A DNA stretch of 64,000 bases from Oscillatoria sp. SIO1A7. GTDB lineage: Bacteria; Cyanobacteriota; Cyanobacteriia; Cyanobacteriales; Laspinemataceae. The notes beneath the pieces were generated by a model, which was not told where the DNA came from, did not search any database, and saw only the letters and a list, made by a program, of their open reading frames with translations. The translations under genes and the position numbers were made by a program. The stretch is taken from assembly GCA_010672965.1 (NCBI GenBank), contig JAAHFN010000009.1, forward strand, positions 194,682 to 258,681, in the 5' to 3' direction. Below are positions 1 to 64,000 of the stretch, piece by piece. Positions within the stretch are counted from its first letter, which is position 1. The number at the start of each line of letters is the position of its first letter.

Positions 1-992
1 CTGGCTTCTTCGCGATAGATTTTAGCCAGCTCTGCAAACTGAACCAAAGCCTGCTCGTTATTGTTTTTGAGGAACATCATCAACTGAACGTCGGAAGTAT
101 TGCCATGAGCCATAATCCGATCCAGATATCCGGGACATATCTCTAAAATGGATGTCAGCAATACCGTGCGCTCCCCAGCATTCCAGCCTACGGAAATCTG
201 AAAATCTCGCAGCTCGATCGCCTTGACATAGACAATATTGTTGTAGTTGATGCGTCTTACCTGAGGAGAAACAGATAAATCTATGCCCAAGCTATCGACG
301 AGATCTATAGGTATGTAAGAGTTGCCATTGACGATAATCCCCTGTTCCCCGTATTTCTGGCCATTAATATTAATGTCGATCGCAGGATAATTAGTCCGGG
401 AGGGTGGGGGATTGATGACTGGATCGGTAACGCTTGCGCCTACCCAGGCAGCTAGACCCTCAGCAATTCCCACGGCAAAATCTCGACGCCGATTTTGAAG
501 TAAGAAGCGATCCTCTGGGTTGGTCAGGAAGCCGACTTCTAGGAGTAGGGAAGGAATCCAAATCTGGCGACAAAAGGCTAAACTGCCGATGCCCGCTACT
601 GTATCCGGCTGGGCTCCCCGATTGGGTAGCTGGGGAACCCGCCGCAATAGTGCTAGGAGCATTTGTTCCCCGTCCTGTTGCCGTTCGGAATTTTTGGCAA
701 TGTAATAAGCTGTGGCCCCTCGTAGTTCGGGGTTGGAAAAAGAGTCGGCGTGGATTTCCAGAGCTACATCGCCAGTACGGGCGCGGCCATTAATCCAATC
801 AATAGTCTGTATCAGACTCAGATCGTCGGGGACAGAGAGGACCTCCAATTTGCGCGATCGCAATTGGGAGACAATCAGATCCCTGAGCAAGATCATTTCT
901 CTGGCTTCGGTTGTATTGCCAGCGATCGTTCCCGGGTCGAGCGCTCCACCTTCATAACCCCCATGACCTGCAGAAAGAAAAATTCGCCCCAT
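1..992 (-). CDS. tftA: N-acetylmuramoyl-L-alanine amidase, TftA-like (3' end beyond window)
   Basis: Zinc amidase that cuts the bond between N-acetylmuramic acid and the peptide stem of peptidoglycan. The first 170 residues are an Amidase_3 domain: zinc ligands H10 (SAGHGG), E29 and H81 (EIHAD), catalytic E152 (LLEVGF). A second domain (about residues 190-290), with the motifs YPAIDININGQKYGEQGI and ICPGYLDRIMAHG, matches my memory of the hormogonium tapered-terminus morphoprotein TftA of Nostoc, which continues into a C-terminal glucosaminidase-like domain. That part lies outside the window. No signal peptide is visible, as in TftA. The start ATG at 992 has GAGGT about 14 bases upstream. In Nostoc, TftA shapes the tapered ends of hormogonia; that role is assumed here, not shown. 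Confidence 0.82.
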   Translation of the reverse strand, partial: MGRIFLSAGHGGYEGGALDPGTIAGNTTEAREMILLRDLIVSQLRSRKLEVLSVPDDLSLIQTIDWINGRARTGDVALEIHADSFSNPELRGATAYYIAKNSERQQDGEQMLLALLRRVPQLPNRGAQPDTVAGIGSLAFCRQIWIPSLLLEVGFLTNPEDRFLLQNRRRDFAVGIAEGLAAWVGASVTDPVINPPPSRTNYPAIDININGQKYGEQGIIVNGNSYIPIDLVDSLGIDLSVSPQVRRINYNNIVYVKAIELRDFQISVGWNAGERTVLLTSILEICPGYLDRIMAHGNTSDVQLMMFLKNNNEQALVQFAELAKIYREEA

Positions 993-1374
993 AATTAATA
1001 ATTTTTACCTCAGAGACCACAAATAACCAATTAGAAACCCACCGGGGTAGGTTGGGGTTTCTAGCGCTTGAATTCTTCTGCAAGAAGCAGCGACCTGTCA
1101 AGTATCTTAACACCCAGGGCAAGTCTAGGGTGTGGGGTGTAGGGTGTAGGGTGTAGGGAAATTTCCTGCTATTTTCTCCGTTCGCGTTGGCGTCTCCGTA
1201 AGGAGAATCGCGCTTCGGGAGTAGGAAAGTTCTACAGCTTAGTTGGTTTCGGGTTTTCAGCGTAAAGATACCCGGTTGTCACTAAAACGACGAAAAAGCC
1301 AAGGAAGTCAACACCCTACATTTAGAATTTATGCGTAAGTCCTAAAACTAAAAAACTATACAGTGAGGTTTTAT
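993..1374. repeat. Intergenic repeat cluster between tftA and the Uma2 gene
   Basis: No gene is seen here. From left to right it holds a GTAGGGT heptamer run (about 1129-1158), a copy of the motif that includes CTCCGTAAGGAGAATCGC (about 1183-1212), one copy of a roughly 100-bp repeat (about 1221-1320, with ACCCGGTTGTCAC and GTCAACACCCTAC, seen again near 17.3 and 18.0 kb), and a solitary right end of the TGCGTAAGTCCT MITE at 1332-1343. Confidence 0.7.
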
Positions 1375-1938
1375 ATGACAACGCTGACAATAAAGAGTTG
1401 TAGCGATCGCGAATTTATGGCATTGTCCAAAAACGGACATAACTATGAGTGGGTGAATGGAGAATTGCTGGACATGGGCAATTCAGGGATGAAGCATGGT
1501 GGAATTGGTTCATTCTTAGGTGGACTTTTGGCAATTTATGTTCGTCAGAATAAATTGGGGATTGTATGCGATTATAGTACGGCCTTTGTGTTGAAAACCG
1601 GAAACAAAAGAGCGCCGGATATTTCTTTTGTGGCGAAAGAGAGACTTCAAGGGTTAAAGCGTCCTCCACGGGGTTTGTTTCGAGGTTCTCCCGATCTAGC
1701 GTTTGAAATTATTTCGCCAAACAATACCGTTGAGGAATTGCATGAAAAAATTGTCGAGTATTTTGACAATGAAACTCGGTTATTGTGGGTGATTCATCCC
1801 GATGAGAAATATCTGTTAATTTACCATTCGCCCGAACCCGATCGGTTTCTTACTTCTCAAGACACCTTTGAAGGGGAAGCAATTGTGCCTGGGTTTTCTG
1901 TAGCTGTGGCGGAGTTGTTTGAGGAATGGGATTTTTAA
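1375..1938 (+). CDS. Uma2 family endonuclease-like protein (DUF820)
   Basis: 187 residues of the Uma2/DUF820 family, PD-(D/E)XK-fold proteins that are greatly expanded in cyanobacteria. Family features: YEWVNGEL near residue 25, the APDISFV strand (catalytic Asp), and LAFEIISPNNT followed by KIVEYFDNETRLLWVIHPDEK. The ATG at 1375 is preferred to the upstream in-frame GTG at 1363, because GTGAGG lies at ribosome-binding distance from the ATG. Molecular function is poorly established; nuclease activity is inferred from the fold. It heads a cluster of small TA-like genes. Confidence 0.8.
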   Translation: MTTLTIKSCSDREFMALSKNGHNYEWVNGELLDMGNSGMKHGGIGSFLGGLLAIYVRQNKLGIVCDYSTAFVLKTGNKRAPDISFVAKERLQGLKRPPRGLFRGSPDLAFEIISPNNTVEELHEKIVEYFDNETRLLWVIHPDEKYLLIYHSPEPDRFLTSQDTFEGEAIVPGFSVAVAELFEEWDF

Positions 1939-2061
1939 GGATAGAGGGCGATCGCTACTTAGAGGGCGATCGCTCAATAATCCCAAATCGCCGGTTTTTC
2001 GACCAGTATCAAGCGATCGCTCCATCAGCCACTTTGGTACATTCCTTTCCCAATCCTTACC

Positions 2062-2400
2062 ATGACAGCAATCACCAGCAATATCAAACTACCTTTAGAA
2101 CAAATTCAGCAGTTTTGCCAACGCTGGCATATCGTAGAATTTGCCCTGTTTGGCTCTGTCTTGCGCGATGACTTTAGCCCCGATAGCGACATTGACGTGC
2201 TAGTTACTTTTGATGTTCGATTTCATAGGGGTTTAGCCGAAACTTTAGAAATGCGTCAGGAGTTGCAAGATCTCTTCGAACGCCCAGTTGATTTAATTGT
2301 TAAAGCCTCCATAGAACGCAGTCAAAACTGGCTGCGCCGCCAAAATATACTAGAATCTGCACGAGTTATCTATGCCACGCGATCTAGAATCTCTAATTGA
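2062..2400 (+). CDS. mntA: MNT-type nucleotidyltransferase (antitoxin of a HEPN/MNT pair)
   Basis: Minimal nucleotidyltransferase of 112 residues with the polymerase-beta signature G31-S32 followed by D43-x-D45 (FGSVLRDDFSPDSDIDVLV). In the characterised HepT/MntA systems this protein neutralises its HEPN partner by adding AMP residues to a tyrosine near the HEPN active site. Its last 29 bases overlap the HEPN gene at 2372, the usual arrangement of such pairs. All key residues are present, so the pair looks intact. Confidence 0.85.
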   Translation: MTAITSNIKLPLEQIQQFCQRWHIVEFALFGSVLRDDFSPDSDIDVLVTFDVRFHRGLAETLEMRQELQDLFERPVDLIVKASIERSQNWLRRQNILESARVIYATRSRISN

Positions 2401-2716
2401 TATCGAACAAGCCGCCCAGCGCATCGTGCGCTTTGCCAGCGGTGTTGACCGAAATGCTCTAATCGCTAACGATGAAAAGGTTTCAGCAATTCTTTATCAA
2501 ATTACAATTATTGGGGAAGCCACAAAACGCCTGTCAATGCAGTTTCGCGAACAACACCCAGAAATACCTTGGCGCAACTTGGCGGGAATGCGCGATGTAA
2601 TTGTCCATGAATACGATGAAGTTGATTTCGATATTGTTTGGGACGTAATCCAACGCGAAATTCCTCAACTAATCCTGCAGATCGAACCACTGGTCATTAG
2701 TTCTCAAGAGCCATAG
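2372..2716 (+). CDS. hepT: HEPN domain RNase toxin (DUF86, HepT-like)
   Basis: All-helical HEPN/DUF86 protein of 114 residues, expected to be a metal-independent RNase. The R-x4-H catalytic motif is R74-DVIV-H79, followed by Y81, the tyrosine AMPylated by MntA in studied pairs. The motif IGEATKRLS in the central helix is typical of the family. It starts inside the nucleotidyltransferase gene (29-bp overlap), so translation is probably coupled. Function is inferred from family and context. Confidence 0.85.
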   Translation: MPRDLESLIDIEQAAQRIVRFASGVDRNALIANDEKVSAILYQITIIGEATKRLSMQFREQHPEIPWRNLAGMRDVIVHEYDEVDFDIVWDVIQREIPQLILQIEPLVISSQEP

Positions 2717-2769
2717 CCGCCCACGTCCAACTTTTGCAATGTTTAGCGGAACCGCCTCAGCAGAGTAAG

Positions 2770-3044
2770 ATGAGTGCCGAAGAAGTGCAGTTGCTTATTG
2801 AGATGATTCGGCACCATCTACATGAAGACGATCGCGTTCGTTTAAACATATTGCGCGATCGCTCTTTATTCGGCGACGCGATCGCTCTTTATTCGGCGAA
2901 CTGACCGAAACCGAACATCAAGAATTGATTCGTTACGAAGACTTGCTAGAGCAACAGAGAGTCAAGCGGTTAGAAGCGCTGATGGAGTTAGCAAAAATTA
3001 GAAAGAAATGCTGGCAACAGACACTCCTCCATAAAGAACATTAA
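2770..3044 (+). pseudogene. Small hypothetical gene broken by a 23-bp tandem duplication
   Basis: Reading from the ATG at 2770 gives MSAEEVQLLIEMIRHHLHED and onward to a stop just after a HIP1 site. The 23 bases at 2855-2877 are repeated at 2878-2900, differing only in the last base. Removing one copy restores a single frame that continues through GELTETEHQELIRYEDLLEQ to the stop at 3042-3044, giving a helical charged protein of about 83 residues. I do not recognise the family. The stop overlaps that of the convergent DUF2283 gene. Confidence 0.7.
2855..2900 (+). repeat. 23-bp direct tandem duplication containing HIP1
   Basis: Two adjacent copies of a 23-bp unit beginning GCGATCGCTCTTTATT. 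The copies are identical except for the final base (C versus A). 23 is not a multiple of three, so the duplication frameshifts the surrounding reading frame. The duplicated segment starts at the HIP1 palindrome. Confidence 0.9.
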
Positions 3045-3241
3045 GTTGCGATCGTTAGCATAAGGTCTTGAGGATTAAAGAGTTTGCGTTTAGAGGCATT
3101 GATAATTTCGATGCTAACGGGCTCGTCATTTTCGTCATAACTGACAATGACCCCTCCAGGTTCGGAAATAGCATTAACTGGAAACCCATCGCGCAACGTA
3201 AACATCAGAATGTCTGCTTCGGCATCGTACTTAACTTTCAT
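3041..3241 (-). CDS. DUF2283 domain protein (probable antitoxin-like partner)
   Basis: 66 residues with the DUF2283 pattern: MKVKYDAEADIL, then a strand with VNAISEPGGVIVSYDENDEPVSIEIINAS. An AGGAG ribosome-binding site precedes the ATG. It overlaps the upstream DUF4258 gene by 11 bp, and DUF4258/DUF2283 neighbours recur in bacterial genomes as TA-like pairs. Its exact role is not established. Confidence 0.8.
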   Translation of the reverse strand: MKVKYDAEADILMFTLRDGFPVNAISEPGGVIVSYDENDEPVSIEIINASKRKLFNPQDLMLTIAT

Positions 3242-3497
3242 GGTTATTCTCCTGCCAATATCGCTTGATTTGATTCGTCCAGTACAGGGTTAAGATTCGC
3301 TTGGTGTTGCCAATTTCAACAAATGGGACTCTCAGAAGACCGTTGCCTCGTTTGACTTGAGCCACCCAAACATCGTCTTCCAAAATAATCTGTTGAGGAT
3401 TAGTGACAGCCGCCTCGATCTCTTCTCTGGTAATTCCCAATCGCTCGCTCCATTGTTGCTGCCTTTCCTCAGCGTGTTTTGTCCAAACAATCTGCAT
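3231..3497 (-). CDS. DUF4258 domain protein (RelE-like toxin candidate)
   Basis: 88 residues. WTKHAEERQQQWSERLGIT is the N-terminal H-A-xxR motif of the DUF4258 family, followed by the beta-rich section ILEDDVWVAQVKRG and RILTLYWTNQIKRYW. The fold is thought to resemble RelE/ParE toxins. GAGGAAAG precedes the ATG. It is first in a two-gene unit with DUF2283. Toxin activity is inferred from this pairing only. Confidence 0.75.
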   Translation of the reverse strand: MQIVWTKHAEERQQQWSERLGITREEIEAAVTNPQQIILEDDVWVAQVKRGNGLLRVPFVEIGNTKRILTLYWTNQIKRYWQENNHES

Positions 3498-3503
3498 CTT
3501 TCC

Positions 3504-3719
3504 TCATGCTCCCGATTCCTCTGTTGGTTCCATTTTTAATGCACTTTGTATTTTTAATTGTAACACCTCGCAGCCCCCCCCCGGACGCAAATCCACAGTC
3601 AAAGTCAGGTAATAGAAGTCAAACTGCTCCCGCATCTGTTGCCTATAGATCTCGTTAAGTTCGGTTGCGCTATTTTTGAAGGTATCTTCTGCGAGCCGAA
3701 CCAACCTGTCTCCGGTCAT
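3504..3719 (-). CDS. Hypothetical protein of 71 residues
   Basis: Begins MTGDRLVRLAEDTFKNSATELNE and includes MREQFDFYYLTLTVDLRPGGGCEVL. The ATG at 3719 is chosen over the TTG at 3731; neither has a clear ribosome-binding site. It lies 6 bp upstream of, and in the same direction as, the DUF4258 gene, so it may be co-transcribed with the TA-like pair. No family recognised. It could still be a chance frame, but composition looks protein-like. Confidence 0.45.
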   Translation of the reverse strand: MTGDRLVRLAEDTFKNSATELNEIYRQQMREQFDFYYLTLTVDLRPGGGCEVLQLKIQSALKMEPTEESGA

Positions 3720-3752
3720 TCTAGGGCGCAAATTAATTCTCTTGAGAGTCTT

Positions 3753-3787
3753 TTCCCTACACTCTACACCCTACACCCTACACCCTA
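3753..3787. repeat. CCCTACA heptamer repeats
   Basis: Short run of the period-7 unit CCCTACA(C) at the 3' end of the second Uma2 gene, same family as the runs at 1.1, 13, 29.6, 33.8 and 42 kb. Confidence 0.8.
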
Positions 3788-4360
3788 GCTAGGAAACACC
3801 TGAGACAAATCGAGGGCTAAGTCAGGGAAACCGGGGAGAGGCACCGTTGCCCTGGGTAAGGCAATGCGCTTGCTAGCATAGCCAAACTTACCTTGCGGGT
3901 TTCGATATGGCTCGCTATACATTTCTAAAATATTATCGACTAAGTTGAAAATCCAGTAATCGTTAATTTCATTTTCGGCATAGAGGGATAATTTCGTTTC
4001 CCTATCGAACCTCAATGTTGACTCAGAAATCTCAATTAATAAAAAAATATCCGCCGGTTCGGGATGATTGGCCAAGTAAAAGTCAGAACGGTTGCGGACA
4101 ATAGACACATCTGGCTGAGGCTCGCTATCCGCCGGCAAGATAATTGGTTCTTGTCCGCGCACAATCGCTAATTCCCCCAAGAGAATCGTTAAAGTCCGAA
4201 CCAAAAGTACATTACAGACCGAGTGAGGTGTTTTTTTAGTTGGCATCTGGATGATTTCTCCCCGAATCAATTCTAGGCGATCGTCTGGCTCGAAAAATCC
4301 TAGTTCTGCCAGACGGTGATATTCGTCAATGGTAAAGCGTTTGCGAGTAGCGGTAATCAT
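3785..4360 (-). CDS. Uma2 family endonuclease-like protein (DUF820)
   Basis: 191 residues, canonical Uma2 architecture: RFTIDEYHRLAELGFFEPDDRLELIRGEII, then SEPQPDVSIVRNR with the catalytic-type Asp, then IFLLIEISESTLRFDRETKLSLYAENEINDYWI. It is a different subfamily from the copy at 1375. Its 3' end abuts CCCTACA repeats. No strong ribosome-binding site is visible before the ATG. The 249-bp gap to the next gene holds nothing I can support. Confidence 0.85.
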   Translation of the reverse strand: MITATRKRFTIDEYHRLAELGFFEPDDRLELIRGEIIQMPTKKTPHSVCNVLLVRTLTILLGELAIVRGQEPIILPADSEPQPDVSIVRNRSDFYLANHPEPADIFLLIEISESTLRFDRETKLSLYAENEINDYWIFNLVDNILEMYSEPYRNPQGKFGYASKRIALPRATVPLPGFPDLALDLSQVFPS

Positions 4361-4608
4361 GGTTTAATTCGCCTTAAAGATGATGATTAGTTTCCCTATA
4401 CTTAATTTAAATTTTGAATGTAAATTTAGCGATCGCACCCTTATGCTTGCCTCTAAATCATTCGTACAAAAATTTTTAGGGGCAGCCCTATTGGCTGCCG
4501 CATCGCCTTTGCTGTTTTTCAATGTGAGACTTATAGCATTTACTCCTCAAATTAGAAGGGAGCATACTTCATTATAGCGAATCGGTTCTTCTTTTACAAT
4601 AAATCGCC

Positions 4609-5865
4609 TTACTCATCTTCAAAAATAGCACCGCGCTGTTTTAAATCCCGCTCCAGTTCCTCAGAGATTCCCCGATCTTTCTTAAAGCGGGCTGCCGTAA
4701 CATTCGCCCCTGCTAGATTGGCTCCGGTTAGAGTTGTTAGCACTAAACCAGCTTGATGCAAATCTGCATTAGTCAGATTGGCATCAGTCAGATCCGCATC
4801 GCTTAAATTGGCATTGCTCAGATTTGCCTCTTGCAGATTTGCGCCAGCGAGATTGGCACCGCCTAAATTAGCTAAGGCCAGAGAGCAGCGTTGTAGGTTA
4901 GCACTTTTGAGATTGGCATCGCCGAGCATGGCACCGCTGAGATCGGCACCAGCGAGACTAGCTCCGCTGAGATCGGCATTATTAAGATTGGTATCGGTTA
5001 AATCGCTACCGCGCAGATTGGCTCTAGTGAGATTGATTCCGCTCAGATCGATATCTCTCAAATCGGTGGCAACTAATTTGGCAGCAACGAAATCTCGCTC
5101 GGGATTGAGTTCGGCAAGGTTGGCTAAGGCTAAAAAGTCGCGATCGCCAGCTTTTAAAACCCGAGCGATCGCCGCTTCTAGCTCGGACAAGTCTGCATCG
5201 GAAATCTCGACTGCATCGGCGCTAACTTTTGGTGGTTCTGAAAACGAACTGTATTGTAGTTCCAGCCGACTCGCATAAGCCTGGAATTTCTTTTGGAGCA
5301 GAAATTGAATTAGCTTTTGCTCCAAAATCGCGTGTTTGTTGGGGTTAATATCATGGGGCCACAATCCCTCTGCCTCAATCGATCGCAGATCGGTCTTTTC
5401 TATCTCGAAGATGGCTTCTATAGAAATGGGGCGGGTCTGCGAGCTTTCCTTTGCTTGTAGAGCGAGGAGTTTGACTGATTCAAGGGAACCATTTAGCACA
5501 GAGGAGCCGCTTTGGGGTGCAAAAATCCAAGTAGGTTCTGCTTCTGTGCCAGCGGTTTGCACCTGACAGGGTAGAGCGGCTGCGGTGCTATTTATCGTCG
5601 TCAAGAGCGATCGCCAGCCCGGAATTATTGTGGCCCCATCTATTTTCAGCTTCAATTTGCCCCCAGCGAGGCCAAACTTAAAACGACCATCCCCAAGCTT
5701 CTGCCAGGGTTCGCGAAAGTCGAGGGTTAAATATAAGTCAAGAAACTGGGTGCTATCGGACTTTTCTGGCTGCGACTTGCCAGTTAACTCGATCGCGAGG
5801 CAGTTTGCCCCTACTGTCTTGGACCCAGACATCTGGGAGCGTAGTTCTTGCATGGGTGGCATCAT
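4609..5865 (-). CDS. Pentapeptide repeat protein with a novel N-terminal domain
   Basis: 418 residues. The N-terminal 230 residues are a mixed domain I do not recognise (LDLYLTLDFREPWQKLGDGRFKFGL near the start, then SRLELQYSSFSEPP). The C-terminal part, about residues 250-390, is an uninterrupted set of A(D/N)LxX pentapeptide repeats (LSGADLSGAMLGDANLKSANL and so on), expected to form a right-handed quadrilateral beta-helix. It ends with a charged tail. The start ATG at 5865 has AGGGA 7 bases upstream; the longer frame from a TTG at 5883 is less likely. No signal peptide is visible, so it is probably cytoplasmic. Function unknown. Confidence 0.8.
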   Translation of the reverse strand: MMPPMQELRSQMSGSKTVGANCLAIELTGKSQPEKSDSTQFLDLYLTLDFREPWQKLGDGRFKFGLAGGKLKLKIDGATIIPGWRSLLTTINSTAAALPCQVQTAGTEAEPTWIFAPQSGSSVLNGSLESVKLLALQAKESSQTRPISIEAIFEIEKTDLRSIEAEGLWPHDINPNKHAILEQKLIQFLLQKKFQAYASRLELQYSSFSEPPKVSADAVEISDADLSELEAAIARVLKAGDRDFLALANLAELNPERDFVAAKLVATDLRDIDLSGINLTRANLRGSDLTDTNLNNADLSGASLAGADLSGAMLGDANLKSANLQRCSLALANLGGANLAGANLQEANLSNANLSDADLTDANLTNADLHQAGLVLTTLTGANLAGANVTAARFKKDRGISEELERDLKQRGAIFEDE

Positions 5866-5923
5866 CTCAGTATCCCTAAGCAATCAAGCTAGCATGACCC
5901 TGCCCCTACTTACAAAAATTAAG

Positions 5924-5953
5924 GGGCGTTACTTCCCCGAGGAAGTAACGCCC
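5924..5953. other. 13-bp perfect hairpin, repeat-like
   Basis: GGGCGTTACTTCC, loop CCGA, then the exact complement. There is no T-run on either strand, so it is not a standard terminator. The surrounding gap (5866-6301) otherwise shows nothing gene-like. Confidence 0.7.
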
Positions 5954-6301
5954 TGCATAAGTGAGATCGGTGAAATGAGTTAATTAGAGTGAATTTTTGT
6001 TTTATCGGTCGGATGCCAAATGAGTAGTATTGCCGAATGTACGGGTATTGCGATTGATTTGCACTTTTTTTTTGCGCTTGTTTTTACATTGGTTTATCCC
6101 AAAAATTGGGTTATCTCTAAGTTATCTCTAAGGTGCGCTGATAGGGCCGAAAGTCTAATGGCTGTTGGCTTCTCTAGTACGCTTCTTTACTACTAGTGCA
6201 GCGTGGCAGAAATAATCCAGAGCGCCCGATCGGGCTGGGAGCCAGAGTACAAAGGCATTTTGACTTATTACCTTGAGACTTTTGACTTCCGCGCAGCGGC
6301 A

Positions 6302-6496
6302 CTAGCTCATGGTGGAAGCAGAGCGATCGTAGCTACTCCGGAAATCAGAGCGGGGTTTGCCTTGGATGTGGCTCCAATATTCCCCAGGGTCCAAACCAAC
6401 CTCCGCAGAAGTGCGAGCGAGCATGGTTTGCTGGCGGTTCTTGACCAGGTGATGATGGCGCATCATCAGAGAGCGAGCTTGTTCTTGAGCAGACAT
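6302..6496 (-). CDS. Small conserved cyanobacterial protein, 64 residues
   Basis: Begins MSAQEQARSLMMRHHHLVKNRQQT and ends GKPRSDFRSSYDRSASTMS. I recall closely similar short proteins in many filamentous cyanobacteria, without a function. A consensus ribosome-binding site AAGGAGG lies 10 bases before the ATG, which favours this frame over the longer opposite-strand frame at 6203-6727. No membrane segment or cysteine. Single gene between repeats. Confidence 0.7.
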   Translation of the reverse strand: MSAQEQARSLMMRHHHLVKNRQQTMLARTSAEVGLDPGEYWSHIQGKPRSDFRSSYDRSASTMS

Positions 6497-6611
6497 TGCG
6501 ATTGCCTCCTTGTTGGAGTTATTTTTTTGCTGTCTTTCTCTAACTATAGCCTAATTTCTGTATTAAATGTTACAAAATGCTTTTTCTTAACAAAAATTCA
6601 CATTCTGGCAG

Positions 6612-6865
6612 CAAGGGGCGATGGGGCGATGGGGCATTGGGCATTGGGGCATTGGGCATTAAGCGATTTTCTTTTTTTCCCAGGAATTAGGGAAATTGCA
6701 GGGTTGAAAGCTAAATCTAGTGTCTGATGCTAGGCAGCGCACCCTACATAAAGACTTAATCGTCGATGCCCAATGCTCGATGCCCGATGCCCGATGCCCG
6801 ATGCCCGATGCCCGATGCCCGATGCCCGATGCCCGATGCCCAGTGCCCAATGCCCAATGCCCAGG
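6612..6865. repeat. GGGCATT and GATGCCC heptamer arrays
   Basis: A short GGGCATT run (6618-6660) and, about 100 bp on, a long near-perfect run of the heptamer GATGCCC (about 6768-6865), which becomes AATGCCC at its right end. The two runs are inverse complements of related units and could pair in a transcript. They sit directly behind the 3' end of the deoxyhypusine-synthase-like gene. Confidence 0.9.
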
Positions 6866-8068
6866 CTAGTTAATGGGAGTACCGCAGGGGTAGGTTGCCA
6901 CTGGTATTTCTAGAGGGGCATTGCCAAGATTCTTGGGCAAAAACTTATCGGCCTTAGCCAACTCATAGTCGAGCTTGAGTTTGGCGAGCATTTCCTCTCG
7001 GCGATCGTATAAACGCTTTAAAGGACGGGGCGGGCACTGTTTCATCACATAGGCGGTGATGATGGGCAGGGCAATAGTGCTATCGGTATAGCAAACAATA
7101 GTTTTCGGCAAATCGTTGGGCTCTACTTTGCCCCAACTGACTGCTTCGCCAGGAGTGGCACCGGATAGACCTCCGGTATCCGGGCGGGCATCGGTGATTT
7201 GGACGAAGTAATCGTGACCCCGTTCTTCCAAACCCAAAACTTCGTGAATTTGGGGCTGAGTTTGCAGCAGAAAGTTTTTGGGACTGCCGCCGCCGAGGAT
7301 TATCGCTGCGCTCTGACCGGGAATAGTTTTGTCATTGCCAGTTTTGTCATTGCCAGTCGGGTTATTTCGGGCTGCATAGGCGATCGCTGCTGTTTCGTTC
7401 GTGTCGATCGCCGAATCCAGCACCAAATCCGAACCTTCCAGAGCCATCGCTGCCACATTCATGCCAATAGAACTATCTCCAGGGGAAGAAGTATAGATTG
7501 GAACATCACATTCATACGCAGTCGCTAGCAAGCAAGAATGCTGTATGCCCAGTTCTCGTTCTACTTCGCGGATATACTTACCCAGAAGATAGTGAAACTC
7601 AGCGGTTCCCATGCGCTTCTGAAACTCTTTACCTCGCAGAATTTGTCGGATAAAGGCATCAGTCTGCAGCAAAACATCGTACTCAAAAATGATATCGTAA
7701 ATGCGAATCTGCTGCTGCTGTCGCAATCGAACATCATCAGCAAAAGGACTGCCAGCGTAAAGGCTTAAACCCAAACCATAATGTAAGTCGTGATAGAGAT
7801 TTGCCCCAGTGCTGATGATGTAATCTATAAAGCCATTGCGCGCCAATGGTGCTAGAGCCGACACCCCAAATCCTGCTGGGGTCATAGCGCCAGAAAGACT
7901 CAATCCGACTGTAACGCCCTCGCGCATAACTTCCAAACTAAGTAACTGACAAATTTCGCGCAGTCGAGCGGAATTATATGCAGTGAAATAACCGTCAATC
8001 AGATCGGCAATGCTAATGTTGGCCGTGATTGGGGTTGGTGCAATCCTATGGACGAGCTTTTTAGACAT
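6866..8068 (-). CDS. Deoxyhypusine synthase-like protein, probable homospermidine synthase
   Basis: 400 residues, NAD-dependent spermidine aminobutyl-transferase fold. The active-site lysine is K314 in GEAVSWGKV, equivalent to the K329 motif of human deoxyhypusine synthase. Nucleotide-binding motifs [10 protein letters not shown] and STGANLYHD are present. Bacteria lack eIF5A, and characterised bacterial relatives make homospermidine or related polyamines, so that is the likely product. Residues around 236-247 contain a doubled TGNDK, from a 15-bp tandem duplication in the DNA, which looks recent. GGAG lies 8 bases before the ATG at 8068. It appears monocistronic. Confidence 0.85.
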
Positions 8069-8352
8069 TTTTAATACTCCTAAACGCCCTTGCTAGACGG
8101 AAGAAACGCCAATATCAAGTTAGAGCGGCAGTCACAATCAATCCTTCGTTGACCGCGTTGACCTGCTCTGTAAAATGCCAGCTCTATAACGATCGCTCCC
8201 TATTCTAATTACGAATAGAGTTGCGATCGCGCAGCCGCCATAGCAGCAATAAGCGATCGCTCCCGATATCCCTAGCCATTGCTGAAACGGACAAAGCTAG
8301 AATCAATATCGCCTCTGCTGCTATCAAAAAAATGTCAAAAAAATTTGCTCTT

Positions 8353-8482
8353 TTGCGAGCGAGATCGACCTAGGTATGCCGTTACCCCCAAATTGGCCGC
8401 GCATAACTGCGCTCTTTTATAGGAGCAAGTCACTGCATACCTTTCCTAACAGGCCGATCTGCACATACTAGGCGCCTCGCAA
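8353..8482. ncRNA. Candidate structured RNA with nested stems
   Basis: Three complementary blocks nest in order: TTGCGAG 8353-8359 with 8476-8482, AGATCG 8362-8367 with 8455-8460, and AGGTATGC 8372-8379 with 8435-8442. Extra flanking pairs (8360-8361 with 8473-8474, and 8369-8371 with 8451-8453) join them. Bulges fall only on the 3' side, and the apical loop is 55 nt with its own GCGC and GCTC/GAGC pairs. The region has no convincing reading frame. The strand is undetermined. No known family matched from memory. Confidence 0.45.
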
Positions 8483-8635
8483 TCATCTGTACGCGATAGC
8501 CCAGGATTACAATCTCGTTTACGCTTCAATGGTACATCTAAATACCATAAAGGTCGCCAAGGATATTCAACTAAAGGAAAATTTTCCAACGTTTCTATTG
8601 CAACCTGACTTTATTCACAAAAAAATCTACTCAAT

Positions 8636-8860
8636 CTAAACGTCTGCTATGCCTATACGCAAGGCCCTGAGTTTTATTTTTTTCAAACTCACAGACGGTT
8701 TTAGTTGTTGCACCCCGCTTATCTTTAAGATTATAGCCCCAAGAAGAAACCCAGATTGACCTAAAAAAGATTTTGCCTCTTGCAAAAAGATGGCCTCCGC
8801 TAACGTCTCTGGACCACTTCCTATAGATTGAGGAGTATTTAGGACTGCTATATAATCCAT
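8636..8860 (-). CDS. Possible small protein, 74 residues
   Basis: Reading frame beginning MDYIAVLNTPQSIGSGPETLA with a hydrophobic middle (GFLLGAIILKI). It has no clear ribosome-binding site and no recognised family. It lies in a 1.2-kb gap between the deoxyhypusine-synthase-like gene and rplS. Listed because it is the only sizeable frame there; it may be chance. Confidence 0.2.
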   Translation of the reverse strand: MDYIAVLNTPQSIGSGPETLAEAIFLQEAKSFLGQSGFLLGAIILKISGVQQLKPSVSLKKIKLRALRIGIADV

Positions 8861-8946
8861 ATTTCGCTCTGTTACATTTCGCTGTGTTGCAAACTATAAA
8901 TAGAGTAAATGACTAAATCAAAGAGAAAAATTTACATCTAATGCTA

Positions 8947-8975
8947 TTGACTTGAAAGCGTTATAGTGCTATAGT
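8947..8975 (+). promoter_or_regulatory. Probable sigma-70-type promoter for rplS
   Basis: TTGACT at 8947-8952, 17-bp spacer, TATAGT at 8970-8975. It would give a leader of about 280 nt before the rplS start. The leader holds a hairpin GGGTC-CTAC-GACCC (9069-9082) and AGCCCGATC paired with GATCGGGCT (9095-9121). On the minus strand the first hairpin is followed by seven T, so it could also terminate leftward transcripts. Confidence 0.6.
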
Positions 8976-9262
8976 GAAGAGCGGTCTAAAATTAAAGACT
9001 CTAAAAAAACTCCAGAGTTAGCCCGATCGCAGTTAAAGGCTATAATCCATAAATCTGGTAAAAAAAGGGTCCTACGACCCTAAACCTCCACACAGCCCGA
9101 TCCAAAAAGCGATCGGGCTTAATTGTCTGGTCCATTTGAAAAGTAAAATTTGTGGGAGAGCGGTAATTAGCCCGCCCTGCTCTCCTTTCATCGCCGGATT
9201 AGAACTAGCAGAGAAAAAAGCAAGGTTCCCCTCCAGGCAAAGAATTTTAGCGGGAAAGACAA

Positions 9263-9625
9263 ATGAACGCCCAAGAAATTATCCGCTCTATAGAGCAAGA
9301 ACAATATAAGTCGAGCCTCCCGGATATATATGTAGGAGACACCGTTAGAGTCGGCGTCAAAATTCAGGAAGGAGGCAAAGAACGAGTACAGCCTTATGAA
9401 GGAACTGTGATTGCCATGCGCAACGGGGGTATCAACAAGACGATTACCGTTCGCCGCATTTTCCAAGGGGTTGGTGTGGAGAGGGTATTTCTGATCCATT
9501 CCCCTCGGGTACAGAGTATTAAGGTGCTTCGGCGAGGCAAGACTCGTCGAGCTAAGCTATACTATCTCAGAAATCGCGTTGGTAAGGCTACTCGGATCGC
9601 GCAACGGTTCGATCGCTCCCTCTAA
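9263..9625 (+). CDS. rplS: 50S ribosomal protein L19
   Basis: 120 residues, full length. Recognised by [54 protein letters not shown] and [14 protein letters not shown]. It sits at the 30S-50S interface of the ribosome. A long leader with two hairpins precedes it. An inverted repeat GGGGTCC/GGACCCC (about 9633-9670) follows the stop but lacks a T-run. Confidence 0.98.
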
Positions 9626-9819
9626 TTGCTTTATGGGGGTCCAGACAGATAGCCTTCTAGTTTAGGACCCCTAAAAAAAAGAAATTTCTGGGCTGGCGAG
9701 TGGACAGTTGATGTCAGAAGGTGTTATACTCATATACATAAGCCTCGAAAAAACAATCCATACCTACAAAAACCTGGGAAAACTGGGTAAGTATAGGTGA
9801 GGAAAGTTTAAAGAGTTAT

Positions 9820-9954
9820 ATGGCCCGTAAGAAAAACCAATTTGCAGCAGATAACCTGATTGCAATAGGTTACTCAAGGGCAGGCAATACCCCGGATGCT
9901 CCAAACAGAAAGGGTACGATAACAAAAAAACTCCGATTACACTCTTTTTTATAA
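9820..9954 (+). CDS. Possible 44-residue basic peptide upstream of tRNA-Trp
   Basis: ATG at 9820, starting MARKKNQFAADNLIAIGYS and ending RKGTITKKLRLHSFL. GAGGAA lies 14 bases upstream, a little far for a ribosome-binding site. The C-terminal codons overlap the 20-bp palindrome in front of the tRNA-Trp promoter. Highly basic, no recognised family. The rest of the 9626-10007 gap shows no other frame. Confidence 0.35.
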   Translation: MARKKNQFAADNLIAIGYSRAGNTPDAPNRKGTITKKLRLHSFL

Positions 9955-9968
9955 AAAAGAGCTATAAT
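9942..9968 (+). promoter_or_regulatory. tRNA-Trp promoter region with a 20-bp perfect palindrome
   Basis: CTCTTTTTTA at 9942-9951 is followed directly by its exact complement at 9952-9961, then TATAAT at 9963-9968, about 40 bases before the mature tRNA. The palindrome covers the place where a -35 element would be, so it could be a regulator site or the terminator of the short upstream frame. Confidence 0.55.
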
Positions 9969-10007
9969 ATAAGGAGAAAAAGGAATCTTGCGAAAGATTC
10001 AGAGCAT

Positions 10008-10080
10008 GCGCTCTTAGTTCAGTTGGTAGAACGCAGGTCTCCAAAACCTGATGTCGGGGGTTCAAGTCCTCCAGGGCGCG
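10008..10080 (+). tRNA. trnW: tRNA-Trp (anticodon CCA)
   Basis: 73 nt, complete cloverleaf. Acceptor stem GCGCTCT/AGGGCGC (one G-T pair), D-arm with AGTTGGTAGAAC, anticodon stem CAGGT/ACCTG with loop CTCCAAA giving anticodon CCA, T-loop GGTTCAAGTCC. The discriminator is G; CCA is not encoded. It is followed by secE and nusG, the usual bacterial order. Confidence 0.97.
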
Positions 10081-10198
10081 CTGACCCATCCCCACAAATG
10101 CTCTACCCGAAAGTATGTCGGCCGTTGGAATTGGTTCTTATCCAAAACCAGCGACAGAAACAAAAACTTTCGGGTAGAGTTCTTATCTGGGAGGTCAG
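10081..10198 (+). ncRNA. Long hairpin between tRNA-Trp and secE
   Basis: CTGACC 10081-10086 pairs with GGTCAG 10193-10198. CTCTACCCGAAAGT 10101-10114 pairs perfectly with 10166-10179. Inner TGTCG/CGACA and TTGG/CCAA continue the stem. It starts directly after the last tRNA base, so it may be the processing spacer, an attenuator or a leader of secE-nusG. No T-run is present. Confidence 0.5.
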
Positions 10199-10359
10199 GC
10201 GATCGATAGTCATGCTTAATCTATTAGCAAATAGTAGCTAGTTATAATAAGCATGATAAGATTTGAGATGAAGAGTTGGCGATTCTTAACTCCTGACAAG
10301 AAGATTTCACCGCTGACTCGTGACTTGTGAAAATTTGATTTGGGGGAGATGGAGGAATT

Positions 10360-10584
10360 GTGGCCAAAAAAAAAGAAGCACAAGTAGAAGAGACGGCAAC
10401 TGGATTTAACCCGGCCAGCTTTCTGGAGGAAACAAAACAAGAACTGGCCAAGGTGGTTTGGCCTTCAAGACAGCAGGCGATCGGCGAGTCTCTTGCCGTT
10501 CTGTTGATGGTTATTTTAGTTGCAAGTCTAATTTACTTCATAGATAACCTCTTTAGTTGGGCAGCTACAAAGGTGTTCGGATGA
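10360..10584 (+). CDS. secE: Preprotein translocase subunit SecE
   Basis: 74 residues: short cytoplasmic N-terminus, the conserved amphipathic segment FLEETKQELAKVVWPSRQQ, and one transmembrane helix (LAVLLMVILVASLIYFIDNLF). It clamps SecY in the protein-conducting channel of the plasma or thylakoid membrane. The GTG start at 10360 has GGAGG six bases upstream. Its TGA overlaps the nusG ATG (ATGA), so the two are translationally coupled. Confidence 0.95.
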   Translation: MAKKKEAQVEETATGFNPASFLEETKQELAKVVWPSRQQAIGESLAVLLMVILVASLIYFIDNLFSWAATKVFG

Positions 10585-11219
10585 GTTTTGCATCGGACCA
10601 ATACAGCGATTTATCTCAACAGGACGAAACGGAAAATCTACTCGGGCCAGTGGAAACAGAGGCTAAGTGGTACGCCGTGCAGGTGGCCTCTGGTTGCGAA
10701 AAACGAGTGAAAACCAACCTGGAGCAGCGAATCGGCACCCTGGATGTGACAGACCGGATTTTCCAGATCGAGATTCCTCAGGTTGCCGCAGTTAAAATTC
10801 GCAAGGATGGTAAGCGGATGCCTACGGAAGAAAAAGTATTTCCGGGCTATGTGCTTATTCAGATGGTGATGGACGATGAAAGCTGGCAAGTCGTCAAAAA
10901 CACCCCCCATGTGATTAACTTTGTTGGGGCAGAACAAAAACGCCGCTACGGAAAGGGACGCGGTCATGTTAAACCCGTGCCCCTAAGTCACCAGGAAGTC
11001 GAGCGCATCTTTAAGAAACAGGAAGAGGCCGAACCACTGGTCAAAGCGTCCTTGTCGCCGGGAGAAAAAATTGAAGTTGTTTCTGGCCCATTCAACGGCT
11101 TTGACGGCGAAGTGATTGAAGTCAGCCCGGAACGGAGCAAGTTAAAGGCTCTACTCTCGATATTTGGACGGGATACGCCAGTGGAACTGGAATTCGAGCA
11201 AGTTGAAAAGGTTGGCTAG
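10581..11219 (+). CDS. nusG: Transcription termination/antitermination protein NusG
   Basis: 212 residues from the ATG at 10581, which overlaps the secE stop by 4 bp. NGN domain: WYAVQVASGCEKRVKTNLEQR and FPGYVLIQMVMDDESW. KOW domain: SLSPGEKIEVVSGPFNGFDGEVIE. It binds RNA polymerase to limit pausing and couples transcription with translation. A start 24 bases upstream is in frame but would lie inside secE. Next in line is rplK, after a 493-bp gap. Confidence 0.96.
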   Translation: MSFASDQYSDLSQQDETENLLGPVETEAKWYAVQVASGCEKRVKTNLEQRIGTLDVTDRIFQIEIPQVAAVKIRKDGKRMPTEEKVFPGYVLIQMVMDDESWQVVKNTPHVINFVGAEQKRRYGKGRGHVKPVPLSHQEVERIFKKQEEAEPLVKASLSPGEKIEVVSGPFNGFDGEVIEVSPERSKLKALLSIFGRDTPVELEFEQVEKVG

Positions 11220-11712
11220 TTGGTGCCGATCGCCCCTTCCTTGCCAGATGATTTCGCCCGCGCCGGAGCTAAAAGCAAGCAAAATAGGGCATGGGGCAGC
11301 TAAATCATCTGGCAATCCCCGATTTAAAAAGATGGCAATATTGTCTCCAAGCAAGAAAATAAGGGTATGGTTGGAGAAGAATCTGGAAATTCTCGCCCTG
11401 GCGGAGGCTTTTGTGGCCGAAACCAAACTGTGAGATAATTTACTAAGCCTTGTAGGGAAGCGAGTGGGAGCTGATTTTAGCGAAACGGAATGTCCCCGAT
11501 CGTGAAAAGGCTAAAACGGGAAATTTTTACGAGTCAGGACTTACGCATTACCTCTATATGTGTAGGGGCGATTCGCGAATAGCCCCTACATTTAGGGTTA
11601 GATTTCCAACTCTGCGTAAGTCCTACGAGTGATTTTTCCGAGTAATTATTTCCGATAAAAAGAAAAAACTCCGCCTTTTGAGATATGGAGTCTTGAGGGA
11701 AAACAGAGATAC
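11220..11712. repeat. nusG-rplK spacer: 14-bp inverted repeat and one MITE
   Basis: TTGCCAGATGATTT at 11241-11254 is exactly complementary to 11302-11315, with a 47-nt loop. At 11536-11624 lies an AGGACTTACGCA-ended MITE flanked by the 5-bp direct repeat CGAGT (11530-11534 and 11626-11630). No gene is supported in this gap. Confidence 0.8.
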
Positions 11713-12138
11713 ATGGCAAAAAAAGTTGTTGCAGCGATTAAACTGGCGATTCAGGCTGGTAAAGCGAACCCGGCACCCCCAATAGGACCGGCCTTGGGTC
11801 AGCATGGCGTGAATATTATGATGTTCTGTAAAGAATATAACGCCAGAACTGCCGACCAAGCAGGTCTAGTGGTGCCAGTGGAAATTACGGTTTTTGAGGA
11901 TCGCAGTTTTACATTTATTCTCAAAACACCCCCTGCTTCGGTGTTGATTCGCAAGGCGGCAGGCATACCGAAGGGTTCGGGAGAGCCAAACCGAAACAAG
12001 GTTGGGAGTATTACCCGGGTTCAACTGGAGGATATTGCCAAAACGAAGATGCCGGATCTCAATGCCAATGATATTGAGGCGGCAATGCGAATTGTAGAAG
12101 GGACTGCTCGGAATATGGGCGTGGCGATCGCAGATTAG
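11713..12138 (+). CDS. rplK: 50S ribosomal protein L11
   Basis: 141 residues, full length: [34 protein letters not shown] and the C-terminal rRNA-binding domain [39 protein letters not shown]. It forms the GTPase-associated region with L10/L12 and 23S rRNA. First gene of the L11-L1 pair, 88 bp ahead of rplA. Confidence 0.98.
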
Positions 12139-12226
12139 GCGATCGAGCAAAATTAAGGATGGTTGAGAAAGGCAAACCAAAAATGGGGGAGAGATGGATT
12201 CTCGCTAGCAACCCCAGGAGAGACAG

Positions 12227-12943
12227 ATGGCAAGAAAAATATCTAAAAGACTGCAGGAACTGAAGAAAAAGGTCGAGGAACGGGCTTACGAACCGACAGA
12301 GGCCCTTAAGCTGCTCAAGGAAACCGCCACAGCGAAGTTCCCGGAATCAGCAGAGGCTCATATCCGTTTGGGAATCGATCCGAAATATACCGACCAACAG
12401 TTGCGGACAACTGTATCGCTGCCAAAAGGTACGGGGCAAACAGTGCGAGTGGCTGTCATAGCCCAAGGGGAAAAGGTACAAGAAGCTAATGCCGCAGGGG
12501 CCGATGTAGTAGGCTCGGAGGATCTGATTAACGAAATCCAGCAAGGTAATATGGATTTTGATAAGCTGATTGCTACGCCGGATATGATGCCGAAGGTAGC
12601 CAAATTAGGACGGCTACTAGGACCGCGAGGTTTGATGCCATCCCCCAAAGGCGGTACGGTAACATTTGATTTGGAACAGGCGATCGCCGAGTTCAAAGGT
12701 GGTAAACTAGAATTTCGGGCAGACCGCACCGGCATTGTCCATATTCTATTTGGCAAAGCTTCTTTCTCAGAGGAAGATTTGCTAACTAATCTGAAGGCCC
12801 TCCAAGAATGCGTCGATCGCAACCGGCCTTCTGGTGCTAAAGGTCGCTATTGGCGCAGCGTCTATATCTCTGCAACTATGGGGCCTTCAATCGAAGTTGA
12901 TATCAATGCTCTGCGGGATATGAAGGTTGCCGATGCAGCCTAA
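12227..12943 (+). CDS. rplA: 50S ribosomal protein L1
   Basis: 238 residues, full length: two-domain L1 with the signatures [14 protein letters not shown] and LLGPRGLMP, and C-terminal [20 protein letters not shown]. It builds the mobile L1 stalk that guides deacylated tRNA from the E-site. L1 commonly represses the rplKA message; no mRNA target was identified here. GGAGAGACAG precedes the ATG. Confidence 0.98.
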
Positions 12944-12950
12944 ATAAAGG

Positions 12951-13137
12951 GAGTAGGGAGTAGGGTGTAGGGTGTAGGGTGTAGGGTGTGGAGTCTAGGG
13001 TAATTTTGAGGGTTAAATTTTGAGGGTTAAATTTTAAGCTTTGAGCTTGTGTTTAATTTAAAACTTAACACCCAAAACTTAAAACTCTTCAATTCTCAAT
13101 TACCTACACCCTAAACCCTACACCCTACTCCCTAGTT
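12951..13137. repeat. Inverted pair of GTAGGGT heptamer arrays between rplA and rplJ
   Basis: GGGAGTAGGGTGTAGGG at the left faces its complement CCTACACCC...CTACTCCCT at about 13103-13136, separated by TTTGAGGG/TTAAATTTTG-type repeats. Transcribed from rplA it would form a large stem-loop ahead of the L10 leader. Confidence 0.8.
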
Positions 13138-13159
13138 TTTAGCCTAAACCAATTAAATA

Positions 13160-13215
13160 AACGCAGCCAAAGACAGCAGGCGCTGATTGCTTAATATCCT
13201 GCCGAGGTTGTCCCC
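13160..13215 (+). promoter_or_regulatory. Ribosomal protein L10 leader
   Basis: The element reads AGCCAAAGACAGCAGG, then GCTTAATATCCTGCCGAGG, with AGCAGG pairing to CCTGC. This arrangement matches the widespread L10 leader, bound by the L10(L12)4 complex to repress rplJL. It lies about 180 nt before rplJ; GCTGACC heptamers now separate it from the downstream terminator. Confidence 0.7.
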
Positions 13216-13351
13216 CAATGTCAGAAAAAGCCAATATGTTGCAAAAAAGCTCTCAGCAATAAGCTTTTCTTTCTTAGCTGACCGCTGACCGCTGACCGCT
13301 GACTGCTTCGTAAGGGCTTTATTCAAATTGACATTAGGAGGGGCGCGACCC

Positions 13352-13376
13352 CGGCTTTCGCCGGGGTTTTTGGTTT
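13352..13376 (+). terminator. Intrinsic terminator/attenuator before rplJ
   Basis: Stem CCCCGGC with loop TTTC and GCCGGGG, followed directly by TTTTT, ending about 20 bases before the rplJ start. With the L10 leader upstream it is a natural attenuation switch; read-through would be needed for rplJL expression from upstream promoters. Confidence 0.8.
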
Positions 13377-13396
13377 TTAAAAGGAGGTGAAAAGGT

Positions 13397-13939
13397 GTGC
13401 CAAGGACATTAGAAGACAAAGAGGCTATTGTAGCCGACCTAAAACAGAATCTCAGCGAGTCGCAGATGACCTTTGTTATTGACTTCAAAGGGCTATCTGT
13501 GGCTGAGATTACCGATTTGCGCAACCGACTGCGAGAATCAAATGCCATTTGTAAGGTCACCAAAAACACCCTTATGAAACGGGCTGTTGAGGGTGACGAA
13601 AACTGGCAAGCAATGGGAGAGTTGCTTAAAGACTCTTCAGCATTTATCTTCCTCAAAGACGATATCGGCGGTGGAATCAAGGCTTATCAAGAATTCCAAA
13701 AAGCCACCAAAAAAACCGAACTTCGCGGTGGCTTATTGGAAGGTAAGCTACTGACGGAAGCCGATGTCAAGGCTATTGGAGAGCTGCCATCGAAGGAACA
13801 ACTCATGGGTCAAATTGCTGGTGCGATTAATTCGCTGGCGACGAAGATTGCCCTGGGTATCAAAGAAGTTCCCTCGTCTATTGCTCGCGGTCTGAAGGCT
13901 CATGCAGAACCGGAGAGCAAGGAAGAAAGCGAGGCTTAG
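13397..13939 (+). CDS. rplJ: 50S ribosomal protein L10
   Basis: 180 residues: [51 protein letters not shown]. The C-terminal helices bind L7/L12 dimers. The GTG start at 13397 is fixed by AAGGAGGTGA (13381-13390). It is preceded by the L10 leader and an intrinsic terminator, pointing to autogenous control. Confidence 0.97.
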
Positions 13940-14056
13940 ATTGCCAAAGCTGGAGCAACTCGCACTTAGATCGGCGAATTGCATATAGGCGACTTATAGA
14001 CCAAAGCCCGATATTGGGCAAAATCATTCACTTGAGAATTTTGATAGGAGTTAGAT

Positions 14057-14449
14057 ATGTCTGCTGCAACTGACGAAATTTTGGAAAAACTAAAAGTCCT
14101 CAGCCTGCTAGAAGCATCTGAGTTGGTCACGCAAATTGAAGAAACTTTCGGCGTTAGCGCCGCAGCACCTGTGGGTGGCATGGTGATAGCTGGACCAGCA
14201 GCGGCTGGCCCTGCTGCCGAAGAAGTAGAAGAGAAAACGGAGTTTGACGTGATTCTCGACGAAGTACCCTCCGATAAGAAGATTCCGATTCTGAAGGTGG
14301 TGCGGACAATGACTGGCCTCGGTCTGAAGGAAGCGAAAGATCTGGTGGAATCGGCACCCAAGGCAATTAAAGAAGCTGTTGCAAAAGATGCTGCAGAGGA
14401 AGCCAAGAAGCTGCTAGAAGATGCTGGAGCGAAGGTGAGTATTAAGTAA
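14057..14449 (+). CDS. rplL: 50S ribosomal protein L7/L12
   Basis: 130 residues: N-terminal dimerisation domain [27 protein letters not shown], Ala/Pro-rich hinge, C-terminal factor-binding domain [38 protein letters not shown]. It recruits translational GTPases. TAGGAG precedes the ATG. An inverted pair of GGGCATT and AGTGAAA repeat runs follows (14455-14590) and separates it from the convergent dacB gene. Confidence 0.98.
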
Positions 14450-14454
14450 TTGAC

Positions 14455-14590
14455 ATTGGGAATTGGGCATGGGGCATTGGGCATGGCGCATTGGGAGTGA
14501 AAAGTGAAAAGTGAAGAGTGAAAAGTTAAGAAAGCCAATCACTATTCACTATTCACTTTCCCAATGCCCAATGCCCCATGCCCCATGCCC
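14455..14590. repeat. Inverted GGGCATT / AGTGAAA repeat block
   Basis: TTGGGCATGGGGCATT and AGTGAAAAGTGAA on the left are answered by TTCACTATTCACTTT and CCCAATGCCC on the right, forming a potential long stem between the convergent genes rplL and dacB. Confidence 0.75.
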
Positions 14591-15988
14591 TTAATTCGAT
14601 TCCTTTTTGACAATTTCATTGCCAGAGGTTCTGCCTTTTTGCCAAGAGGTAGGTTTTAATTTGGCCGGTGGGGTGCTGACGGTTCCCCACTGGCTTAATA
14701 GTCTGGTTACAAGGGCATCTTGTTCGTCGCGAAATTGAGTAGCTCCTCTGCCTGAGTTGATAATGGCAAGGCAGACTTGGCCGTGTTTCTGATTGGGTAT
14801 TACTCCGGCTAATGAGCTAACATTATTTAGGGTTCCGGTTTTGATAACCGATAATTTAAGGGCTTGACGATTTTTTAAGACTCCTAAGTCTTGGCCGACA
14901 ATAGCAACTACGTCAGCAAGGGTCATATTATAAGGAGTAACGACGCGATCGAGGGCAAGAAACATCCCGCAAGCAGCGCGGGGAGAGATGCGATTTGCTT
15001 CGCCCAAGCCAGAACCGTTGATTAGTTGAATTTCCGATCGCGGAATGCCTGCTGCGTCTGCTGCTATTTGGGCGACGGCATTGGCACCGCCTACAGAATC
15101 GGCGAGCATCTGAGCCATGTAGTTGTTGCTATACATGTTCATCAATTTGACGAGTTCGCCGAGGGGTTTGGAATTATGGCGCACCAGAGGTTGCAGGGCG
15201 ACTGGAGCTGAGGGTATGACTTTTACTCCATTGTCAAATATCACCTGGGGTCGAGGGGTATCGGGGGGCAAGGTTTGATATTGGGTTTCTGCTTCGACTG
15301 GCCAAATGCGACTATTCATCCCCTGCTGGAGTAGAGTCCCGGATGCGAGGGGGTCGAATTCAAAGTTCATATAAAATTTGCCAACTATAACGAGATTGCC
15401 AGCGACTCGTTTGATGCCCAGTTGGTTTAAAGTGTTGCCCAAGGCGATCGCTTCTTCCCAGACAAATAGCGGGTCTTCTCCTCCTTGGACGATTAAGTCT
15501 CCTTTTAATACGCCATTTTCAATTAGTCCTGTTATCCCAATGTTAGTTACAAATTGGTGGGTGGGACTAAAGGTTTTTAGGGCTGCCAATGTCGTAGCAA
15601 CTTTAGTCACGGAAGCGGCGGGTAAAGGAACTGTACCTTGATGATTGGCCAAAAGACGATCGGGGGATTGAATCCAGACTCCTTGCCTGTTTTGGGCAAA
15701 TCCTCTAACTGCGATATTTTTGATGTAGTCCTGAATTTGGCTATTAGTCTTTGGCTCTGGATTGCCTGGAGGTGCAGTCAAGGGCTGAGAAGGTTTGCTC
15801 GGGGTGGGGGCGGGGGCGTTTTCGACTGAGAAATCGACCTCAGAACGCTGGTTTTGCGCTGACGATTCGGAAGTATTGCGATCGGTCGTATCGCTTCTAT
15901 TTGCTAAAGGATCGTTAGGAGAACATCCCCCGACCAGTGCTAGCAGGGTCAAGGATAGCAGAGCAGTTAATAATTGTTTTTTTGGCAT
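14591..15988 (-). CDS. dacB: D-alanyl-D-alanine carboxypeptidase, S13/PBP4 type, lipoprotein
   Basis: 465 residues. A lipobox (LALVGGC, C22) suggests membrane anchoring after signal peptidase II. A Ser/Thr/Pro-rich linker runs to about residue 80. The catalytic domain carries the three penicillin-binding motifs: S126-V-T-K129, S287-N-N289 and K383-T-G385. It removes or hydrolyses D-Ala cross-links in periplasmic peptidoglycan. The spacing fits peptidase family S13, though the insert between SxxK and SxN is shorter than in E. coli DacB. It appears monocistronic. Confidence 0.88.
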   Translation of the reverse strand: MPKKQLLTALLSLTLLALVGGCSPNDPLANRSDTTDRNTSESSAQNQRSEVDFSVENAPAPTPSKPSQPLTAPPGNPEPKTNSQIQDYIKNIAVRGFAQNRQGVWIQSPDRLLANHQGTVPLPAASVTKVATTLAALKTFSPTHQFVTNIGITGLIENGVLKGDLIVQGGEDPLFVWEEAIALGNTLNQLGIKRVAGNLVIVGKFYMNFEFDPLASGTLLQQGMNSRIWPVEAETQYQTLPPDTPRPQVIFDNGVKVIPSAPVALQPLVRHNSKPLGELVKLMNMYSNNYMAQMLADSVGGANAVAQIAADAAGIPRSEIQLINGSGLGEANRISPRAACGMFLALDRVVTPYNMTLADVVAIVGQDLGVLKNRQALKLSVIKTGTLNNVSSLAGVIPNQKHGQVCLAIINSGRGATQFRDEQDALVTRLLSQWGTVSTPPAKLKPTSWQKGRTSGNEIVKKESN

Positions 15989-16165
15989 AAAATTAGAGCT
16001 TTTATGGGTTTCATGTTTTAAACTCTAGAATAATTATCATGGACTTGGATGGGAGCGATATGGTTCTTTGGCGATCGCCTTAACCCTGCGAGCCATAACA
16101 CTAGCCAAAACAACTCAAAACTCAAACCTCTCAAGCTAAGAACTCTCAAGCTAAGAATTCAAAAC

Positions 16166-16672
16166 TTAAAACTTAACCCGACGGGGATGTTGCAACTCTT
16201 CGAGGGTAATGGGGGTTCTTCTGAGGGTATCCAAAGGAAACAAAACCTCGCAGCTTTTAAGTTTTAGCTCTAAAGCGCTGCCAGTTTCGATCGCTTCTGC
16301 GAAGCTGGCATTTTGATAGTCATTTTCTTCAAACGCGCGAATTTGCTCCTCGGTCAGTCCTGCTAGCTCGGCCAGTTCTTTTTGACTTAGATTAGCCGCC
16401 AGCCTCGCTTTAATTAGCAGCCGAGGAAAGTTGACCAAGCGATCGCAGCTCAGCTCGATTGGGGTTCGCTCGTCGCGATTCACCAGCATTTCATATTCGG
16501 CAATTTCCTCTAGCAACCCATCTAGATGCACTTGCAACGAATCTCTATTTAGCTGCCAGCCAACCGGATCGGATCGCTTTGTCGCTTTATCTTCATCAAC
16601 GCGGGCGATCGCTTCACTAAACTTTTTTACCCACTCTTTGCTAATTTCATACTGGCGATCGTTCTTAATCAT
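16166..16672 (-). CDS. XRE-family helix-turn-helix protein
   Basis: 168 residues. The C-terminal half has a Cro/CI-type HTH: LLIKARLAANLSQKELAELAGLTEEQIRAFEENDY. The N-terminal half is helical and charged. This resembles antitoxin-type regulators (HigA/MqsA-like, with the DNA-binding domain at the C-terminus), but no toxin gene is adjacent. GGAAATTCG precedes the ATG. It lies 32 bp downstream of the EF-hand gene in the same direction and may be co-transcribed with it. Confidence 0.75.
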   Translation of the reverse strand: MIKNDRQYEISKEWVKKFSEAIARVDEDKATKRSDPVGWQLNRDSLQVHLDGLLEEIAEYEMLVNRDERTPIELSCDRLVNFPRLLIKARLAANLSQKELAELAGLTEEQIRAFEENDYQNASFAEAIETGSALELKLKSCEVLFPLDTLRRTPITLEELQHPRRVKF

Positions 16673-16704
16673 CGAATTTCCAACTCATTAAATCAATGGC
16701 TATA

Positions 16705-17262
16705 CTATTGATATGAGCCGTAAAGCCAGTTACCCGGGGCATTAGGATCGTCACTCGTATGAAATTCCTTGCTTCGCTCTATATATTCCTCAAGGGATAG
16801 AACATCGTCTCCATCTTCATCTAAACGCACGAAAGCCTCTTCAGCAACCTTTTCGCCAAGGCCAAGTGCTGTGAAATATTGTTTGTATTCAGCCAAACTA
16901 ATTTGGCCATTTCCATCAGCATCCAAACAAGTAAATATTGCGGTTACTTTGGCAGCATGACTTTCTTGAAGATTCGCTGAATTGGCAAAATTTTCAATCG
17001 ATTTATTGGCAACAGTCAAATACTCCTCTAGTTCCACTTTTCCATCACCATTTATATCTGCTGGCAGCCAGAAATCATTCCAAATAGCTACATATTTAAT
17101 CATAATGTTATCAAATTCTGACGTTCCCGTTTTTATGCCCCGCAGCGCAGAAATGTTCTGAGCGCATAGTTCTAGATCTGCTTGCTCTACACAACCATTC
17201 TTATTGACATCGTAAACCTGAAAGTTTTTGGTGTGTTTTTTTCTCAAAAGCTCGCTCAACAT
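16705..17262 (-). CDS. Calcium-binding protein with four EF-hands
   Basis: 185 residues. Four canonical loops: D18-VNKNGCVEQAD, D69-INGDGKVELEE, D114-ADGNGQISLAE, D148-EDGDDVLSLEE. The second and third are complete. The first ends in Asp instead of Glu at position 12. The fourth has Asp at position 6 where Gly is usual. The layout resembles calerythrin and sarcoplasmic calcium-binding proteins. No signal peptide, so a cytosolic calcium buffer or sensor is likely. A short spacer separates it from the XRE gene. Confidence 0.88.
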   Translation of the reverse strand: MLSELLRKKHTKNFQVYDVNKNGCVEQADLELCAQNISALRGIKTGTSEFDNIMIKYVAIWNDFWLPADINGDGKVELEEYLTVANKSIENFANSANLQESHAAKVTAIFTCLDADGNGQISLAEYKQYFTALGLGEKVAEEAFVRLDEDGDDVLSLEEYIERSKEFHTSDDPNAPGNWLYGSYQ

Positions 17263-17609
17263 CTTGACAATCCTAATGTTTTGAGGTCATTAACTCGGTT
17301 CTGAGCTAGGGTGTTTGTGATGAGGCTCCCTCACCGTTTGGTAACAACCGGGTATCGTTCCAGCTTGAAACCCGAAACCTCCTAACCGTAGGAAGGACTT
17401 TCCGGCTCCCGAAGCGCGATTCTTAGGGGCGGAGCGCTTCGCGAACGGGAAAATAGCTTTGATACCCGAACTTTCCACCCCCCCCCACGGTCAACATCCT
17501 AGTTCTGAGTCCAGATTATATCACCAGGAGGATTATTAGTTTTTCCTTATCCCGGGTCCCCTTGTCTAGGGTGTGGGGTGTGGGGTGTGGGGTGTAGGGA
17601 AACTTCATT

Positions 17610-17947
17610 AGGACTTACGCAAACAGGACTTACGCAACGACAAAGAGCGATTCTCCTTGCGGAGACGCTTCGCGAACGGGGCGTTCGCGAAGCGTCTCCG
17701 TAAGGAGAATCGCTCTTGGGATTGCCCCTACAAACAACCAAATATGGATTAGGACTTACGCAACGGCACTACGGGGAGGGGCGTTCGCGAAGCGTCTCCG
17801 TAAGGAGAATCGCTCTTGGGATTGCCCCTACAAACAACCAAATATGGATGTTTTGCGTAAGTCCTGGCAAATTGTAGAAATGCGCCCTAAGTGTAGGGGT
17901 CAACGGCCGTTGACCCCTACCAGATATAGAGGTAGTGCGTAAGTCCT
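17610..17947. mobile_element. Nested AGGACTTACGCA MITEs with separate target duplications
   Basis: The outer element runs 17610-17947 and is flanked by TTCAT (17604-17608 and 17949-17953). The inner element, 17625-17865, sits just inside the outer left end and is flanked by GCAAA (17619-17623 and 17867-17871). In both, one extra base separates the TIR from the duplication. A third left end at 17751 begins an internal tandem duplication sharing ATTGCCCCTACAAACAACCA. Confidence 0.88.
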
Positions 17948-18155
17948 GTTCATACTATTTCCCGACCGCTTTCGGAAGCTGGAAAGTCCTACGGGAACTC
18001 TGGATTCGGGTTTCAATTGGGAACGATCCCGGTTGTCACCGTTTTTGGCGAAACCCCTCAGAGTCAACACCCTACCTCTTGTCTCCCAGTCCCCCGTTTA
18101 CCTCGGTCCCCTTGTCTCGCTTCCCCCAACTCGAAACTCAAATCGGCAACAGTGT

Positions 18156-18247
18156 AGGACTTACGCAACGGCACTACGGGGAGGGGCAACCACGCTCGGG
18201 AAAAGCCCCTACAATCCGCCAAATCAAGGATCTTTTGCGTAAGTCCT
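18156..18247. mobile_element. MITE, AGGACTTACGCA family
   Basis: Left end 18156-18167, right end TGCGTAAGTCCT at 18236-18247, 92 bp. The start of its interior (ACGGCACTACGGGGAGGGGC) matches the sequence at 17764-17781. No target duplication is recognisable. Confidence 0.75.
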
Positions 18248-18390
18248 GTTGTGCTTACTCCTTCCCCATCTCCTGTGCCCCCCGCTCCCCCCTTTGGGGT
18301 ATGCGGAATCTAGCGATCGCGTCTTGGTTTTAACATCTAGAATAGCGATCGAACGCAAACGTCATCAAGAAAGGAAAGGTTGGGGGGAAA

Positions 18391-19971
18391 GTGAGTTCGC
18401 CTAGAAGTTGGATTTGCGACGGGGTGCCTAAGGATGGGAAGGAATATCCAAATTCTTCCGGTCCTCACGCACCACAGGAAAATTACGGTCCAGACTGCGT
18501 AATCTGTGGCTTGCCGAAGGAGGCAATGCAGCCAGGTAAAACTAAGGTCTCTGGGAACGATGTCGGCAAACCGCCTCTGGTGCCGATTGCGGTTGCGATC
18601 GCCCTGATGCTCCTCGTCGGCGGTGGGGGTTGGTGGTATGTAAGCCAGCAAAATAAGAATGAAACAGATGGCAATTCCACTGTAGGAATATCGGTCAATC
18701 CTCTGGCGATAGTTAGCGATACTGCAGTTAATGCGAGGCTGATTAGTCAGGGGGAGAAAATTTTGCTGACCGGAGGCCGCAACTTTCAGGAAAAAACTGC
18801 GGCAGCGGCGCTTTTTGCCCAAGGGGATTGGAATGGAGCGATTCGAGAATATCAGCTAGCAGCGAACCGCGACCCGAACGACCCGGAGGCAAAAATTTAT
18901 CTCAACAATGCTAAGGCTAAAGAATCTGGCAATCCGGTGGGAATGGCGGTGGTAGCGCCGATTACTCCAAGAGTCAACGAAGCTAAAGAAGTTCTACGGG
19001 GGGTGGCTCAATATCAAGAGGAGTATAACCGCCAATTGCCCAATCGCTTATTAGAAGTAGTGGTGGTTAATGAAGAGCAAGCAAGTATTGCCGATTCTCT
19101 GGCGCAAGATATTATTAATGCTCCCCTAAATGTGCTGGGGGTGCTGGGACATGGAGTTAGCAACGATAGCCGTCAGGCTATGAGAAGCTACGAACAAAAT
19201 AACTTGGCGGTATTGTCGCCTCTGAATACTGCGATCGCTAACTCTAATGTGAAAACAATTTCTATCGACAAAACCAAAGTCTTGTTGAGGAGCTATCAGC
19301 AACAAGTGGGAGAAACTCTAGCGAATTACGCCGCGCAAACTTATTCTCCCGCTGCAGCGGCGGTTTTTTACAATTCCGATATTGGCTACAGCCAAGAGAT
19401 GAAAGATGAGTTTGCTAAAGCTCTGTCCCAAAAGGGGGGAAAAATAGTTAAGGAAATTGACGTTACTGTTTCTGGCTTTGAAGCAGCATCGGCTATTCGA
19501 GAAGCTCGCCAAGCGGGAGCCAATGTCGCTTATTTGGCTTTAACTCGCAATAAGGTAGATATCGCGATCGCTCTGGCCAAAGCCAATAATAATCAATTAA
19601 AACTTCTCGGTGCGGACGAACTCTACAATCCGACAATTTTAGTTAAAGGAGGTGAGGACATTGACGGATTGGTTTTGGCCGTACCTTGGCGATGGAGAAA
19701 AGACGATCCTTTTGCTCGCGATGCCACCGATCTCTGGCAAGGACGAGTAAGCTGGCGCACTGCAACTACTTATGATGCTACTCAGGCATTGGTTGATGCG
19801 ATTTCCCAGCACCCGGGCGATCGCGCGGCGATTTCCCAAGCCCTCAACCAAGGCATTACCCTTAAGAAAACAGCTACGGAATTTAATATTTTTAACGATA
19901 TTCCTTTAGTCAAGGCCGTGTCGGGAACGGCAGGTCCGTCTGGTTCCAAACATCAATTCGATGCAATTTGA
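18391..19971 (+). CDS. Membrane-anchored ABC-type ligand-binding (receptor) protein with N-terminal Cys/His motif
   Basis: 526 residues. Residues 1-46 carry C9, H26, C36 and C39 (CVICG), a possible small zinc site on the cytoplasmic side. One transmembrane helix spans about 62-83. A TPR-like segment (ALFAQGDWNGAIREYQLAANRDPNDPEAKIYL) follows. The rest is a type I periplasmic-binding domain as in amino-acid receptors: VGMAVVAPITP, LNVLGVLGHGVSNDSRQAM, AAAAVFYNSDIGYSQEMKDEF. A tethered sensor rather than a transporter subunit is likely, since no permease or ATPase is nearby. GTG start. Followed by the vWA gene. Confidence 0.78.
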   Translation: MSSPRSWICDGVPKDGKEYPNSSGPHAPQENYGPDCVICGLPKEAMQPGKTKVSGNDVGKPPLVPIAVAIALMLLVGGGGWWYVSQQNKNETDGNSTVGISVNPLAIVSDTAVNARLISQGEKILLTGGRNFQEKTAAAALFAQGDWNGAIREYQLAANRDPNDPEAKIYLNNAKAKESGNPVGMAVVAPITPRVNEAKEVLRGVAQYQEEYNRQLPNRLLEVVVVNEEQASIADSLAQDIINAPLNVLGVLGHGVSNDSRQAMRSYEQNNLAVLSPLNTAIANSNVKTISIDKTKVLLRSYQQQVGETLANYAAQTYSPAAAAVFYNSDIGYSQEMKDEFAKALSQKGGKIVKEIDVTVSGFEAASAIREARQAGANVAYLALTRNKVDIAIALAKANNNQLKLLGADELYNPTILVKGGEDIDGLVLAVPWRWRKDDPFARDATDLWQGRVSWRTATTYDATQALVDAISQHPGDRAAISQALNQGITLKKTATEFNIFNDIPLVKAVSGTAGPSGSKHQFDAI

Positions 19972-20155
19972 AAATTGGGCATGGGGCGCCACACCTGCCC
20001 ATTGGGCATTGGGCATTGGGACGCGAAGAGGTCAAAAGTCAAAGGTGAAGGGTAAAGAAAAAACTATTCACTATTCACTATGCCCAATACTCCCATTCCC
20101 CATGCCCCCATTCCCCCATGCCCAATGCCCCATGCCCCATGCCCAATTAAAAATT
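19972..20155. repeat. Inverted GGGCATT heptamer block
   Basis: GGGCATTGGGCATTGGG on the left and CCCCATGCCCCATGCCC on the right flank an AGTCAAAGGTGAAGGG core. It lies between the receptor and vWA genes and is often read as an artificial N-terminal extension of the latter. Confidence 0.8.
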
Positions 20156-21028
20156 ATGCTTTCTCGTCGCCCATTGTGGCTTTATCCCCTATTTCAAATT
20201 CCCTCAATTCTGATGGCGCTGTGCTTGTTATTCGCCGCCTTATTCTTATTATTGGGTTTGGGGCGACCCCAAGTGGCTGTGGCGATCGCCATTGATTTCA
20301 GCAGCAGCACCTCTGGCACCGTCAGAAATCAAGAAATCCAAGCCGTCAGCTCTTATCTGGGGGCAAATAAAGCTCTAGAAGAACAAAATCAAATTCGCGT
20401 TTTTGGCTTTGCTAGCCAAGTGCAAGCTTTAACGAATTCTTTTACGGCGGATAGCCAGCAAGTAGAAGGAGAGTTGAAGCAGTCGTTGCAAGCGCCGAAT
20501 CTAGAACAACAGCTCGGCGGCGGCACTAATCTGAATTTGGCGATTCAGGAGGGAACCGCCGCCCTGAGCGGTATCGAGGAAAAGCGCTGTCGGGAATTGC
20601 TGGTGGTTACTGACGGTATCGCCGATGTCAATAAAAGCTCAATCGAAGAGGCGATCGCTCGCAAAGTAAAAATTAACGCTGTGGTTTTAGGCGGTAAAGA
20701 TTCTCGGGACTTGCGCCGCGCCACCGACCGCACCAACGGCATCTATCTATCCGACGAAGCCAGCAATCTAGAAGCCTTGTTCGTCGATACATTTTTTACT
20801 CGCTTTAATAGTAATAGACGATGGTTGATTTTCTGGCTCGGCGCTGCCTTCATCTTTTTTATGTGGATGCTAACTTTGCCGTTCGATCGCTGGCTCTTTC
20901 AAGGTTTAATCGGATTAGATATAACTCTGGCAGGGCAACTCGCTCTAGGCAATGCTTTATTCTGGACTGTACTAACGGCGATCGTTGTTTGGCAATTATT
21001 TGGCTTGCCATTTGCAGGGATGTGTTAA
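20156..21028 (+). CDS. vWA domain membrane protein
   Basis: 290 residues from the ATG at 20156. A frame open 195 bases further upstream is made only of GGGCATT-type repeats and is rejected. One transmembrane helix (about 15-36), then a von Willebrand A domain with the MIDAS residues D47-F-S-S-S51, Thr in GGGTNLNLAI and Asp in VVTDGIADVN. Two further hydrophobic helices form the C-terminus. The metal site is complete, so it should bind a protein ligand in a cation-dependent way. It lies between a ligand-binding receptor and a tubulin-like protein; no MoxR ATPase is present. Confidence 0.82.
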   Translation: MLSRRPLWLYPLFQIPSILMALCLLFAALFLLLGLGRPQVAVAIAIDFSSSTSGTVRNQEIQAVSSYLGANKALEEQNQIRVFGFASQVQALTNSFTADSQQVEGELKQSLQAPNLEQQLGGGTNLNLAIQEGTAALSGIEEKRCRELLVVTDGIADVNKSSIEEAIARKVKINAVVLGGKDSRDLRRATDRTNGIYLSDEASNLEALFVDTFFTRFNSNRRWLIFWLGAAFIFFMWMLTLPFDRWLFQGLIGLDITLAGQLALGNALFWTVLTAIVVWQLFGLPFAGMC

Positions 21029-21029
21029 T

Positions 21030-21100
21030 TTTTGGGCATTGGGCATTGGGCATTGGGCATTGGGCATAGCGCATGGGGCATTGGGCATTGGGCATAGATT
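21030..21100. repeat. GGGCATT heptamer run
   Basis: About eight GGGCATT units with interruptions, between the vWA gene and the four-helix-bundle gene. Confidence 0.85.
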
Positions 21101-21148
21101 ATTGTAGCCAGTTGGTTAATTGCAGTTTAGTATTTAGGAGTTCGGGGT

Positions 21149-21520
21149 GTGAGTGCAGCGAGACCAGACTTTGAGAATTTGGATGTTTATAAATTAGCAG
21201 AAAATTTGGCAAATGAAATTTTGTATCTTGTTAAAGAGTGGGATTATTTTACCAAGGATACAATCGGCAAACAATTGGTCAGGTCAGCCGATAGTATCTG
21301 CGTTAATATTGCCGAAGGTAGAGGTAGGTATAACGATGCAGACAATAAGCGCTTTGTCAAAATAGCCAGAGGCTCTTTATATGAAACAATCAGTTGGTTG
21401 AGACTAGCGTATAGGAGACAGCTAATAACCAGCGAACAAGTAGCTCGGTTCAAGCCTATCGTTGACGAATTAACTCCAAAACTCAGCGCTTATCTAAAAA
21501 GCATAGGCCACAGAAAATAG
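21149..21520 (+). CDS. Four-helix-bundle protein (23S rRNA intervening-sequence type)
   Basis: 123 residues: FENLDVYKLAENLANEILYLV, GKQLVRSADSICVNIAEGRGR, FVKIARGSLYETISWLRLA. These are the signatures of the S23/Avd four-helix-bundle family, found in rRNA intervening sequences, beside diversity-generating retroelements and as free-standing genes. No reverse transcriptase or template repeat is nearby. The GTG start has AGGAGTTCGGGGT in front. It interrupts the vWA/tubulin-like gene order and is edged by heptamer repeats on both sides, so it may be a later insertion. Confidence 0.85.
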   Translation: MSAARPDFENLDVYKLAENLANEILYLVKEWDYFTKDTIGKQLVRSADSICVNIAEGRGRYNDADNKRFVKIARGSLYETISWLRLAYRRQLITSEQVARFKPIVDELTPKLSAYLKSIGHRK

Positions 21521-21707
21521 GTATAGGGCATGGGCATGGGGCCTGGGGCATGGAGGAAAGTTAATAGTGAAGAGTGAATAGTGAATAATTAGCTTTCTTA
21601 ACTTTTCACTATTCACTCTTAACTTTTAACTCTAAGATCCACCCAATGCCCAATGCCCAATGCCCAATGCCCAATGCCCAATGCCCAATTATAAGGATAT
21701 AAAATAA
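21521..21707. repeat. Inverted heptamer repeats before the tubulin-like gene
   Basis: GGGCATG/GGGCATGG and AGTGAAGAGTGAATAG on the left, TTCACTATTCACT and (CCCAATG)n on the right. The block ends 17 bp before the tubulin-like start codon. Confidence 0.85.
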
Positions 21708-24700
21708 ATGGCAATAAATGTTGAAGAAAAAACTATGGTGCCCACCGTATTGGTGGGAGTGGGCGGAACCGGCCATGAAATCTTGTCGCGGGTGCGGCGA
21801 TTGGTGGAGGAAAGCTACGGGAGTTTGAAAAAATTCCCCATCATCAGTTTTCTAATTGTCGATACGGACAAAGAATATAAGGTGACCAACCCCGGAGCTG
21901 CCGGTTCTCCATTTAAAGATGACGAGAAAATCTGGGCAAGCGTGAGCGGTCGCCAGGTTAGAGACCGGCTATCTAATATGGAAAACTATCCTTGGATTCA
22001 AAGCTGGTTTCCGCCGGAGCTGAGCCGAAACTTGAATGCGATTGAAGCCGGGGCGGGTCAGATTCGCGGTTACGGGCGATTCGCTTATTTCTGTAACTAC
22101 CACAATATCCAAAATGCTTTTAACCGAGCGGCGGATAAGGTGAAAGGCCAGGAAAACTATATGCTGGATAACTACGATATTAAAGTAGCGGCCGGCGGCC
22201 TAAACTTGTTTGTGGTCGGTTCTTTGTCGGGAGGCACCGGCAGCGGGATGCTAATCGATATCGGCTATTGCGCTCGCCATTGGCTGACAGGACAAGCGAG
22301 TCCTTTGATAACGGCGATCGCTCCTATGCCAGAGGCGTTTTCGGGAATTAATGTTGGCGATCGCGTCCTGGCCAACGGCTACGCGGCTATGATGGAGCTA
22401 AGCTATTTCTCTGACTACCGCACGGAATATGTCGGCCAATACAGCAGCAGCTTAGTAGATGAAGTCCGCAGCAAATTGCCGCCCTTTGACTTCACCTATC
22501 TAGTTGGCACCAAAAACGGCGAAAGCGAGTTTAGTCTCGACCAAATTCGGGAACTGATTGCCCAAAATATCTTTTTAGATTTAACCTCTGACTTTGCGCC
22601 GCACAAGCGCTCGATTCGCGACAACATTAAAGGAGCTTGGGCGCAAGCAGACCCGGGGGGGCGCAGCTATCCGAAAAACTTTATGAGCTTCGGGCTTTCC
22701 AGTATAGAAATTCCCATTGCCCAGATTCGCACTGCTTTAAACAATCGTCTGGCAGCGGATTTTCTGGCTTGGTGGCTGAACGAATCGGCGTTATTGCCGC
22801 CGAATGTATTCGAGCTAGTGCAAAACGATCTTCTCAAGCGGATGCGGCTGAGCGATCGCGAATTGATCGAGGGCTTGACTTCCGCCGGGGATAAGTCCTA
22901 TATCGCCACAATTTCCGCTTGGGTCAATAGCATCCGCCATGAAATCGCTACGGACAATTTGCTGCAATCCACCCAGCAAGGGGTTTTGGGAGTCGCCGGC
23001 TCCGAGAAAGGCAAGATTCTCCAATTTGTAGATAGCTACTTAGCGCCGAAAGTCGAGGAATATTCGAGCAGCCACCTGCGGGAGCTAAGCCCAGACGAGC
23101 GATTGCATGGAGATTTTTTGCAGAAAATGTATGACAATCGCAATCGAATCGTGCGCGAAGGGCGAAAGGCTCTAGAAGAGGAGTTTTATCGCTCGATAGA
23201 AGATCGAACTCGGGGGCCGAAGTTTGCCGATGCTTTTATTAGCAATTTGCGGCAGATTTTCGAGAATGCAGCGGAGAAGTTTCGCCGGGAAGCGGAGAAG
23301 GTCTGGCAGCCGAATGAGGAAAAACGGCGCAAGGAATATGAAGAAGCGCTGCAAGATATTTCTCATTTTAAGGATAAGTTTGGTCTGACCAAGCAGGCGA
23401 AGATGGAAGAATATGCCGAAAAAGCGCTGGCTGGATTGGAAGGAAGCGCGATCGCTACCATTCAGCGCAAAGCTCGGTTTCTGGGATTGGATGTAATCCA
23501 GCGCCTGCAAGAACATTTAGACGAACTGGAGCGGCGCTTTACTCGCTTGACTCTGAAATTGCGGCAATGGCAAGATAATTTCCAACAACAAGCGGACGCC
23601 CAAGCGGATAGTGCCGATGCTTTGCTCGTTAATGGGATTAAACTATACGAGCGCCAAGGACTCAACGACCTCTATTACGACTTAATCGAGCAATTCGCTG
23701 GAGCGAGCGAGGGCAATAAGAGCCTTTACGATTCTGGCTTAGACGGGATTTGCAGCACTTTGTCCGACGAGGTTTTAGCCGAGGCCAGTCCTTTGTGGAA
23801 GCAAAACCGGGCGGCGGACGAGGTGATGCGGCTGTTCGATTTGCCGCAGTTGGCCGAAGTGCAGGATGAAGATTTTCAGGAAATAGTTGCTAATAAAACG
23901 CGGCGGTTTATTGATGAAGCGCCCAATACCAGTCGCTTGAAACGGGAGCTGGCGGCCTGCGATCGCGTTTTCAAACTTTTCAACAATGACGAAGGCGAAA
24001 TCCGCAGTCAAGTCGGCATCGCTTACAGCAAATCCAAACCGCTGATTTTGCTTTCCGATGCGGTGATGAAAGGACGAGATGCTGGCTTTACTCCGGCCAC
24101 CAATACTAAGGTTGCTGTAGTTGGCGGTCGCAATGCTACGGATCCGGCGGCGATGAAATTGTTGCCTTTGTTAGAAGAACGTGTTGGCAGTCGGGATGCT
24201 ATTACTCCTCTAGGTCAGGCGGAGCGGCACCGGATTGTTTTCGTGCAAGAAACTGGCGGTTTTTCCCTGCGTTCTATTGATGGGATGCGGGAGCTGCGGC
24301 AATCCTATCAAGACTGGAAAGGGCAAACTATTGAGGCCAAGCGATCGCAACTGCGCGGAGAAAGCAAAGACCCGCCGATTCCCGTTCACATTCAGAAAGA
24401 ACCGCCATTTTGGGATATTTTTCCCGAAAACCCAGAAATTTATAAGCTAGTGGTGCAAGGGCGAGCCTTGGAAGTTTTGCGGGTGGATGAAAATCGGCGC
24501 ACCAAGGAAAGCGTGATTCGCTATACTCGACCAACGGCGATCGGTCGCGAGGATGTGGATATTGCCTCAAGCTGGGAGGAAGCGGTGCAAGTCTTGGAGG
24601 TAAAGGCTTGCCGGGACGATCGCGAAGAAATTCAGCGCCAAGTTACGGCGAAACTGGATGCAGCAGAAACTAACTCGCAGAAACAGCAGCTCTACAATCG

Positions 24701-25028
24701 CTTTATGGGTTATCTGGCAGAACGCCAGAACGAGTTAGAAAAAGAAGGGGGCAAAGATAGTCTGATTTATAAGCGCGAGGCGAAGATAGTTCGGGATATT
24801 ATTGAAGCCTATAAGTTGCAAGGAACTGGGGAAGTAACTCCCGTTGAGGAAGCTGAACCGGCGATCGATCCTTCTCGGGCACCGACTCAGGTTGCCAAGC
24901 CGCCCCTGGAACCAGTAGATAGCCCGTCCCCTGCAGCCCATGTTTTTTGCACGAACTGCGGCACGAAGAATCCAGCTAATTCTAATTTCTGCTACAAATG
25001 CGGAACTAAATTGAATAAGCTGAGTTAA
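21708..25028 (+). CDS. Tubulin-like GTPase-fold protein (Tubulin_2) with C-terminal zinc ribbon
   Basis: 1106 residues. An N-terminal nucleotide-binding motif GVGGTGHE (17-24) and the tubulin/FtsZ signature-like loop GGTGSG (175-180, SLSGGTGSGMLIDI) place it in the Tubulin_2 family (PF13809). A long central helical region, probably coiled coil, covers about 430-620 (KFRREAEKVWQPNEEKRRKEYEE). The extreme C-terminus is a zinc ribbon: C1081, C1084, C1095, C1098. AAGGAT precedes the ATG. The family is large and much longer than FtsZ, and its biological role is not established to my knowledge. It follows a receptor-like and a vWA membrane protein, so a membrane-linked assembly is plausible. Confidence 0.82.
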   Translation: MAINVEEKTMVPTVLVGVGGTGHEILSRVRRLVEESYGSLKKFPIISFLIVDTDKEYKVTNPGAAGSPFKDDEKIWASVSGRQVRDRLSNMENYPWIQSWFPPELSRNLNAIEAGAGQIRGYGRFAYFCNYHNIQNAFNRAADKVKGQENYMLDNYDIKVAAGGLNLFVVGSLSGGTGSGMLIDIGYCARHWLTGQASPLITAIAPMPEAFSGINVGDRVLANGYAAMMELSYFSDYRTEYVGQYSSSLVDEVRSKLPPFDFTYLVGTKNGESEFSLDQIRELIAQNIFLDLTSDFAPHKRSIRDNIKGAWAQADPGGRSYPKNFMSFGLSSIEIPIAQIRTALNNRLAADFLAWWLNESALLPPNVFELVQNDLLKRMRLSDRELIEGLTSAGDKSYIATISAWVNSIRHEIATDNLLQSTQQGVLGVAGSEKGKILQFVDSYLAPKVEEYSSSHLRELSPDERLHGDFLQKMYDNRNRIVREGRKALEEEFYRSIEDRTRGPKFADAFISNLRQIFENAAEKFRREAEKVWQPNEEKRRKEYEEALQDISHFKDKFGLTKQAKMEEYAEKALAGLEGSAIATIQRKARFLGLDVIQRLQEHLDELERRFTRLTLKLRQWQDNFQQQADAQADSADALLVNGIKLYERQGLNDLYYDLIEQFAGASEGNKSLYDSGLDGICSTLSDEVLAEASPLWKQNRAADEVMRLFDLPQLAEVQDEDFQEIVANKTRRFIDEAPNTSRLKRELAACDRVFKLFNNDEGEIRSQVGIAYSKSKPLILLSDAVMKGRDAGFTPATNTKVAVVGGRNATDPAAMKLLPLLEERVGSRDAITPLGQAERHRIVFVQETGGFSLRSIDGMRELRQSYQDWKGQTIEAKRSQLRGESKDPPIPVHIQKEPPFWDIFPENPEIYKLVVQGRALEVLRVDENRRTKESVIRYTRPTAIGREDVDIASSWEEAVQVLEVKACRDDREEIQRQVTAKLDAAETNSQKQQLYNRFMGYLAERQNELEKEGGKDSLIYKREAKIVRDIIEAYKLQGTGEVTPVEEAEPAIDPSRAPTQVAKPPLEPVDSPSPAAHVFCTNCGTKNPANSNFCYKCGTKLNKLS

Positions 25029-25030
25029 AG

Positions 25031-25135
25031 GGCATTGGGCATTGGGCATTGGGCATTGGGCATTGGGCATTGGGCATTGGGATTTCCCTCTTGTCCCCTT
25101 GTCCCCTTGTCCCCCTGTCCCCTTGTCCCCTTGTC
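25031..25135. repeat. GGGCATT and CCCCTTGT tandem repeats
   Basis: Seven GGGCATT units followed by about six CCCCTTGT (period 8) units. Confidence 0.85.
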
Positions 25136-25136
25136 T

Positions 25137-25176
25137 CCCGTAGGACGGGCGTCTCGCCTGTCCTACGGGGTTTTTT
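25137..25176 (+). terminator. Intrinsic terminator formed by a GTAGGACGGGCG repeat
   Basis: CCCGTAGGACGGGCG, short TCT loop, CGCCTGTCCTACGGG, then TTTTTT. The stem is a dispersed repeat of this genome (also at 26.9, 32.8, 35.2 and 53.7 kb), here placed where it can terminate the tubulin-like gene transcript. Confidence 0.75.
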
Positions 25177-25640
25177 AATAATATGCCTTCAGTTAGAGAC
25201 TCTCAAATGTGGACGGGGGTTCGATTATCTCGCTTCGGCAATCTCAATAATTTCGGCCCTCCGAAGCGCCCTGGCTGGGACGGCATTATCGAGACTGTAT
25301 TCTTAAGACATTCGACACGCTATGCAACAATTGTTATAGTATAGTATTGTTTCTAAACATTACTATACAATCACTAGAGCCTTGGTTCTCTATGCCTATT
25401 TTTTGTTAAAGTTACTGTAAAGACAGTATAGCCCTTTTTATTGCGAAATCTTGTGAACTGGAGAAGATTCGACTGGCTTCTATACCATTTGCCCGGTAAT
25501 GCGGATAGCCTTAAAACTCGCTACAGTTTGGCTTCCTAATAAAAGGCGAATTGGGAAGGGGCAAAGACCGTATAAAGGTTATATAAAAACGTTATATATA
25601 GCGTAATTTACAATTCAACCCACTATATCCTCATCGCGAT
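25177..25640. other. AT-rich intergenic stretch without a recognised gene
   Basis: Contains the inverted repeat GTATAGTA (25338-25345)/TACTATAC (about 25359-25366). No reading frame with protein-like composition was found on either strand. Confidence 0.5.
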
Positions 25641-25711
25641 CGACAATCATGCCTCAATCTCAATAAGGGACAATTATTATCGACCTTATTGAGATTGAGG
25701 CATGATTGTTG
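25641..25711. ncRNA. Perfect 26-bp hairpin (28 with end pairs)
   Basis: 25643-25668 (begins ACAATCATGCCTCAATC) is exactly complementary to 25684-25709, with a 15-nt loop GACAATTATTATCGA. End pairs at 25641-25642 and 25710-25711 extend it. No T-run follows. Either a MITE-like remnant or a transcript forming a long double strand. The following 265 bp to the next gene hold nothing recognised. Confidence 0.55.
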
Positions 25712-25976
25712 AGATGCTGGTTTGTAAAGATTCCTTAAATGCTATTAGCAAAGCGAACTTAAAAGGGCGCTTGAAGGGCAAGCTTATTCTTAAGCGTTTC
25801 TGGATTGCAAAAAAGCGGTACGAGAGTGGCGTTGCAGGCGGCTTTCGGCAGGACCATGCGTTCTTTGGTTGTTGCTAACTTCCCTTAACAGGGAGGCTAT
25901 AGAAAGGCCGCAATTGCAGTTTTTCAGAGATGCTTAAAAAATACTTAATAAGGCCAATAGTGAGCTTGTATGAAAA

Positions 25977-26744
25977 ATGAAAACAACCGATCGTCCCGAT
26001 CGCCATCGTCTTTGTTGCGTTACTCTTAATGTGGCGTCAAGGGTTTTGGTATTCGCTGGTATTGCATCAGCGTCGCTAATTAATATTAAACCCGCCCTGG
26101 CAGGCGAAATTATTTCAGTCCCATTAATTTGGGAGCTTATGGTAACCGGAGATACGACAGCGTCTGCAAATGTCGAGGCCAAATCTATTCTGCTTTCTGG
26201 ATTCAGCGACGCAGACTCTGACTTTCTAGCAGGTAGCTTTCAGCTAAGTTACAGGCACGAAACACCTTCTGGAGACTATAAAAGGATTACTGAGCTACCT
26301 AAGAAAGCAGACGTTCTAGTGATTGCAAAATTGATTGGTTCTTGGGGCAATTCGACCTTTGATGCGAGCGTAAAGGGAATCGGCTTTGAATCCTTTGTAA
26401 AAGGTGATGCGGCAATTACAGGTCTGGGAGGCTTAAGTTTTGCCCCTCTTGTCTTTAAAGGCTTCGGATCAGGTCCAATCAATAAAACGGACACAGACAC
26501 CATATCTTTTTCAGAAGGAAGCACAGCTTTCTCAGGATCGCTTAACATGGAAGCCAAGGTAGGACTTGGTTTGGCTAATATCGCAAGAGGCAACGCCACT
26601 CTGTCAATAACTGGTCAGCTGGTAAACCCTGAAGTAAATATTGAGTACGAGAAGGTGCCAGAGCCGCTAACCATTCTCAGCACGACTCTAGCCGGAGGTG
26701 GTCTGGTCTTGCTCAAAAAGCGCCGCAGCAAAAAAGTAGCATAG
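25977..26744 (+). CDS. PEP-CTERM sorting domain protein
   Basis: 255 residues, exported. Hydrophobic segment VLVFAGIASASLINIKPALAG with a likely signal-peptidase site after ALA. The mature part is beta-rich with no family I recognise. The C-terminal PEP-CTERM signal comprises VPEP (about 227), a hydrophobic stretch and KKRRSKK, the target of exosortase-type processing linked to exopolysaccharide. No exosortase gene is in the window. A clear terminator follows at 26784. Confidence 0.82.
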   Translation: MKTTDRPDRHRLCCVTLNVASRVLVFAGIASASLINIKPALAGEIISVPLIWELMVTGDTTASANVEAKSILLSGFSDADSDFLAGSFQLSYRHETPSGDYKRITELPKKADVLVIAKLIGSWGNSTFDASVKGIGFESFVKGDAAITGLGGLSFAPLVFKGFGSGPINKTDTDTISFSEGSTAFSGSLNMEAKVGLGLANIARGNATLSITGQLVNPEVNIEYEKVPEPLTILSTTLAGGGLVLLKKRRSKKVA

Positions 26745-26783
26745 TGCCAAAATTGCACGGATCAAACGTAATACTAAACTCCC

Positions 26784-26816
26784 ATGCACCGACTCCAAGC
26801 CGGTGCATTTGTTTTT
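26784..26816 (+). terminator. Intrinsic terminator after the PEP-CTERM gene
   Basis: ATGCACCG, 9-nt loop, CGGTGCAT, followed by TTGTTTTTG. Confidence 0.75.
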
Positions 26817-27095
26817 GTAGTTGGATTTGGTATCGGTAGTTAATCCCAAAACCCTATAGGACAGGCGTTCCGCCCGTCCTACTACAAAAATTCAACTTAT
26901 AGGACAGGCGGAACGCTCGTCATACGGTACTTTTTATAAAATAGTTTATTGGGCATTGGGCTTCGACTCTTCGACAAGCTCAGAGCGAGCGCCCGAACGG
27001 TGACGGTCAAAGCGCGCTTGGGGACTGGTACTAAATTTGCTGCGCAAGTCCCTTAGCTGACTGCTAACTGCTGACCGCTGAGAGCTTCCTCTATA
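26817..27095. repeat. GTAGGAC-type inverted repeats and heptamers
   Basis: Two diverged copies of the GGACAGGCG...CGTCCTAC repeat at about 26858-26930, a GGGCATT fragment, the motif TCGACAAGCTCAGAGCGAGC and short CTGACCG units. No gene seen. Confidence 0.65.
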
Positions 27096-27461
27096 TTATG
27101 GCGAAGAAAACGGCGGTTTGTCTCCTCCCAATAAGGGCGACTCATCGGAATCGCTTCTCAGCAATTTTTCAATTAGAGACGGGGGCGTGGCCGAGCGGTA
27201 AGCTCCGCAATAAGCCATAGTCTGCACTGCAGTGTAAGCCCAATGAGTCGGCGGAACGTCGCTGTATAATTGCGGCAGACTTTCTGCGCGCTCTTGGATG
27301 CAAGCATTTAACACTTCTTCTCTGGTAAGCCCTGCTGGAATAGAAGGAGGAACCGGCTGTTCCGGTGCATTTTCTTGCGATCGCGCGTTTTGTTGTATTG
27401 GCGCTAAGCCCGCGATCGCAATTGCCAATAGTGCTGTAGCCGCTGTAGTTATGGGTTTCAT
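27096..27461 (-). CDS. Secreted protein with a single SLH-like segment
   Basis: 121 residues from the ATG at 27461. Signal peptide MKPITTAATALLAIAIAGLAP, then a Pro/Gln-rich linker. The C-terminal half has YSDVPPTHWAYTAVQTMAYCGAYR, the W-A-Y and F/Y-D-V hallmarks of an S-layer homology repeat, but only one is present. Start moved from an upstream in-frame codon because the shorter form begins exactly at the signal peptide. It is transcribed in the same direction as the cyclase gene upstream (gap 64 bp) and may be in its operon. Confidence 0.65.
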   Translation of the reverse strand: MKPITTAATALLAIAIAGLAPIQQNARSQENAPEQPVPPSIPAGLTREEVLNACIQERAESLPQLYSDVPPTHWAYTAVQTMAYCGAYRSATPPSLIEKLLRSDSDESPLLGGDKPPFSSP

Positions 27462-27525
27462 TTTCTGTCCAATTATTTGGTATAGCAATAAGCAATCAGC
27501 TTTCAGCAGTCAGCAGTCAGCTGCC

Positions 27526-29499
27526 TCATGGAGCGGGAGTCAAAAATTCCTGCATTTCTTCCCGTACTTGCTGATAAATCTTTTGATCCTCTAGATTTCC
27601 CTTTCTGCCCACCAAGCTGTAGAGTCGGACCCTTAATTCCCGGCCTCGGACTTCGCGATCGCCGATGAAAACTGCCTCAACTTCTTCTGCTACGAGCTTG
27701 TAGAGAGATTCTGCAATTAAAATATCCACGCCTACTTTTTTGGTTAAGCCCTCAATCCGGCTGGCAACATTAACGGTGTCGCCGATAACTGCATATTCCA
27801 TCCGACGCCAAGATCCTATATTCCCAGCAATCAACTCTCCATAGTTAATGCCAATACCATTAAACAAAGGAACCCGACCTTGCTGCCGCCATGTTTCTCG
27901 AAGCCGAGCTAAGGCGCTGCGCATTTCTAAAGCAGCACGAATTGCATTCATGGCATCGGTCTTTTCTCCTTGAGAAACTGGAGAACCAAATTCGGCCATG
28001 ACGGCATCGCCAATAAATTTATCTAAGGTGCCGTCTGCTGCCAAGATAGCTTCTACCATCGCATCGAGATAGATATTCAGTTGCTCCACCAATACTTCTG
28101 GGGGGAGGTGGGAGGAAAGGTTGGTGAAACCGCGAATGTCGCAGAATAGAACTGCTGCGTTAATTTTTCCTCCTTTGAGCAGGGCTTTATAGTCATCCGG
28201 TTGTTTGAGAATTTCCTCGACAATGGGAGCAGCTAAATAACGTTCTAAGGTGCGGCGAAATCGCTTTTTAGAACGCTGGTCGCCGATCGCGCCAATGATG
28301 AAGTGGCAGAAACCGATAGCAGCGATCGCCACTACGGGAACGGCGGCGGGCACAATCGTCTGGGCGTAGGCAAATAGCAGATAGGATATACAGCCCCAGC
28401 CGATAGCGAGCCCAAATCCCCAAGACAAGCGCGCTAGAGTTTGTTTGGGCATTTTGTCTATTAGTACCGCCGCCAAGGCAACTGCCACCAAGACGAAAAT
28501 GCCCTCGCTCGCACCTGTCGGTAGCCCTCTCTTGATAGATTTTCCTTCTTGTAAAGTGGCGATCGCATGGGCATGAATTTCGACGCCCGCCATCTTTTTC
28601 CCTCTGAAAGGCGTGGTAAAGAAATCCTGGAGAGAAGTTGCTGTCGCTCCAATCAGCACCACCTTATCCTGAAAAGTTTTTTCTTTTAAATGTATTTCCC
28701 ACCAATCCTCATAGAGAATATGCCAAAACGGCACTTTAGGAAAGCTACCCGACGACCCATAGAAAAAAATATCTCTGCCTTTCGGCTCTGGATAAGGTAT
28801 TTCCGCCGAATCTAGCGCCAAGCGATCGAATGACGGTAAAGTTGGCAGATCTAAAGGGCGAACTACTTCTTCTAAATATGCCGTTCCCAGACTATGAATT
28901 TTGCCATCGCTCTCGGGCAGATAATTAATAAAACCCACAGACATAGGAGTAGTTTCCAGGCTCTGATAGGGTTTGACCAATTGGACGAGGTTTCCTGTAG
29001 GGGTCGGGGAATCTCGATACAAAGCTGCCAAAGTAACGCGATCGGCATAGCGTTGCAATACTTCTTGAAATTGCCGGTCGTCTGCATCTCCATATATGCT
29101 GGGAGTCGAAAAGATAACATCCACTGCCACCGACTTGGCTCCTGCTGCCATTAAGCGCTCGATCGCCTTGCCGTATGCCGCTCGCTTCCAAGGCCAAGTA
29201 GCTAGAAGGTCTGCGATCGCTTCCCCTTGAGGATCGTCTGCATATATAGGTGCAGCGGAGAGCGACTCATCGTCAATGGCCAAAATAATCATGTTTTCAG
29301 GAACCGGCACGGAACCTCGCAATTTAAAAAAAAGCGTTTGGGTTTGCCGCTCCAGCCATTGTACCCAGGATGCAGAACTGCCCGTTGCGATCGCGCCCGC
29401 TAAAACCCAAAACCCCATTAGCAAAACGCTAAAATAGCTTTTGAGATGAAATTTTAAATCTCGCTCTTTTAATTTCTTATCGGAAGGTCTTTTTTCCAC
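27526..29499 (-). CDS. CHASE2-domain class III adenylate cyclase
   Basis: 657 residues. First transmembrane helix at about 22-42, then an extracytoplasmic CHASE2 sensor domain (to about 325; IILAIDDESLSA, PWKRAAYGKAIERL, VVLIGATATSLQDFFTTPF), three more helices, and a class III cyclase domain. Metal-binding Asp in FCDIRGFT and GDAVMAEFG, substrate-type residues K in DKFIGDA and D/T in VIGDTVNVASRIEG. These fit ATP rather than GTP specificity. GTG start. FecR-domain and CHASE2-cyclase genes are frequent neighbours, and here the FecR gene lies just upstream on the same strand, suggesting one sensory unit producing cAMP. Confidence 0.9.
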   Translation of the reverse strand: MEKRPSDKKLKERDLKFHLKSYFSVLLMGFWVLAGAIATGSSASWVQWLERQTQTLFFKLRGSVPVPENMIILAIDDESLSAAPIYADDPQGEAIADLLATWPWKRAAYGKAIERLMAAGAKSVAVDVIFSTPSIYGDADDRQFQEVLQRYADRVTLAALYRDSPTPTGNLVQLVKPYQSLETTPMSVGFINYLPESDGKIHSLGTAYLEEVVRPLDLPTLPSFDRLALDSAEIPYPEPKGRDIFFYGSSGSFPKVPFWHILYEDWWEIHLKEKTFQDKVVLIGATATSLQDFFTTPFRGKKMAGVEIHAHAIATLQEGKSIKRGLPTGASEGIFVLVAVALAAVLIDKMPKQTLARLSWGFGLAIGWGCISYLLFAYAQTIVPAAVPVVAIAAIGFCHFIIGAIGDQRSKKRFRRTLERYLAAPIVEEILKQPDDYKALLKGGKINAAVLFCDIRGFTNLSSHLPPEVLVEQLNIYLDAMVEAILAADGTLDKFIGDAVMAEFGSPVSQGEKTDAMNAIRAALEMRSALARLRETWRQQGRVPLFNGIGINYGELIAGNIGSWRRMEYAVIGDTVNVASRIEGLTKKVGVDILIAESLYKLVAEEVEAVFIGDREVRGRELRVRLYSLVGRKGNLEDQKIYQQVREEMQEFLTPAP

Positions 29500-29576
29500 T
29501 GCTGTTCTTTTAAACTAATCGAGTAATCGGGAATTAGTAAGCATGGAATTAGGGCAAACTAATAAATCTCTTTTCC

Positions 29577-29735
29577 TACAGCCAACAGCCAACAGCCAAC
29601 AGCCCCCACACCCCACACCCTACACCCTACACCCCAAAAACTCTACCGCCACACCCTACGCCCCACACCCTACACCCAATACCCCAAAAACTCTACACCC
29701 TACACCCCAAAAACTCTACCGCCACACCCTACGCC
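29577..29735. repeat. CCCTACA / CAGCCAA heptamer repeats
   Basis: CAGCCAACAGCCAACAGCC followed by alternating CACCCTACACC and CCAAAAACTCTACCGCCAC blocks, the latter forming a longer repeat unit seen twice (29636-29663 and 29708-29735). Confidence 0.85.
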
Positions 29736-30533
29736 CTAAAAAGGCAATTTTATTCCACCGCCGCCTACATTAGGGCAGGCAAAGTTGGGAAAGAGATCCT
29801 TGCATACTCCCTGAAGTTTTTCCTGGCCGGGCAGTTGTCCTAGAAATCCCTTAAACAGAATTCCGGTGAGAACATCTCCAAATTCCCAGGGTTGTAAACT
29901 CTCTACCTCACCAACGCGATCGTTAACGATAGCTACTTTCTCCCCTTGTTTTATACTTACTGCCTCTGAACCTTCGGGGTTATCCCGTTCTGCTAAGGCG
30001 ACTTCTCCTTCAATTACCTTAATTCCTTGCGAGCCTTCTTGCTCGATTTTTTTCTCTATTTCTTGCTCGATGTCAATTACCTTGATTCCTTGCGAGCCTT
30101 CTTGCGAGCCTTCTTGCTCTTGTTCCAAAATATAGATAGTGCCCTGCACTCCAGCTACCACTGCAGAGGTGCATCCGTTGGCTGGGCCAGCAAAAGCCCC
30201 TTGCCCTTGTTGAAGCTCCAGGCACTGGCCAATTTTCAGGGAAGAATTAGGCCCGAGTCTTACCGCTGCGCCGTTATCAAAAACAAGCGCGACCCTGGAA
30301 TTGCCGGTACGCACTTGCTGCCCAGAACGCGCTATATCGTTAATCTTAGCTGGCTGGCTATCAATAGTCACCTCGGTGCCATCCAAGATTTCTGTAATTT
30401 CTGCTTGGGTAATTTGAGCCATAGCTGGTAGGCGAACCACCGCGATCGCGATCGCCAAACACAAACCGCTCAGCAGACATAGACCTATCCTCCAGAAACG
30501 ACGCCCCCCGATTATCCGATTCCGTCTTATCAT
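29736..30533 (-). CDS. FecR domain protein, exported
   Basis: 265 residues. Signal peptide (GLCLLSGLCLAIAIAVVRLPAMAQ). FecR domain: ARSGQQVRTGNSRVALVFDNGAAVRLGPNSSLKI and VAGVQGTIYI. The middle contains an in-frame duplication: EGSQGIKVI occurs twice, and EGSQ is repeated in tandem, from a 12-bp DNA repeat. AAGGAG lies 10 bases before the ATG. In the same direction as the CHASE2 cyclase. FecR domains transmit periplasmic signals; the partner here is presumably the cyclase's CHASE2 domain. Confidence 0.85.
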   Translation of the reverse strand: MIRRNRIIGGRRFWRIGLCLLSGLCLAIAIAVVRLPAMAQITQAEITEILDGTEVTIDSQPAKINDIARSGQQVRTGNSRVALVFDNGAAVRLGPNSSLKIGQCLELQQGQGAFAGPANGCTSAVVAGVQGTIYILEQEQEGSQEGSQGIKVIDIEQEIEKKIEQEGSQGIKVIEGEVALAERDNPEGSEAVSIKQGEKVAIVNDRVGEVESLQPWEFGDVLTGILFKGFLGQLPGQEKLQGVCKDLFPNFACPNVGGGGIKLPF

Positions 30534-30639
30534 CGTAGATTTTCTCCTTGTGAGTTTAGCTGGCTGCCCAGCTTACTGAGGAACCACAAATAGATGCCAT
30601 ACTATTTTATCACAAGCGCTGTAACAACCCCTAGATCTG

Positions 30640-30741
30640 TTATAGCAATAAGCAGTCAGCGGTCAGCGGTCAGCTTTCTGCTGACTGCTTATTGCTATAT
30701 AACAGAGAACCCGGGTTTCTTGAAGAAACCCGGGTTCTGTT
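30640..30741. repeat. Two adjacent inverted repeats upstream of the FecR gene
   Basis: First, TTATAGCAATAAGCAGTCAGC with CAGCGGT heptamers, answered by GCTGACTGCTTATTGCTATA. Second, AACAGAGAACCCGGGTTTCTT, one base, then AAGAAACCCGGGTTCTGTT (30701-30741, 2-nt bulge). The second family recurs at about 57297-57332. They lie between two diverging minus-strand units. Confidence 0.8.
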
Positions 30742-30794
30742 ACCAACCGCCCTATTTTTCTAGCAATTTATAATATTGACGGGACTAAAGAGGA

Positions 30795-32474
30795 CTAAGG
30801 AGTGGCGACAATATAAGGAGAGGGAATTGCTTCGGCTTGGCCGGAATTCACCAGAGCTTGGTAAACGAAGGCAGCAACTTCGGCGCGGGTGGCAGGGCGA
30901 TTGGGGTCGAAGCGATCCAAATTGGGATAGTTGACTACCATTTCACTCTGAGTAGCACCAGCGATCGCAGTCTCGGCATATCCGGGAATTTGGGAAGCAT
31001 CCTCATAGCGACTCAGCACGCTAGTATTGTCAGACCGCAAATCCAAGCCGCTACTTAGAGCTACTATTGCCTGTACTTTAGGAATTTGCTGGTTGGGGCG
31101 AAACACTCGTCCGGGATAGCCGGCCAAAAAGCGGCCTCGGTATGCAGACTGAATCGCTTTATATGCCCAAAAACCGGTGCTGACATCCGCAAAGCTAGTC
31201 GCCGTTCGTTGCGATTTTGGTGCAAAAGCATTGTTGACGATCGCCGCAAACTGGGCGCGGGTTACTGGCTGATTCGGGCGATAAGTTCCATCGGGAAAAC
31301 CAGCGATAATCCCCTTGGAAGTCAAAGCAGTAATATAAGCCTCTGCCCAGTGACCGCCTACATCAGACAAAGCAACTTGGACATCAGATTGGACGAAGTT
31401 GACCCGCCCAGCAATTTTATCTGCATCGATATCGTTGCCGATCGCCGTGATAGTCTGGCTCGCCGTAGCATTAAACAAATCTTTCCCGGCATTATTGCGG
31501 ATGCGATTATTGCCCGGGTCGCTCGCCGTGCCCAAATCTGGATTGCCGTCGGCGATAATCACCACCCCATTGCGGTTATTATTCTCGATAGAATTACCTC
31601 GCAGCACTGGCTTCGCAGCATTTGAGATAACAATTCCGTCGTTATTTTCATAAATACCGTTCTCTATCACAGTTGGCGAAGCCACATCGCCTATCGCAAT
31701 CCCAAAACCCGTTTCTCGGAACTGGTTGCCTCGTATTTCGCCCTTTGCTGCGCGAGCCACAGAAATTCCGTTCGCGCTATTATTAACAAATAAGTTATTT
31801 TCAATTATAGGACTGGCTTTTCCAGTTACAAAAATGCCATCTCTTAGACTATCGCTAAAAGTATTGTTGCTAACGGTTGGACTGCCATACTCAATCCACA
31901 GCCCCGTGCCTCGGCTCGCCCGGTTGGTGACGGTTAGCCCTTCAATGACGCTACCGGATTCAGCAGTAAGGGTCACATTTTGGCGGGCAAAACTCGGGCT
32001 GGTGTGGACTCCGCTCCCTTCAATGAGAATCCCTTGACCTTTAGTGGCTGCATCTCCTCGCAAAGTCACTCCGGGCTTGATTTCTAAGGGAAAAACTTCG
32101 CCGTTCTCTTCGTTATAAGTGCCGGGAGCCAACTGAATGACGCTGCCAAACTTGGCTTGCTTTAAGGCATGAGTAATAGTGCGATAAGCATCCCCTTCGC
32201 TATTTCCTGAAGCGAAGTCATTGTTTCCCAGTTGCGGGTTAACATAGATGATGTTATTGCTAATAGAAGATTGAGCGGTTTCTAGGGGAGCCGCAGCGGG
32301 ATTGGCGCTAGCGACTAAGGGTATTGTTCCACCAGCCCAGAGCAACAAGGCAGCCAACCCAGCCCGTATAGATAAGGTAGCGCGTTGGCGATTTTTGGAA
32401 GTTTGGAGCTTAGAAGTTTGGAAAGCAGAAGTTTGCAGTGCAGAAGCTTGGATTGCAGAATTGTGGCGTTCCAT
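30795..32474 (-). CDS. Parallel beta-helix (DUF1565) protein with three SLH repeats
   Basis: 559 residues, exported. A hydrophobic segment at about 37-56 ends in AAAP after an odd N-terminus in which Q-T-S recurs (ALQTSAFQTSKLQTSK), encoded by near-repeats. DUF1565 region: IIYVNPQLGNNDFASGNSEGDAYRTITHALKQAK. A right-handed beta-helix follows (repeats such as GIFVTGKASPIIENNLF, NGISVARAAKGEIRGNQF), then three SLH repeats from about 375 (ALSDVGGHWAEAYITALTSKGII, FADVSTGFWAYKAIQSA and a third ending RPATRAEVAAFVYQAL). It is probably a cell-surface protein held by SLH. GAGGAAAC precedes the ATG. Confidence 0.87.
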   Translation of the reverse strand: MERHNSAIQASALQTSAFQTSKLQTSKNRQRATLSIRAGLAALLLWAGGTIPLVASANPAAAPLETAQSSISNNIIYVNPQLGNNDFASGNSEGDAYRTITHALKQAKFGSVIQLAPGTYNEENGEVFPLEIKPGVTLRGDAATKGQGILIEGSGVHTSPSFARQNVTLTAESGSVIEGLTVTNRASRGTGLWIEYGSPTVSNNTFSDSLRDGIFVTGKASPIIENNLFVNNSANGISVARAAKGEIRGNQFRETGFGIAIGDVASPTVIENGIYENNDGIVISNAAKPVLRGNSIENNNRNGVVIIADGNPDLGTASDPGNNRIRNNAGKDLFNATASQTITAIGNDIDADKIAGRVNFVQSDVQVALSDVGGHWAEAYITALTSKGIIAGFPDGTYRPNQPVTRAQFAAIVNNAFAPKSQRTATSFADVSTGFWAYKAIQSAYRGRFLAGYPGRVFRPNQQIPKVQAIVALSSGLDLRSDNTSVLSRYEDASQIPGYAETAIAGATQSEMVVNYPNLDRFDPNRPATRAEVAAFVYQALVNSGQAEAIPSPYIVATP

Positions 32475-33164
32475 TTTTTCGTTTCCTCGGGTTGCTTGTT
32501 TTTCTCTACATTCCCAATCTACAAAACCGAACTAAAAGTGAGATGTAGGGATATAACACTGCTTCATCTGACTGCAAATTATCCTCTTTTTGTTTCCGTG
32601 GCCCAATTCGCCCGGCGAGGGCAAAATCGCTCCCGCACTAGGCTCAGAGCCAAAAATGCCAATAATTTTTTTCTGAGGAAGGATCTGGACAATCCCCCAA
32701 CTGACCCTTTTTTAGTTTTGAGTGTTGAGTTTTGAGTTTTGAGTTTTTGGTTGTATATATGCAATATGCAGGGCAAGATCGAATCCGCTTAAATATCCAT
32801 ACAAAAAATTTGGAATATCCCGTAGGACGGGCGTCCCGCCTGTCCGCCAGCCTATTCAGGGACAGGCGGGACGCCCGTCCTACCTACGGAGGGACTATTC
32901 GTTGAGCGATAAATTTATGCGCTTCCTTCAACCTTCAACCCACCCCTAACCCCTCCCAGGAGGGGAATAAAGAGTGGGTTCCCCTCTTGGGAGGGGTTAG
33001 GGGTGGGTCTCTTACAGATAATTTTTCAAGAACCAATAGTCCCTGCCTGTCCTACGGGTCATTGGTTGGTGCTTGGCGCACGGCAACTATATATATAGAG
33101 TTAAACCCGATCGCAAAGTGCAGGTCCTGAAAACTCAAAACTCAAAACTCCGGGGCGCTCGAAC
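32475..33164. repeat. Gene-free region with two large inverted repeats
   Basis: A GTAGGACGGGCG repeat is a 23-bp perfect hairpin (32822-32844 with 32861-32883). A second 21-bp perfect inverted repeat begins ACCCACCCCTAACCCCTCCC (32938-32958 with 32988-33008). TTTTGAG and AAAACTC heptamers lie near both ends (about 32720 and 33130). No coding sequence supported. Confidence 0.8.
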
Positions 33165-33734
33165 TCAAAACTCTTTATCAATAAGGTTGCGAATAGCAGC
33201 TACTTGATTGTTGTAGTCTGAGTCGCTCAGGACGGGAGCCGAGGCTTCGAGGGAAATCGGCGCAGCTAAGTCTATCCAAGAACGACAGCCACCGTATTCG
33301 GGGCGGTAGGCAACTATCTGCGGTTGTTGGAGTTTGTGGGTCCGCAGTAAGAGGACGTAGAGGGGCGATCGGGGCTTCCACTTGAGCCGATCGCCAACCA
33401 TGCGATCGTTCCAAATATGATAGGGCAGCAATGCGGTTAGCTCCGACGGGTCGCTTACGGGCAAGATATCGGTAATCTCTGCCCAAGCCCCAAGTTGAAT
33501 AGTTTCGGGATGCCAGCCAGATTCTACCGGCGTGACCTTCTCTTTATAGTCGGGATCTAGCAGTTCTGGCTTTTGATGCTCGTAAGTAGGATAGAGCAAT
33601 GCTTGGCGGTGGGTGACGCTAAAGCGCCCTCCTTCTTCGCGGATGCCCCCTTTGCGCAAGAGTACGATCGTTTCTCCCCGTTCCAGAGCCTCGACGGCAA
33701 CCGCCCATTCTTTTAGCGCAGCAGTTAGTTTCAT
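33165..33734 (-). CDS. DUF1802 family protein
   Basis: 189 residues: LKEWAVAVEALERGETIVLLRKGGIREEGGRF, YPTYEHQKPELL and KPRSPLYVLLLRTHKL are characteristic of DUF1802, common in cyanobacteria, archaea and firmicutes. No catalytic residues are known. Downstream end runs into AAAACTC repeats. No strong ribosome-binding site before the ATG. Confidence 0.85.
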   Translation of the reverse strand: MKLTAALKEWAVAVEALERGETIVLLRKGGIREEGGRFSVTHRQALLYPTYEHQKPELLDPDYKEKVTPVESGWHPETIQLGAWAEITDILPVSDPSELTALLPYHIWNDRMVGDRLKWKPRSPLYVLLLRTHKLQQPQIVAYRPEYGGCRSWIDLAAPISLEASAPVLSDSDYNNQVAAIRNLIDKEF

Positions 33735-33747
33735 CTAAAAATTAGGG

Positions 33748-33926
33748 TGATAGGGTGTAGGGTGTGGGGTGTAGGGTGTAGGGTGTGGGTTTTTTTTAGG
33801 GTGTAGGGTGTAGGGTGTGGGGTGTAGTCGGAAACTAGGCGGAAACTAGGCTTAATGCTTATCCTCCTTGTCTCCTCCTTCTTATCCCCACACCCCACAC
33901 CCCACACCCCACACCCTACACCCTAA
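33748..33926. repeat. GTAGGGT heptamer runs, inverted
   Basis: Two GTAGGGT/GTGGGGT runs (33753-33828) face an inverted CACACCC run (33885-33925) that ends 23 bp before the aldo/keto reductase start. Confidence 0.88.
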
Positions 33927-33948
33927 CTATACAGAGAGCAATGTTACT

Positions 33949-34914
33949 ATGGAAACGCGCAACTTAGGTAAGTCTGAATTAAAAATAACCCCGATTATTA
34001 TGGGGACTTGGCAAGCAGGTAAGGCTATGTGGGTCGGAATAGAGGATTCCGAGATAATCGAGGCGCTGCGATCGGCATACGATGCGGGGATTACTACGTT
34101 TGATACCGCCGAGGAATACGGCGAAGGCTATTCGGAGCGGATTGTGGGGGAGGCGCTGGCTCCTATCCGAGACCGAGTTGTATTGGCAACTAAGGTTTGG
34201 TCTGCTAATCTAAAATACGACTTACTTATCGAAGCTTGCGATCGCTCTCTAAAAAATCTGCAAACCGACTACATCGATCTGTACCAAATTCATTGGCCTT
34301 CTGGGTCTTGGGGTACTAAAGTAGTACCGATTGAGGAGACTATGCGGGCGCTTAACGACCTGAAGCAACAGGGTAAGATTCGGGCTATAGGCGTTTCTAA
34401 TTTTTCCAGCGCCGAAATGGAAGAAGCATCCCAGTATGGCATCATCGATAGCTTGCAGCCTCCTTATTCTCTTTTTTGGAGAGACATAGAGGAGAAAGAG
34501 ATGCCTTACTGCGTTGACAATGAAATCACAATTTTGGCTTATTCCTCTCTGGCACAAGGATTATTAACGGGCAAATTTGCTCCGAATCATCAGTTTGCTA
34601 AGGGCGACCACCGGGCAAATAACAGGCTTTTTCGCAATAAGGAGAATTACGATCGCGTGCAGCAAGCTTTAGTCCAACTGCGTCCAATTAGCGATCGCTA
34701 TCAATGTAGCCTCGCTCAGTTGGCCTTGGCTTGGTGCATCGCTCAGCCCCAAACCTGCGCTATTGTCGGAGCCCGCAATGCAGAACAAGCTACGGCCAAT
34801 GCCTTGGCAGCTGAGATTAAACTATCTGCTGAAGATTTAGCAGAAATTGACGCGATCGGGCGTACCGTCACCGACTCCTTAGAATACAATAAAGTAATGT
34901 GGAACTTTTCTTGA
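33949..34914 (+). CDS. Aldo/keto reductase
   Basis: 321 residues from the ATG at 33949. The frame remains open 81 bases upstream only because CACACCC repeats contain no stop, giving a Pro/His-rich false extension. The catalytic tetrad is complete: D52, Y57 (DTAEEYGEGYSE), K82 (LATKVW), H115 (YQIHWP). It is an NADPH-dependent carbonyl reductase of the TIM-barrel family; ligand unknown. C-terminal motif VGARNAEQATANALA binds NADP. Monocistronic. Confidence 0.9.
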   Translation: METRNLGKSELKITPIIMGTWQAGKAMWVGIEDSEIIEALRSAYDAGITTFDTAEEYGEGYSERIVGEALAPIRDRVVLATKVWSANLKYDLLIEACDRSLKNLQTDYIDLYQIHWPSGSWGTKVVPIEETMRALNDLKQQGKIRAIGVSNFSSAEMEEASQYGIIDSLQPPYSLFWRDIEEKEMPYCVDNEITILAYSSLAQGLLTGKFAPNHQFAKGDHRANNRLFRNKENYDRVQQALVQLRPISDRYQCSLAQLALAWCIAQPQTCAIVGARNAEQATANALAAEIKLSAEDLAEIDAIGRTVTDSLEYNKVMWNFS

Positions 34915-35307
34915 GATTTTTGATTTTTGAGATTTGAGTTTTGAGTTCTTAGCTTAAGAGTTTTGAGTAGATGTAAGACCAATTCTTTATGAAGCTGCAA
35001 CAAATAACGATCTTTATCCGCCGTTCGGGCTCAGGGCTCAGCCCGAACGGATTTGTTCCATCTTCATACAGAAATGGTATAAGGTAGGGGCGCGATAAGG
35101 CGTAGGGGCGAACGGCCGTTTCGCTGTCGCGACATGAAACGCCCCTACAGGCTCGGCGCAGGCGTAGAGCCGCTACACTTAGAATTCCAAGAAATAAATT
35201 ACCCAATTCGTAGGACGGGCGTCCCGCCTGTCCGGGAGCAGTGAGACTTTTCGGAAGCCCGTCCTACGGGGAAGCGAGAGATATAGACAGCAAACTAAGA
35301 GCGAACA
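34915..35307. repeat. Repeats between the reductase and the SbcD-like gene
   Basis: TTTTGAG units (34920-34970), a CGTAGGGGCGAACGGCCGTTTC element (35096-35150), and a GTAGGACGGGCG repeat (35210-35267). Bases 35184-35233 are identical, in inverse orientation, to 53690-53739 upstream of pilB. No gene seen. Confidence 0.75.
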
Positions 35308-36582
35308 ATGATAAAAATTCTGCACCTATCGGACATTCATATAGGAAGCGGGTTTTCTCACGGGAAGATCGATCCGGAGACAGGGCATAATACTCGGCTG
35401 CTTGATTTTACTAATAGTTTGAAACAATGCATTGACCGAGCGATCTCCCTGCCAGTAGATATAGTTCTCTTTGGCGGCGATGCTTTTCCCGATGCCACGC
35501 CGCCGCCATTCGTCCAGGAAGCTTTTGCCAGCCAATTTCGCCGCTTGGCAGATGCCAATATTCCTACAGTTTTGCTCGTCGGCAACCACGACCAGCATTC
35601 CCAGGGAGAGGGAGGAAATAGTCTCTGCGTTTATCGCACCCTCGCCGTACCGGGCTTTATCGTCGGCGACTCGATTAAAACCCATCGCATCGAAACTGGC
35701 AGCGGCGCGATACAAATTATTACTCTTCCTTGGCTGACTCGCTCGACTCTGCTGACGCGACCGGAAACGGAAAAGCTATCTCTCTCAGAAGTGAATCATC
35801 TGCTAATTCAAAAATTGGCAACGGTTCTGAAAGGGGAAGTCCAGCAGCTAGACCCAGAAGTGCCGACGGTCTTGCTAGCTCACTTAATGGCCGACAATGC
35901 CCAGTTCGGTGCCGAGCGATTTCTGGCAGTGGGCAAAGGATTTACGATTCCCCTCTCGGTGCTGACCATGCCAGAGATTGATTATGTAGCTCTAGGTCAT
36001 GTCCACTGCCACCAAAATCTGAATAAGTCTAACGATCCGCCGGTTATTTATCCCGGCAGCATCGAGCGGGTTGACTTTAGCGAAGAAAAGGAAGATAAAG
36101 GTTTTGTATTGGTGGAGCTGGAGCGGGGGCAATGCAAGTGGGAGTTTTGTCCCGTGCCGGTACGGAAGTTTTGCACGATTAGAGTAGATGTCTCTAAGGA
36201 AGACGATCCGCAGGGGGCTTTGCTGAAAGGAATTCGGGCAAAAGAAATTAAGGATGCGGTGGTACGGGTGCTTTATCAACTGCGACCGGATCAAATCGAT
36301 ATAATTGACAATCAAGAGCTGCACGATTCTTTGAGCGAGGCTCACAGCTATGCGATTCAGCCAGAATTAGTCAGCCAATTGAGCGCGCCGAGACTGCCAG
36401 AGTTAGAAGCTGGCATGAGCATAGATCCGATCGCTGCTTTGGAGACTTATTTGGCAGCCCGCGAAGATTTAAAAGAAATTGAAGCGGATATGTTGGAAGC
36501 TGCAGAAAGTCTGCTCGCTGGCGATAAGTGGGAGTTGCGAGAGTCTCCGGCTACAGAATCTGCAGTAAAAAGTAAAAAGTAA
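35308..36582 (+). CDS. sbcD: SbcD/Mre11-like DNA exonuclease (metallophosphoesterase)
   Basis: 424 residues. All calcineurin-like phosphoesterase motifs are present: D9-x-H11 (LSDIHIG), GGDAF, GNHDQ, LLAHLMAD, GHVHCHQ. A capping domain and a C-terminal helical region follow (to EADMLEAAESLLAGDKWEL). It is the nuclease subunit of the SbcCD double-strand-end processing complex; no sbcC is adjacent. The last codons (AVKSKK and the stop) are read from the first copies of the AAAAAGT heptamer, so the natural C-terminus may have been replaced. The ATG has no strong ribosome-binding site. Confidence 0.88.
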   Translation: MIKILHLSDIHIGSGFSHGKIDPETGHNTRLLDFTNSLKQCIDRAISLPVDIVLFGGDAFPDATPPPFVQEAFASQFRRLADANIPTVLLVGNHDQHSQGEGGNSLCVYRTLAVPGFIVGDSIKTHRIETGSGAIQIITLPWLTRSTLLTRPETEKLSLSEVNHLLIQKLATVLKGEVQQLDPEVPTVLLAHLMADNAQFGAERFLAVGKGFTIPLSVLTMPEIDYVALGHVHCHQNLNKSNDPPVIYPGSIERVDFSEEKEDKGFVLVELERGQCKWEFCPVPVRKFCTIRVDVSKEDDPQGALLKGIRAKEIKDAVVRVLYQLRPDQIDIIDNQELHDSLSEAHSYAIQPELVSQLSAPRLPELEAGMSIDPIAALETYLAAREDLKEIEADMLEAAESLLAGDKWELRESPATESAVKSKK

Positions 36583-36752
36583 AAAGTAAAAAGTAAAAAG
36601 TAAAAAGCAAAAAGTAAAAAGTAAAAAGTAAAAAGTAAAAATGCAAAATGCAAAATGCACCCATTCAAAATGCTTTTGCTGCAATTCAAAAGTGAAAAGT
36701 AAAAAGTCAAAATGCAAAATGCAAAATGCAAAATGCAAAATGCAAAATGCTT
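36564..36752. repeat. AAAAAGT and AAAATGC heptamer arrays
   Basis: About ten AAAAAGT units overlapping the 3' end of the SbcD-like gene, followed by AAAATGC units in two runs (36643-36660 and 36713-36750). On the minus strand they produce Phe-rich frames that are not genes. Confidence 0.92.
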
Positions 36753-37272
36753 TTGCCTCAAGGCTCCAAAGGAATTTTGATATCAAATCCGCGTAGCTGT
36801 TTCATAAATACCGTAATGTAGGGGCTTTTCCCGAGCGCGATTCTCCTTACGGAGACGCTTCGCGAACGCCCCGATTGGTTTGGGGCGGGCACGGGGAACC
36901 CCTACTATGACTGTTTAACAGGATTTGATATGACTTTTGACTTTTGAATTCACGGGGGGCCATGTGCCCTCCGTCGGCATATGAGGGCATCCAAAAGCGA
37001 GTCATTGTAGAATCTACAAAAAGCAAGGAGGAGCGGAGGAAGAAGACTTCCCCGCTCTGCTCCTCTGCCTACAAAAAGCAAGGAGGTGCCGCTCGCCCAG
37101 ATCCCTCCCTGGTGCAAATAGCCGCGTTGGCGCGATCGCTCCGCAACCATTCCTTGCGGAGCTAGCTCGACTGCGTGCGATCGCCGCTCAGAGCGATCGC
37201 GAACATCCGTCGCCGGGCTCCCCAACTTTCAGGCTAATTAAGACCAGTGGTGAAAACTAGGGCGAATTTTCT
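36753..37272. other. Gene-free stretch with repeat fragments
   Basis: Holds a fragment with ATTCTCCTTACGGAGACGCT (36840-36859) and GGGGCGGGCACGGGGAACCC (36882-36901), the latter shared with an inverted repeat at 43.5 kb. No supported gene. Confidence 0.55.
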
Positions 37273-37516
37273 CCCAAAAGAAACCCACCCGCTGCCGCTC
37301 ATTGAACCAGTCTGCGGTGTTTTTGGGCGGGTTTCCCACCTGATGCTGCTTATGGAGTAAGCCACTTGAGCGCTAGTCCCCACTAGCCAAAGGCTTACCC
37401 CGCCGCAGGCTGGGTTTTTGAGGGAGAAATTTTTTTGAGTGAGAACACCTCCTCTGCTTGGGTTTCCGTTTTCGGTGTGAAAGGGTCGCGGTTAGCCGTG
37501 GCCCCCTTTTTTTGCC
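37273..37516 (+). ncRNA. Candidate structured RNA ending in an intrinsic terminator
   Basis: Closing stem TTCTCCC (37273) with GGGAGAA (about 37433), continued by AACCCA/TGGGTT. One arm has CCGC/GCGG; another is GTAAGCC...GGCTTAC enclosing GCTAGT-CCCC-ACTAGC. About 60 nt downstream a 9-bp stem GGGTCGCGG-TTAG-CCGTGGCCC runs into CC and seven T. No reading frame competes. It is about 240 nt, comparable with 6S-type or other housekeeping RNAs, but I cannot assign a family. Confidence 0.5.
37487..37516 (+). terminator. Intrinsic terminator of the candidate RNA
   Basis: GGGTCGCGG, loop TTAG, CCGTGGCCC (two G-T pairs), then CC and TTTTTTT. There is no gene directly upstream on the plus strand, which is what points to an RNA gene. 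Confidence 0.7.
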
Positions 37517-37842
37517 CCTTTTTGAGGGCATGAACCTATATTAGCAAAGTTTTGGTAGAATTTCAACGTTCGAGGCATTTTCTGAAATTTCTGAAATTTT
37601 TGCACTTTCTCCACTTATATATATTTAGCCAAAGTAATGGCCAAGGTCGAGCTAGAGAGCATTAGGGGCGATCGCAGCAAATTTAGTACCAGTCCAAGAG
37701 CGCTCTTTGACCGCCACCGTGAGGGCGATCGCTCCTTTCGGTGGCGTTGGCGTAGTCCTTGTTGAAAAAACCGGGTTTATGGCCCCCATAAATCCGCTTT
37801 TAAAGAGAAAATTTATGTATAAACAGATAACTCTGATTAACC

Positions 37843-37932
37843 AGGACTTACGCAAATTGTACAGATGCGCTCTAAGTTTTGGGGTCAACGGCCGTTGACC
37901 CCTACCAGATATAGATTCCTTGCGTAAGTCCT
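37843..37932. mobile_element. MITE, AGGACTTACGCA family, inserted at the 5' end of an antitoxin gene
   Basis: 90 bp, ends 37843-37854 and 37921-37932, with an internal palindrome GGGGTCAACGGCCGTTGACC. No clear target duplication. The right end supplies the first codons of the downstream frame. Confidence 0.85.
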
Positions 37933-38165
37933 GTAATGCTAGTAGCAATCTCGCAGAATTATGCGATCGCGCGGTGGATAATCGCGAGCCGGTCATTATT
38001 ACCCGGGAGGGAGAAGAAAACGTGGCCCTAATTGCTGCTGACGAACTGGAAAGCTTGATGGAAACAGCTTATTTACTCCGTTCCCCCAAAAACGCAGCTC
38101 GTCTCCTGAGCGCGCTGCAAAGTGCTAAGGCTCAAGGCTTTGAACCCGGTATTATAGAAAGTTGA
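37920..38165 (+). pseudogene. YefM/Phd-type antitoxin, N-terminus replaced by MITE sequence
   Basis: The region SSNLAELCDRAVDNREPVIITREGEENVALIAADELESLMETAYLLRSPKNAARLL is a clear YefM antitoxin. The normal start (a short strand and the SEAR segment) is missing. Instead the frame enters from the TGCGTAAGTCCT end of the MITE, where a TTG could serve as start (MRKSCNASS). No YoeB-type toxin follows; the next gene is the AAA ATPase. It is either a relic or a weakly expressed, N-terminally altered protein without DNA-binding ability. Confidence 0.72.
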
Positions 38166-38204
38166 ATTGAAATAGGTTCGTTAAAAAGTTAAGTCAGGAT
38201 AACT

Positions 38205-39566
38205 ATGAGAATTAATAAGATTTCGGTCACCAATCTGTTTGGCATATTTAACCATGAGATTCCCCTGAAGATGGGCGATCGCATCACCATGATTCACGCC
38301 CCTAACGGTTTTGGCAAAACAATCCTGCTCCGCATGATTAATGGCTTGTTCAACTACGAATATTTAGAACTGCACGAAATTCCTTTTACAGAACTACGTC
38401 TAGATTTTGACAATGGCAGTTATCTTCAAGTGAAAAAAAATAGAAATGACAGCACAAGTGAGGAAGAAAATAACAAAGACCTGTCTTTATATTTTTGCGT
38501 TACTGAATCTAAAAAACAATATGAATCGTTAAATTACAAGAAATCAAAACAGCTTGATGACCTCAATAACTTTATAAAAAAATCTCGCCCAAAAATAACA
38601 AGAAAAGGTTTTAATACATGGCTAGACTTAAAAAATAATCAAGAAATAGAAGCAGAAAGTTTTATCAACCAATTTGCCCAATTTTTCCAAAATCAGTTCG
38701 ATCAATTGCCTAAAATATCAGAGTGGTTTTCAGAGTTAACTGAAAACACCAATATTGGTTTTATAGAAGCCCAGCGATTGTTGAGGCATTCTGTGCAAGA
38801 ACCTCCCTTTCCTGCTCCAAGACCGCTTTTGCAGAGGAAGGGAACTAGGAGAAATTCTTCTATGATTGCGTCAGTGGAGACCTATGCTGAGGAACTGGCG
38901 GAAATAATTCAGGATAAGCTCGCTGAATACGCTGCCTTATCTCAATCCCTGGATAGAACTTTTCCGGCGAGACTCGTACAGAAAACAAAATCAGAGCTGA
39001 CCGAGGAAACCTTGCGCAATAAGCTCAGTGAAATTGAAAATCAGCGTTTTGAACTAATAGAAGCAGGTCTGCTGGGCAAAGATGATAACACAGATTTCCA
39101 AGTGGGGGGGGAAATAGACGAGCCGACCAAAAGAATTTTGTCAGTCTATATTGAGGACGTGGAAAAAAAGCTTAGCGTATTTGAAGATATAGCGAAAAAA
39201 ATACAGCTATTACAAAGAATTATTAAAGACCGATTTCAGTACAAAAAAATGGCGGTCAGCAGGGATAAGGGCTTTACCTTTACTACCCACGATGGCAATC
39301 CTCTAGCGCCCGCCGACCTATCTTCGGGGGAGCAGCACGAACTGGTTATGCTGTACGAGCTGTTATTTAAAGTCGAACCCAATTCCTTGATCCTGATTGA
39401 CGAGCCAGAACTATCCCTGCATGTCGCGTGGCAAGACAAGTTTCTCAAAGATTTGCAGGAAATTACCAAGCTAGGAAATTTTGATGTATTGCTAGCAACC
39501 CATTCCCCAGACATTATTAGCGATCGCTGGGATTTGACCGTAGAACTAAAAGGACCTATTGCATGA
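38205..39566 (+). CDS. ariA: AAA_15/OLD-type ATPase, AriA-like subunit of a PARIS-like system
   Basis: 453 residues. Walker A H31-APNGFGKT39, ABC-type signature LSSGEQ (about 372-377), Walker B LILIDEPELSLH (about 396-407), and switch His in LLATHSPDII. A lysine-rich central arm, coded by AT-rich DNA, runs from about 75 to 150. This is the layout of SMC/RecF-like ATPases used in defence systems. Its stop overlaps the start of a DUF4435 gene (ATGA), as in PARIS, where AriA cages the AriB effector and senses phage anti-restriction proteins. The symbol is given by analogy. The system is complete in length with no frameshift. Confidence 0.72.
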   Translation: MRINKISVTNLFGIFNHEIPLKMGDRITMIHAPNGFGKTILLRMINGLFNYEYLELHEIPFTELRLDFDNGSYLQVKKNRNDSTSEEENNKDLSLYFCVTESKKQYESLNYKKSKQLDDLNNFIKKSRPKITRKGFNTWLDLKNNQEIEAESFINQFAQFFQNQFDQLPKISEWFSELTENTNIGFIEAQRLLRHSVQEPPFPAPRPLLQRKGTRRNSSMIASVETYAEELAEIIQDKLAEYAALSQSLDRTFPARLVQKTKSELTEETLRNKLSEIENQRFELIEAGLLGKDDNTDFQVGGEIDEPTKRILSVYIEDVEKKLSVFEDIAKKIQLLQRIIKDRFQYKKMAVSRDKGFTFTTHDGNPLAPADLSSGEQHELVMLYELLFKVEPNSLILIDEPELSLHVAWQDKFLKDLQEITKLGNFDVLLATHSPDIISDRWDLTVELKGPIA

Positions 39567-40429
39567 AAGACTACATTCCTGCCGATCGCATTGCCAATAG
39601 AATTCGCATGCTACGCACCGACGACGCCGCCAAGTCTTTTTTAATTGTTGAGGGAGATACAGATAAGCGGGTTTGGGACAATTTGGTGGCCGAGACAAAA
39701 TGCTGTGTGGAAGTTGCGTTCAATAAGAATAATGCCATTGCCGTCTTAAAAAATCTGGAAAAATATAGCTTTGCTGGAGTGCTGGCTATTGTCGATGCTG
39801 ATTTTTGGAGATTGCAGGGAACTGAGCCTCACAGTCCCAATCTGCTCTTAACCGACTCTCACGATTTAGAGACTATGCTGCTCCAGTCTCCTGCTCTAGA
39901 AAAGCTGCTCGGGGAGCATGGCTCTAAAGATAAGATCGAGAAATTGACAAAGAGCTGCGGCAAGACTATTCGCAATTTGCTTCTTGATGCTGCATTACCC
40001 ATCGGTTACTTGCGATGGCATTCCCAACAACCAAAAGGGCTAAATCTTAAGTTTCAAGGCTTGAAATTTAAAAGGTTTATAGACGAGAAAACCTTAGCTT
40101 TAGATAACTTAAAGTTAATTAACGAAGTCAAAGAGAAATATGATGAGGAAAAATTAGATAATGCCGTTCTTATAAAACACATTGATGGTTTAAAAAGCGA
40201 TAGTCACGATCCCTGGTCTGTTTGTTGCGGTCACGACCTAATGAGCATTCTCTCCGTAGGGCTTTGTAAGGCTTTGGGTTCAAGGAAGGCTAACGAAGTT
40301 GCCAGAGAGTTGCTGGAAAGAAACTTGCGGCTGGCTTATGAGGCTTCTTTTTTTCGCGATACGCAGCTTTACCAGGAAATCCAGAATTGGGAAAAAGCTA
40401 ATGAGCCTTTTCAGGTTATGGATGGGTAG
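39563..40429 (+). CDS. ariB: DUF4435 TOPRIM-like effector, AriB-like subunit of a PARIS-like system
   Basis: 288 residues. TOPRIM-type motifs: E30 in FLIVEGDTDKRVW, D78-x-D80 in AIVDADF, then DSHDLETMLL typical of DUF4435. The C-terminal half is helical with HIDGLKSDSHDPWSVCCGHDLMSIL. It is translationally coupled to the ATPase gene (4-bp overlap). In studied PARIS systems AriB is a nuclease released on activation that attacks host tRNA; that activity is assumed by homology of architecture. A 199-bp tandem repeat array starts 13 bp after the stop. Confidence 0.75.
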   Translation: MKDYIPADRIANRIRMLRTDDAAKSFLIVEGDTDKRVWDNLVAETKCCVEVAFNKNNAIAVLKNLEKYSFAGVLAIVDADFWRLQGTEPHSPNLLLTDSHDLETMLLQSPALEKLLGEHGSKDKIEKLTKSCGKTIRNLLLDAALPIGYLRWHSQQPKGLNLKFQGLKFKRFIDEKTLALDNLKLINEVKEKYDEEKLDNAVLIKHIDGLKSDSHDPWSVCCGHDLMSILSVGLCKALGSRKANEVARELLERNLRLAYEASFFRDTQLYQEIQNWEKANEPFQVMDG

Positions 40430-40441
40430 TTGCAATAGGCA

Positions 40442-41303
40442 GGTCACGAGTTTAGAGATGTAGGGGCGACAGCATCCCCGAGATAATTTCCGCTATAAAA
40501 ACAAATTCCCGCATTGGGATGCTTCGCCCCAGACGGTCTTCGCTTAAAAAATGGGCGAAGCATCCCAAGATAATAGCGATCGCCAAGTAGCGAAGATTGT
40601 CCCGGGGATGCGCTTCGCCTCTACAAGGCTAAATGGGCGAAGGCACGAGTTTAGAGACGTAGGGGCGACAGCATCCCCGAGATAATTTCCGCTATAAAAA
40701 CAAATTCCCGCATTGGGATGCTTCGCCCCAGACGGTCTTCGCTTAAAAAATGGGCGAAGCATCCCAAGATAATAGCGATCGCCAAGTAGCGAAGATTGTC
40801 CCGGGGATGCGCTTCGCCTCTACAAGGCTAAATGGGCGAAGGCACGAGTTTAGAGACGTAGGGGCGACAGCATCCCCGAGATAATTTCCGCTATAAAAAC
40901 AAATTCCCGCATTGGGATGCTTCGCCCCAGACGGTTTTCGCTTAAAAAATGGGCGAAGCATCCCAAGATAATAGCGATCGCCAAGTAGCGAAGATTGTCT
41001 CCGGGATGCTGTCGCCCCTACAAAGCTAAATGGGCGAAGCATCCCAATATAATAGCGATCGCCAAGTAGCGAAGATTGTCCCGGGGATGCGCTTCGCCTC
41101 TACAAGGCTAAATGGGCGAAGGCACGAGTTTAGAGACGTAGGGGCGACAGCATCCCCGAGATAATTTCCGCTATAAAAACAAATTCCCGCATTGGGATGC
41201 TTCGCCCCAGACGGTTTTCGCTTAAAAAACGGGCGAAGCATCCCAAGATAATAGCGATCGCCAAGTAGCAAAGATTGTCCCGGGAATGCTGTCGCCCCTA
41301 CGT
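40442..41303. repeat. 199-bp tandem repeat array, about four units
   Basis: Unit starts (CACGAGTTTAGAG) at 40445, 40644, 40843 and 41123. The first two steps are exactly 199 bp; the third is 280 bp because an 81-bp part is repeated. Units differ by only a few bases. Each is a nested inverted repeat: GTAGGGGCGACAGCATCCC at the outer edge faces its complement, and GGGATGCTTCGCCC faces GGGCGAAGCATCCC. The array reaches into the 3' end of trmB. Frames on the minus strand repeat with the array and are not genes. Confidence 0.93.
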
Positions 41304-41969
41304 TTCCTCCTTGTCCCCCGGTCCCCCGGTCTCCTTGTCTCTTATATACAAAGCGCGATAAACGGGTTTGCCTTGCTCTAGGGTCGCGACTTCCCGATCG
41401 GTTGCTGCGGGAAAGGGGTTTTCTGGCAGCCAATCGCTATTGTGAGTTTTGCTAAAAGCTGGGTTTTCGGAAAAGCGATCGCACATTTCTCGGGCAATCT
41501 TTTCTACGTCGGATTGCAGAAATACTTCGCCGCCCTCCGCCAGATGTGCTGCCAAGTCCGCGACTAATTCCGGTTTGACTACCCGGCGCTTGCGGTGTCG
41601 GTTTTTAAACCAGGGGTCGGGAAATTGGATAGAAACTCGCTGCAGTCGGTTTGGGGGCAAAGATTCCAGCAGGGATTGCAGGGAAGCATTGACATTGCAG
41701 AATAAATAATGAAGATTGGCCAATTGGGATTTATCGCGCTCGGCGATCGCAGTTTCTACTAAAGGCTTGCGAATCTCCAAGCCCAGAAAATTCCAATCCG
41801 GTTGCTCTTCGGCCATTTGCAGCAAAAAGACTCCCCAGCCGCAGCCAATATCTAAATGCAGCGGTTGCGTCAAGTCAGCATAAATTTCGCGCCAATCCGG
41901 CGGCGGCACCGGCACCTGATAGCGCCGATTCAGGGGATTAACATGTTGGCGAACTCGTACCCGAGCCAA
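41298..41969 (-). CDS. trmB: tRNA (guanosine(46)-N7)-methyltransferase
   Basis: 223 residues, SAM-dependent. LDIGCGWGVFLLQMAE is the SAM-binding motif I, FLGLEIRKPLVETA motif II, and SIQFPDPWFKNRHRKRRVV the TrmB signature. It makes m7G46 in tRNA variable loops. The TTG start at 41969 is supported by GGAGGT 8 bases upstream. The last dozen residues (DKETGGPGDKEET) are read from CCCCGGT/CCTTGT-type repeats, so the C-terminus has been altered by repeat DNA. Confidence 0.93.
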   Translation of the reverse strand: MARVRVRQHVNPLNRRYQVPVPPPDWREIYADLTQPLHLDIGCGWGVFLLQMAEEQPDWNFLGLEIRKPLVETAIAERDKSQLANLHYLFCNVNASLQSLLESLPPNRLQRVSIQFPDPWFKNRHRKRRVVKPELVADLAAHLAEGGEVFLQSDVEKIAREMCDRFSENPAFSKTHNSDWLPENPFPAATDREVATLEQGKPVYRALYIRDKETGGPGDKEET

Positions 41970-41984
41970 AGTTTTTTACCTCCA

Positions 41985-42103
41985 AATAGGGTGTGGGGTG
42001 TAGGGTGTGGGGTGTAGGGGTTTTAATTAGGGTGTAGGGAAAAAAAGAAAATGTAATACCTCCTTCTTCCCCCACACCCCACACCCCACACCCCACACCC
42101 TAC
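41985..42103. repeat. GTAGGGT heptamer runs, inverted
   Basis: GTGGGGTGTAGGG units at the left, CACACCCCACACC units at the right, between trmB and cas6. Confidence 0.88.
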
Positions 42104-43221
42104 TTAGCCGCCTTCCTCGCCAGTTTTGCATAAGTTTTGACGGTTTCGTAGGGGAGGTCTAAGTCGGCGGCGATGTCTTGCAAGGATTCGCCAAACTCTC
42201 GCCGAGCTAAAATAGTGGCGCGGGTTTCGGCGACTTGGAGGGCGCGATCGCCACCAGGTCGCTTGCGATCGGCCATCAGCATTTCGGTCAATTCTTCGAT
42301 GCGATCGGCCAGTTGATTTTCGACGGAAATCGTCGGGCTCGACTCTGGTTTGGATAGCCAGCCGAGGCGCGTCTGACCTAAGCCAAAAGTGGTTTTGTGA
42401 CCCGTGCCGCAATAGGGAGCGAGCTGCCCCAAGGCATAAAATAGCTTTTCAAATTGCATTTGTTGGCGGGCTTCTCTTGTTAGGGAAAACTCAATCGAGC
42501 CGGTAAATCCGGTTACTAAACCTTTTTTTCCCGCTGGCACTTTGACCGATTCCAATTTATGACGAGCGATTAGGACGCTATCGTCAACCCATTGCAGAAA
42601 TTCATCCTGGGAAGCGGGCAGATTGGAGAAGTTATTCCAGCGGCGCAGATAGCTGTGAAAAACGTTAGTAGGCCAGGGTAGCGGCAGGTGATGGCCTTTG
42701 CGACGAAAGCTAGTCGGGGTAAGAAAGCTCAGGGGTAGGGATTTGCGCCGATCGCCATTGAGTTGGGCATCGAGCAATTGGGCGTAGGTGGTGGCAGGGT
42801 GGACTATCCGCACGGAAAGAATTTCTAATGGTGCTTGGCGCAGGGCGATCGCCTCGGGCAAGTCCCGCAGCCAGTCTTGCATCCACTGCACTACTTTTGG
42901 CGAAAGGGCGGTGACGTACCAATAATAAGTTTCTCTCGGCAAGAGCCTCAGTTGCTTGCCAGAAGTTGCGAGCTGACCCTCTAACCCAGAGATGGTAAAG
43001 GGTTTTTCCGATTCGCCGTCGTGCAGATAGGCAGAGAGTTTTGGATCGTAGGAGCGCGCTTGGTCGAGAAACCAGGCGTGGAGGGCGATCGGGTATTGGG
43101 GATAAAGGTAGCCTCCCCTGGCGGATTGCACCTCAAATACCAGCCCCACTAACTCCGTGTCAGCGGGCCAAGCTAGCGGGTCGAATGGCTCTGGGTTCCT
43201 TGCTGGCAATGAAATGGTCAC
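42100..43221 (-). CDS. cas6: CRISPR-associated endoribonuclease Cas6
   Basis: 373 residues. RAMP-fold protein with the C-terminal glycine-rich loop CGTGHKTTFGLGQT (271-284), the best Cas6 hallmark, and a candidate catalytic His in YPIALHAWFL (H48). The C-terminus carries an added helix-turn-helix (SLQDIAADLDLPYETVKTYAKLARKAAK). This longer form accompanies cyanobacterial type III loci. It cuts the CRISPR precursor RNA in the repeat. GTG start. It diverges from the truncated cas10 gene; no CRISPR array or other cas genes are seen, so its substrate must come from elsewhere in the genome, if it is still used. Confidence 0.88.
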   Translation of the reverse strand: MTISLPARNPEPFDPLAWPADTELVGLVFEVQSARGGYLYPQYPIALHAWFLDQARSYDPKLSAYLHDGESEKPFTISGLEGQLATSGKQLRLLPRETYYWYVTALSPKVVQWMQDWLRDLPEAIALRQAPLEILSVRIVHPATTYAQLLDAQLNGDRRKSLPLSFLTPTSFRRKGHHLPLPWPTNVFHSYLRRWNNFSNLPASQDEFLQWVDDSVLIARHKLESVKVPAGKKGLVTGFTGSIEFSLTREARQQMQFEKLFYALGQLAPYCGTGHKTTFGLGQTRLGWLSKPESSPTISVENQLADRIEELTEMLMADRKRPGGDRALQVAETRATILARREFGESLQDIAADLDLPYETVKTYAKLARKAAK

Positions 43222-43649
43222 TTGGGGCTGCCCTAACTCTCATATATATAGGGTAAGGCTAGGGTGTGGGGTGTGGGGTGTGGGGTGTGGGGAAACTTCA
43301 TACTATTTCCCGCGAAGCGCTAGTATTCTGTCAAGACAGAATTGGGCATTGGGCATTGGGCATTGGGCATTGGGTATTGGGCATCAGAAAAAAATGCTCA
43401 ACTATTCAAAACTGCCTTGACAGACTACTGAGGTAAGACTAATGATGGCGATCGCGACTATAGCAGGACCAATTGGCTTTATAAACGGTAGGGGTTCCCC
43501 GTGCCCGCCCCGGTTAGACAGCTTCGCTGACCTGGCGGTGCGTGCGAATCGGGGCGGGCACGGGGAACCCCTACAAGACCGATAAGTTAGATCGTAGCAT
43601 AAGCGCGGATTGCTATGTACGCTAGCAGAATTAATGGAGATGTAATTTA
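43222..43649. repeat. cas6-cas10 intergenic repeats
   Basis: GTGTGGG run (43261-43291), then GGGAAACTTCATACTATTTCCC (43291-43312), which is the uninterrupted form of the site occupied by nested MITEs at 17.6 kb, then GGGCATT units (43341-43382). A 24-bp perfect inverted repeat starts GTAGGGGTTCCCCGTGCCCG (43488-43511 with 43551-43574). Confidence 0.85.
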
Positions 43650-43815
43650 ATGAAAGATCCGATAATAGAAGAAATCCGGCAGATACGTCTGAAGATAGAA
43701 GCGGAATGCCAAAATGATTCGCGACTTCTCTATGAGTATTTTTGCAAAGTGCAGGAGCAATATGGAGATCGCCTAATCCAACGTTCTCCCAAACAGCCAG
43801 CAGACAGGAACTTTT
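43650..43815 (+). pseudogene. 5' fragment of a small antitoxin-like gene fused to cas10
   Basis: MKDPIIEEIRQIRLKIEAECQ continues through YEYFCKVQEQYGDRLIQRSPK to about residue 55, a pattern I know from small antitoxin-like proteins of cyanobacteria. Then the frame turns into an out-of-phase reading of cas10. The junction near 43805-43820 marks a deletion that removed the end of this gene and the beginning of cas10. Confidence 0.6.
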
Positions 43816-45616
43816 GGGATGGCCGCAGGAGACGAGCCAAGAAGATGACGAACTTCTCAAGCCGTTACGCTTGTTGTTCGATCGCGTGCAGTTGTCGGAT
43901 CGCGATCGGGAAGAAAAACACCACTACTGGCCAGCGATCGCAATAGCCGACGAAGAGCCAGAAATCCCCTATCCCCAAAGCGAGCGATCGAAGCCAGAAA
44001 AACTAGAAGAACTGAAAGCTAGCGTCAAATCTGCTTTAGAGTCGTTAAACGCGGAAGACTGGCAAAACCTCTCTCTGCTAGGGCTAATTCTGGAAAAATT
44101 TGGTTCTTATCTGAGTTGGGGAGAATCGGACGTGGCCTTAGCAGATATGGCCAGAAGTATCGGAGCGGTGGCGGCGGCTCTAGCCCACAACCCGAATGCA
44201 AAGGAACTCAGTTTAATCGCCGGAGATTTATCGGGAATTCAGAAATTCATCTATACGATTTCCTCGGACGGCGCTCTCAAATCCCTGCGCGCCCGCAGCT
44301 TTTATCTGGAGTTGGTCGTAGAAGAATTAGTGCAGCAACTCTTGGAAGCGCTAGAGTTACCTCGCACGAATGTTATTTACGCTGGCGGCGGCAACTTATA
44401 CCTGCTGGCACCGGCGAGAGAGGAAACCAAAACTGCGGTAAACCAAGTCCGCCAGCAGTTTAATCAATGGCTCCGGGAAGAGTTTCAAGGCAAAATATTT
44501 CTCGCTCTGGATTGTTTGGAGTTTGAGAGCAAAGATGTTTCTGGGACAAAATTTGCCGATCGCTGGTCGGAGGCAACCAAGAATCTCGCCGGACAGAAGT
44601 CTCGCAAATTTGCCGATCGGCTTGAGGATTTCCTGAAACCGCGTCAAGCCCACGAACCCTGTCGCGTCTGCCATCGGGATGATGTGGAAAATTTGAAACC
44701 TTTGAAACAAGACGAAGCGGATTCGGCTCTGGCTTGCGGTACTTGTCGGCGGATGTTTGAGTTGGGCGGCCAGCTTTTGAAAGTAAAGGCTATTGTGCGA
44801 TCGCACCAAAAACCAACAGAGCGGGACAACACGCCCTATCTGAAAATTGAATTGCCTGCTGTAGGGGAACGCGGGGCTAAGACAACTTACTATTTCTTCT
44901 TCGATACCGATAAGCCCATAGTTCCAGAGTCCGATACTGTATTATTAGTAAATAACTGGAACTTAGAAACCTATCGCCTCCCTTCTTTCCACAATCCCGT
45001 GCCTCTGCTGCTGGGTCAGTACGGCAAGGGCAGTGAAGTAGAACAGGGTTTTATGTCCGGTGGCGAGATGGCAGAGAAAGCCGAAGGTATTGCCCGACTT
45101 GGCTATCTGCGGATGGACGTAGATCGACTGGGATTGATTTTTGCCCGAGGTTTGGGAGAAAGTCAGACTTTACCGCGACTGGCCGGACTTTCCCGCCAGA
45201 TGAGTTATTTCTTTAAGGTCTATCTCAATAGTTTGGCAGAAAAGCGCAACTGCAATATGCCAAAAAATCTTAAAAGACTGACTGCGAGCGATCGCCGGAA
45301 TCTCTTATTTATATATGCTGGGGGAGACGACCTTTTTGTAACCGGCGCTTGGAACGAAGTAGTAGAATTTGCTTTTGACATTTACCAATGCTTCCGCGCC
45401 TACGCGGGAGGCAATCCCGATATTACTATATCTGGCGGTATCGAAATTGTCGGACCGAAGTATCCCCTCTATCAAGCAGCCGACGAATCTGGCGATGCCG
45501 AGCATAGTGCCAAGGATAACGGTCGAGACAGCTTGGGCTTGTTCGGTGAGGCGTTTAAGTGGGCAGAATGGCTCGGGCAGGCAAATAAGAAGCTAATTAA
45601 GTCACGATACTATTAA
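43742..45616 (+). pseudogene. cas10: Truncated Cas10/Csm1, type III CRISPR polymerase-like subunit
   Basis: Frame of 624 residues, recognisable from about 43815 (LLKPLRLLFDRVQLSDRDREEKHHYWPAI). Csm1 landmarks: LIAGDLSGIQKFIYTISS with LRARSFYLEL, a four-Cys zinc site (CRVC, CGTC), and the GGDD palm motif at about residues 527-530 (IYAGGDDLFV), then GLFGEAFKWAEWL. The N-terminal HD nuclease domain is missing, replaced by an antitoxin-gene fragment. The C-terminus stops at a junction with a transposase remnant. The only start for this frame is a TTG inside the other gene. The palm residues needed for cyclic oligoadenylate synthesis are intact, but no Csm2-5 partners are present, so it is probably dead. 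Confidence 0.85.
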
Positions 45617-46519
45617 TCGCCTGCTGAAAAAATTACTCCTCGATTACTTTGGGAAAATGTCAAAGACTTGGAGACTTCAGAAAATGGTCAAATTATTTTT
45701 GACGATACGGTTTTAAACAAAAAATATTCTCAAAAAATATAATTAGTCAGGAGACAGTACAGTGGCAACGAACATAAGGTAATCAAAGTAATTAAAGTAG
45801 TTAATTGTGTTTATTTCAATCCAGAAACAGATAAATTTTGGATTATTGATTATAGAATTTACGATCCAGATGGAGACGGAAAAAGCAAGATAAATCATGT
45901 AGAAGATATGCTGGGCAGTCTCTTTTACCAGAAAAATTACCTTTTAGTACGGTGTTAATGGACAGTTGGTATGCCACAACAAAATTAATGTTAATGCTAG
46001 ATAAATTAAAAAAATATTATTCCCCTTTAAAAAAGAATCGTTTAGTCGATGACACCGGTGGCTCAAAAGAATATAAAAGAATTGAAAATCTTATCTGGAG
46101 TCAGACAGAGTTAAAAACAGGCAAAGAAATCAAAATAAAAAAAATTCCCAAAGATAATAAGGTGAAACTATTCCGAGTATTTGTTTCTACCAACAGAACG
46201 GAATATATCGCTACTAACGATATATCTCAAGACTCTACGAACGATGTAAAAAAAATCTGTAGCATCCGTGTTCTGGGTTGAGGAGTTTCACCGCGAAATA
46301 AAGCAATTGACAAGTATAGAGAAGTGTCAGTGTAGGAAGGCAAGGCTTCAAAGAAATCATATAGGAGCTGCCATGTTGGTTTGGGTAAAACTAAAAGATT
46401 TAGCATACCAAACAAGCTCAACAATTTATTCTTTGAAGAAAGGATTGCTGAGTGATTACTTAACATATGAACTCAGAAACCCATCTATACCTATGACTTT
46501 AGTGTCAGCTCCGTTTTAG
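45617..46519 (+). pseudogene. Degraded DDE transposase (IS701/IS4-like)
   Basis: Begins abruptly after cas10: PRLLWENVKDLETSENGQIIFDDTVL, then an in-frame stop where Glu is expected, VRRQYSGNEHKVIK, FWIIDYRIYDPDGDGKSK; a frameshift near 45955; VLMDSWYATTKLMLMLDKL to STNRTEYIATNDISQDSTND; a second frameshift near 46280; EEFHREIKQLTSIEKCQCRKARLQRNHIG and DLAYQTSSTIYSLKKGLLSDYL. The N-terminal 60-80 residues and the left inverted repeat are missing. One nonsense and two frameshift changes show it is inactive. Confidence 0.88.
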
Positions 46520-46629
46520 CAGGATCGACAGGCCTGTATGCGGTTATTATTAAGAACTAACCCTAAACACATGATAATTTTAAGTTTAAAACAAGGCACT
46601 TTCTTTGTAAAAAGTCAAACTTATTTAAG

Positions 46630-46966
46630 ATGCGTTTGCCCTGGCTAATAGGCCAGCCCGACGGGACGTTTGCGATCGCCTCGGTAGAGTTTAAAAATGT
46701 CTTCCTGCGGATGGCAGGTAATGGCGTAACCGAAAAAAAACGGTCCCGGCGGCGGCACGGTCAATTGCCAGTTTGGTGTTGGCGCCTATGAGAAGTTCTA
46801 TATCGTTCCGCAGGACGAGGGCACCATCGCCATTGCTTCGCAGGCATTCCCAGGCGTCTTCCTGCGGATGGCAGGTAATGGGGTGACCGAACCAAGCGGT
46901 CCCGGGGGTGGCACGGTCAATTGCCAATTTGGCGTTGGCGCCTACGAGAAATTTAATTTAAAATAA
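46630..46966 (+). pseudogene. Beta-trefoil (fascin-like) repeat protein gene with an A8 frameshift
   Basis: Frame from the ATG at 46630 gives MRLPWLIGQPDGTFAIASVEFKNVFLRMAGNGV, then breaks at a run of eight A (46733-46740). With seven A it would continue as NGPGGGTVNCQFGVGAYEKFYIVPQDEGTIAIASQAFPGVFLRMAGNGVTEPSGPGGGTVNCQFGVGAYEKFNLK and stop at 46964-46966. Two repeats of about 50 residues are visible, a fascin-like beta-trefoil arrangement. A full trefoil needs three or more, so it is also short. The extra A could be a sequencing error. Confidence 0.65.
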
Positions 46967-46983
46967 CGGTACTGTAGTAGCTT

Positions 46984-47025
46984 GCCTGAATCCGCTGAAT
47001 CCGGCAATCAATGCCGGATTCAGGC
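46984..47025. terminator. Hairpin between the trefoil pseudogene and rsgA
   Basis: GCCTGAATCCG (46984-46994) pairs with 47015-47025; an alternative stem is GAATCCGGCA/TGCCGGATTC (46997-47006 with 47012-47021). No long T-run. It overlaps the rsgA stop codon. Confidence 0.5.
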
Positions 47026-48135
47026 TTCCCCAGAATCTTCTTCATGCAAATCTTCATGGAAATCCATAAGGTTTTGGTGCTGCCTGCGACGGGAGATGCG
47101 GCGATACTTCTTTGTCTCTAGCTTCGGTTCGTACTCGCGCTTGCCAGACCTTTTGGTTTTAAGCTTTTGGTTGGTTTCGGCAACTGCTTGTTGTCGCAAA
47201 GTATCTTCGCGGGCGATCGCCTCTTCGAGCAATTGCAGGTATAGCTCGTAGCGTTCCCAATCCCCTCGCACCGCACAATTGGGCTCGTCTCGATGCAGGC
47301 AATCGCTAAACTGGCAGCTAAGATTAGTCAGTTTATAGCGGGCTTCGGGAAAACAATGGGCTAATGCTAAGGGCGAGCAGTCCAATTCCGGGCGATCGAA
47401 ACCGGGGGTATCCGCCAAAAGTCCGCCACCGGGCAAATCGAACAATTCCACATGCCGAGTAGTATGGCGACCCCGACCCAATTTCCCAGACACTTCACCC
47501 ACCCGCAACTGGAGAGTAGGAATTAGGAGATTAATTAAACTAGATTTGCCTACTCCAGAAGGACCAGATATGACAGTAATTCTATTCTGGAGTCGGGAAC
47601 TGAGGATATCGACTCCGAAACCAGTTTGGACGCTGATAAATATAGGATCGTAGCCCCAGGTGCGAAGTCTCTCCTGCCAATACTGCCGCTCTTCGAAGGA
47701 GGCAAGATCGCTTTTATTGAGGCTGATGCTTACTTCTAAACCTGCGGACTCCGCTTTGATTAAGAAGCGAGAAATTTGGTTGGGGTCCGCCATAGGATCG
47801 ACTAGGGCAAAGACCAATAATATATGGTTGGCATTGGCGACAGGGGGACGGTCTAGTTCGGTCTGGCGGGGGAAAACCCAACCGATCGCCCCTCTTTCCC
47901 CTTCCCAGTCTGGTTCTTCTACCAGAACCCGATCGCCCGCCCGCACTGCCAGACCCATTTTTTTCAACCGCGATCGCCGAGTGCAAAGGAGAGTAGAACA
48001 GGACCGAGTTCCCGGCCGAGTAAGAGGTGCGTCTAAGCGCACCTTATAATAATTTGCTTGTACTGCCAGCACTGTCCCCGCAACCTGACAGCTATTGTCA
48101 GCTTCGGTGTCTTTATTTTCTGGAGTCCTACTCAT
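47020..48135 (-). CDS. rsgA: Ribosome small-subunit-dependent GTPase A
   Basis: 371 residues from the ATG at 48135. OB-fold at the N-terminus, circularly permuted GTPase: NKSDL (G4) precedes the P-loop GPSGVGKSSL (G1) and DTPGF (G3). A zinc site CxxxxCxH(x5)C sits in CQFSDCLHRDEPNCAV. It aids 30S maturation and releases RbfA. A longer frame from 48264 would overlap tusA and is not used. Start and tusA stop overlap by 4 bp. Last gene of the grpE-dnaK-dnaJ-tusA-rsgA run. Confidence 0.95.
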   Translation of the reverse strand: MSRTPENKDTEADNSCQVAGTVLAVQANYYKVRLDAPLTRPGTRSCSTLLCTRRSRLKKMGLAVRAGDRVLVEEPDWEGERGAIGWVFPRQTELDRPPVANANHILLVFALVDPMADPNQISRFLIKAESAGLEVSISLNKSDLASFEERQYWQERLRTWGYDPIFISVQTGFGVDILSSRLQNRITVISGPSGVGKSSLINLLIPTLQLRVGEVSGKLGRGRHTTRHVELFDLPGGGLLADTPGFDRPELDCSPLALAHCFPEARYKLTNLSCQFSDCLHRDEPNCAVRGDWERYELYLQLLEEAIAREDTLRQQAVAETNQKLKTKRSGKREYEPKLETKKYRRISRRRQHQNLMDFHEDLHEEDSGEA

Positions 48136-48392
48136 GCCTGTGCGGCGGAACGTCGAACCTTGAGAGCAAAAAAGCCAGAGCGATCTTCTATTTCCGCGAT
48201 CGCGTGACCTTCCATTGCCAGACTGTCGGGCACTTGTTCTATAGGCTCTCCCGGATCCAGCCACAGTTCTAGCACTTGCCCCACTTCCATTTGCTCCAAG
48301 CGCAGTTTTGCCCGCACGAAGTTAATCGGGCAGGGAGTTCCCCGCAGATCTAGTCGAACGTCAGAAGTGGGGGAGGCAAAATTATTGGTCAC
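48132..48392 (-). CDS. TusA/SirA family sulfur-carrier protein
   Basis: 86 residues: [34 protein letters not shown] is the SirA/TusA fold, with the active Cys at C21 (the usual CPxP is CPIN here). Such proteins pass persulfide sulfur to tRNA thiolation and cofactor pathways. The GTG start overlaps the dnaJ stop (GTGA), and its own stop overlaps the rsgA start, indicating tight translational coupling. Confidence 0.88.
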
Positions 48393-49510
48393 TTGTTAAA
48401 AATCCCTCCCAAAAATCCTTTGCCCCCGTTGGCACCGCGATCGCCCTTGAGTTTTGCCAATTGCTCCAACAATTCCCGTTCGTCATTGCCGACCTTTTTC
48501 GGGATTTCCACATTTACTGTAATCAGATGATCTCCTCGGCTCACTTGATTGCCCAGGCGAGGCACGCCCTTATTTTGTAAAGTCAGTACCGTATTCGGTT
48601 GCGTTCCCGGCTCGACGGTCACTTCTGTCGGGCCATCTACCGTATTCACTTCCAGGCGACTGCCTAAAATTGCCTGTAGATAGCTAATCTTGATACCCGA
48701 TAGAATATTTATTCCATCCCGCTCGAACTCGGAATCCTCATTAACAAACAGATAAACGTATAAGTCTCCTGCTGGACCTCCATACTTTCCTGCATCTCCT
48801 TCTCCCGAGACACGCAGGCGGGTGCCATTATCTACTCCAGCCGGCACGGTAATTTTTAGTTTCTTCTTCTCTTGCTTGCTACCCGTGCCTCCACAAGTAG
48901 GACATTTCTCTTCAATTATTTGCCCAGTACCGTTGCAGGTGGGACAAGTGGATACCTGAGTAAAGCTCCCGAAGGGAGTACGGGTAGCCCGTCGCACTTG
49001 ACCCGTACCGCCACAAGTCGAGCAGGTTTGGGGTCTAGTCCCCGGTTTTGCTCCCGTGCCGCCACAGGTATCGCAGGTTTCTGTGTGGCTGATGCGGATT
49101 TCTTTTTCACCGCCAAATATAGCTTCTCTAAATTCTAGTTTCAGATCCAGACGCAAATCGTCGCCTCGAATCGGGCCTCTAGTTCTGGTTCTCTGTTGGC
49201 CCGACATCCCAAAGCCACTGAAGAAGGTTTCAAAGATGTCTGCAAAGCTATCGCCTATATCCCCAAATCCCGGACCTCCGGCAGCACCGCCTGCTACTCC
49301 TGCTTCGCCAAAGCGATCGTACCGAGCCCGCATTTCTGGTTCTGATAGAACTTCATAAGCGCGGTTAATTTCTTTGAAGCGATCCTCAGCACCCTCTTCT
49401 TTGTTGACGTCTGGGTGATACTTGCGTGCTAGCCGACGGTAGGCACGCTTAAGCTCATCTTTGTCTGCCTCGCGAGAGACACCAAGAATTTCATAGTAGT
49501 CGCGGGCCAT
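48389..49510 (-). CDS. dnaJ: Chaperone DnaJ (type I Hsp40)
   Basis: 373 residues. J-domain with HPD at 32-34, Gly/Phe-rich linker ([24 protein letters not shown]), four CxxCxGxG zinc repeats ([32 protein letters not shown]) and the C-terminal substrate-binding domains. It delivers clients to DnaK and stimulates its ATPase. It follows dnaK by 172 bp on the same strand. Confidence 0.98.
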
Positions 49511-49682
49511 AAAGCGCTTCTGGGGTAATAAAAAACAAAAATGGAATTTATTTGATTTAGCTGGTCTTGGTAACCAGGATTTATAAACACCTAAAACACC
49601 TAATTGTTTTCTGGTGCTTATTTTCTGGCAGTTACTTTTGTTATGGTAGCTACTTTTGTGATAGCAGCAGTCTCAAACGGTC

Positions 49683-51572
49683 CTATTCGCCTTTTGATTC
49701 GGCTTCCTCCGAGGATTTGGCAGGGCTTTGGGCAACCTCCTTTTGTTGCTCCTCGGGTGGATTTTGCTCTTTTTCGGCAGCAATCCCCACCGAGAATAGG
49801 GTTTCCTGCAAGGCCGACATTTTGTAGCGCAGGTCCGAAACTCCTATATTGGGGTCGGCGATCGCTGCCTTTAACGCTGCTGCCTTTTCCCTAATTTCTA
49901 CCTTTAGCTCCTTATCGAGCATCCCGGCATTTTCCTTGACCTTAGCTCCTAAATTATAGAATATGCTTGCCGCATCGTTCTTCAGTTCCGCAATTTTTTG
50001 CACCGCCGCATCTGCCTCTGCAAACTCCTCGGCGTCCCGGCGCATTTGTTCGACTTCCTCCGGGCTCAACCCTCCCGTGTTAGTAATTTCAATACTTTGA
50101 GCCATACCGCTGCCCTGGTCTTCTGCGGATACATTGAGAATCCCATTGGCATCGATTTCAAATGTCACTTCAATTTGAGGCGTCCCCCGAGGGGCTGGAG
50201 GGATTCCCGTTAGCAGGAATCGGCCCAAGCTCTTATTGTCCTTGGCCATTGCCCGCTCCCCTTGTAGGACATGGATTTCCACGGTATTTTGGTTGTCTAT
50301 GGCCGTGGAAAATGCCTCAAAGCGGCTGCTGGGAATCGTGGTATTGCGATCGATAATTTTGGTAAACACCCCACCCAGGGTCTCCAGTCCCAAAGATAGA
50401 GGAGTTACGTCCAGGAGCAGAACGTCTGTCACCTCGCCGCCCAAAACCCCTCCTTGAATGCCTGCCCCTATGGCCACTGCTTCATCGGGATTTACATTAG
50501 CGTCGGGTTCTTTGCCGCCGAAATAATTTTTAATGGCTTCTTGAACTGCTGGTATTCGGGTCGAGCCTCCCACCAAAATAATGCGATCGATACCATCTTC
50601 TTCGAGTCCGGCATCTTTGAGCGCTTGACTAACCGGCTCCATTGTATTTGCCACCAACTCCTCGACCAGCTCTTCAAATTTGCTGCGGGTCAGCTCCATT
50701 TCCAGGTTTTTAGGCCCTGTATCGTCGGCGCTGATAAAAGGCAAGTTAATAACTGTGCTTTCTCGGTCCGATAGGTCTATCTTGGCTTGTTCTGCAGCTT
50801 CTCTAATTCGCTGCACCGCCATTTTATCCACCGACAGGTCAACCCCTTCCTCTATGCGGAATTGCTCTATCGTCCAATCGACCACGGAGTTATCGAAGTC
50901 ATCTCCCCCCAGGCGGTTGTTGCCTGCGGTTGCTTTTACTTCAAATATCCCGTCACCCAGTTGCAGTACCGATACGTCGAACGTTCCGCCTCCGAGGTCG
51001 AACACTAATACTTTTAGATCCTCGTCTTGTTTGTCCAACCCGTATGACAAAGCCGCTGCTGTAGGTTCGTTGATAATCCGCAGCACTTCTAAGCCCGCGA
51101 TCGCCCCTGCATCTTTAGTCGCTTGGCGTTGAGCATCGGTAAAATATGCCGGTACTGTGATAACCGCTTGGGTTACCTCTTCCCCCAGATAATTTTCAGC
51201 TTCGATCTTGAGTTTTTGCAGGATCATCGCCGAAACTTCTTGAGTCGTGTATTGAGTGCCCCGGATTTCTACATCCACTGTATTGTCCTTACCCTCAACA
51301 CAGGTATAGGGAATCCGCTCCCGTTCTTCTTCCGTATCTTCCCAGCGGCGGCCAATAAAGCGTTTGATGCTATAAACCGTATTTTCAGCATTAGTTACGG
51401 CTTGTCGCTTTGCCAGTTGCCCGACCAATCGGCTGCCATTTTTGGCAAATCCCACGATACTCGGCGTGGTTCGCCCGCCCTCTGAGTTGGGCATCACGAT
51501 TGGTTTGCCGCCTTCCAAGACAGAAACACAACTATTAGTAGTGCCCAGATCGATGCCAATAACTTTTCCCAT
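49683..51572 (-). CDS. dnaK: Chaperone DnaK (Hsp70)
   Basis: 629 residues, full length: [58 protein letters not shown], substrate-binding domain [23 protein letters not shown], and an acidic C-terminal tail with Glu/Gln. Position next to grpE and dnaJ suggests the main housekeeping copy (cyanobacterial DnaK2 type), though cyanobacteria usually have several. A MITE separates it from grpE. Confidence 0.98.
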
Positions 51573-51936
51573 AGCGGTTTGGCGCTTGTGCCTTGGTTTG
51601 GATTTGCTATAAGTTTCGCTCTAGAAATATTTCTAACCCATCTTTAGGACCGGCGTATGGTCTTTCTCTAGCCCAGGACAGGCCATACGCTGGGACTATT
51701 TAAATAGGACTTACGCAAAATATCCAGATATAGTGTTTTGTAGGGGCTTTTCCCGAGCGTGGTTGCCCCGTTAGTAGAGTCTATGCGTAAGTCCTATTAA
51801 AGTTGATTATTTTTTGGAATCTCCTAAATTATTGTAGAAAACTTTAGAAAATTTTAGATAGAGCCGCACCCGAGTCCGGATTTTCCTAGCATTCCGCCCT
51901 CCAGACTTAGACGCGGCCCCATACTTGGGAGCCCTT
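51573..51936. mobile_element. grpE-dnaK spacer with a MITE at 51706-51795
   Basis: The MITE ends are AGGACTTACGCA (51706-51717) and TGCGTAAGTCCT (51784-51795), flanked by TTAAA on both sides (51700-51704 and 51797-51801), one base away from each end. No gene is in the spacer. No CIRCE element was seen, so HrcA control is not evident. Confidence 0.88.
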
Positions 51937-52704
51937 TTATTCCGGAGATTCTTCCTGCTTTTCTTCTGGCTCGCTGGCGCTTTCCTCTGAGGTTACCACG
52001 GGTTCTGGAGCGGTCGCAACTTTAACCATCGCGTGGCGCAAAACGCGCTCCTTAAATATATAGCCCCGCATCAGTTCCTCGGTTACCGTGCCTTCGGGAT
52101 ACTCTGTAGTTGCATCCCGCATCACCGCTTCGTGAAAATTGGGGTCAAATGGCTCGCCTTTAGGATACATGGCCGACACTCCCAGGCGTTTCAGGCTATC
52201 CACCATTTGCTTATAGACGCTTTGGTAGCTCTTGTGGATGTTCTTTTCTCCATCGGTTTGGGGTTTTATCTGCGATCGCGCCCGCTCGAAATTATCCACA
52301 ACGGAGAGCAGCTCCTTGAGCGTGGCCGCTGTTGAAAGCATTCCCAATTCTTCTTTTTCTTTCTCGGTACGCCTGCGGTAGTTTTCAAAATCCGCTCCCA
52401 GACGGGCGTACTGATTTTTGATTTCTTCAAGCTGGCTCCCGAGCCTTTCTTGTTCTGCTTTTAGGGCCTCATTGTTCAGCATCAAGGCTTCTATGGCCAT
52501 TGGGTCAAAGAACTCCGCTTCGCTTGGCTCTACCGTTGCTGAGGCATTTGCCCCACTTGGCGCTTCTGGATTCGTCGGTTCCCGAGCGTCATCGGTTGCT
52601 GCTCTTTGCTCCACTTCCTCTCCCTCTTGTGAGGAAGTTCCTAATTCCTCGGAAGCGTCTGTTGTTTGGTTTTGCTCTTCTACTTGCTTTTCCTCTTCCA
52701 TCAT
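51937..52704 (-). CDS. grpE: Nucleotide exchange factor GrpE
   Basis: 255 residues from the ATG at 52704, preceded by AAGGGGAAG; a TTG three bases further out is also in frame. Acidic disordered N-terminus to about residue 80, coiled-coil region [28 protein letters not shown], and the C-terminal beta-domain [20 protein letters not shown] and [25 protein letters not shown]. It releases ADP from DnaK. First gene of the chaperone run. Confidence 0.97.
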
Positions 52705-53802
52705 CAAATCTTCCCCTTAGAGATAGGTTGGCTGCTTTTCCTCAAGTTACCACCAGACAAGCTTGGGACTGGCGCTCGGTCTCCTCACAATCGACACCCG
52801 ATACTACCTCTATGGTGCCAATTATCGGTCCCTCTTAATTAGCGCGCACGGGTTATCGCCCGTAAAAACGCCCCACCCCGCAACTGGCAATAATTTGGCC
52901 TAGAGTCCCAGCCTTTACCATACTATGCTGCGATCTATATTTCCAATAGCACCCTTATAGCAATAAGCGGTCAGGGGTCAGCGGTCAGGGGTCAGGGGTC
53001 AGCGTCAAAGTCTTACCATTAGGACTTACGCATTGACTCTATGAATAGGGGCGAGAGCTGCGCTGACCTTGCGGTGCGCGGGGGGATTGCCCCTACAAAT
53101 ACTAGATGTGGATAGTTTGCGTAAGTCCTGACAATTTTAAGCAAAAGCCGCGTTTTGATTCCTGTCAAACACCTTCATCAGTAGTGGTACACCACCTCAA
53201 ATTCCCGGCTGCTCTGGCCAGAGCAAGATTAGGCAGGAAGGGTATTTCCGACTGTGGCTGGCCTAAGATAGTATCATAAAGCTAGGCAAATTAGATATCT
53301 CGCAGTTAGGACCTGGTAAAATGGGGGGAAGACTATACCTACTGCCTACTTTGTTGCTGCCTATTTTTAAAAGCCCGAATCCACGTTGGCGACCCCCTTA
53401 GTATTGGCGTGCAGTAGAGCAATGCGATCGCGAGCAATACTATCGCGTCCATTGCGGCCCTTATATGCGATCGCATTGCTCTACTGCATACCCTTAAGCC
53501 TCCACCAGGGTTTATAGCGAGGAATTTAGCCCACAAACCCGCTCTCGATCGGCGATTTTGAGGATAAGTATCTCTGCCCCTCCTCAGATCGACATCCCTA
53601 TGCTCCCAAATTAAACTCCCAGGGATTTCCAAATAAATATTTCTCCATCGTTTCCTGTAGGACGGGCGTCCCGCCTGTCCCAGACCCAGGACAGGCGGGA
53701 CGCCCGTCCTACGAATTGGGTAATTTATTTCTTGGAATCCCCCCAGACAAGTGCCGGCTCTACAAAACAAGCGAACAAGCGAAAAATCTATCCCCATCTG
53801 CT
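52705..53802. repeat. 1.1-kb gene-free region between grpE and pilB
   Basis: Contains CAGGGGT heptamers (about 52970-53003), a MITE at 53021-53129 (flanks ACCAT and ACAAT), a perfect 22-bp inverted repeat starting TGCAGTAGAGCAATGCGATC (53410-53431 with 53467-53488), and a 23-bp perfect GTAGGACGGGCG hairpin (53658-53680 with 53691-53713). Bases 53690-53739 duplicate 35184-35233 in inverse orientation. Confidence 0.85.
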
Positions 53803-55851
53803 ATGTCATATTCCCCCATATCAACTAAACGCGCTCTAGTTACAACGGCTGGAAAGTTTTCTCCCTTCCAAAATAAACTGATAAAATCTGGTTATGCCAA
53901 CCCGAACCAGATGGCAGAAGCAATCAAGCAAGCACGCGAGACGAAAAAACCATTTCCAGAAACGATTGCAGCAATAGTTGGCAAGGAACTGGAACCGGAA
54001 CTGCTGCGGCAGTATAAAGTACAGCAGCTTTTTGAAATCAAAATTCTCTACGGCGTAGAATCTTTCGATATAGAAGCAGAAGAGATTACTACAGAAAAGC
54101 TTCTAGAGCTGATGGGCAAGGATAAGTTGATTAGCGAAGAGATATGTCGCCTCCACCGCCTGATTCCGCTGAAAAAAACAGGAACCAATCCTATTTTTGT
54201 GTTGATAGGAATGGTAGAGCCAGACAATATTCAAGCTCTGGATGACTTGCAGCGAATCTTGCAGCCGCAAAAATTAGGTTTGCGAAGGCGGGCGATCGCT
54301 TTAGAAGACTATCAAAAGCTGCTCGACCAATACATGCAGGAAAAAGCAGCCCAAGAGCAAGCGCGCAAAAAGCTTGAAGCAGATAAAGCCAACCAGGTAG
54401 ATCTGACAGTCGATGCCGAGGCTTTTGACGACGTAGATATGGGGGAAGCGGAAGCCGATGTCAATGATGATATGGACATTACTGCTTCCTTGAAAGGAGC
54501 AGAGTCCGCTCCTATCGTCAAGACAGTAAACGTTATATTGGCCAAAGCTTTGACCGAGGGCGTCTCTGATATACATGTAGAACCCCAAGAAGAATTTCTG
54601 CGGATTAGGATGCGCAAGGACGGGGTGCTACAGGAAATAATGAAGCTGCCCAAGAAGATTATCAATCCCTTGGTAGCTCGCTTTAAAATTATTGCTGACT
54701 TAGACATCGCCGAACGCCGGAATGCTCAGGACGGTCGGATTCGCCGCATATTTCAAGGGCGGGCAGTCGATTTTCGGGTAAATATCGTTCCCAGCCGATT
54801 TGGGGAAAAAATCTGTATGCGGATTTTGGATAACTCCTCAACGCAGTTGGGTTTGGATTTGTTAATTAGCGATCCGGAAGCCCTGGCTAAGGTAAGGGAA
54901 TTCGCCAGCCGTCCCTTTGGCATGATTCTGGTGACAGGACCGACGGGTTCGGGCAAATCAACATCTCTGTATTCGGTGCTGGCAGAACGGAACAGTCCAG
55001 AGGTGAATATTTCGACTGCAGAAGACCCGATTGAGTATGCCTTGCCCGGGATTACTCAATGTCAGGTCATCCGAGCGAAGGGTCTGGATTTTACCGCGCT
55101 GCTGCGGGCCTTTATGCGACAAGACCCGGATATTATTCTGGTGGGAGAAACGCGGGATAAGGAAACGGCGAAAACGGCAATTGAAGCGGCTTTGACGGGC
55201 CACTTGGTTTTGACTACGCTACATACTAACGACGCAGCAGGGGCGATCGCTCGCTTGGATGAAATGGGAGTGGAGCCTTTCATGGTAGCAGGGGCCTTAA
55301 TTGGCATTTCCGCTCAGCGCTTGATGCGCCGCATCTGTAGCAAATGCCGCATTCCCTACTCCCCTACCGCAGAACAACTGGCTCGCTATGGAATGTCGGC
55401 ATCTAACGAAGCAGAAGTCACTTTCCATAAGCCCAATTTCATCGTTCCAGGGGAACGCAAGGCCCTAGCTGAAAAAGGAGATTTTGAGGATGGCGGTTTG
55501 TGTTCCAAATGCGGGGGTGGCGGTTACAAGGGCCGCGTTGGCGTCTATGAAGTTCTCAAAAACAGTGAAGAACTCGCTGCCTTAATTACCGAACGCGCCC
55601 CGTCAGAACTTATTAAGGAAAAGGCGGTAGAAGAAGGAATGCTAACCCTACTAGCCTATAGCTTGAATTTGGTGCGCGAAGGTTTAACTAGCTTTGAAGA
55701 GGTAGATCGCGTCACATTTACCGATACCGGCTTGGAAGCAGAAATGAAGGCCAAGCGCAAGAGCGGTCTTACTTGTGTCAATTGCGGAGCTGGCTTGCGA
55801 CAAGAATGGTTTGATTGTCCCTACTGCATGACTCCTCGCTTTCAAGATTAA
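53803..55851 (+). CDS. pilB: Type IV pilus extension ATPase PilB
   Basis: 682 residues from the ATG at 53803; an in-frame start 87 bases earlier would be read from repeat DNA. N-terminal MshEN-type domain, a charged linker (QEQARKKLEADKANQ), then the secretion ATPase: Walker A GPTGSGKST, Asp box STAEDPIEYALPGITQCQV, Walker B DPDIILVGETRDKETA, His box LTTLHTNDA, zinc site CSKC...CSKCGGGG. An additional C-terminal CVNC...CPYC ribbon is typical of cyanobacterial PilB. It powers pilus assembly for twitching, phototaxis and DNA uptake. First of pilB-pilT-pilC. Confidence 0.96.
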   Translation: MSYSPISTKRALVTTAGKFSPFQNKLIKSGYANPNQMAEAIKQARETKKPFPETIAAIVGKELEPELLRQYKVQQLFEIKILYGVESFDIEAEEITTEKLLELMGKDKLISEEICRLHRLIPLKKTGTNPIFVLIGMVEPDNIQALDDLQRILQPQKLGLRRRAIALEDYQKLLDQYMQEKAAQEQARKKLEADKANQVDLTVDAEAFDDVDMGEAEADVNDDMDITASLKGAESAPIVKTVNVILAKALTEGVSDIHVEPQEEFLRIRMRKDGVLQEIMKLPKKIINPLVARFKIIADLDIAERRNAQDGRIRRIFQGRAVDFRVNIVPSRFGEKICMRILDNSSTQLGLDLLISDPEALAKVREFASRPFGMILVTGPTGSGKSTSLYSVLAERNSPEVNISTAEDPIEYALPGITQCQVIRAKGLDFTALLRAFMRQDPDIILVGETRDKETAKTAIEAALTGHLVLTTLHTNDAAGAIARLDEMGVEPFMVAGALIGISAQRLMRRICSKCRIPYSPTAEQLARYGMSASNEAEVTFHKPNFIVPGERKALAEKGDFEDGGLCSKCGGGGYKGRVGVYEVLKNSEELAALITERAPSELIKEKAVEEGMLTLLAYSLNLVREGLTSFEEVDRVTFTDTGLEAEMKAKRKSGLTCVNCGAGLRQEWFDCPYCMTPRFQD

Positions 55852-56088
55852 GGTCGTCTGGCAAAGGCGGCATGCTTTGGCTGGGCTTTTTGGGCTGTTT
55901 AGTCTTTTTTAGGCTTTTACTCAAGCTGGCGATCGCAGTTATAGCACCTACGCATAATTTGGTTAGGGCAATCTCATTGTTTGCCAAAGTAATCTTCCCG
56001 GCAATGCTGCTGACTGCTGACTGCTATATTTGCGTGTTTTTGGCGTTTTAAATCTAAATCAAAATAGTAAATTTGGGAGAAAACGAGG

Positions 56089-57201
56089 ATGCCACAACAA
56101 GGTTTGATTGTTGAAGATGTTCTAGAGTCTCTGGTAGAACAGGGTGGATCGGATATTCACATTCAGGCGGGAGCCCCTATCTATTTCCGTATCAGCGGCA
56201 AGCTCACCCCTCAGCCTCAATTCGGAGAAAACCTGGAGCCAGAAGATTCTCAGGCGCTGATATTTCAGATGCTCAATAACCAGCAGCGCAAAGAGTTAGA
56301 GCAAAACTGGGACTTAGACAGCGCCTACGCAGTAAAAGGATTGGCTCGCTTCCGCCTCAATGTTTACCGAGAACGAGGATGCTGGGCTGCTTGTATGCGA
56401 GCCCTGGGTTCTAAGATTCCCAATGCCGATAAACTGGGAGTCCCGCATATATTGCGAGAAATGACCGAGCGACCTCGGGGAATGCTCTTGATTACTGGCC
56501 AAACTGGTTCTGGGAAAACTACCACGATGGCAGCCCTGATCGATTTAATCAACCGAACCAGAGCGGAACATATCCTCACGGTGGAACAGCCAATCGAGTA
56601 TGTTTTCCCCAATATAAAAAGCTTGTTTCACCAGCGCCAAAAGGGCGAAGATACTAAGAGCTTTACCAACGCCCTTAAAGGAGCCCTCCGCCAAGACCCG
56701 GATGTTATTGTGGTCGGGGAAATGCGCGACTTGGAAACGATTTCTCTAGCTTGCTCGGCCGCAGAAACGGGGCACTTAGTAATGGGAACCCTGCATACTA
56801 ACTCGGCACCGACGACCGTTACCCGGATGCTCGACGTATTCCCGCCGGAGGTAAAACCTGCTATGCAAGCGCAGATTGGTAACTCCCTAGTGGGTATCTG
56901 TAGCCAAAACTTGATTAAAAAGATTGGGGGAGGCCGAGTTTGCGCTCAGGAAATTTTGGTCAATACCGCAGCTATTGGCAACCTGATTAAGGAAGGGAAG
57001 TATTCTCAAATCTATTCTATGATCCAGACTGGTCTGAAGTTGGGAATGCAGACTATGGAAATGGCGTTGGCGAACCATTATAAGGACGGCAAAGTAACTT
57101 GGTCGGATGCGATGCTCAAAGCCGTGAAACCAGACGAATTGGAACGGCTAATTGGGCCGAACCCGGAACTGGCGGGAGCGGCAAAAGCTAAGAGCCGTTA
57201 G
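56089..57201 (+). CDS. pilT: Type IV pilus retraction ATPase PilT
   Basis: 370 residues. Walker A GQTGSGKT (137-144), Asp box TVEQPIEYVFPN, Walker B DPDVIVVGEMRDLETI, His box MGTLHTNSA, and the C-terminal AQEILVNTAAIGNLIKEGK region that defines PilT. It drives pilus disassembly. It is 237 bp behind pilB; the spacer has only CTGACTG heptamers. Confidence 0.96.
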   Translation: MPQQGLIVEDVLESLVEQGGSDIHIQAGAPIYFRISGKLTPQPQFGENLEPEDSQALIFQMLNNQQRKELEQNWDLDSAYAVKGLARFRLNVYRERGCWAACMRALGSKIPNADKLGVPHILREMTERPRGMLLITGQTGSGKTTTMAALIDLINRTRAEHILTVEQPIEYVFPNIKSLFHQRQKGEDTKSFTNALKGALRQDPDVIVVGEMRDLETISLACSAAETGHLVMGTLHTNSAPTTVTRMLDVFPPEVKPAMQAQIGNSLVGICSQNLIKKIGGGRVCAQEILVNTAAIGNLIKEGKYSQIYSMIQTGLKLGMQTMEMALANHYKDGKVTWSDAMLKAVKPDELERLIGPNPELAGAAKAKSR

Positions 57202-57296
57202 AAGCGCCTGAATAAGGCTAGAAGCTAAAAGCTATTAAGTAAGCTTAGGTTGGTAACCCAAATCGATCGCAAGCCGAACCGGAGCCACCGGAGACA

Positions 57297-57332
57297 GAAA
57301 CCCGGTTTTTTTAGAAAAACCGGGTTTCTCAA
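57297..57332. repeat. Hairpin repeat between pilT and pilC
   Basis: GAAACCCGGTTTTT, loop TTAG, AAAAACCGGGTTTC. Same family as the GAACCCGGGTTTC palindrome at 30.7 kb. It could act as a terminator or mRNA-stability element inside the pil unit. Confidence 0.75.
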
Positions 57333-57377
57333 GTTAGGCTTCTAAATAAAAGAATATAGGAGGGGCAGGTTATATAT

Positions 57378-58499
57378 ATGGTTCAAATCACTGAGGACAA
57401 ACCGAAAAAAGGATTTGACTTCGCGGCATTTGAAGAGAAAATTAATGTCGCGATGGCTTCCGTAACGGTCAAAGACAAGGCCGTATTTTCGCGCCAGTTA
57501 GCGATGATGTTCAGTTCCGGCATTGCTCTTATGAAGGCGATCGCCTTGTTGGGCGACCAATCGGAAAATGCCAAAATGAAAAACGCCCTGAAGAAAATAA
57601 GAGTCGATATCGAAACCGGGGTGCCTCTGTCCGTGGCGATGACAAAATTTTCGGATATCTTTGACGACCTCTACTGCGCTATGGTCGAGTCAGGAGAAAT
57701 TGGGGGCGTTCTGGATATGGTACTTAATCGTCTCGCAACGTCTCTGGAAAAGTCGGCCAAGATGGAAAACGAAATCAAGAGTGCCTCGGCATATCCAAAA
57801 GCAGTAGGATCGATCGCCATTATTGTGTTCTTCGCAATGACTACCTTTCTGCTGCCCACATTCGCTACTATTTTTGAAGAAATGGGGGCTGAGTTACCCT
57901 TTATCACTGTATTGTTGCTGGGTATCAGCGAATTTTCCCGAACACCGGCTAAAATGGGGCCTCTCATTGTTGCTTTGTGGCTTTTTATTGTTGCCTTCAA
58001 AGCATTTTACAAAACCCCGGTGGGTCGGGTGACTGTAGATAGGGCAATGCTTTATATACCTGTGATTGGCGAGCTGATTAAACTGATTGCAGTGGCTCGC
58101 TTCTGTAACACTTTCGCCATGTTAACTTCTGCTGGAGTGCCGATGCTGCAGTGTTTTGAAATTGTCGGTAGAACAGCAGGAAATCAGGTAATCGCCAATG
58201 CCATTACGAATGCCAAAGATGAGGTGCAACAGGGCGGGAGCTTAACGGAAGCTTTTGAACGAGAAAAAATATTTCCCGTGATGGCTATTTCTATGATGCG
58301 CATTGGGGAAGAAACCGGGGAATTGGACAAAATGTTGGCCAAAGTCGGCGAGTTCTACGAGGATGAAGTCGAACAGGCAATTAAGGGAATCACCAGTACC
58401 CTAGAGCCAATTATGATGGTTTTTATTGCTGCTTTGGTAGGTTCGATTCTGATGTCTATGTATCTCCCCATGTTTGCCGTGTTCGATAAACTAGGTTAA
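57378..58499 (+). CDS. pilC: Type IV pilus inner-membrane platform protein PilC
   Basis: 373 residues, GspF/PilC family. Two cytoplasmic four-helix domains (FSRQLAMMFSSGIALMKAIALL; FCNTFAMLTSAGVPMLQCFEI) and three transmembrane segments (SIAIIVFFAMTTFLLPTFATIF; MGPLIVALWLFIVAF; IMMVFIAALVGSILMSMYLPMF). The start is somewhat short of the longest PilC proteins but the family core is complete. It couples the ATPases to the pilin polymer. GGAGGGG precedes the ATG. Confidence 0.95.
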   Translation: MVQITEDKPKKGFDFAAFEEKINVAMASVTVKDKAVFSRQLAMMFSSGIALMKAIALLGDQSENAKMKNALKKIRVDIETGVPLSVAMTKFSDIFDDLYCAMVESGEIGGVLDMVLNRLATSLEKSAKMENEIKSASAYPKAVGSIAIIVFFAMTTFLLPTFATIFEEMGAELPFITVLLLGISEFSRTPAKMGPLIVALWLFIVAFKAFYKTPVGRVTVDRAMLYIPVIGELIKLIAVARFCNTFAMLTSAGVPMLQCFEIVGRTAGNQVIANAITNAKDEVQQGGSLTEAFEREKIFPVMAISMMRIGEETGELDKMLAKVGEFYEDEVEQAIKGITSTLEPIMMVFIAALVGSILMSMYLPMFAVFDKLG

Positions 58500-58813
58500 T
58501 GCTGGAATTGGGCATTGGACATTCATAGCGGTCAGCAGTCAGCGGTCAGCAGTCAGCTAAAAGCACAGAGCAGCAGAGTAGCAGAACTTTGTTGGGCATT
58601 GAGGGAATTGGGCAGGGGAGCAGGGAGCTTTTGGAGCAGGGGAATATTTACCCCATTGCCCCCCTTACCTTCTGCCTCTTTACTTACCCAAGGGTAGATG
58701 TTCGCTCCTATAGCTTTTAGATTTTAGTAAGGATATGACGGCTGAGAACTGAATTAAAATGTTTATTGAAATTAAGGAAAAAATAAAAATACAAGATAAG
58801 GGATTTTGAATCG
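58500..58813. repeat. Repeat-containing spacer after pilC
   Basis: CAGCGGT/CAGCAGT heptamers at 58529-58556 and GGCAGGGGAGCAGGG units. A frame of 60 codons at 58515 follows these repeats and is not convincing. Nothing else seen. Confidence 0.6.
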
Positions 58814-59410
58814 ATGCCAGTTAAACAGTCTCATTATGAAGATCTGCTAGCAGAGTATAGCAACTGTACGAATGCGATAGAGCTGCTTAGGCAATATCGA
58901 CCGTACCTGGAGATGATTCCCAGCATGCGCCGCCCGAAGGAAAGCATAATCTCGATTCCTTTGCCGACCGTGCGGATTCGCGATCGCATTTCTTCAGCAG
59001 AAACAGGCGGCTTCAGCGCAGCTTCTGGAGAAACTATTAGCTTGCCCTGTGATGTAGCGATTTTGATGTGCGATCCAGAATGGAAAATAAAAGTGGGTGC
59101 AGAGATTTTTGTTTTCATTTATCGCCCCCAAGAACAATTCTCCGATCTGCTGATGCGCTGGCGCAAAACGCAAGTCTGGCTCAGCCACGGCTATGAGTGG
59201 TTAATGCCCCTGCAATATCAATATATTCTCGGCGAAGAAGCGGATGCTATTTATCCCCTCTTCGTAGTATTTGAAGAGACGCCAGATAGAATCAAAAAAG
59301 GTCTTAAAGGAGCCTCTCTCCCTTTTGTGGTTAATAGCCACCACCCTACAAGCGAGAAAGAGCCAGAATACGAATCGTCCGAAATCATTACGCCAACAGA
59401 AGAGTTGTGA
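58814..59410 (+). CDS. Hypothetical protein, 198 residues
   Basis: Soluble, mixed alpha/beta: YEDLLAEYSNCTNAIELLRQYRPYLEMIP, ISIPLPTVRIRDRI, then VAILMCDPEWKIKVGAEIFVFIYRPQEQFSDLLMRWRKTQVWLSHGYEWLMPLQYQYILGEE. Acidic tail. I do not recognise a family. AAGGGA lies 12 bases before the ATG. It lies downstream of pilC on the same strand, but 314 bp away and after repeats. Confidence 0.75.
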   Translation: MPVKQSHYEDLLAEYSNCTNAIELLRQYRPYLEMIPSMRRPKESIISIPLPTVRIRDRISSAETGGFSAASGETISLPCDVAILMCDPEWKIKVGAEIFVFIYRPQEQFSDLLMRWRKTQVWLSHGYEWLMPLQYQYILGEEADAIYPLFVVFEETPDRIKKGLKGASLPFVVNSHHPTSEKEPEYESSEIITPTEEL

Positions 59411-59413
59411 TAA

Positions 59414-59606
59414 TTGAGGGCATGGGGCATTGGGCATTGGGCATTGGGCATTGGTAATGTGAAAAGGTTTTTTAAAAAAATCACTATTAATATTCACTTT
59501 TCACTATTCTGAAAAAGAAGATATTCTTCTCCCTTATGCTTCCCCTGGCCTGAAAGTCCCAATGCCCAATGCCCCATGCCCCATGCCCCATGCCCAATTT
59601 CATAAA
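59414..59606. repeat. Inverted GGGCATT heptamer block
   Basis: GGGCATTGGGCATTGGG (59423-59451) faces CCCAATGCCCCATGCCCC (59558-59597). The right part extends the following gene's frame artificially. Confidence 0.85.
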
Positions 59607-60722
59607 ATGAATTCTATAGATGAAGTAGCTGAAGCTTTGAATGAAGGTGACTACCGAGGAGCCGCTAGATTATTGAAAGCCTTGCTCAAGGAGTCGCCAG
59701 AAAATCCGTGGGTGCAGTTATATGTGGCCAGACTATATGAAGAAACAGATAAACTAGAAGCGGCGGAAAAAGTTTATCGAAAATTGCTCCGTCAGGCCAG
59801 AAACCCGAAAGTAGTCGGTCAAGCTCGTCAGGGATTGAAGCGAGTGGAAACTATCCCAAAAGAACGCCGCAAAGAAGCGATCGCCCGGGCAACTGCCAAC
59901 CCAGATCGACGCCAGCTCGGCGTCCTAGTTTTAGAGCCTATTGCTGACGAACTTAAAACCGAAGCCGCTCGGCGTTTTGCCCGCATTATGCAGCTCCAAC
60001 CCTACTCGGCACGACTGCTGCTACCGAGTCGCAGTTGGCGAATGTATCGCACGGGGGCAATTGGAGAGCTGCGCGTTTTCGTTGCAGAACTGCGCCAAGC
60101 TGAAATTCCTTGTTTTTGCGCCACTGTCGAACAGATTAACCAGATTCCCATTTTCAAAGTCAGATATTTTCAGGCAATTTCTCCCGGAGCTAGTGTAGTT
60201 TGTAAAAATCGCTCTAATCAACTGGGTCAGCTCGCTTTTGATTGGTCGGAAGTCAATCATGTAGTGACAGCATTAATGCCTATATTTAAAGAGGTGGCCG
60301 TACAGAATCACCGTCGTACCCGCACTAACTATAAGGAAAAAACGAGCGATTATGTCGGTATCTGCGATTTGCACTTACAGAACCGGGGCTGTATTTTGCG
60401 CCTGTGCCAAGAAACATATCAATTTCAAGAGGGAGTAACCTTTACTCCAGTGCTGGATAAGGCTTTTTCGGGTTCCAATGTGAAAATAGATAGTCTGAGC
60501 GTCAATCTGAGATGGCAAACTTTACTCAAATTTCTCCAAGAAAAGTTAGTATTAGCTGGAGTCCAGTCTGATTTTAATTTTTTTGCGGAGACCGCTTTGC
60601 CAGAATCAAATATGCTAGAGTACATTGACTCCCAAATCGAATTCTGGCGCTACGCACCGAGTAACTGGGATCCAGCATTTCAACTCTATAGCGGGCTGAT
60701 TTTGTTGCGAAGGAGTCTGTGA
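59607..60722 (+). CDS. TPR-containing cyanobacterial protein
   Basis: 371 residues from the ATG at 59607, with a false 45-base extension upstream made of repeats. N-terminal TPR pair: EVAEALNEGDYRGAARLLKALLKESPENPWVQLYVARLYEETDKLEAAEKVYRKLLRQA. The remainder is a beta-rich domain (RRQLGVLVLEPIADELKTEAARRFARIMQLQPYSARLLLPSRSW; LHLQNRGCILRLCQETYQFQEG) I cannot name. No signal peptide. Possibly in one unit with the preceding hypothetical gene. Confidence 0.75.
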   Translation: MNSIDEVAEALNEGDYRGAARLLKALLKESPENPWVQLYVARLYEETDKLEAAEKVYRKLLRQARNPKVVGQARQGLKRVETIPKERRKEAIARATANPDRRQLGVLVLEPIADELKTEAARRFARIMQLQPYSARLLLPSRSWRMYRTGAIGELRVFVAELRQAEIPCFCATVEQINQIPIFKVRYFQAISPGASVVCKNRSNQLGQLAFDWSEVNHVVTALMPIFKEVAVQNHRRTRTNYKEKTSDYVGICDLHLQNRGCILRLCQETYQFQEGVTFTPVLDKAFSGSNVKIDSLSVNLRWQTLLKFLQEKLVLAGVQSDFNFFAETALPESNMLEYIDSQIEFWRYAPSNWDPAFQLYSGLILLRRSL

Positions 60723-61208
60723 TGTCTGTCTCGCAAATGGGGATTGGGAATGGGGAATTGGGCAAAAAGCTCTCAGCTTTCAGCAATCAGGACTTACGCA
60801 AAATATCCAGATATAATGTTTGTAGGGGGCAATCCCCCCGTGGTGATTGCCCCTACCCGTAGCGTAGATGCGTAAGTTCTAAGCAATAAGCTGACTGCTG
60901 AGCGCTTCTTTAATGGGTGACCAGTATCACCCAATGGGTTGGAGGGCGATCGCCCTTCCGCAGAGGGAGCGATCGCAGACAATTTACCCTAAATATTGCA
61001 AAATAGATACCATCAAGCCTTGTTTTTCAAACAGGACTTACGCAAGGACTCTATTTGGGGTAGCACCTAGCACCAGACGCTAGGTACAGAGCTAGATCCG
61101 AGCATTTGTAGGGGTAGCACCTAGCACCAAGAGCTAAATATAGAGTTATATCTGGAGCGATGGGCGTAAGTCCTATCAAAAAAATTGATGCAATTGTCAC
61201 CGCTTACC
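60723..61208. mobile_element. Two MITEs between the TPR gene and the next
   Basis: Copy one, 60789-60880, with AGCAAT at both sides. Copy two, 61033-61174, flanked by TCAAA (61027-61031 and 61176-61180); its right end has diverged to GGGCGTAAGTCCT and its interior repeats GTAGCACCTAGCACCA. No gene in between. Confidence 0.85.
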
Positions 61209-61709
61209 ATGACAGACCTTTATTTTTCCCCTCAAGTTGTCGCTAGCAATCAGCGATCTCTCAAAAGGCTCCACCGAGCTATTTCCCTATCTCAAGGGCA
61301 GTTTTCCTTAATAGTGGCTTGCTGCAACAATCAAGCTTTGCGGCAGCAGATGGCGGAAAAGCTGGAGGACCTATTTTCAGGCCAGATTCAAGAACTCGTT
61401 TTGAATCCTTCTTTCCAGAAACTCTACACTACAATCCAAGCCAACTGTCAAGAATGTCAGCCGCAAGCGTTAATGATATTCGGTTTGGAATCTATTGAAA
61501 AGGTCGATCGCTTGTTAGTCTCTACTAATCTGGTACGCAACGAGTTCGGCAAAAAGTTTTCATTTCCTGTAGTTTTATGGGTAAATGACGAAACTCTGCG
61601 TAAACTGGTTCGCTTAGCTCCAGATTTCAAGAGCTGGGCTGCATCTACGATTAGATTTGTAGCGACGGAATATGCCAACCCAAAGCCCCTGACTTATAAA
61701 TTGGCTTAG
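61209..61709 (+). CDS. Protein of unknown function, possibly the N-terminal part of a larger family
   Basis: 166 residues from the ATG at 61209; an ATG at 61188 is also in frame and only 13 bases from a MITE. MTDLYFSPQVVASNQRSLKRLHRAISLSQGQFSLIVACCNNQALRQQM and ALMIFGLESIEKVDRLLVSTNLVRNEFGKKFSFPVVLWVNDETLRKLVRLAPDFKSWAASTIRF resemble, from memory, the leading domain of large cyanobacterial TPR/WD-repeat proteins, where it looks like an ATPase without a P-loop. Here it ends shortly after that domain, so it may be a truncated or stand-alone version. Confidence 0.6.
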   Translation: MTDLYFSPQVVASNQRSLKRLHRAISLSQGQFSLIVACCNNQALRQQMAEKLEDLFSGQIQELVLNPSFQKLYTTIQANCQECQPQALMIFGLESIEKVDRLLVSTNLVRNEFGKKFSFPVVLWVNDETLRKLVRLAPDFKSWAASTIRFVATEYANPKPLTYKLA

Positions 61710-62018
61710 ATATATTTATATTTTACTTTACCCAAATTTACTTTCCCTTTCCCCAAGACAGAGATATAACTTCTAGTAGGAGATACAGAAAGAATTGGGC
61801 ATCGGGTATCGGACATCGGCTCCAAAAGCATTATCGTAAAAAATGTTCAATAAAAATACATATCAAAAACTACTAAACAGGGCGATTGCCTGCCTAAAGA
61901 TAATGCCTACTATATTTATTGCTAGAATAAATATAGCAGCGATAGGGTTTTTAAGTATGTAATTGTTACTTGTTAATAATCTGCATTAAGCCTTGAATCT
62001 CTTGGCAAAAATGATTGC
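61710..62018. other. AT-rich gap without a recognised feature
   Basis: Only a weak GGGCATCGGGTATCGG repeat near 61797. No frame or RNA structure supported. Confidence 0.5.
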
Positions 62019-62460
62019 TATTGGGTGCGAGTTTTGCCATAATAGCCAAGGTTGATGCAAGGGGAGCATTTCAATATTGCACGCTGCCGCAGCAGCGCCT
62101 ATAGGCGTAAGCCCCGCCTCCGCTCGCGGCTGGCGCGGCTACACAAAACAAGCGCCCTCCGGGCTGCCCCGTTACAAAAGTGAAATGCTCCCGATGCAAG
62201 TTCCCCTTTGGCGGGGGGTTCGCTAAGGTAAAGGAGGCCAGAATTTGATAGAGATTCACCCTGCTTTACAGTGAGAGTTAAAGGGTAGTACGGCGCGTTC
62301 AAAGGCGTTAAACTGCCGACAGACAGAGAAAGCGGTAGGGATTGGGCTTTGTCGAGATGAAAGACGAGGCCAAAGAACAATAGCGCGATCGAGGCACTAA
62401 ACGAATCAGAGTGGGTCGGACGTTGCGAGTAAACAAAGCTCTATCGCGCCAAGACAAAAA
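62019..62460 (+). pseudogene. Decayed duplicate of the RNA-binding-protein gene and its leader
   Basis: Matches the region 62820-63260 in order: the promoter (TTGCTA, 17 bp, CATAAT; the -10 has decayed), the leader piece CACCCTG.TTACAGTGAGAGTT, then coding pieces CTGCCGACAGAC, GAGATG.AAGACGAG and GCGATCGAGGCACTAAA. The start codon and first 25 codons are deleted, and many indels break the frame. A MITE with its own target duplication sits in the leader. Confidence 0.85.
62062..62192. mobile_element. 131-bp MITE with 12-bp ends and 8-bp target duplication
   Basis: Ends GGGAGCATTTCA and TGAAATGCTCCC are exact complements. GATGCAAG lies on both sides (62054-62061 and 62193-62200). The undisturbed duplicate at 62860-62867 has a single GATGCAAG, confirming the insertion point. 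Different from the AGGACTTACGCA family. Confidence 0.92.
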
Positions 62461-62819
62461 AACAATAACAGTAGCGGTGGTGGATTTAACAATTGATATT
62501 AAGTTGGTTACACCTAATTTTTGGGGATAGCAAATCAAGGTAAGGTTGGTGCAGAAAGACAATGGCTACCTATGCAGTAAATGCAATGGGCGGTAAGGCT
62601 ATAGATAACCGAAATTTATATTAAGTATAAGTAGGGCTTGTTAACCTGAATAACGCATTTGTGGCTTTTAACCTCTCTATATTGAAAATAGAGGTATTAT
62701 ATAAAATCTCGTTGACAAGCAATTTTTATTTTGAGTATTAAGGTTAGGCGACTCAGGCTGTAGTAGTGCTAGCTGAGTTAGAAAAAAATGATAAAATTAC
62801 GATCTCTGGGCAGCAACTG
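62461..62819. other. Spacer between the rbp pseudogene and rbp
   Basis: AT-rich, no gene seen. It contains a run CTCTATATTGAAAATAGAG (about 62672-62690), a small hairpin. Confidence 0.45.
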
Positions 62820-62848
62820 TTGCCATTGGGTGCGAGTTCTGCTATAAT
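62820..62848 (+). promoter_or_regulatory. Promoter of the RNA-binding-protein gene
   Basis: TTGCCA (62820-62825), 17-bp spacer, TATAAT (62843-62848). The leader would be about 160 nt; its part CACCCTGCGTTACAGTGAGAG is conserved in the decayed duplicate. Long leaders are usual for cold-induced rbp genes, where they affect mRNA stability. Confidence 0.75.
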
Positions 62849-63017
62849 AGCCCAGATTGATGCAAGTTCGTTTTTGGCGGGGTTTCATTAAGCTTTGTAA
62901 ATTTTTCACGGTAAAAGGGCCAGATGTTCGACAGAGATCCACCCTGCGTTACAGTGAGAGTTGAAGGCAGAATCTCCAACCGAACTTCATCTTGCCGTGA
63001 CTGATTGAGGAAATTTT

Positions 63018-63281
63018 GTGACGATTTACATCGGCAACTTGCCGTACGAGGTTAGCGACGTGGACGTGGAAGACGTGTTCAAAGAATACGGCGCTGTTAA
63101 AAGCGTTTATCTGCCGACAGACCGAGAAACAGGTAAAATGCGGGGATTTGGCTTCGTCGAGATGGAAGACGAGACTAAAGAACAAGACGCGATCGAGGCA
63201 CTAAATGAAGCAGATTGGATGGGTCGGCAGTTGCGAGTTAATAAGGCACGGCCGCGCCCAGACAAAGGAGGAAGAAGATAA
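63018..63281 (+). CDS. rbp: RRM RNA-binding protein (cyanobacterial Rbp)
   Basis: 87 residues, one RNA recognition motif: RNP2 IYIGNL (3-8), RNP1 RGFGFVEM (42-49). The tail is short and basic (KARPRPDKGGRR) without the glycine-rich extension seen in the cold-inducible class. GTG start with GAGGAAATTTT upstream. Such proteins bind single-stranded RNA and in several cyanobacteria respond to cold. A decayed copy lies upstream and a small basic protein gene downstream. Confidence 0.93.
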   Translation: MTIYIGNLPYEVSDVDVEDVFKEYGAVKSVYLPTDRETGKMRGFGFVEMEDETKEQDAIEALNEADWMGRQLRVNKARPRPDKGGRR

Positions 63282-63334
63282 GAATCGCATTGCTGGTGTT
63301 TTTTTCACCAACAGTAATAAACTGATTCTCTCTC

Positions 63335-63427
63335 AGGGCTTACGCTTTGTTATAGGTTTTAATTCTATATATAGCGTCTGGTGCTAGGCAGAGCAGCCTA
63401 CAAAAAGCGATCGCGCGCGTAAGTCCT
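63335..63427. mobile_element. MITE, AGGACTTACGCA family (diverged left end)
   Basis: Left end AGGGCTTACGC (63335), right end GCGTAAGTCCT (to 63427), with TCTCT at both sides (63329-63333 and 63429-63433), one base from each end. It lies between rbp and the next gene. Confidence 0.75.
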
Positions 63428-63525
63428 GTCTCTCAGGTCGTCAGCGAGTCAGTTCCGGTCTCTTCTTATAGGGTCTCTTCCTATAGGAAAAAAGACTGGG
63501 AAACTCAGAGCCTGTACCCATATCC

Positions 63526-63568
63526 AAATTAAGCCTTTGGGAGGCTGCCAACCAGAGGCTTAATTTAT
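63526..63568 (+). promoter_or_regulatory. 11-bp hairpin just before the small basic protein gene
   Basis: AAATTAAGCCT (63526) is exactly complementary to AGGCTTAATTT, with a 20-nt loop, 26 bases ahead of the start codon. It could mask or expose the ribosome-binding site, or attenuate transcription. Confidence 0.5.
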
Positions 63569-63592
63569 TGCCGTTTCTATGAGGTATTATTT

Positions 63593-63793
63593 GTGGCTAA
63601 ACGTCGAAATCTAAAAAAAGAAAAAGCTCTTCGCAATAAAGCCTACGCCCGTAAGTTTCGCAAGCGTAACGATCGCCGTAAAGGTGGCCGTTTTTCCCGA
63701 CAATACAACAGCAATGGTTACAAGAGCCAGGACAAGCAAGAGTCCGATAAGGACAATAACCAACAAACAGGGACAGGAGCAGCCCAAATCTAA
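63593..63793 (+). CDS. Small basic protein conserved in cyanobacteria
   Basis: 66 residues: MAKRRNLKKEKALRNKAYARKFRKRNDRRKGGRF, followed by a polar Gln/Asn/Asp-rich tail. GTG start with GAGGT 8 bases upstream. In other cyanobacteria rbp genes are often followed by rpsU (S21), but this does not have the S21 N-terminal motif, so I do not call it S21. The composition suggests RNA or ribosome binding. Confidence 0.7.
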   Translation: MAKRRNLKKEKALRNKAYARKFRKRNDRRKGGRFSRQYNSNGYKSQDKQESDKDNNQQTGTGAAQI

Positions 63794-63855
63794 TCACGAA
63801 GCCAAGACTGGGGCGGGAAACCAATTACTTCCCTTGTCTGTAGTAAGTGAAATCT

Positions 63856-63895
63856 ACACCTAGGCTACCGATAGCCTGGGTGTTGTTATCTGTTT
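63856..63895 (+). terminator. Terminator after the small basic protein gene
   Basis: ACACCTAGGCTA, loop CCGA, TAGCCTGGGTGT (one G-T pair), then TGTTATCTGTTT. A second, weaker hairpin CTATTTCCCC/GGGGAATAG follows at about 63902-63931. Confidence 0.65.
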
Positions 63896-63970
63896 ATAAA
63901 GCTATTTCCCCTAACTAAAGGGGAATAGTTTATATATAGCATTACATAGTAAGGTTAGGACGGTTACAAA

Positions 63971-64000
63971 ATGCCACAGCTTACGAAAGGCAAGGCTTTG
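63971..64000 (+). CDS. Start of a further gene (cut by window end)
   Basis: ATG at 63971 gives MPQLTKGKAL with no stop before the edge. Weak AAGG/AGGA upstream. Too short to identify. Confidence 0.3.
   Translation, partial: MPQLTKGKAL

Follow-up and report, generated by a model that had tools for sequence, protein, structure and literature searches.

Throughout the cyanobacteria that we analysed, a single-pass membrane receptor is associated, through its N-terminal zinc-finger module, with one clade of the tubulin-like protein FtsZl1, and we hold this association with high confidence. It is seen in a stretch of 64,000 nt (the window) of Oscillatoria sp. SIO1A7, contig JAAHFN010000009.1 of assembly GCA_010672965.1. 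Three genes, all on the + strand, encode the receptor (18391..19971), a membrane vWA protein (20156..21028) and an FtsZl1 protein with a Tubulin_2 domain (21708..25028), much as the original prediction had described them. The same prediction called the set possibly undescribed. The word is too strong, because a 2010 paper had already linked FtsZl1 to membrane vWA proteins, and one of its referees had noted a periplasmic binding protein beside the Arthrospira gene (PMC2875224). The tubulin-vWA pair is therefore already published, and the coupling to the receptor is new as far as the literature searched shows. In this literature, mostly non-subscription, we found no paper linking the receptor or a ZorAB pair to FtsZl1; the supplement of the 2010 paper, outside the search, may list the receptor.

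Pfam was run on seven proteins of the window, i.e. the three above and four neighbours. A further gene lies between the vWA and tubulin genes (21149..21520, + strand) and was absent from the earlier description of the locus. It encodes a four-helix bundle of the 23S_rRNA_IVP family (E = 6.2e-29), and no relative of it was found among the neighbour ORFs at other loci. It is a small, unrelated gene and stands outside the conserved set. Ribosomal protein genes, recognised by eye, adjoin the region, and the genome encodes a single Tubulin_2 gene.

Co-occurrence of the zinc finger and the tubulin

We defined clade A as the tubulins scoring more than 900 bits against the window tubulin in the set of loci, and more than 1000 bits in the larger draw of genomes. 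There are 36 clade-A loci, the window included (37 listed, less L073, which duplicates L041). The zinc-finger receptor is encoded upstream and on the same strand in 20 of them, and the order receptor-vWA-tubulin is found in 19. At L056, an apparent transposase (recognised by eye) occupies the place of the vWA gene.

The co-occurrence at the genome level was analysed with a model of the zinc-finger module (47 positions). In a draw of 194 cyanobacterial genomes it matched 12: all 11 that encode a clade-A tubulin, and one (G056) of the 183 others. In a larger draw of 386 genomes, which contains the smaller one, it matched 24 of the 24 genomes with clade A and 1 of the 362 others, again G056, where the receptor is present without a clade-A tubulin. 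The corresponding Fisher exact test (p = 2.7e-37) is overstated because related genomes are not independent. The 24 genomes with both traits span 15 genera, and in each of four genera (g2, g9, g11 and g16) some genomes have both and others lack both. Three genomes with weaker tubulin matches were counted as lacking clade A. The tubulins of two of these (G064 and G085) branch together next to clade A (support 82/86); the third (G456) was grouped with them by genus and score only.

In 12 of the 24 genomes the zinc-finger module is encoded away from the tubulin gene. Seven of these belong to genus g22 and four to family f23, and the twelfth is G111. Module and tubulin gene are far apart on one contig in five of these 12 (G089, G095, G179, G462 and G527) and on different contigs in the other seven, where proximity is not strictly excluded. 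It is well supported that the receptor is a true partner of the tubulin, whether linked to it or not. A chance neighbourhood is rejected by the genome counts. In the neighbour search of PF13809 genes proposed with the original prediction, gene order and genome counts show an association of the genes that is not confined to close relatives.

The vWA protein was searched in the draw of 194 genomes only. Its model matched nine of the 11 clade-A genomes (it was not found in G095 and G097) and gave one marginal match (8e-4, G086) in the 183 others, which we set aside as a family member since it sits among other genes. Among 15 clade-A genomes reached via named records, the zinc finger was found in 13 and the vWA protein likewise in 13. 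The misses are G201 (1.8 Mb) for both, G203 for the zinc finger and G206 for the vWA protein; G201 and G203 are drafts. An order-level survey around a betaproteobacterium (L057) retrieved Tubulin_2 in two of 200 genomes, too few to test the link with the receptor outside cyanobacteria.

The receptor and its exchangeable modules

The receptor has 526 aa and a GTG start. Pfam, a fold search with its structure model and the family alignment distinguish a zinc-finger module (residues 7-41, 18409..18513), a single hydrophobic segment (residues 57-82, 18559..18636), a TPR-like part with weak Pfam matches and a Peripla_BP_6 domain (residues 204-487, 19000..19851; E = 4.7e-17). The Cys/His motif lies N-terminal to the hydrophobic segment, whose flanking charges predict that the N terminus is inside. 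Eight positions of the zinc finger (W7, C9, G11, H26, N31, C36, C39 and G40) are invariant in 15 aligned rows, and all except G40 are also fixed in an alignment of 22 rows. The motif resembles what we take to be the RanBP2-type pattern, W-x-C ... C ... N ... C-x2-C, with His replacing one Cys; Pfam gave no RanBP2-type match in the receptor at E values up to 0.1.

The structure model of the receptor (pLDDT 83.3) is best matched by ABC substrate-binding proteins of the LivK/LivJ type, which bind amino acids, and both Pfam and the predicted model place its periplasmic part in this fold. Comparison of the models aligns D409 with E226 of LivK, and an acidic residue at this position is nearly invariant in the family. 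We take E226 to be a ligand contact, which makes D409 a candidate for the same role. Such fold matches would also be expected if the receptor were the remnant of an ABC amino-acid uptake system that came to adjoin the vWA and tubulin genes by accident. We regard this as very improbable. It is already contradicted by the zinc-finger module, which accompanies the tubulin in all 24 genomes with clade A, whether or not the two genes are neighbours. A membrane anchor with a cytoplasmic zinc finger is also unlike a secreted binding protein, and no transporter permease or ATPase gene was found among the seven window proteins scanned with Pfam. The original prediction had likewise set the locus apart from the usual ABC systems and from MoxR-vWA systems, and for the latter we found no AAA+ match among the same seven proteins.

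Within the family, the zinc finger and the membrane segment are constant and the periplasmic domain is in most cases of the LivJ type. Among the 20 zinc-finger receptors encoded beside the tubulin, 17 have a LivJ-type domain and three (L037, L055 and L056) a PstS-type domain, PBP_like_2 in Pfam. The Oscillatoria genome itself encodes another zinc-finger protein, with a PsbP_2 domain, and G187 has two with coiled-coil-like sequence and no clear Pfam match. Judged by sequence, the zinc finger is conserved while the periplasmic part attached to it is swapped among LivJ, PstS, PsbP and coiled-coil kinds. The LivJ-type half is itself found elsewhere. It has seven paralogues in the same genome, of which five were scanned; three are fused to Ser/Thr kinases (L175, L177 and L179) and two are binding domains without kinase. 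The periplasmic halves of the kinase fusions are homologous to that of the receptor (32-34% identical), and the kinase stands where the receptor has its zinc finger. The LivJ-type half therefore belongs to signalling architectures, with the zinc finger in the place of the output.

These exchanges bear on whether the receptor senses anything. It could instead be merely the anchor of a constitutive membrane-remodelling machine, a periplasmic scaffold without ligand holding a tubulin that shapes the membrane. The PsbP-type and coiled-coil domains, which are not obvious ligand binders, fit this reading, and remodelling is the role that the 2010 authors preferred, although one of their referees was for transport or signalling (PMC2875224). 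The receptors beside the tubulin point the other way, as all 20 carry LivJ- or PstS-type domains and the LivJ-type half also occurs on kinases. So does the near-invariance of the acidic position 409, whose LivK counterpart is a presumed ligand contact. We regard a constitutive machine as unlikely.

The C-terminal module of the tubulin is exchanged as well. In 35 full-length clade-A proteins it is a zinc ribbon in 22 (motif search), SHOCT-like in six and GYF_2-like in seven (both by eye). Pfam scores SHOCT above the cut-off in L050 and narrowly under it in L059, and finds GYF_2 in L062. The original prediction had proposed both zinc sites, on receptor and tubulin, as contact points. As a general rule, a zinc-to-zinc contact must be abandoned, since the ribbon is replaced in 13 of the 35 tubulins; all seven tubulins with a GYF_2-like end co-occur with a receptor that keeps its zinc finger, which also speaks against such a contact.

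The tubulin-like protein and the membrane vWA protein

The tubulin of the window (1106 aa) is FtsZ-like 1 (FtsZl1, PF13809), a family published in 2010 that ranks among the most diverged of the tubulins (PMC2875224). Its Pfam match (E = 2.6e-108; 366.7 and 362.9 bits against a curated cut-off of 27) covers a Tubulin_2 domain at residues 14-352 (21747..22763) with the motifs GGTG (19-22) and GGTGSG (175-180), and the latter loop, G175-G180, is invariant in 43 rows. The structure model, based on the 43-row alignment (pLDDT 85.1, pTM 0.71), has a predicted two-domain tubulin fold. It aligns with CetZ (3zid_B) over 309 of 342 residues (Z 24.9, rmsd 4.0, model range 10-886), and Foldseek retrieves CetZ2 first (E = 2.3e-5). 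The GTP-binding motifs are retained within this modelled fold, where the original prediction had counted their loss as grounds to give it up. A sequence-profile search of the PDB yielded weak matches only, mostly helical, and does not count against a tubulin fold.

The protein shares the predicted fold with CetZ, tubulin and FtsZ, and differs from them in a second domain that a helical insertion of some 430 residues probably interrupts and in a variable small module at the C terminus. According to the model and the fold alignment, S7-H9 would lie at residues 325-357 and S8-S10 at 797-852. The mostly helical insertion would then extend over about residues 360-790 (approximately 22785..24077) and the remainder of the second domain over about 797-886 (approximately 24096..24365). 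Long model helices (469-498, 503-555 and 562-638) form the helical or coiled-coil middle typical of FtsZl1, with a C-terminal part after it that ends in a zinc ribbon (Zn_Ribbon_1, residues 1080-1102, 24945..25013). A stretch around residues 848-907 is conserved. The 2010 analysis did not confidently identify T6-H7 of FtsZl1 and found no similarity of the C-terminal domain (PMC2875224). The predicted fold now allows the second domain to be placed. Two acidic positions lie after a helix at 277-292, namely D291 (25 of 26 clade-A rows) and D/E at 295 (24 of 26, the exceptions being two tandem copies of G187). From their position, these may be the counterpart of the T7 acidic residue after H7.

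The vWA protein has 290 aa (20156..21028). The listed ORF opens at an ATG at 19961, with a repeat tract over its first 65 codons; this start was ruled out because the ATG at 20156 is where most relatives have their start. The three hydrophobic segments and the intact MIDAS of the original prediction are present (D47, S49, S51, T124 and D153). Fifteen of 23 vWA proteins have a complete MIDAS; of the other eight, six lack the Thr, L037 is degenerate and L053 is cut by the edge of the locus. C145 and the C-terminal C290 are kept in all 23 and would suit a periplasmic disulfide. Charge bias weakly favours an N terminus inside and a vWA domain outside.

Possible mechanism and relation to known systems

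The gene association, the module swaps and the predicted tubulin fold with its GTP motifs, as computation shows them, lead us to propose that the receptor is coupled to a tubulin-like GTPase at the inner membrane and that a ligand controls the tubulin. The LivJ-type domain of the receptor would bind a small solute, with an amino acid as the first guess. The resulting change would pass through the single membrane segment to the cytoplasmic zinc finger, which would anchor or switch the FtsZl1 GTPase at the membrane by contact with it or with a factor on it. The vWA protein, if periplasmic and under the control of a divalent cation bound at the MIDAS, would be a partner or clamp of the receptor. 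FtsZl1 would presumably hydrolyse GTP and may form polymers, and the cell process served might be envelope signalling or the membrane remodelling suggested in 2010. We put this reading forward tentatively, as somewhat short of probable. Several observations count against it: the zinc ribbon is present in only 22 of 35 tubulins, the vWA protein was not found in G095, G097, G201 and G206, the MIDAS is complete in only 15 of 23 proteins and the charge bias behind the vWA topology is weak. To these are added the receptor without clade A in G056, the drafts without zinc finger (G201 and G203) and the receptors whose periplasmic parts are not obvious ligand binders. In any case, clade A of FtsZl1 gains a near-constant partner whose LivJ-type domain is a testable input, and the zinc finger, of about 45 residues, becomes a candidate contact module. 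If the receptor does gate the tubulin, it would give bacteria a direct route from external chemistry to a tubulin-like protein.

The closest known system is the FtsZl1/vWA system of Makarova and Koonin, who named FtsZl1, tied it to membrane vWA proteins and proposed a role in membrane remodelling (PMC2875224). It shares with the window the Tubulin_2 domain, the central coiled coil, the membrane vWA partner and cyanobacterial members, and the laboratory cyanobacterium Thermosynechococcus elongatus BP-1 is among the organisms listed in 2010 with an FtsZl1 gene. At the majority of the 2010 loci the vWA gene lies in the same cluster, as it does here. A kinase or diverged P-loop GTPase gene is frequent nearby, without being defining; neither was found among the seven window proteins scanned. 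The systems differ in the receptor. The binding protein that the referee pointed out was of the ABC type for branched-chain substrates, and the authors replied that such genes occur only in one or several close relatives, and so set them aside, whereas here the zinc-finger module and the tubulin occur together in 24 genomes, from 15 genera. We found no experimental role for FtsZl1 in the literature searched.

Kaur et al. 2020 (PMC7159879) describe GAP1/double-GTPase systems, from Firmicutes and Actinobacteria, in which proteins combining tubulin with a coiled coil are joined to extracellular vWA proteins at the membrane. The gene set of the window could serve conflict or immunity as a relative of these, in particular of the GAP1-N2 systems, which would fit its pairing of tubulin and vWA protein. 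This is quite improbable, as PADLOC gave no match for the three proteins, the seven window proteins scanned by Pfam include no P-loop GTPase (GAP1 was outside that search) and the adjoining genes appear to be ribosomal.

Returning to control of the tubulin by a ligand, the pattern may extend further. In its fullest form, one zinc-finger plug would serve interchangeable sensors of a ligand-gated cytoskeleton, with a split tubulin GTPase inside and a cation-gated vWA protein as outer clamp, and another clade of FtsZl1 would use a Zorya-like ion motor instead. This wider picture is doubtful. In the tree, the 26 clade-A rows all lie on one side of a branch (support 100/99), and that further clade lies beside a putative Zorya-like motor. 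There, a ZorA-like neighbour is found in 28 loci, a ZorB-like OmpA protein in 25 and a vWA-like protein in 28; the sets overlap and are not identical. At one representative (L064), PADLOC matches ZorA (2.4e-13) and ZorB (2.8e-11), the NCBIfam match of ZorA (8e-12) is below the cut-off, and the vWA-like protein was named by eye, with no Pfam match. Asp-Leu-Met opens the membrane segment of all 25 ZorB-like proteins.

A Zorya-like motor beside another FtsZl1 clade

FtsZl1 (FtsZ-like 1, Tubulin_2) proteins of another clade than clade A, to which the window's tubulin belongs, lie in clusters with Zorya-like genes. At one such locus (L064:7768-14720) we observed genes for a vWA-like protein, the tubulin, a ZorA-like protein and a ZorB-like protein, and a ZorA-like gene is found in 28 loci resembling this cluster. 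The ZorB-like proteins of this clade's loci have a conserved Asp within their membrane segment. This cluster is a tubulin adjoining a Zorya-like ion motor. The window's own genome also encodes a ZorA-like protein of this type (L133:9056-10564; G000:C46:105091-106488), yet has a single Tubulin_2 gene, which belongs to clade A.

Related domain architectures elsewhere

The same genome has a second protein with the receptor-type zinc finger and TM segment, here fused to a PsbP_2 domain (L134:8587-9411). The L094 tubulin, from a lineage beside clade A, is flanked on one side by a PBP_like_2 protein and on the other by a Peripla_BP_6 protein (6435-7568 and 11104-12417); the former combines a zinc ribbon, recognized by eye, with a TM segment and PBP_like_2. 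In the region L057:9941-18260, a betaproteobacterial FtsZl1 carries a GYF_2 domain at its C terminus and is followed by two proteins (TPR and Sel1) with zinc-ribbon-like ends. A further protein of this downstream set resembles a binding protein by eye and has no Pfam match.

A seemingly decayed set and a tandem tubulin pair

The Crocosphaera watsonii WH 8501 set looks decayed: its tubulin is split over three frames (L054:9992-13311), and its receptor, at 438 aa, is short. Genome G187 encodes two tubulins in tandem (L089:6615-13537), where position 295, acidic elsewhere, is Gly in one copy and Pro in the other.

Neighbours within the window

Between the vWA and tubulin genes lies a four-helix-bundle (23S_rRNA_IVP) gene (21149-21520), flanked by GGGCATT-type repeat tracts. 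An EF-hand protein is encoded near the receptor-vWA-tubulin set, on the minus strand (16705-17262).
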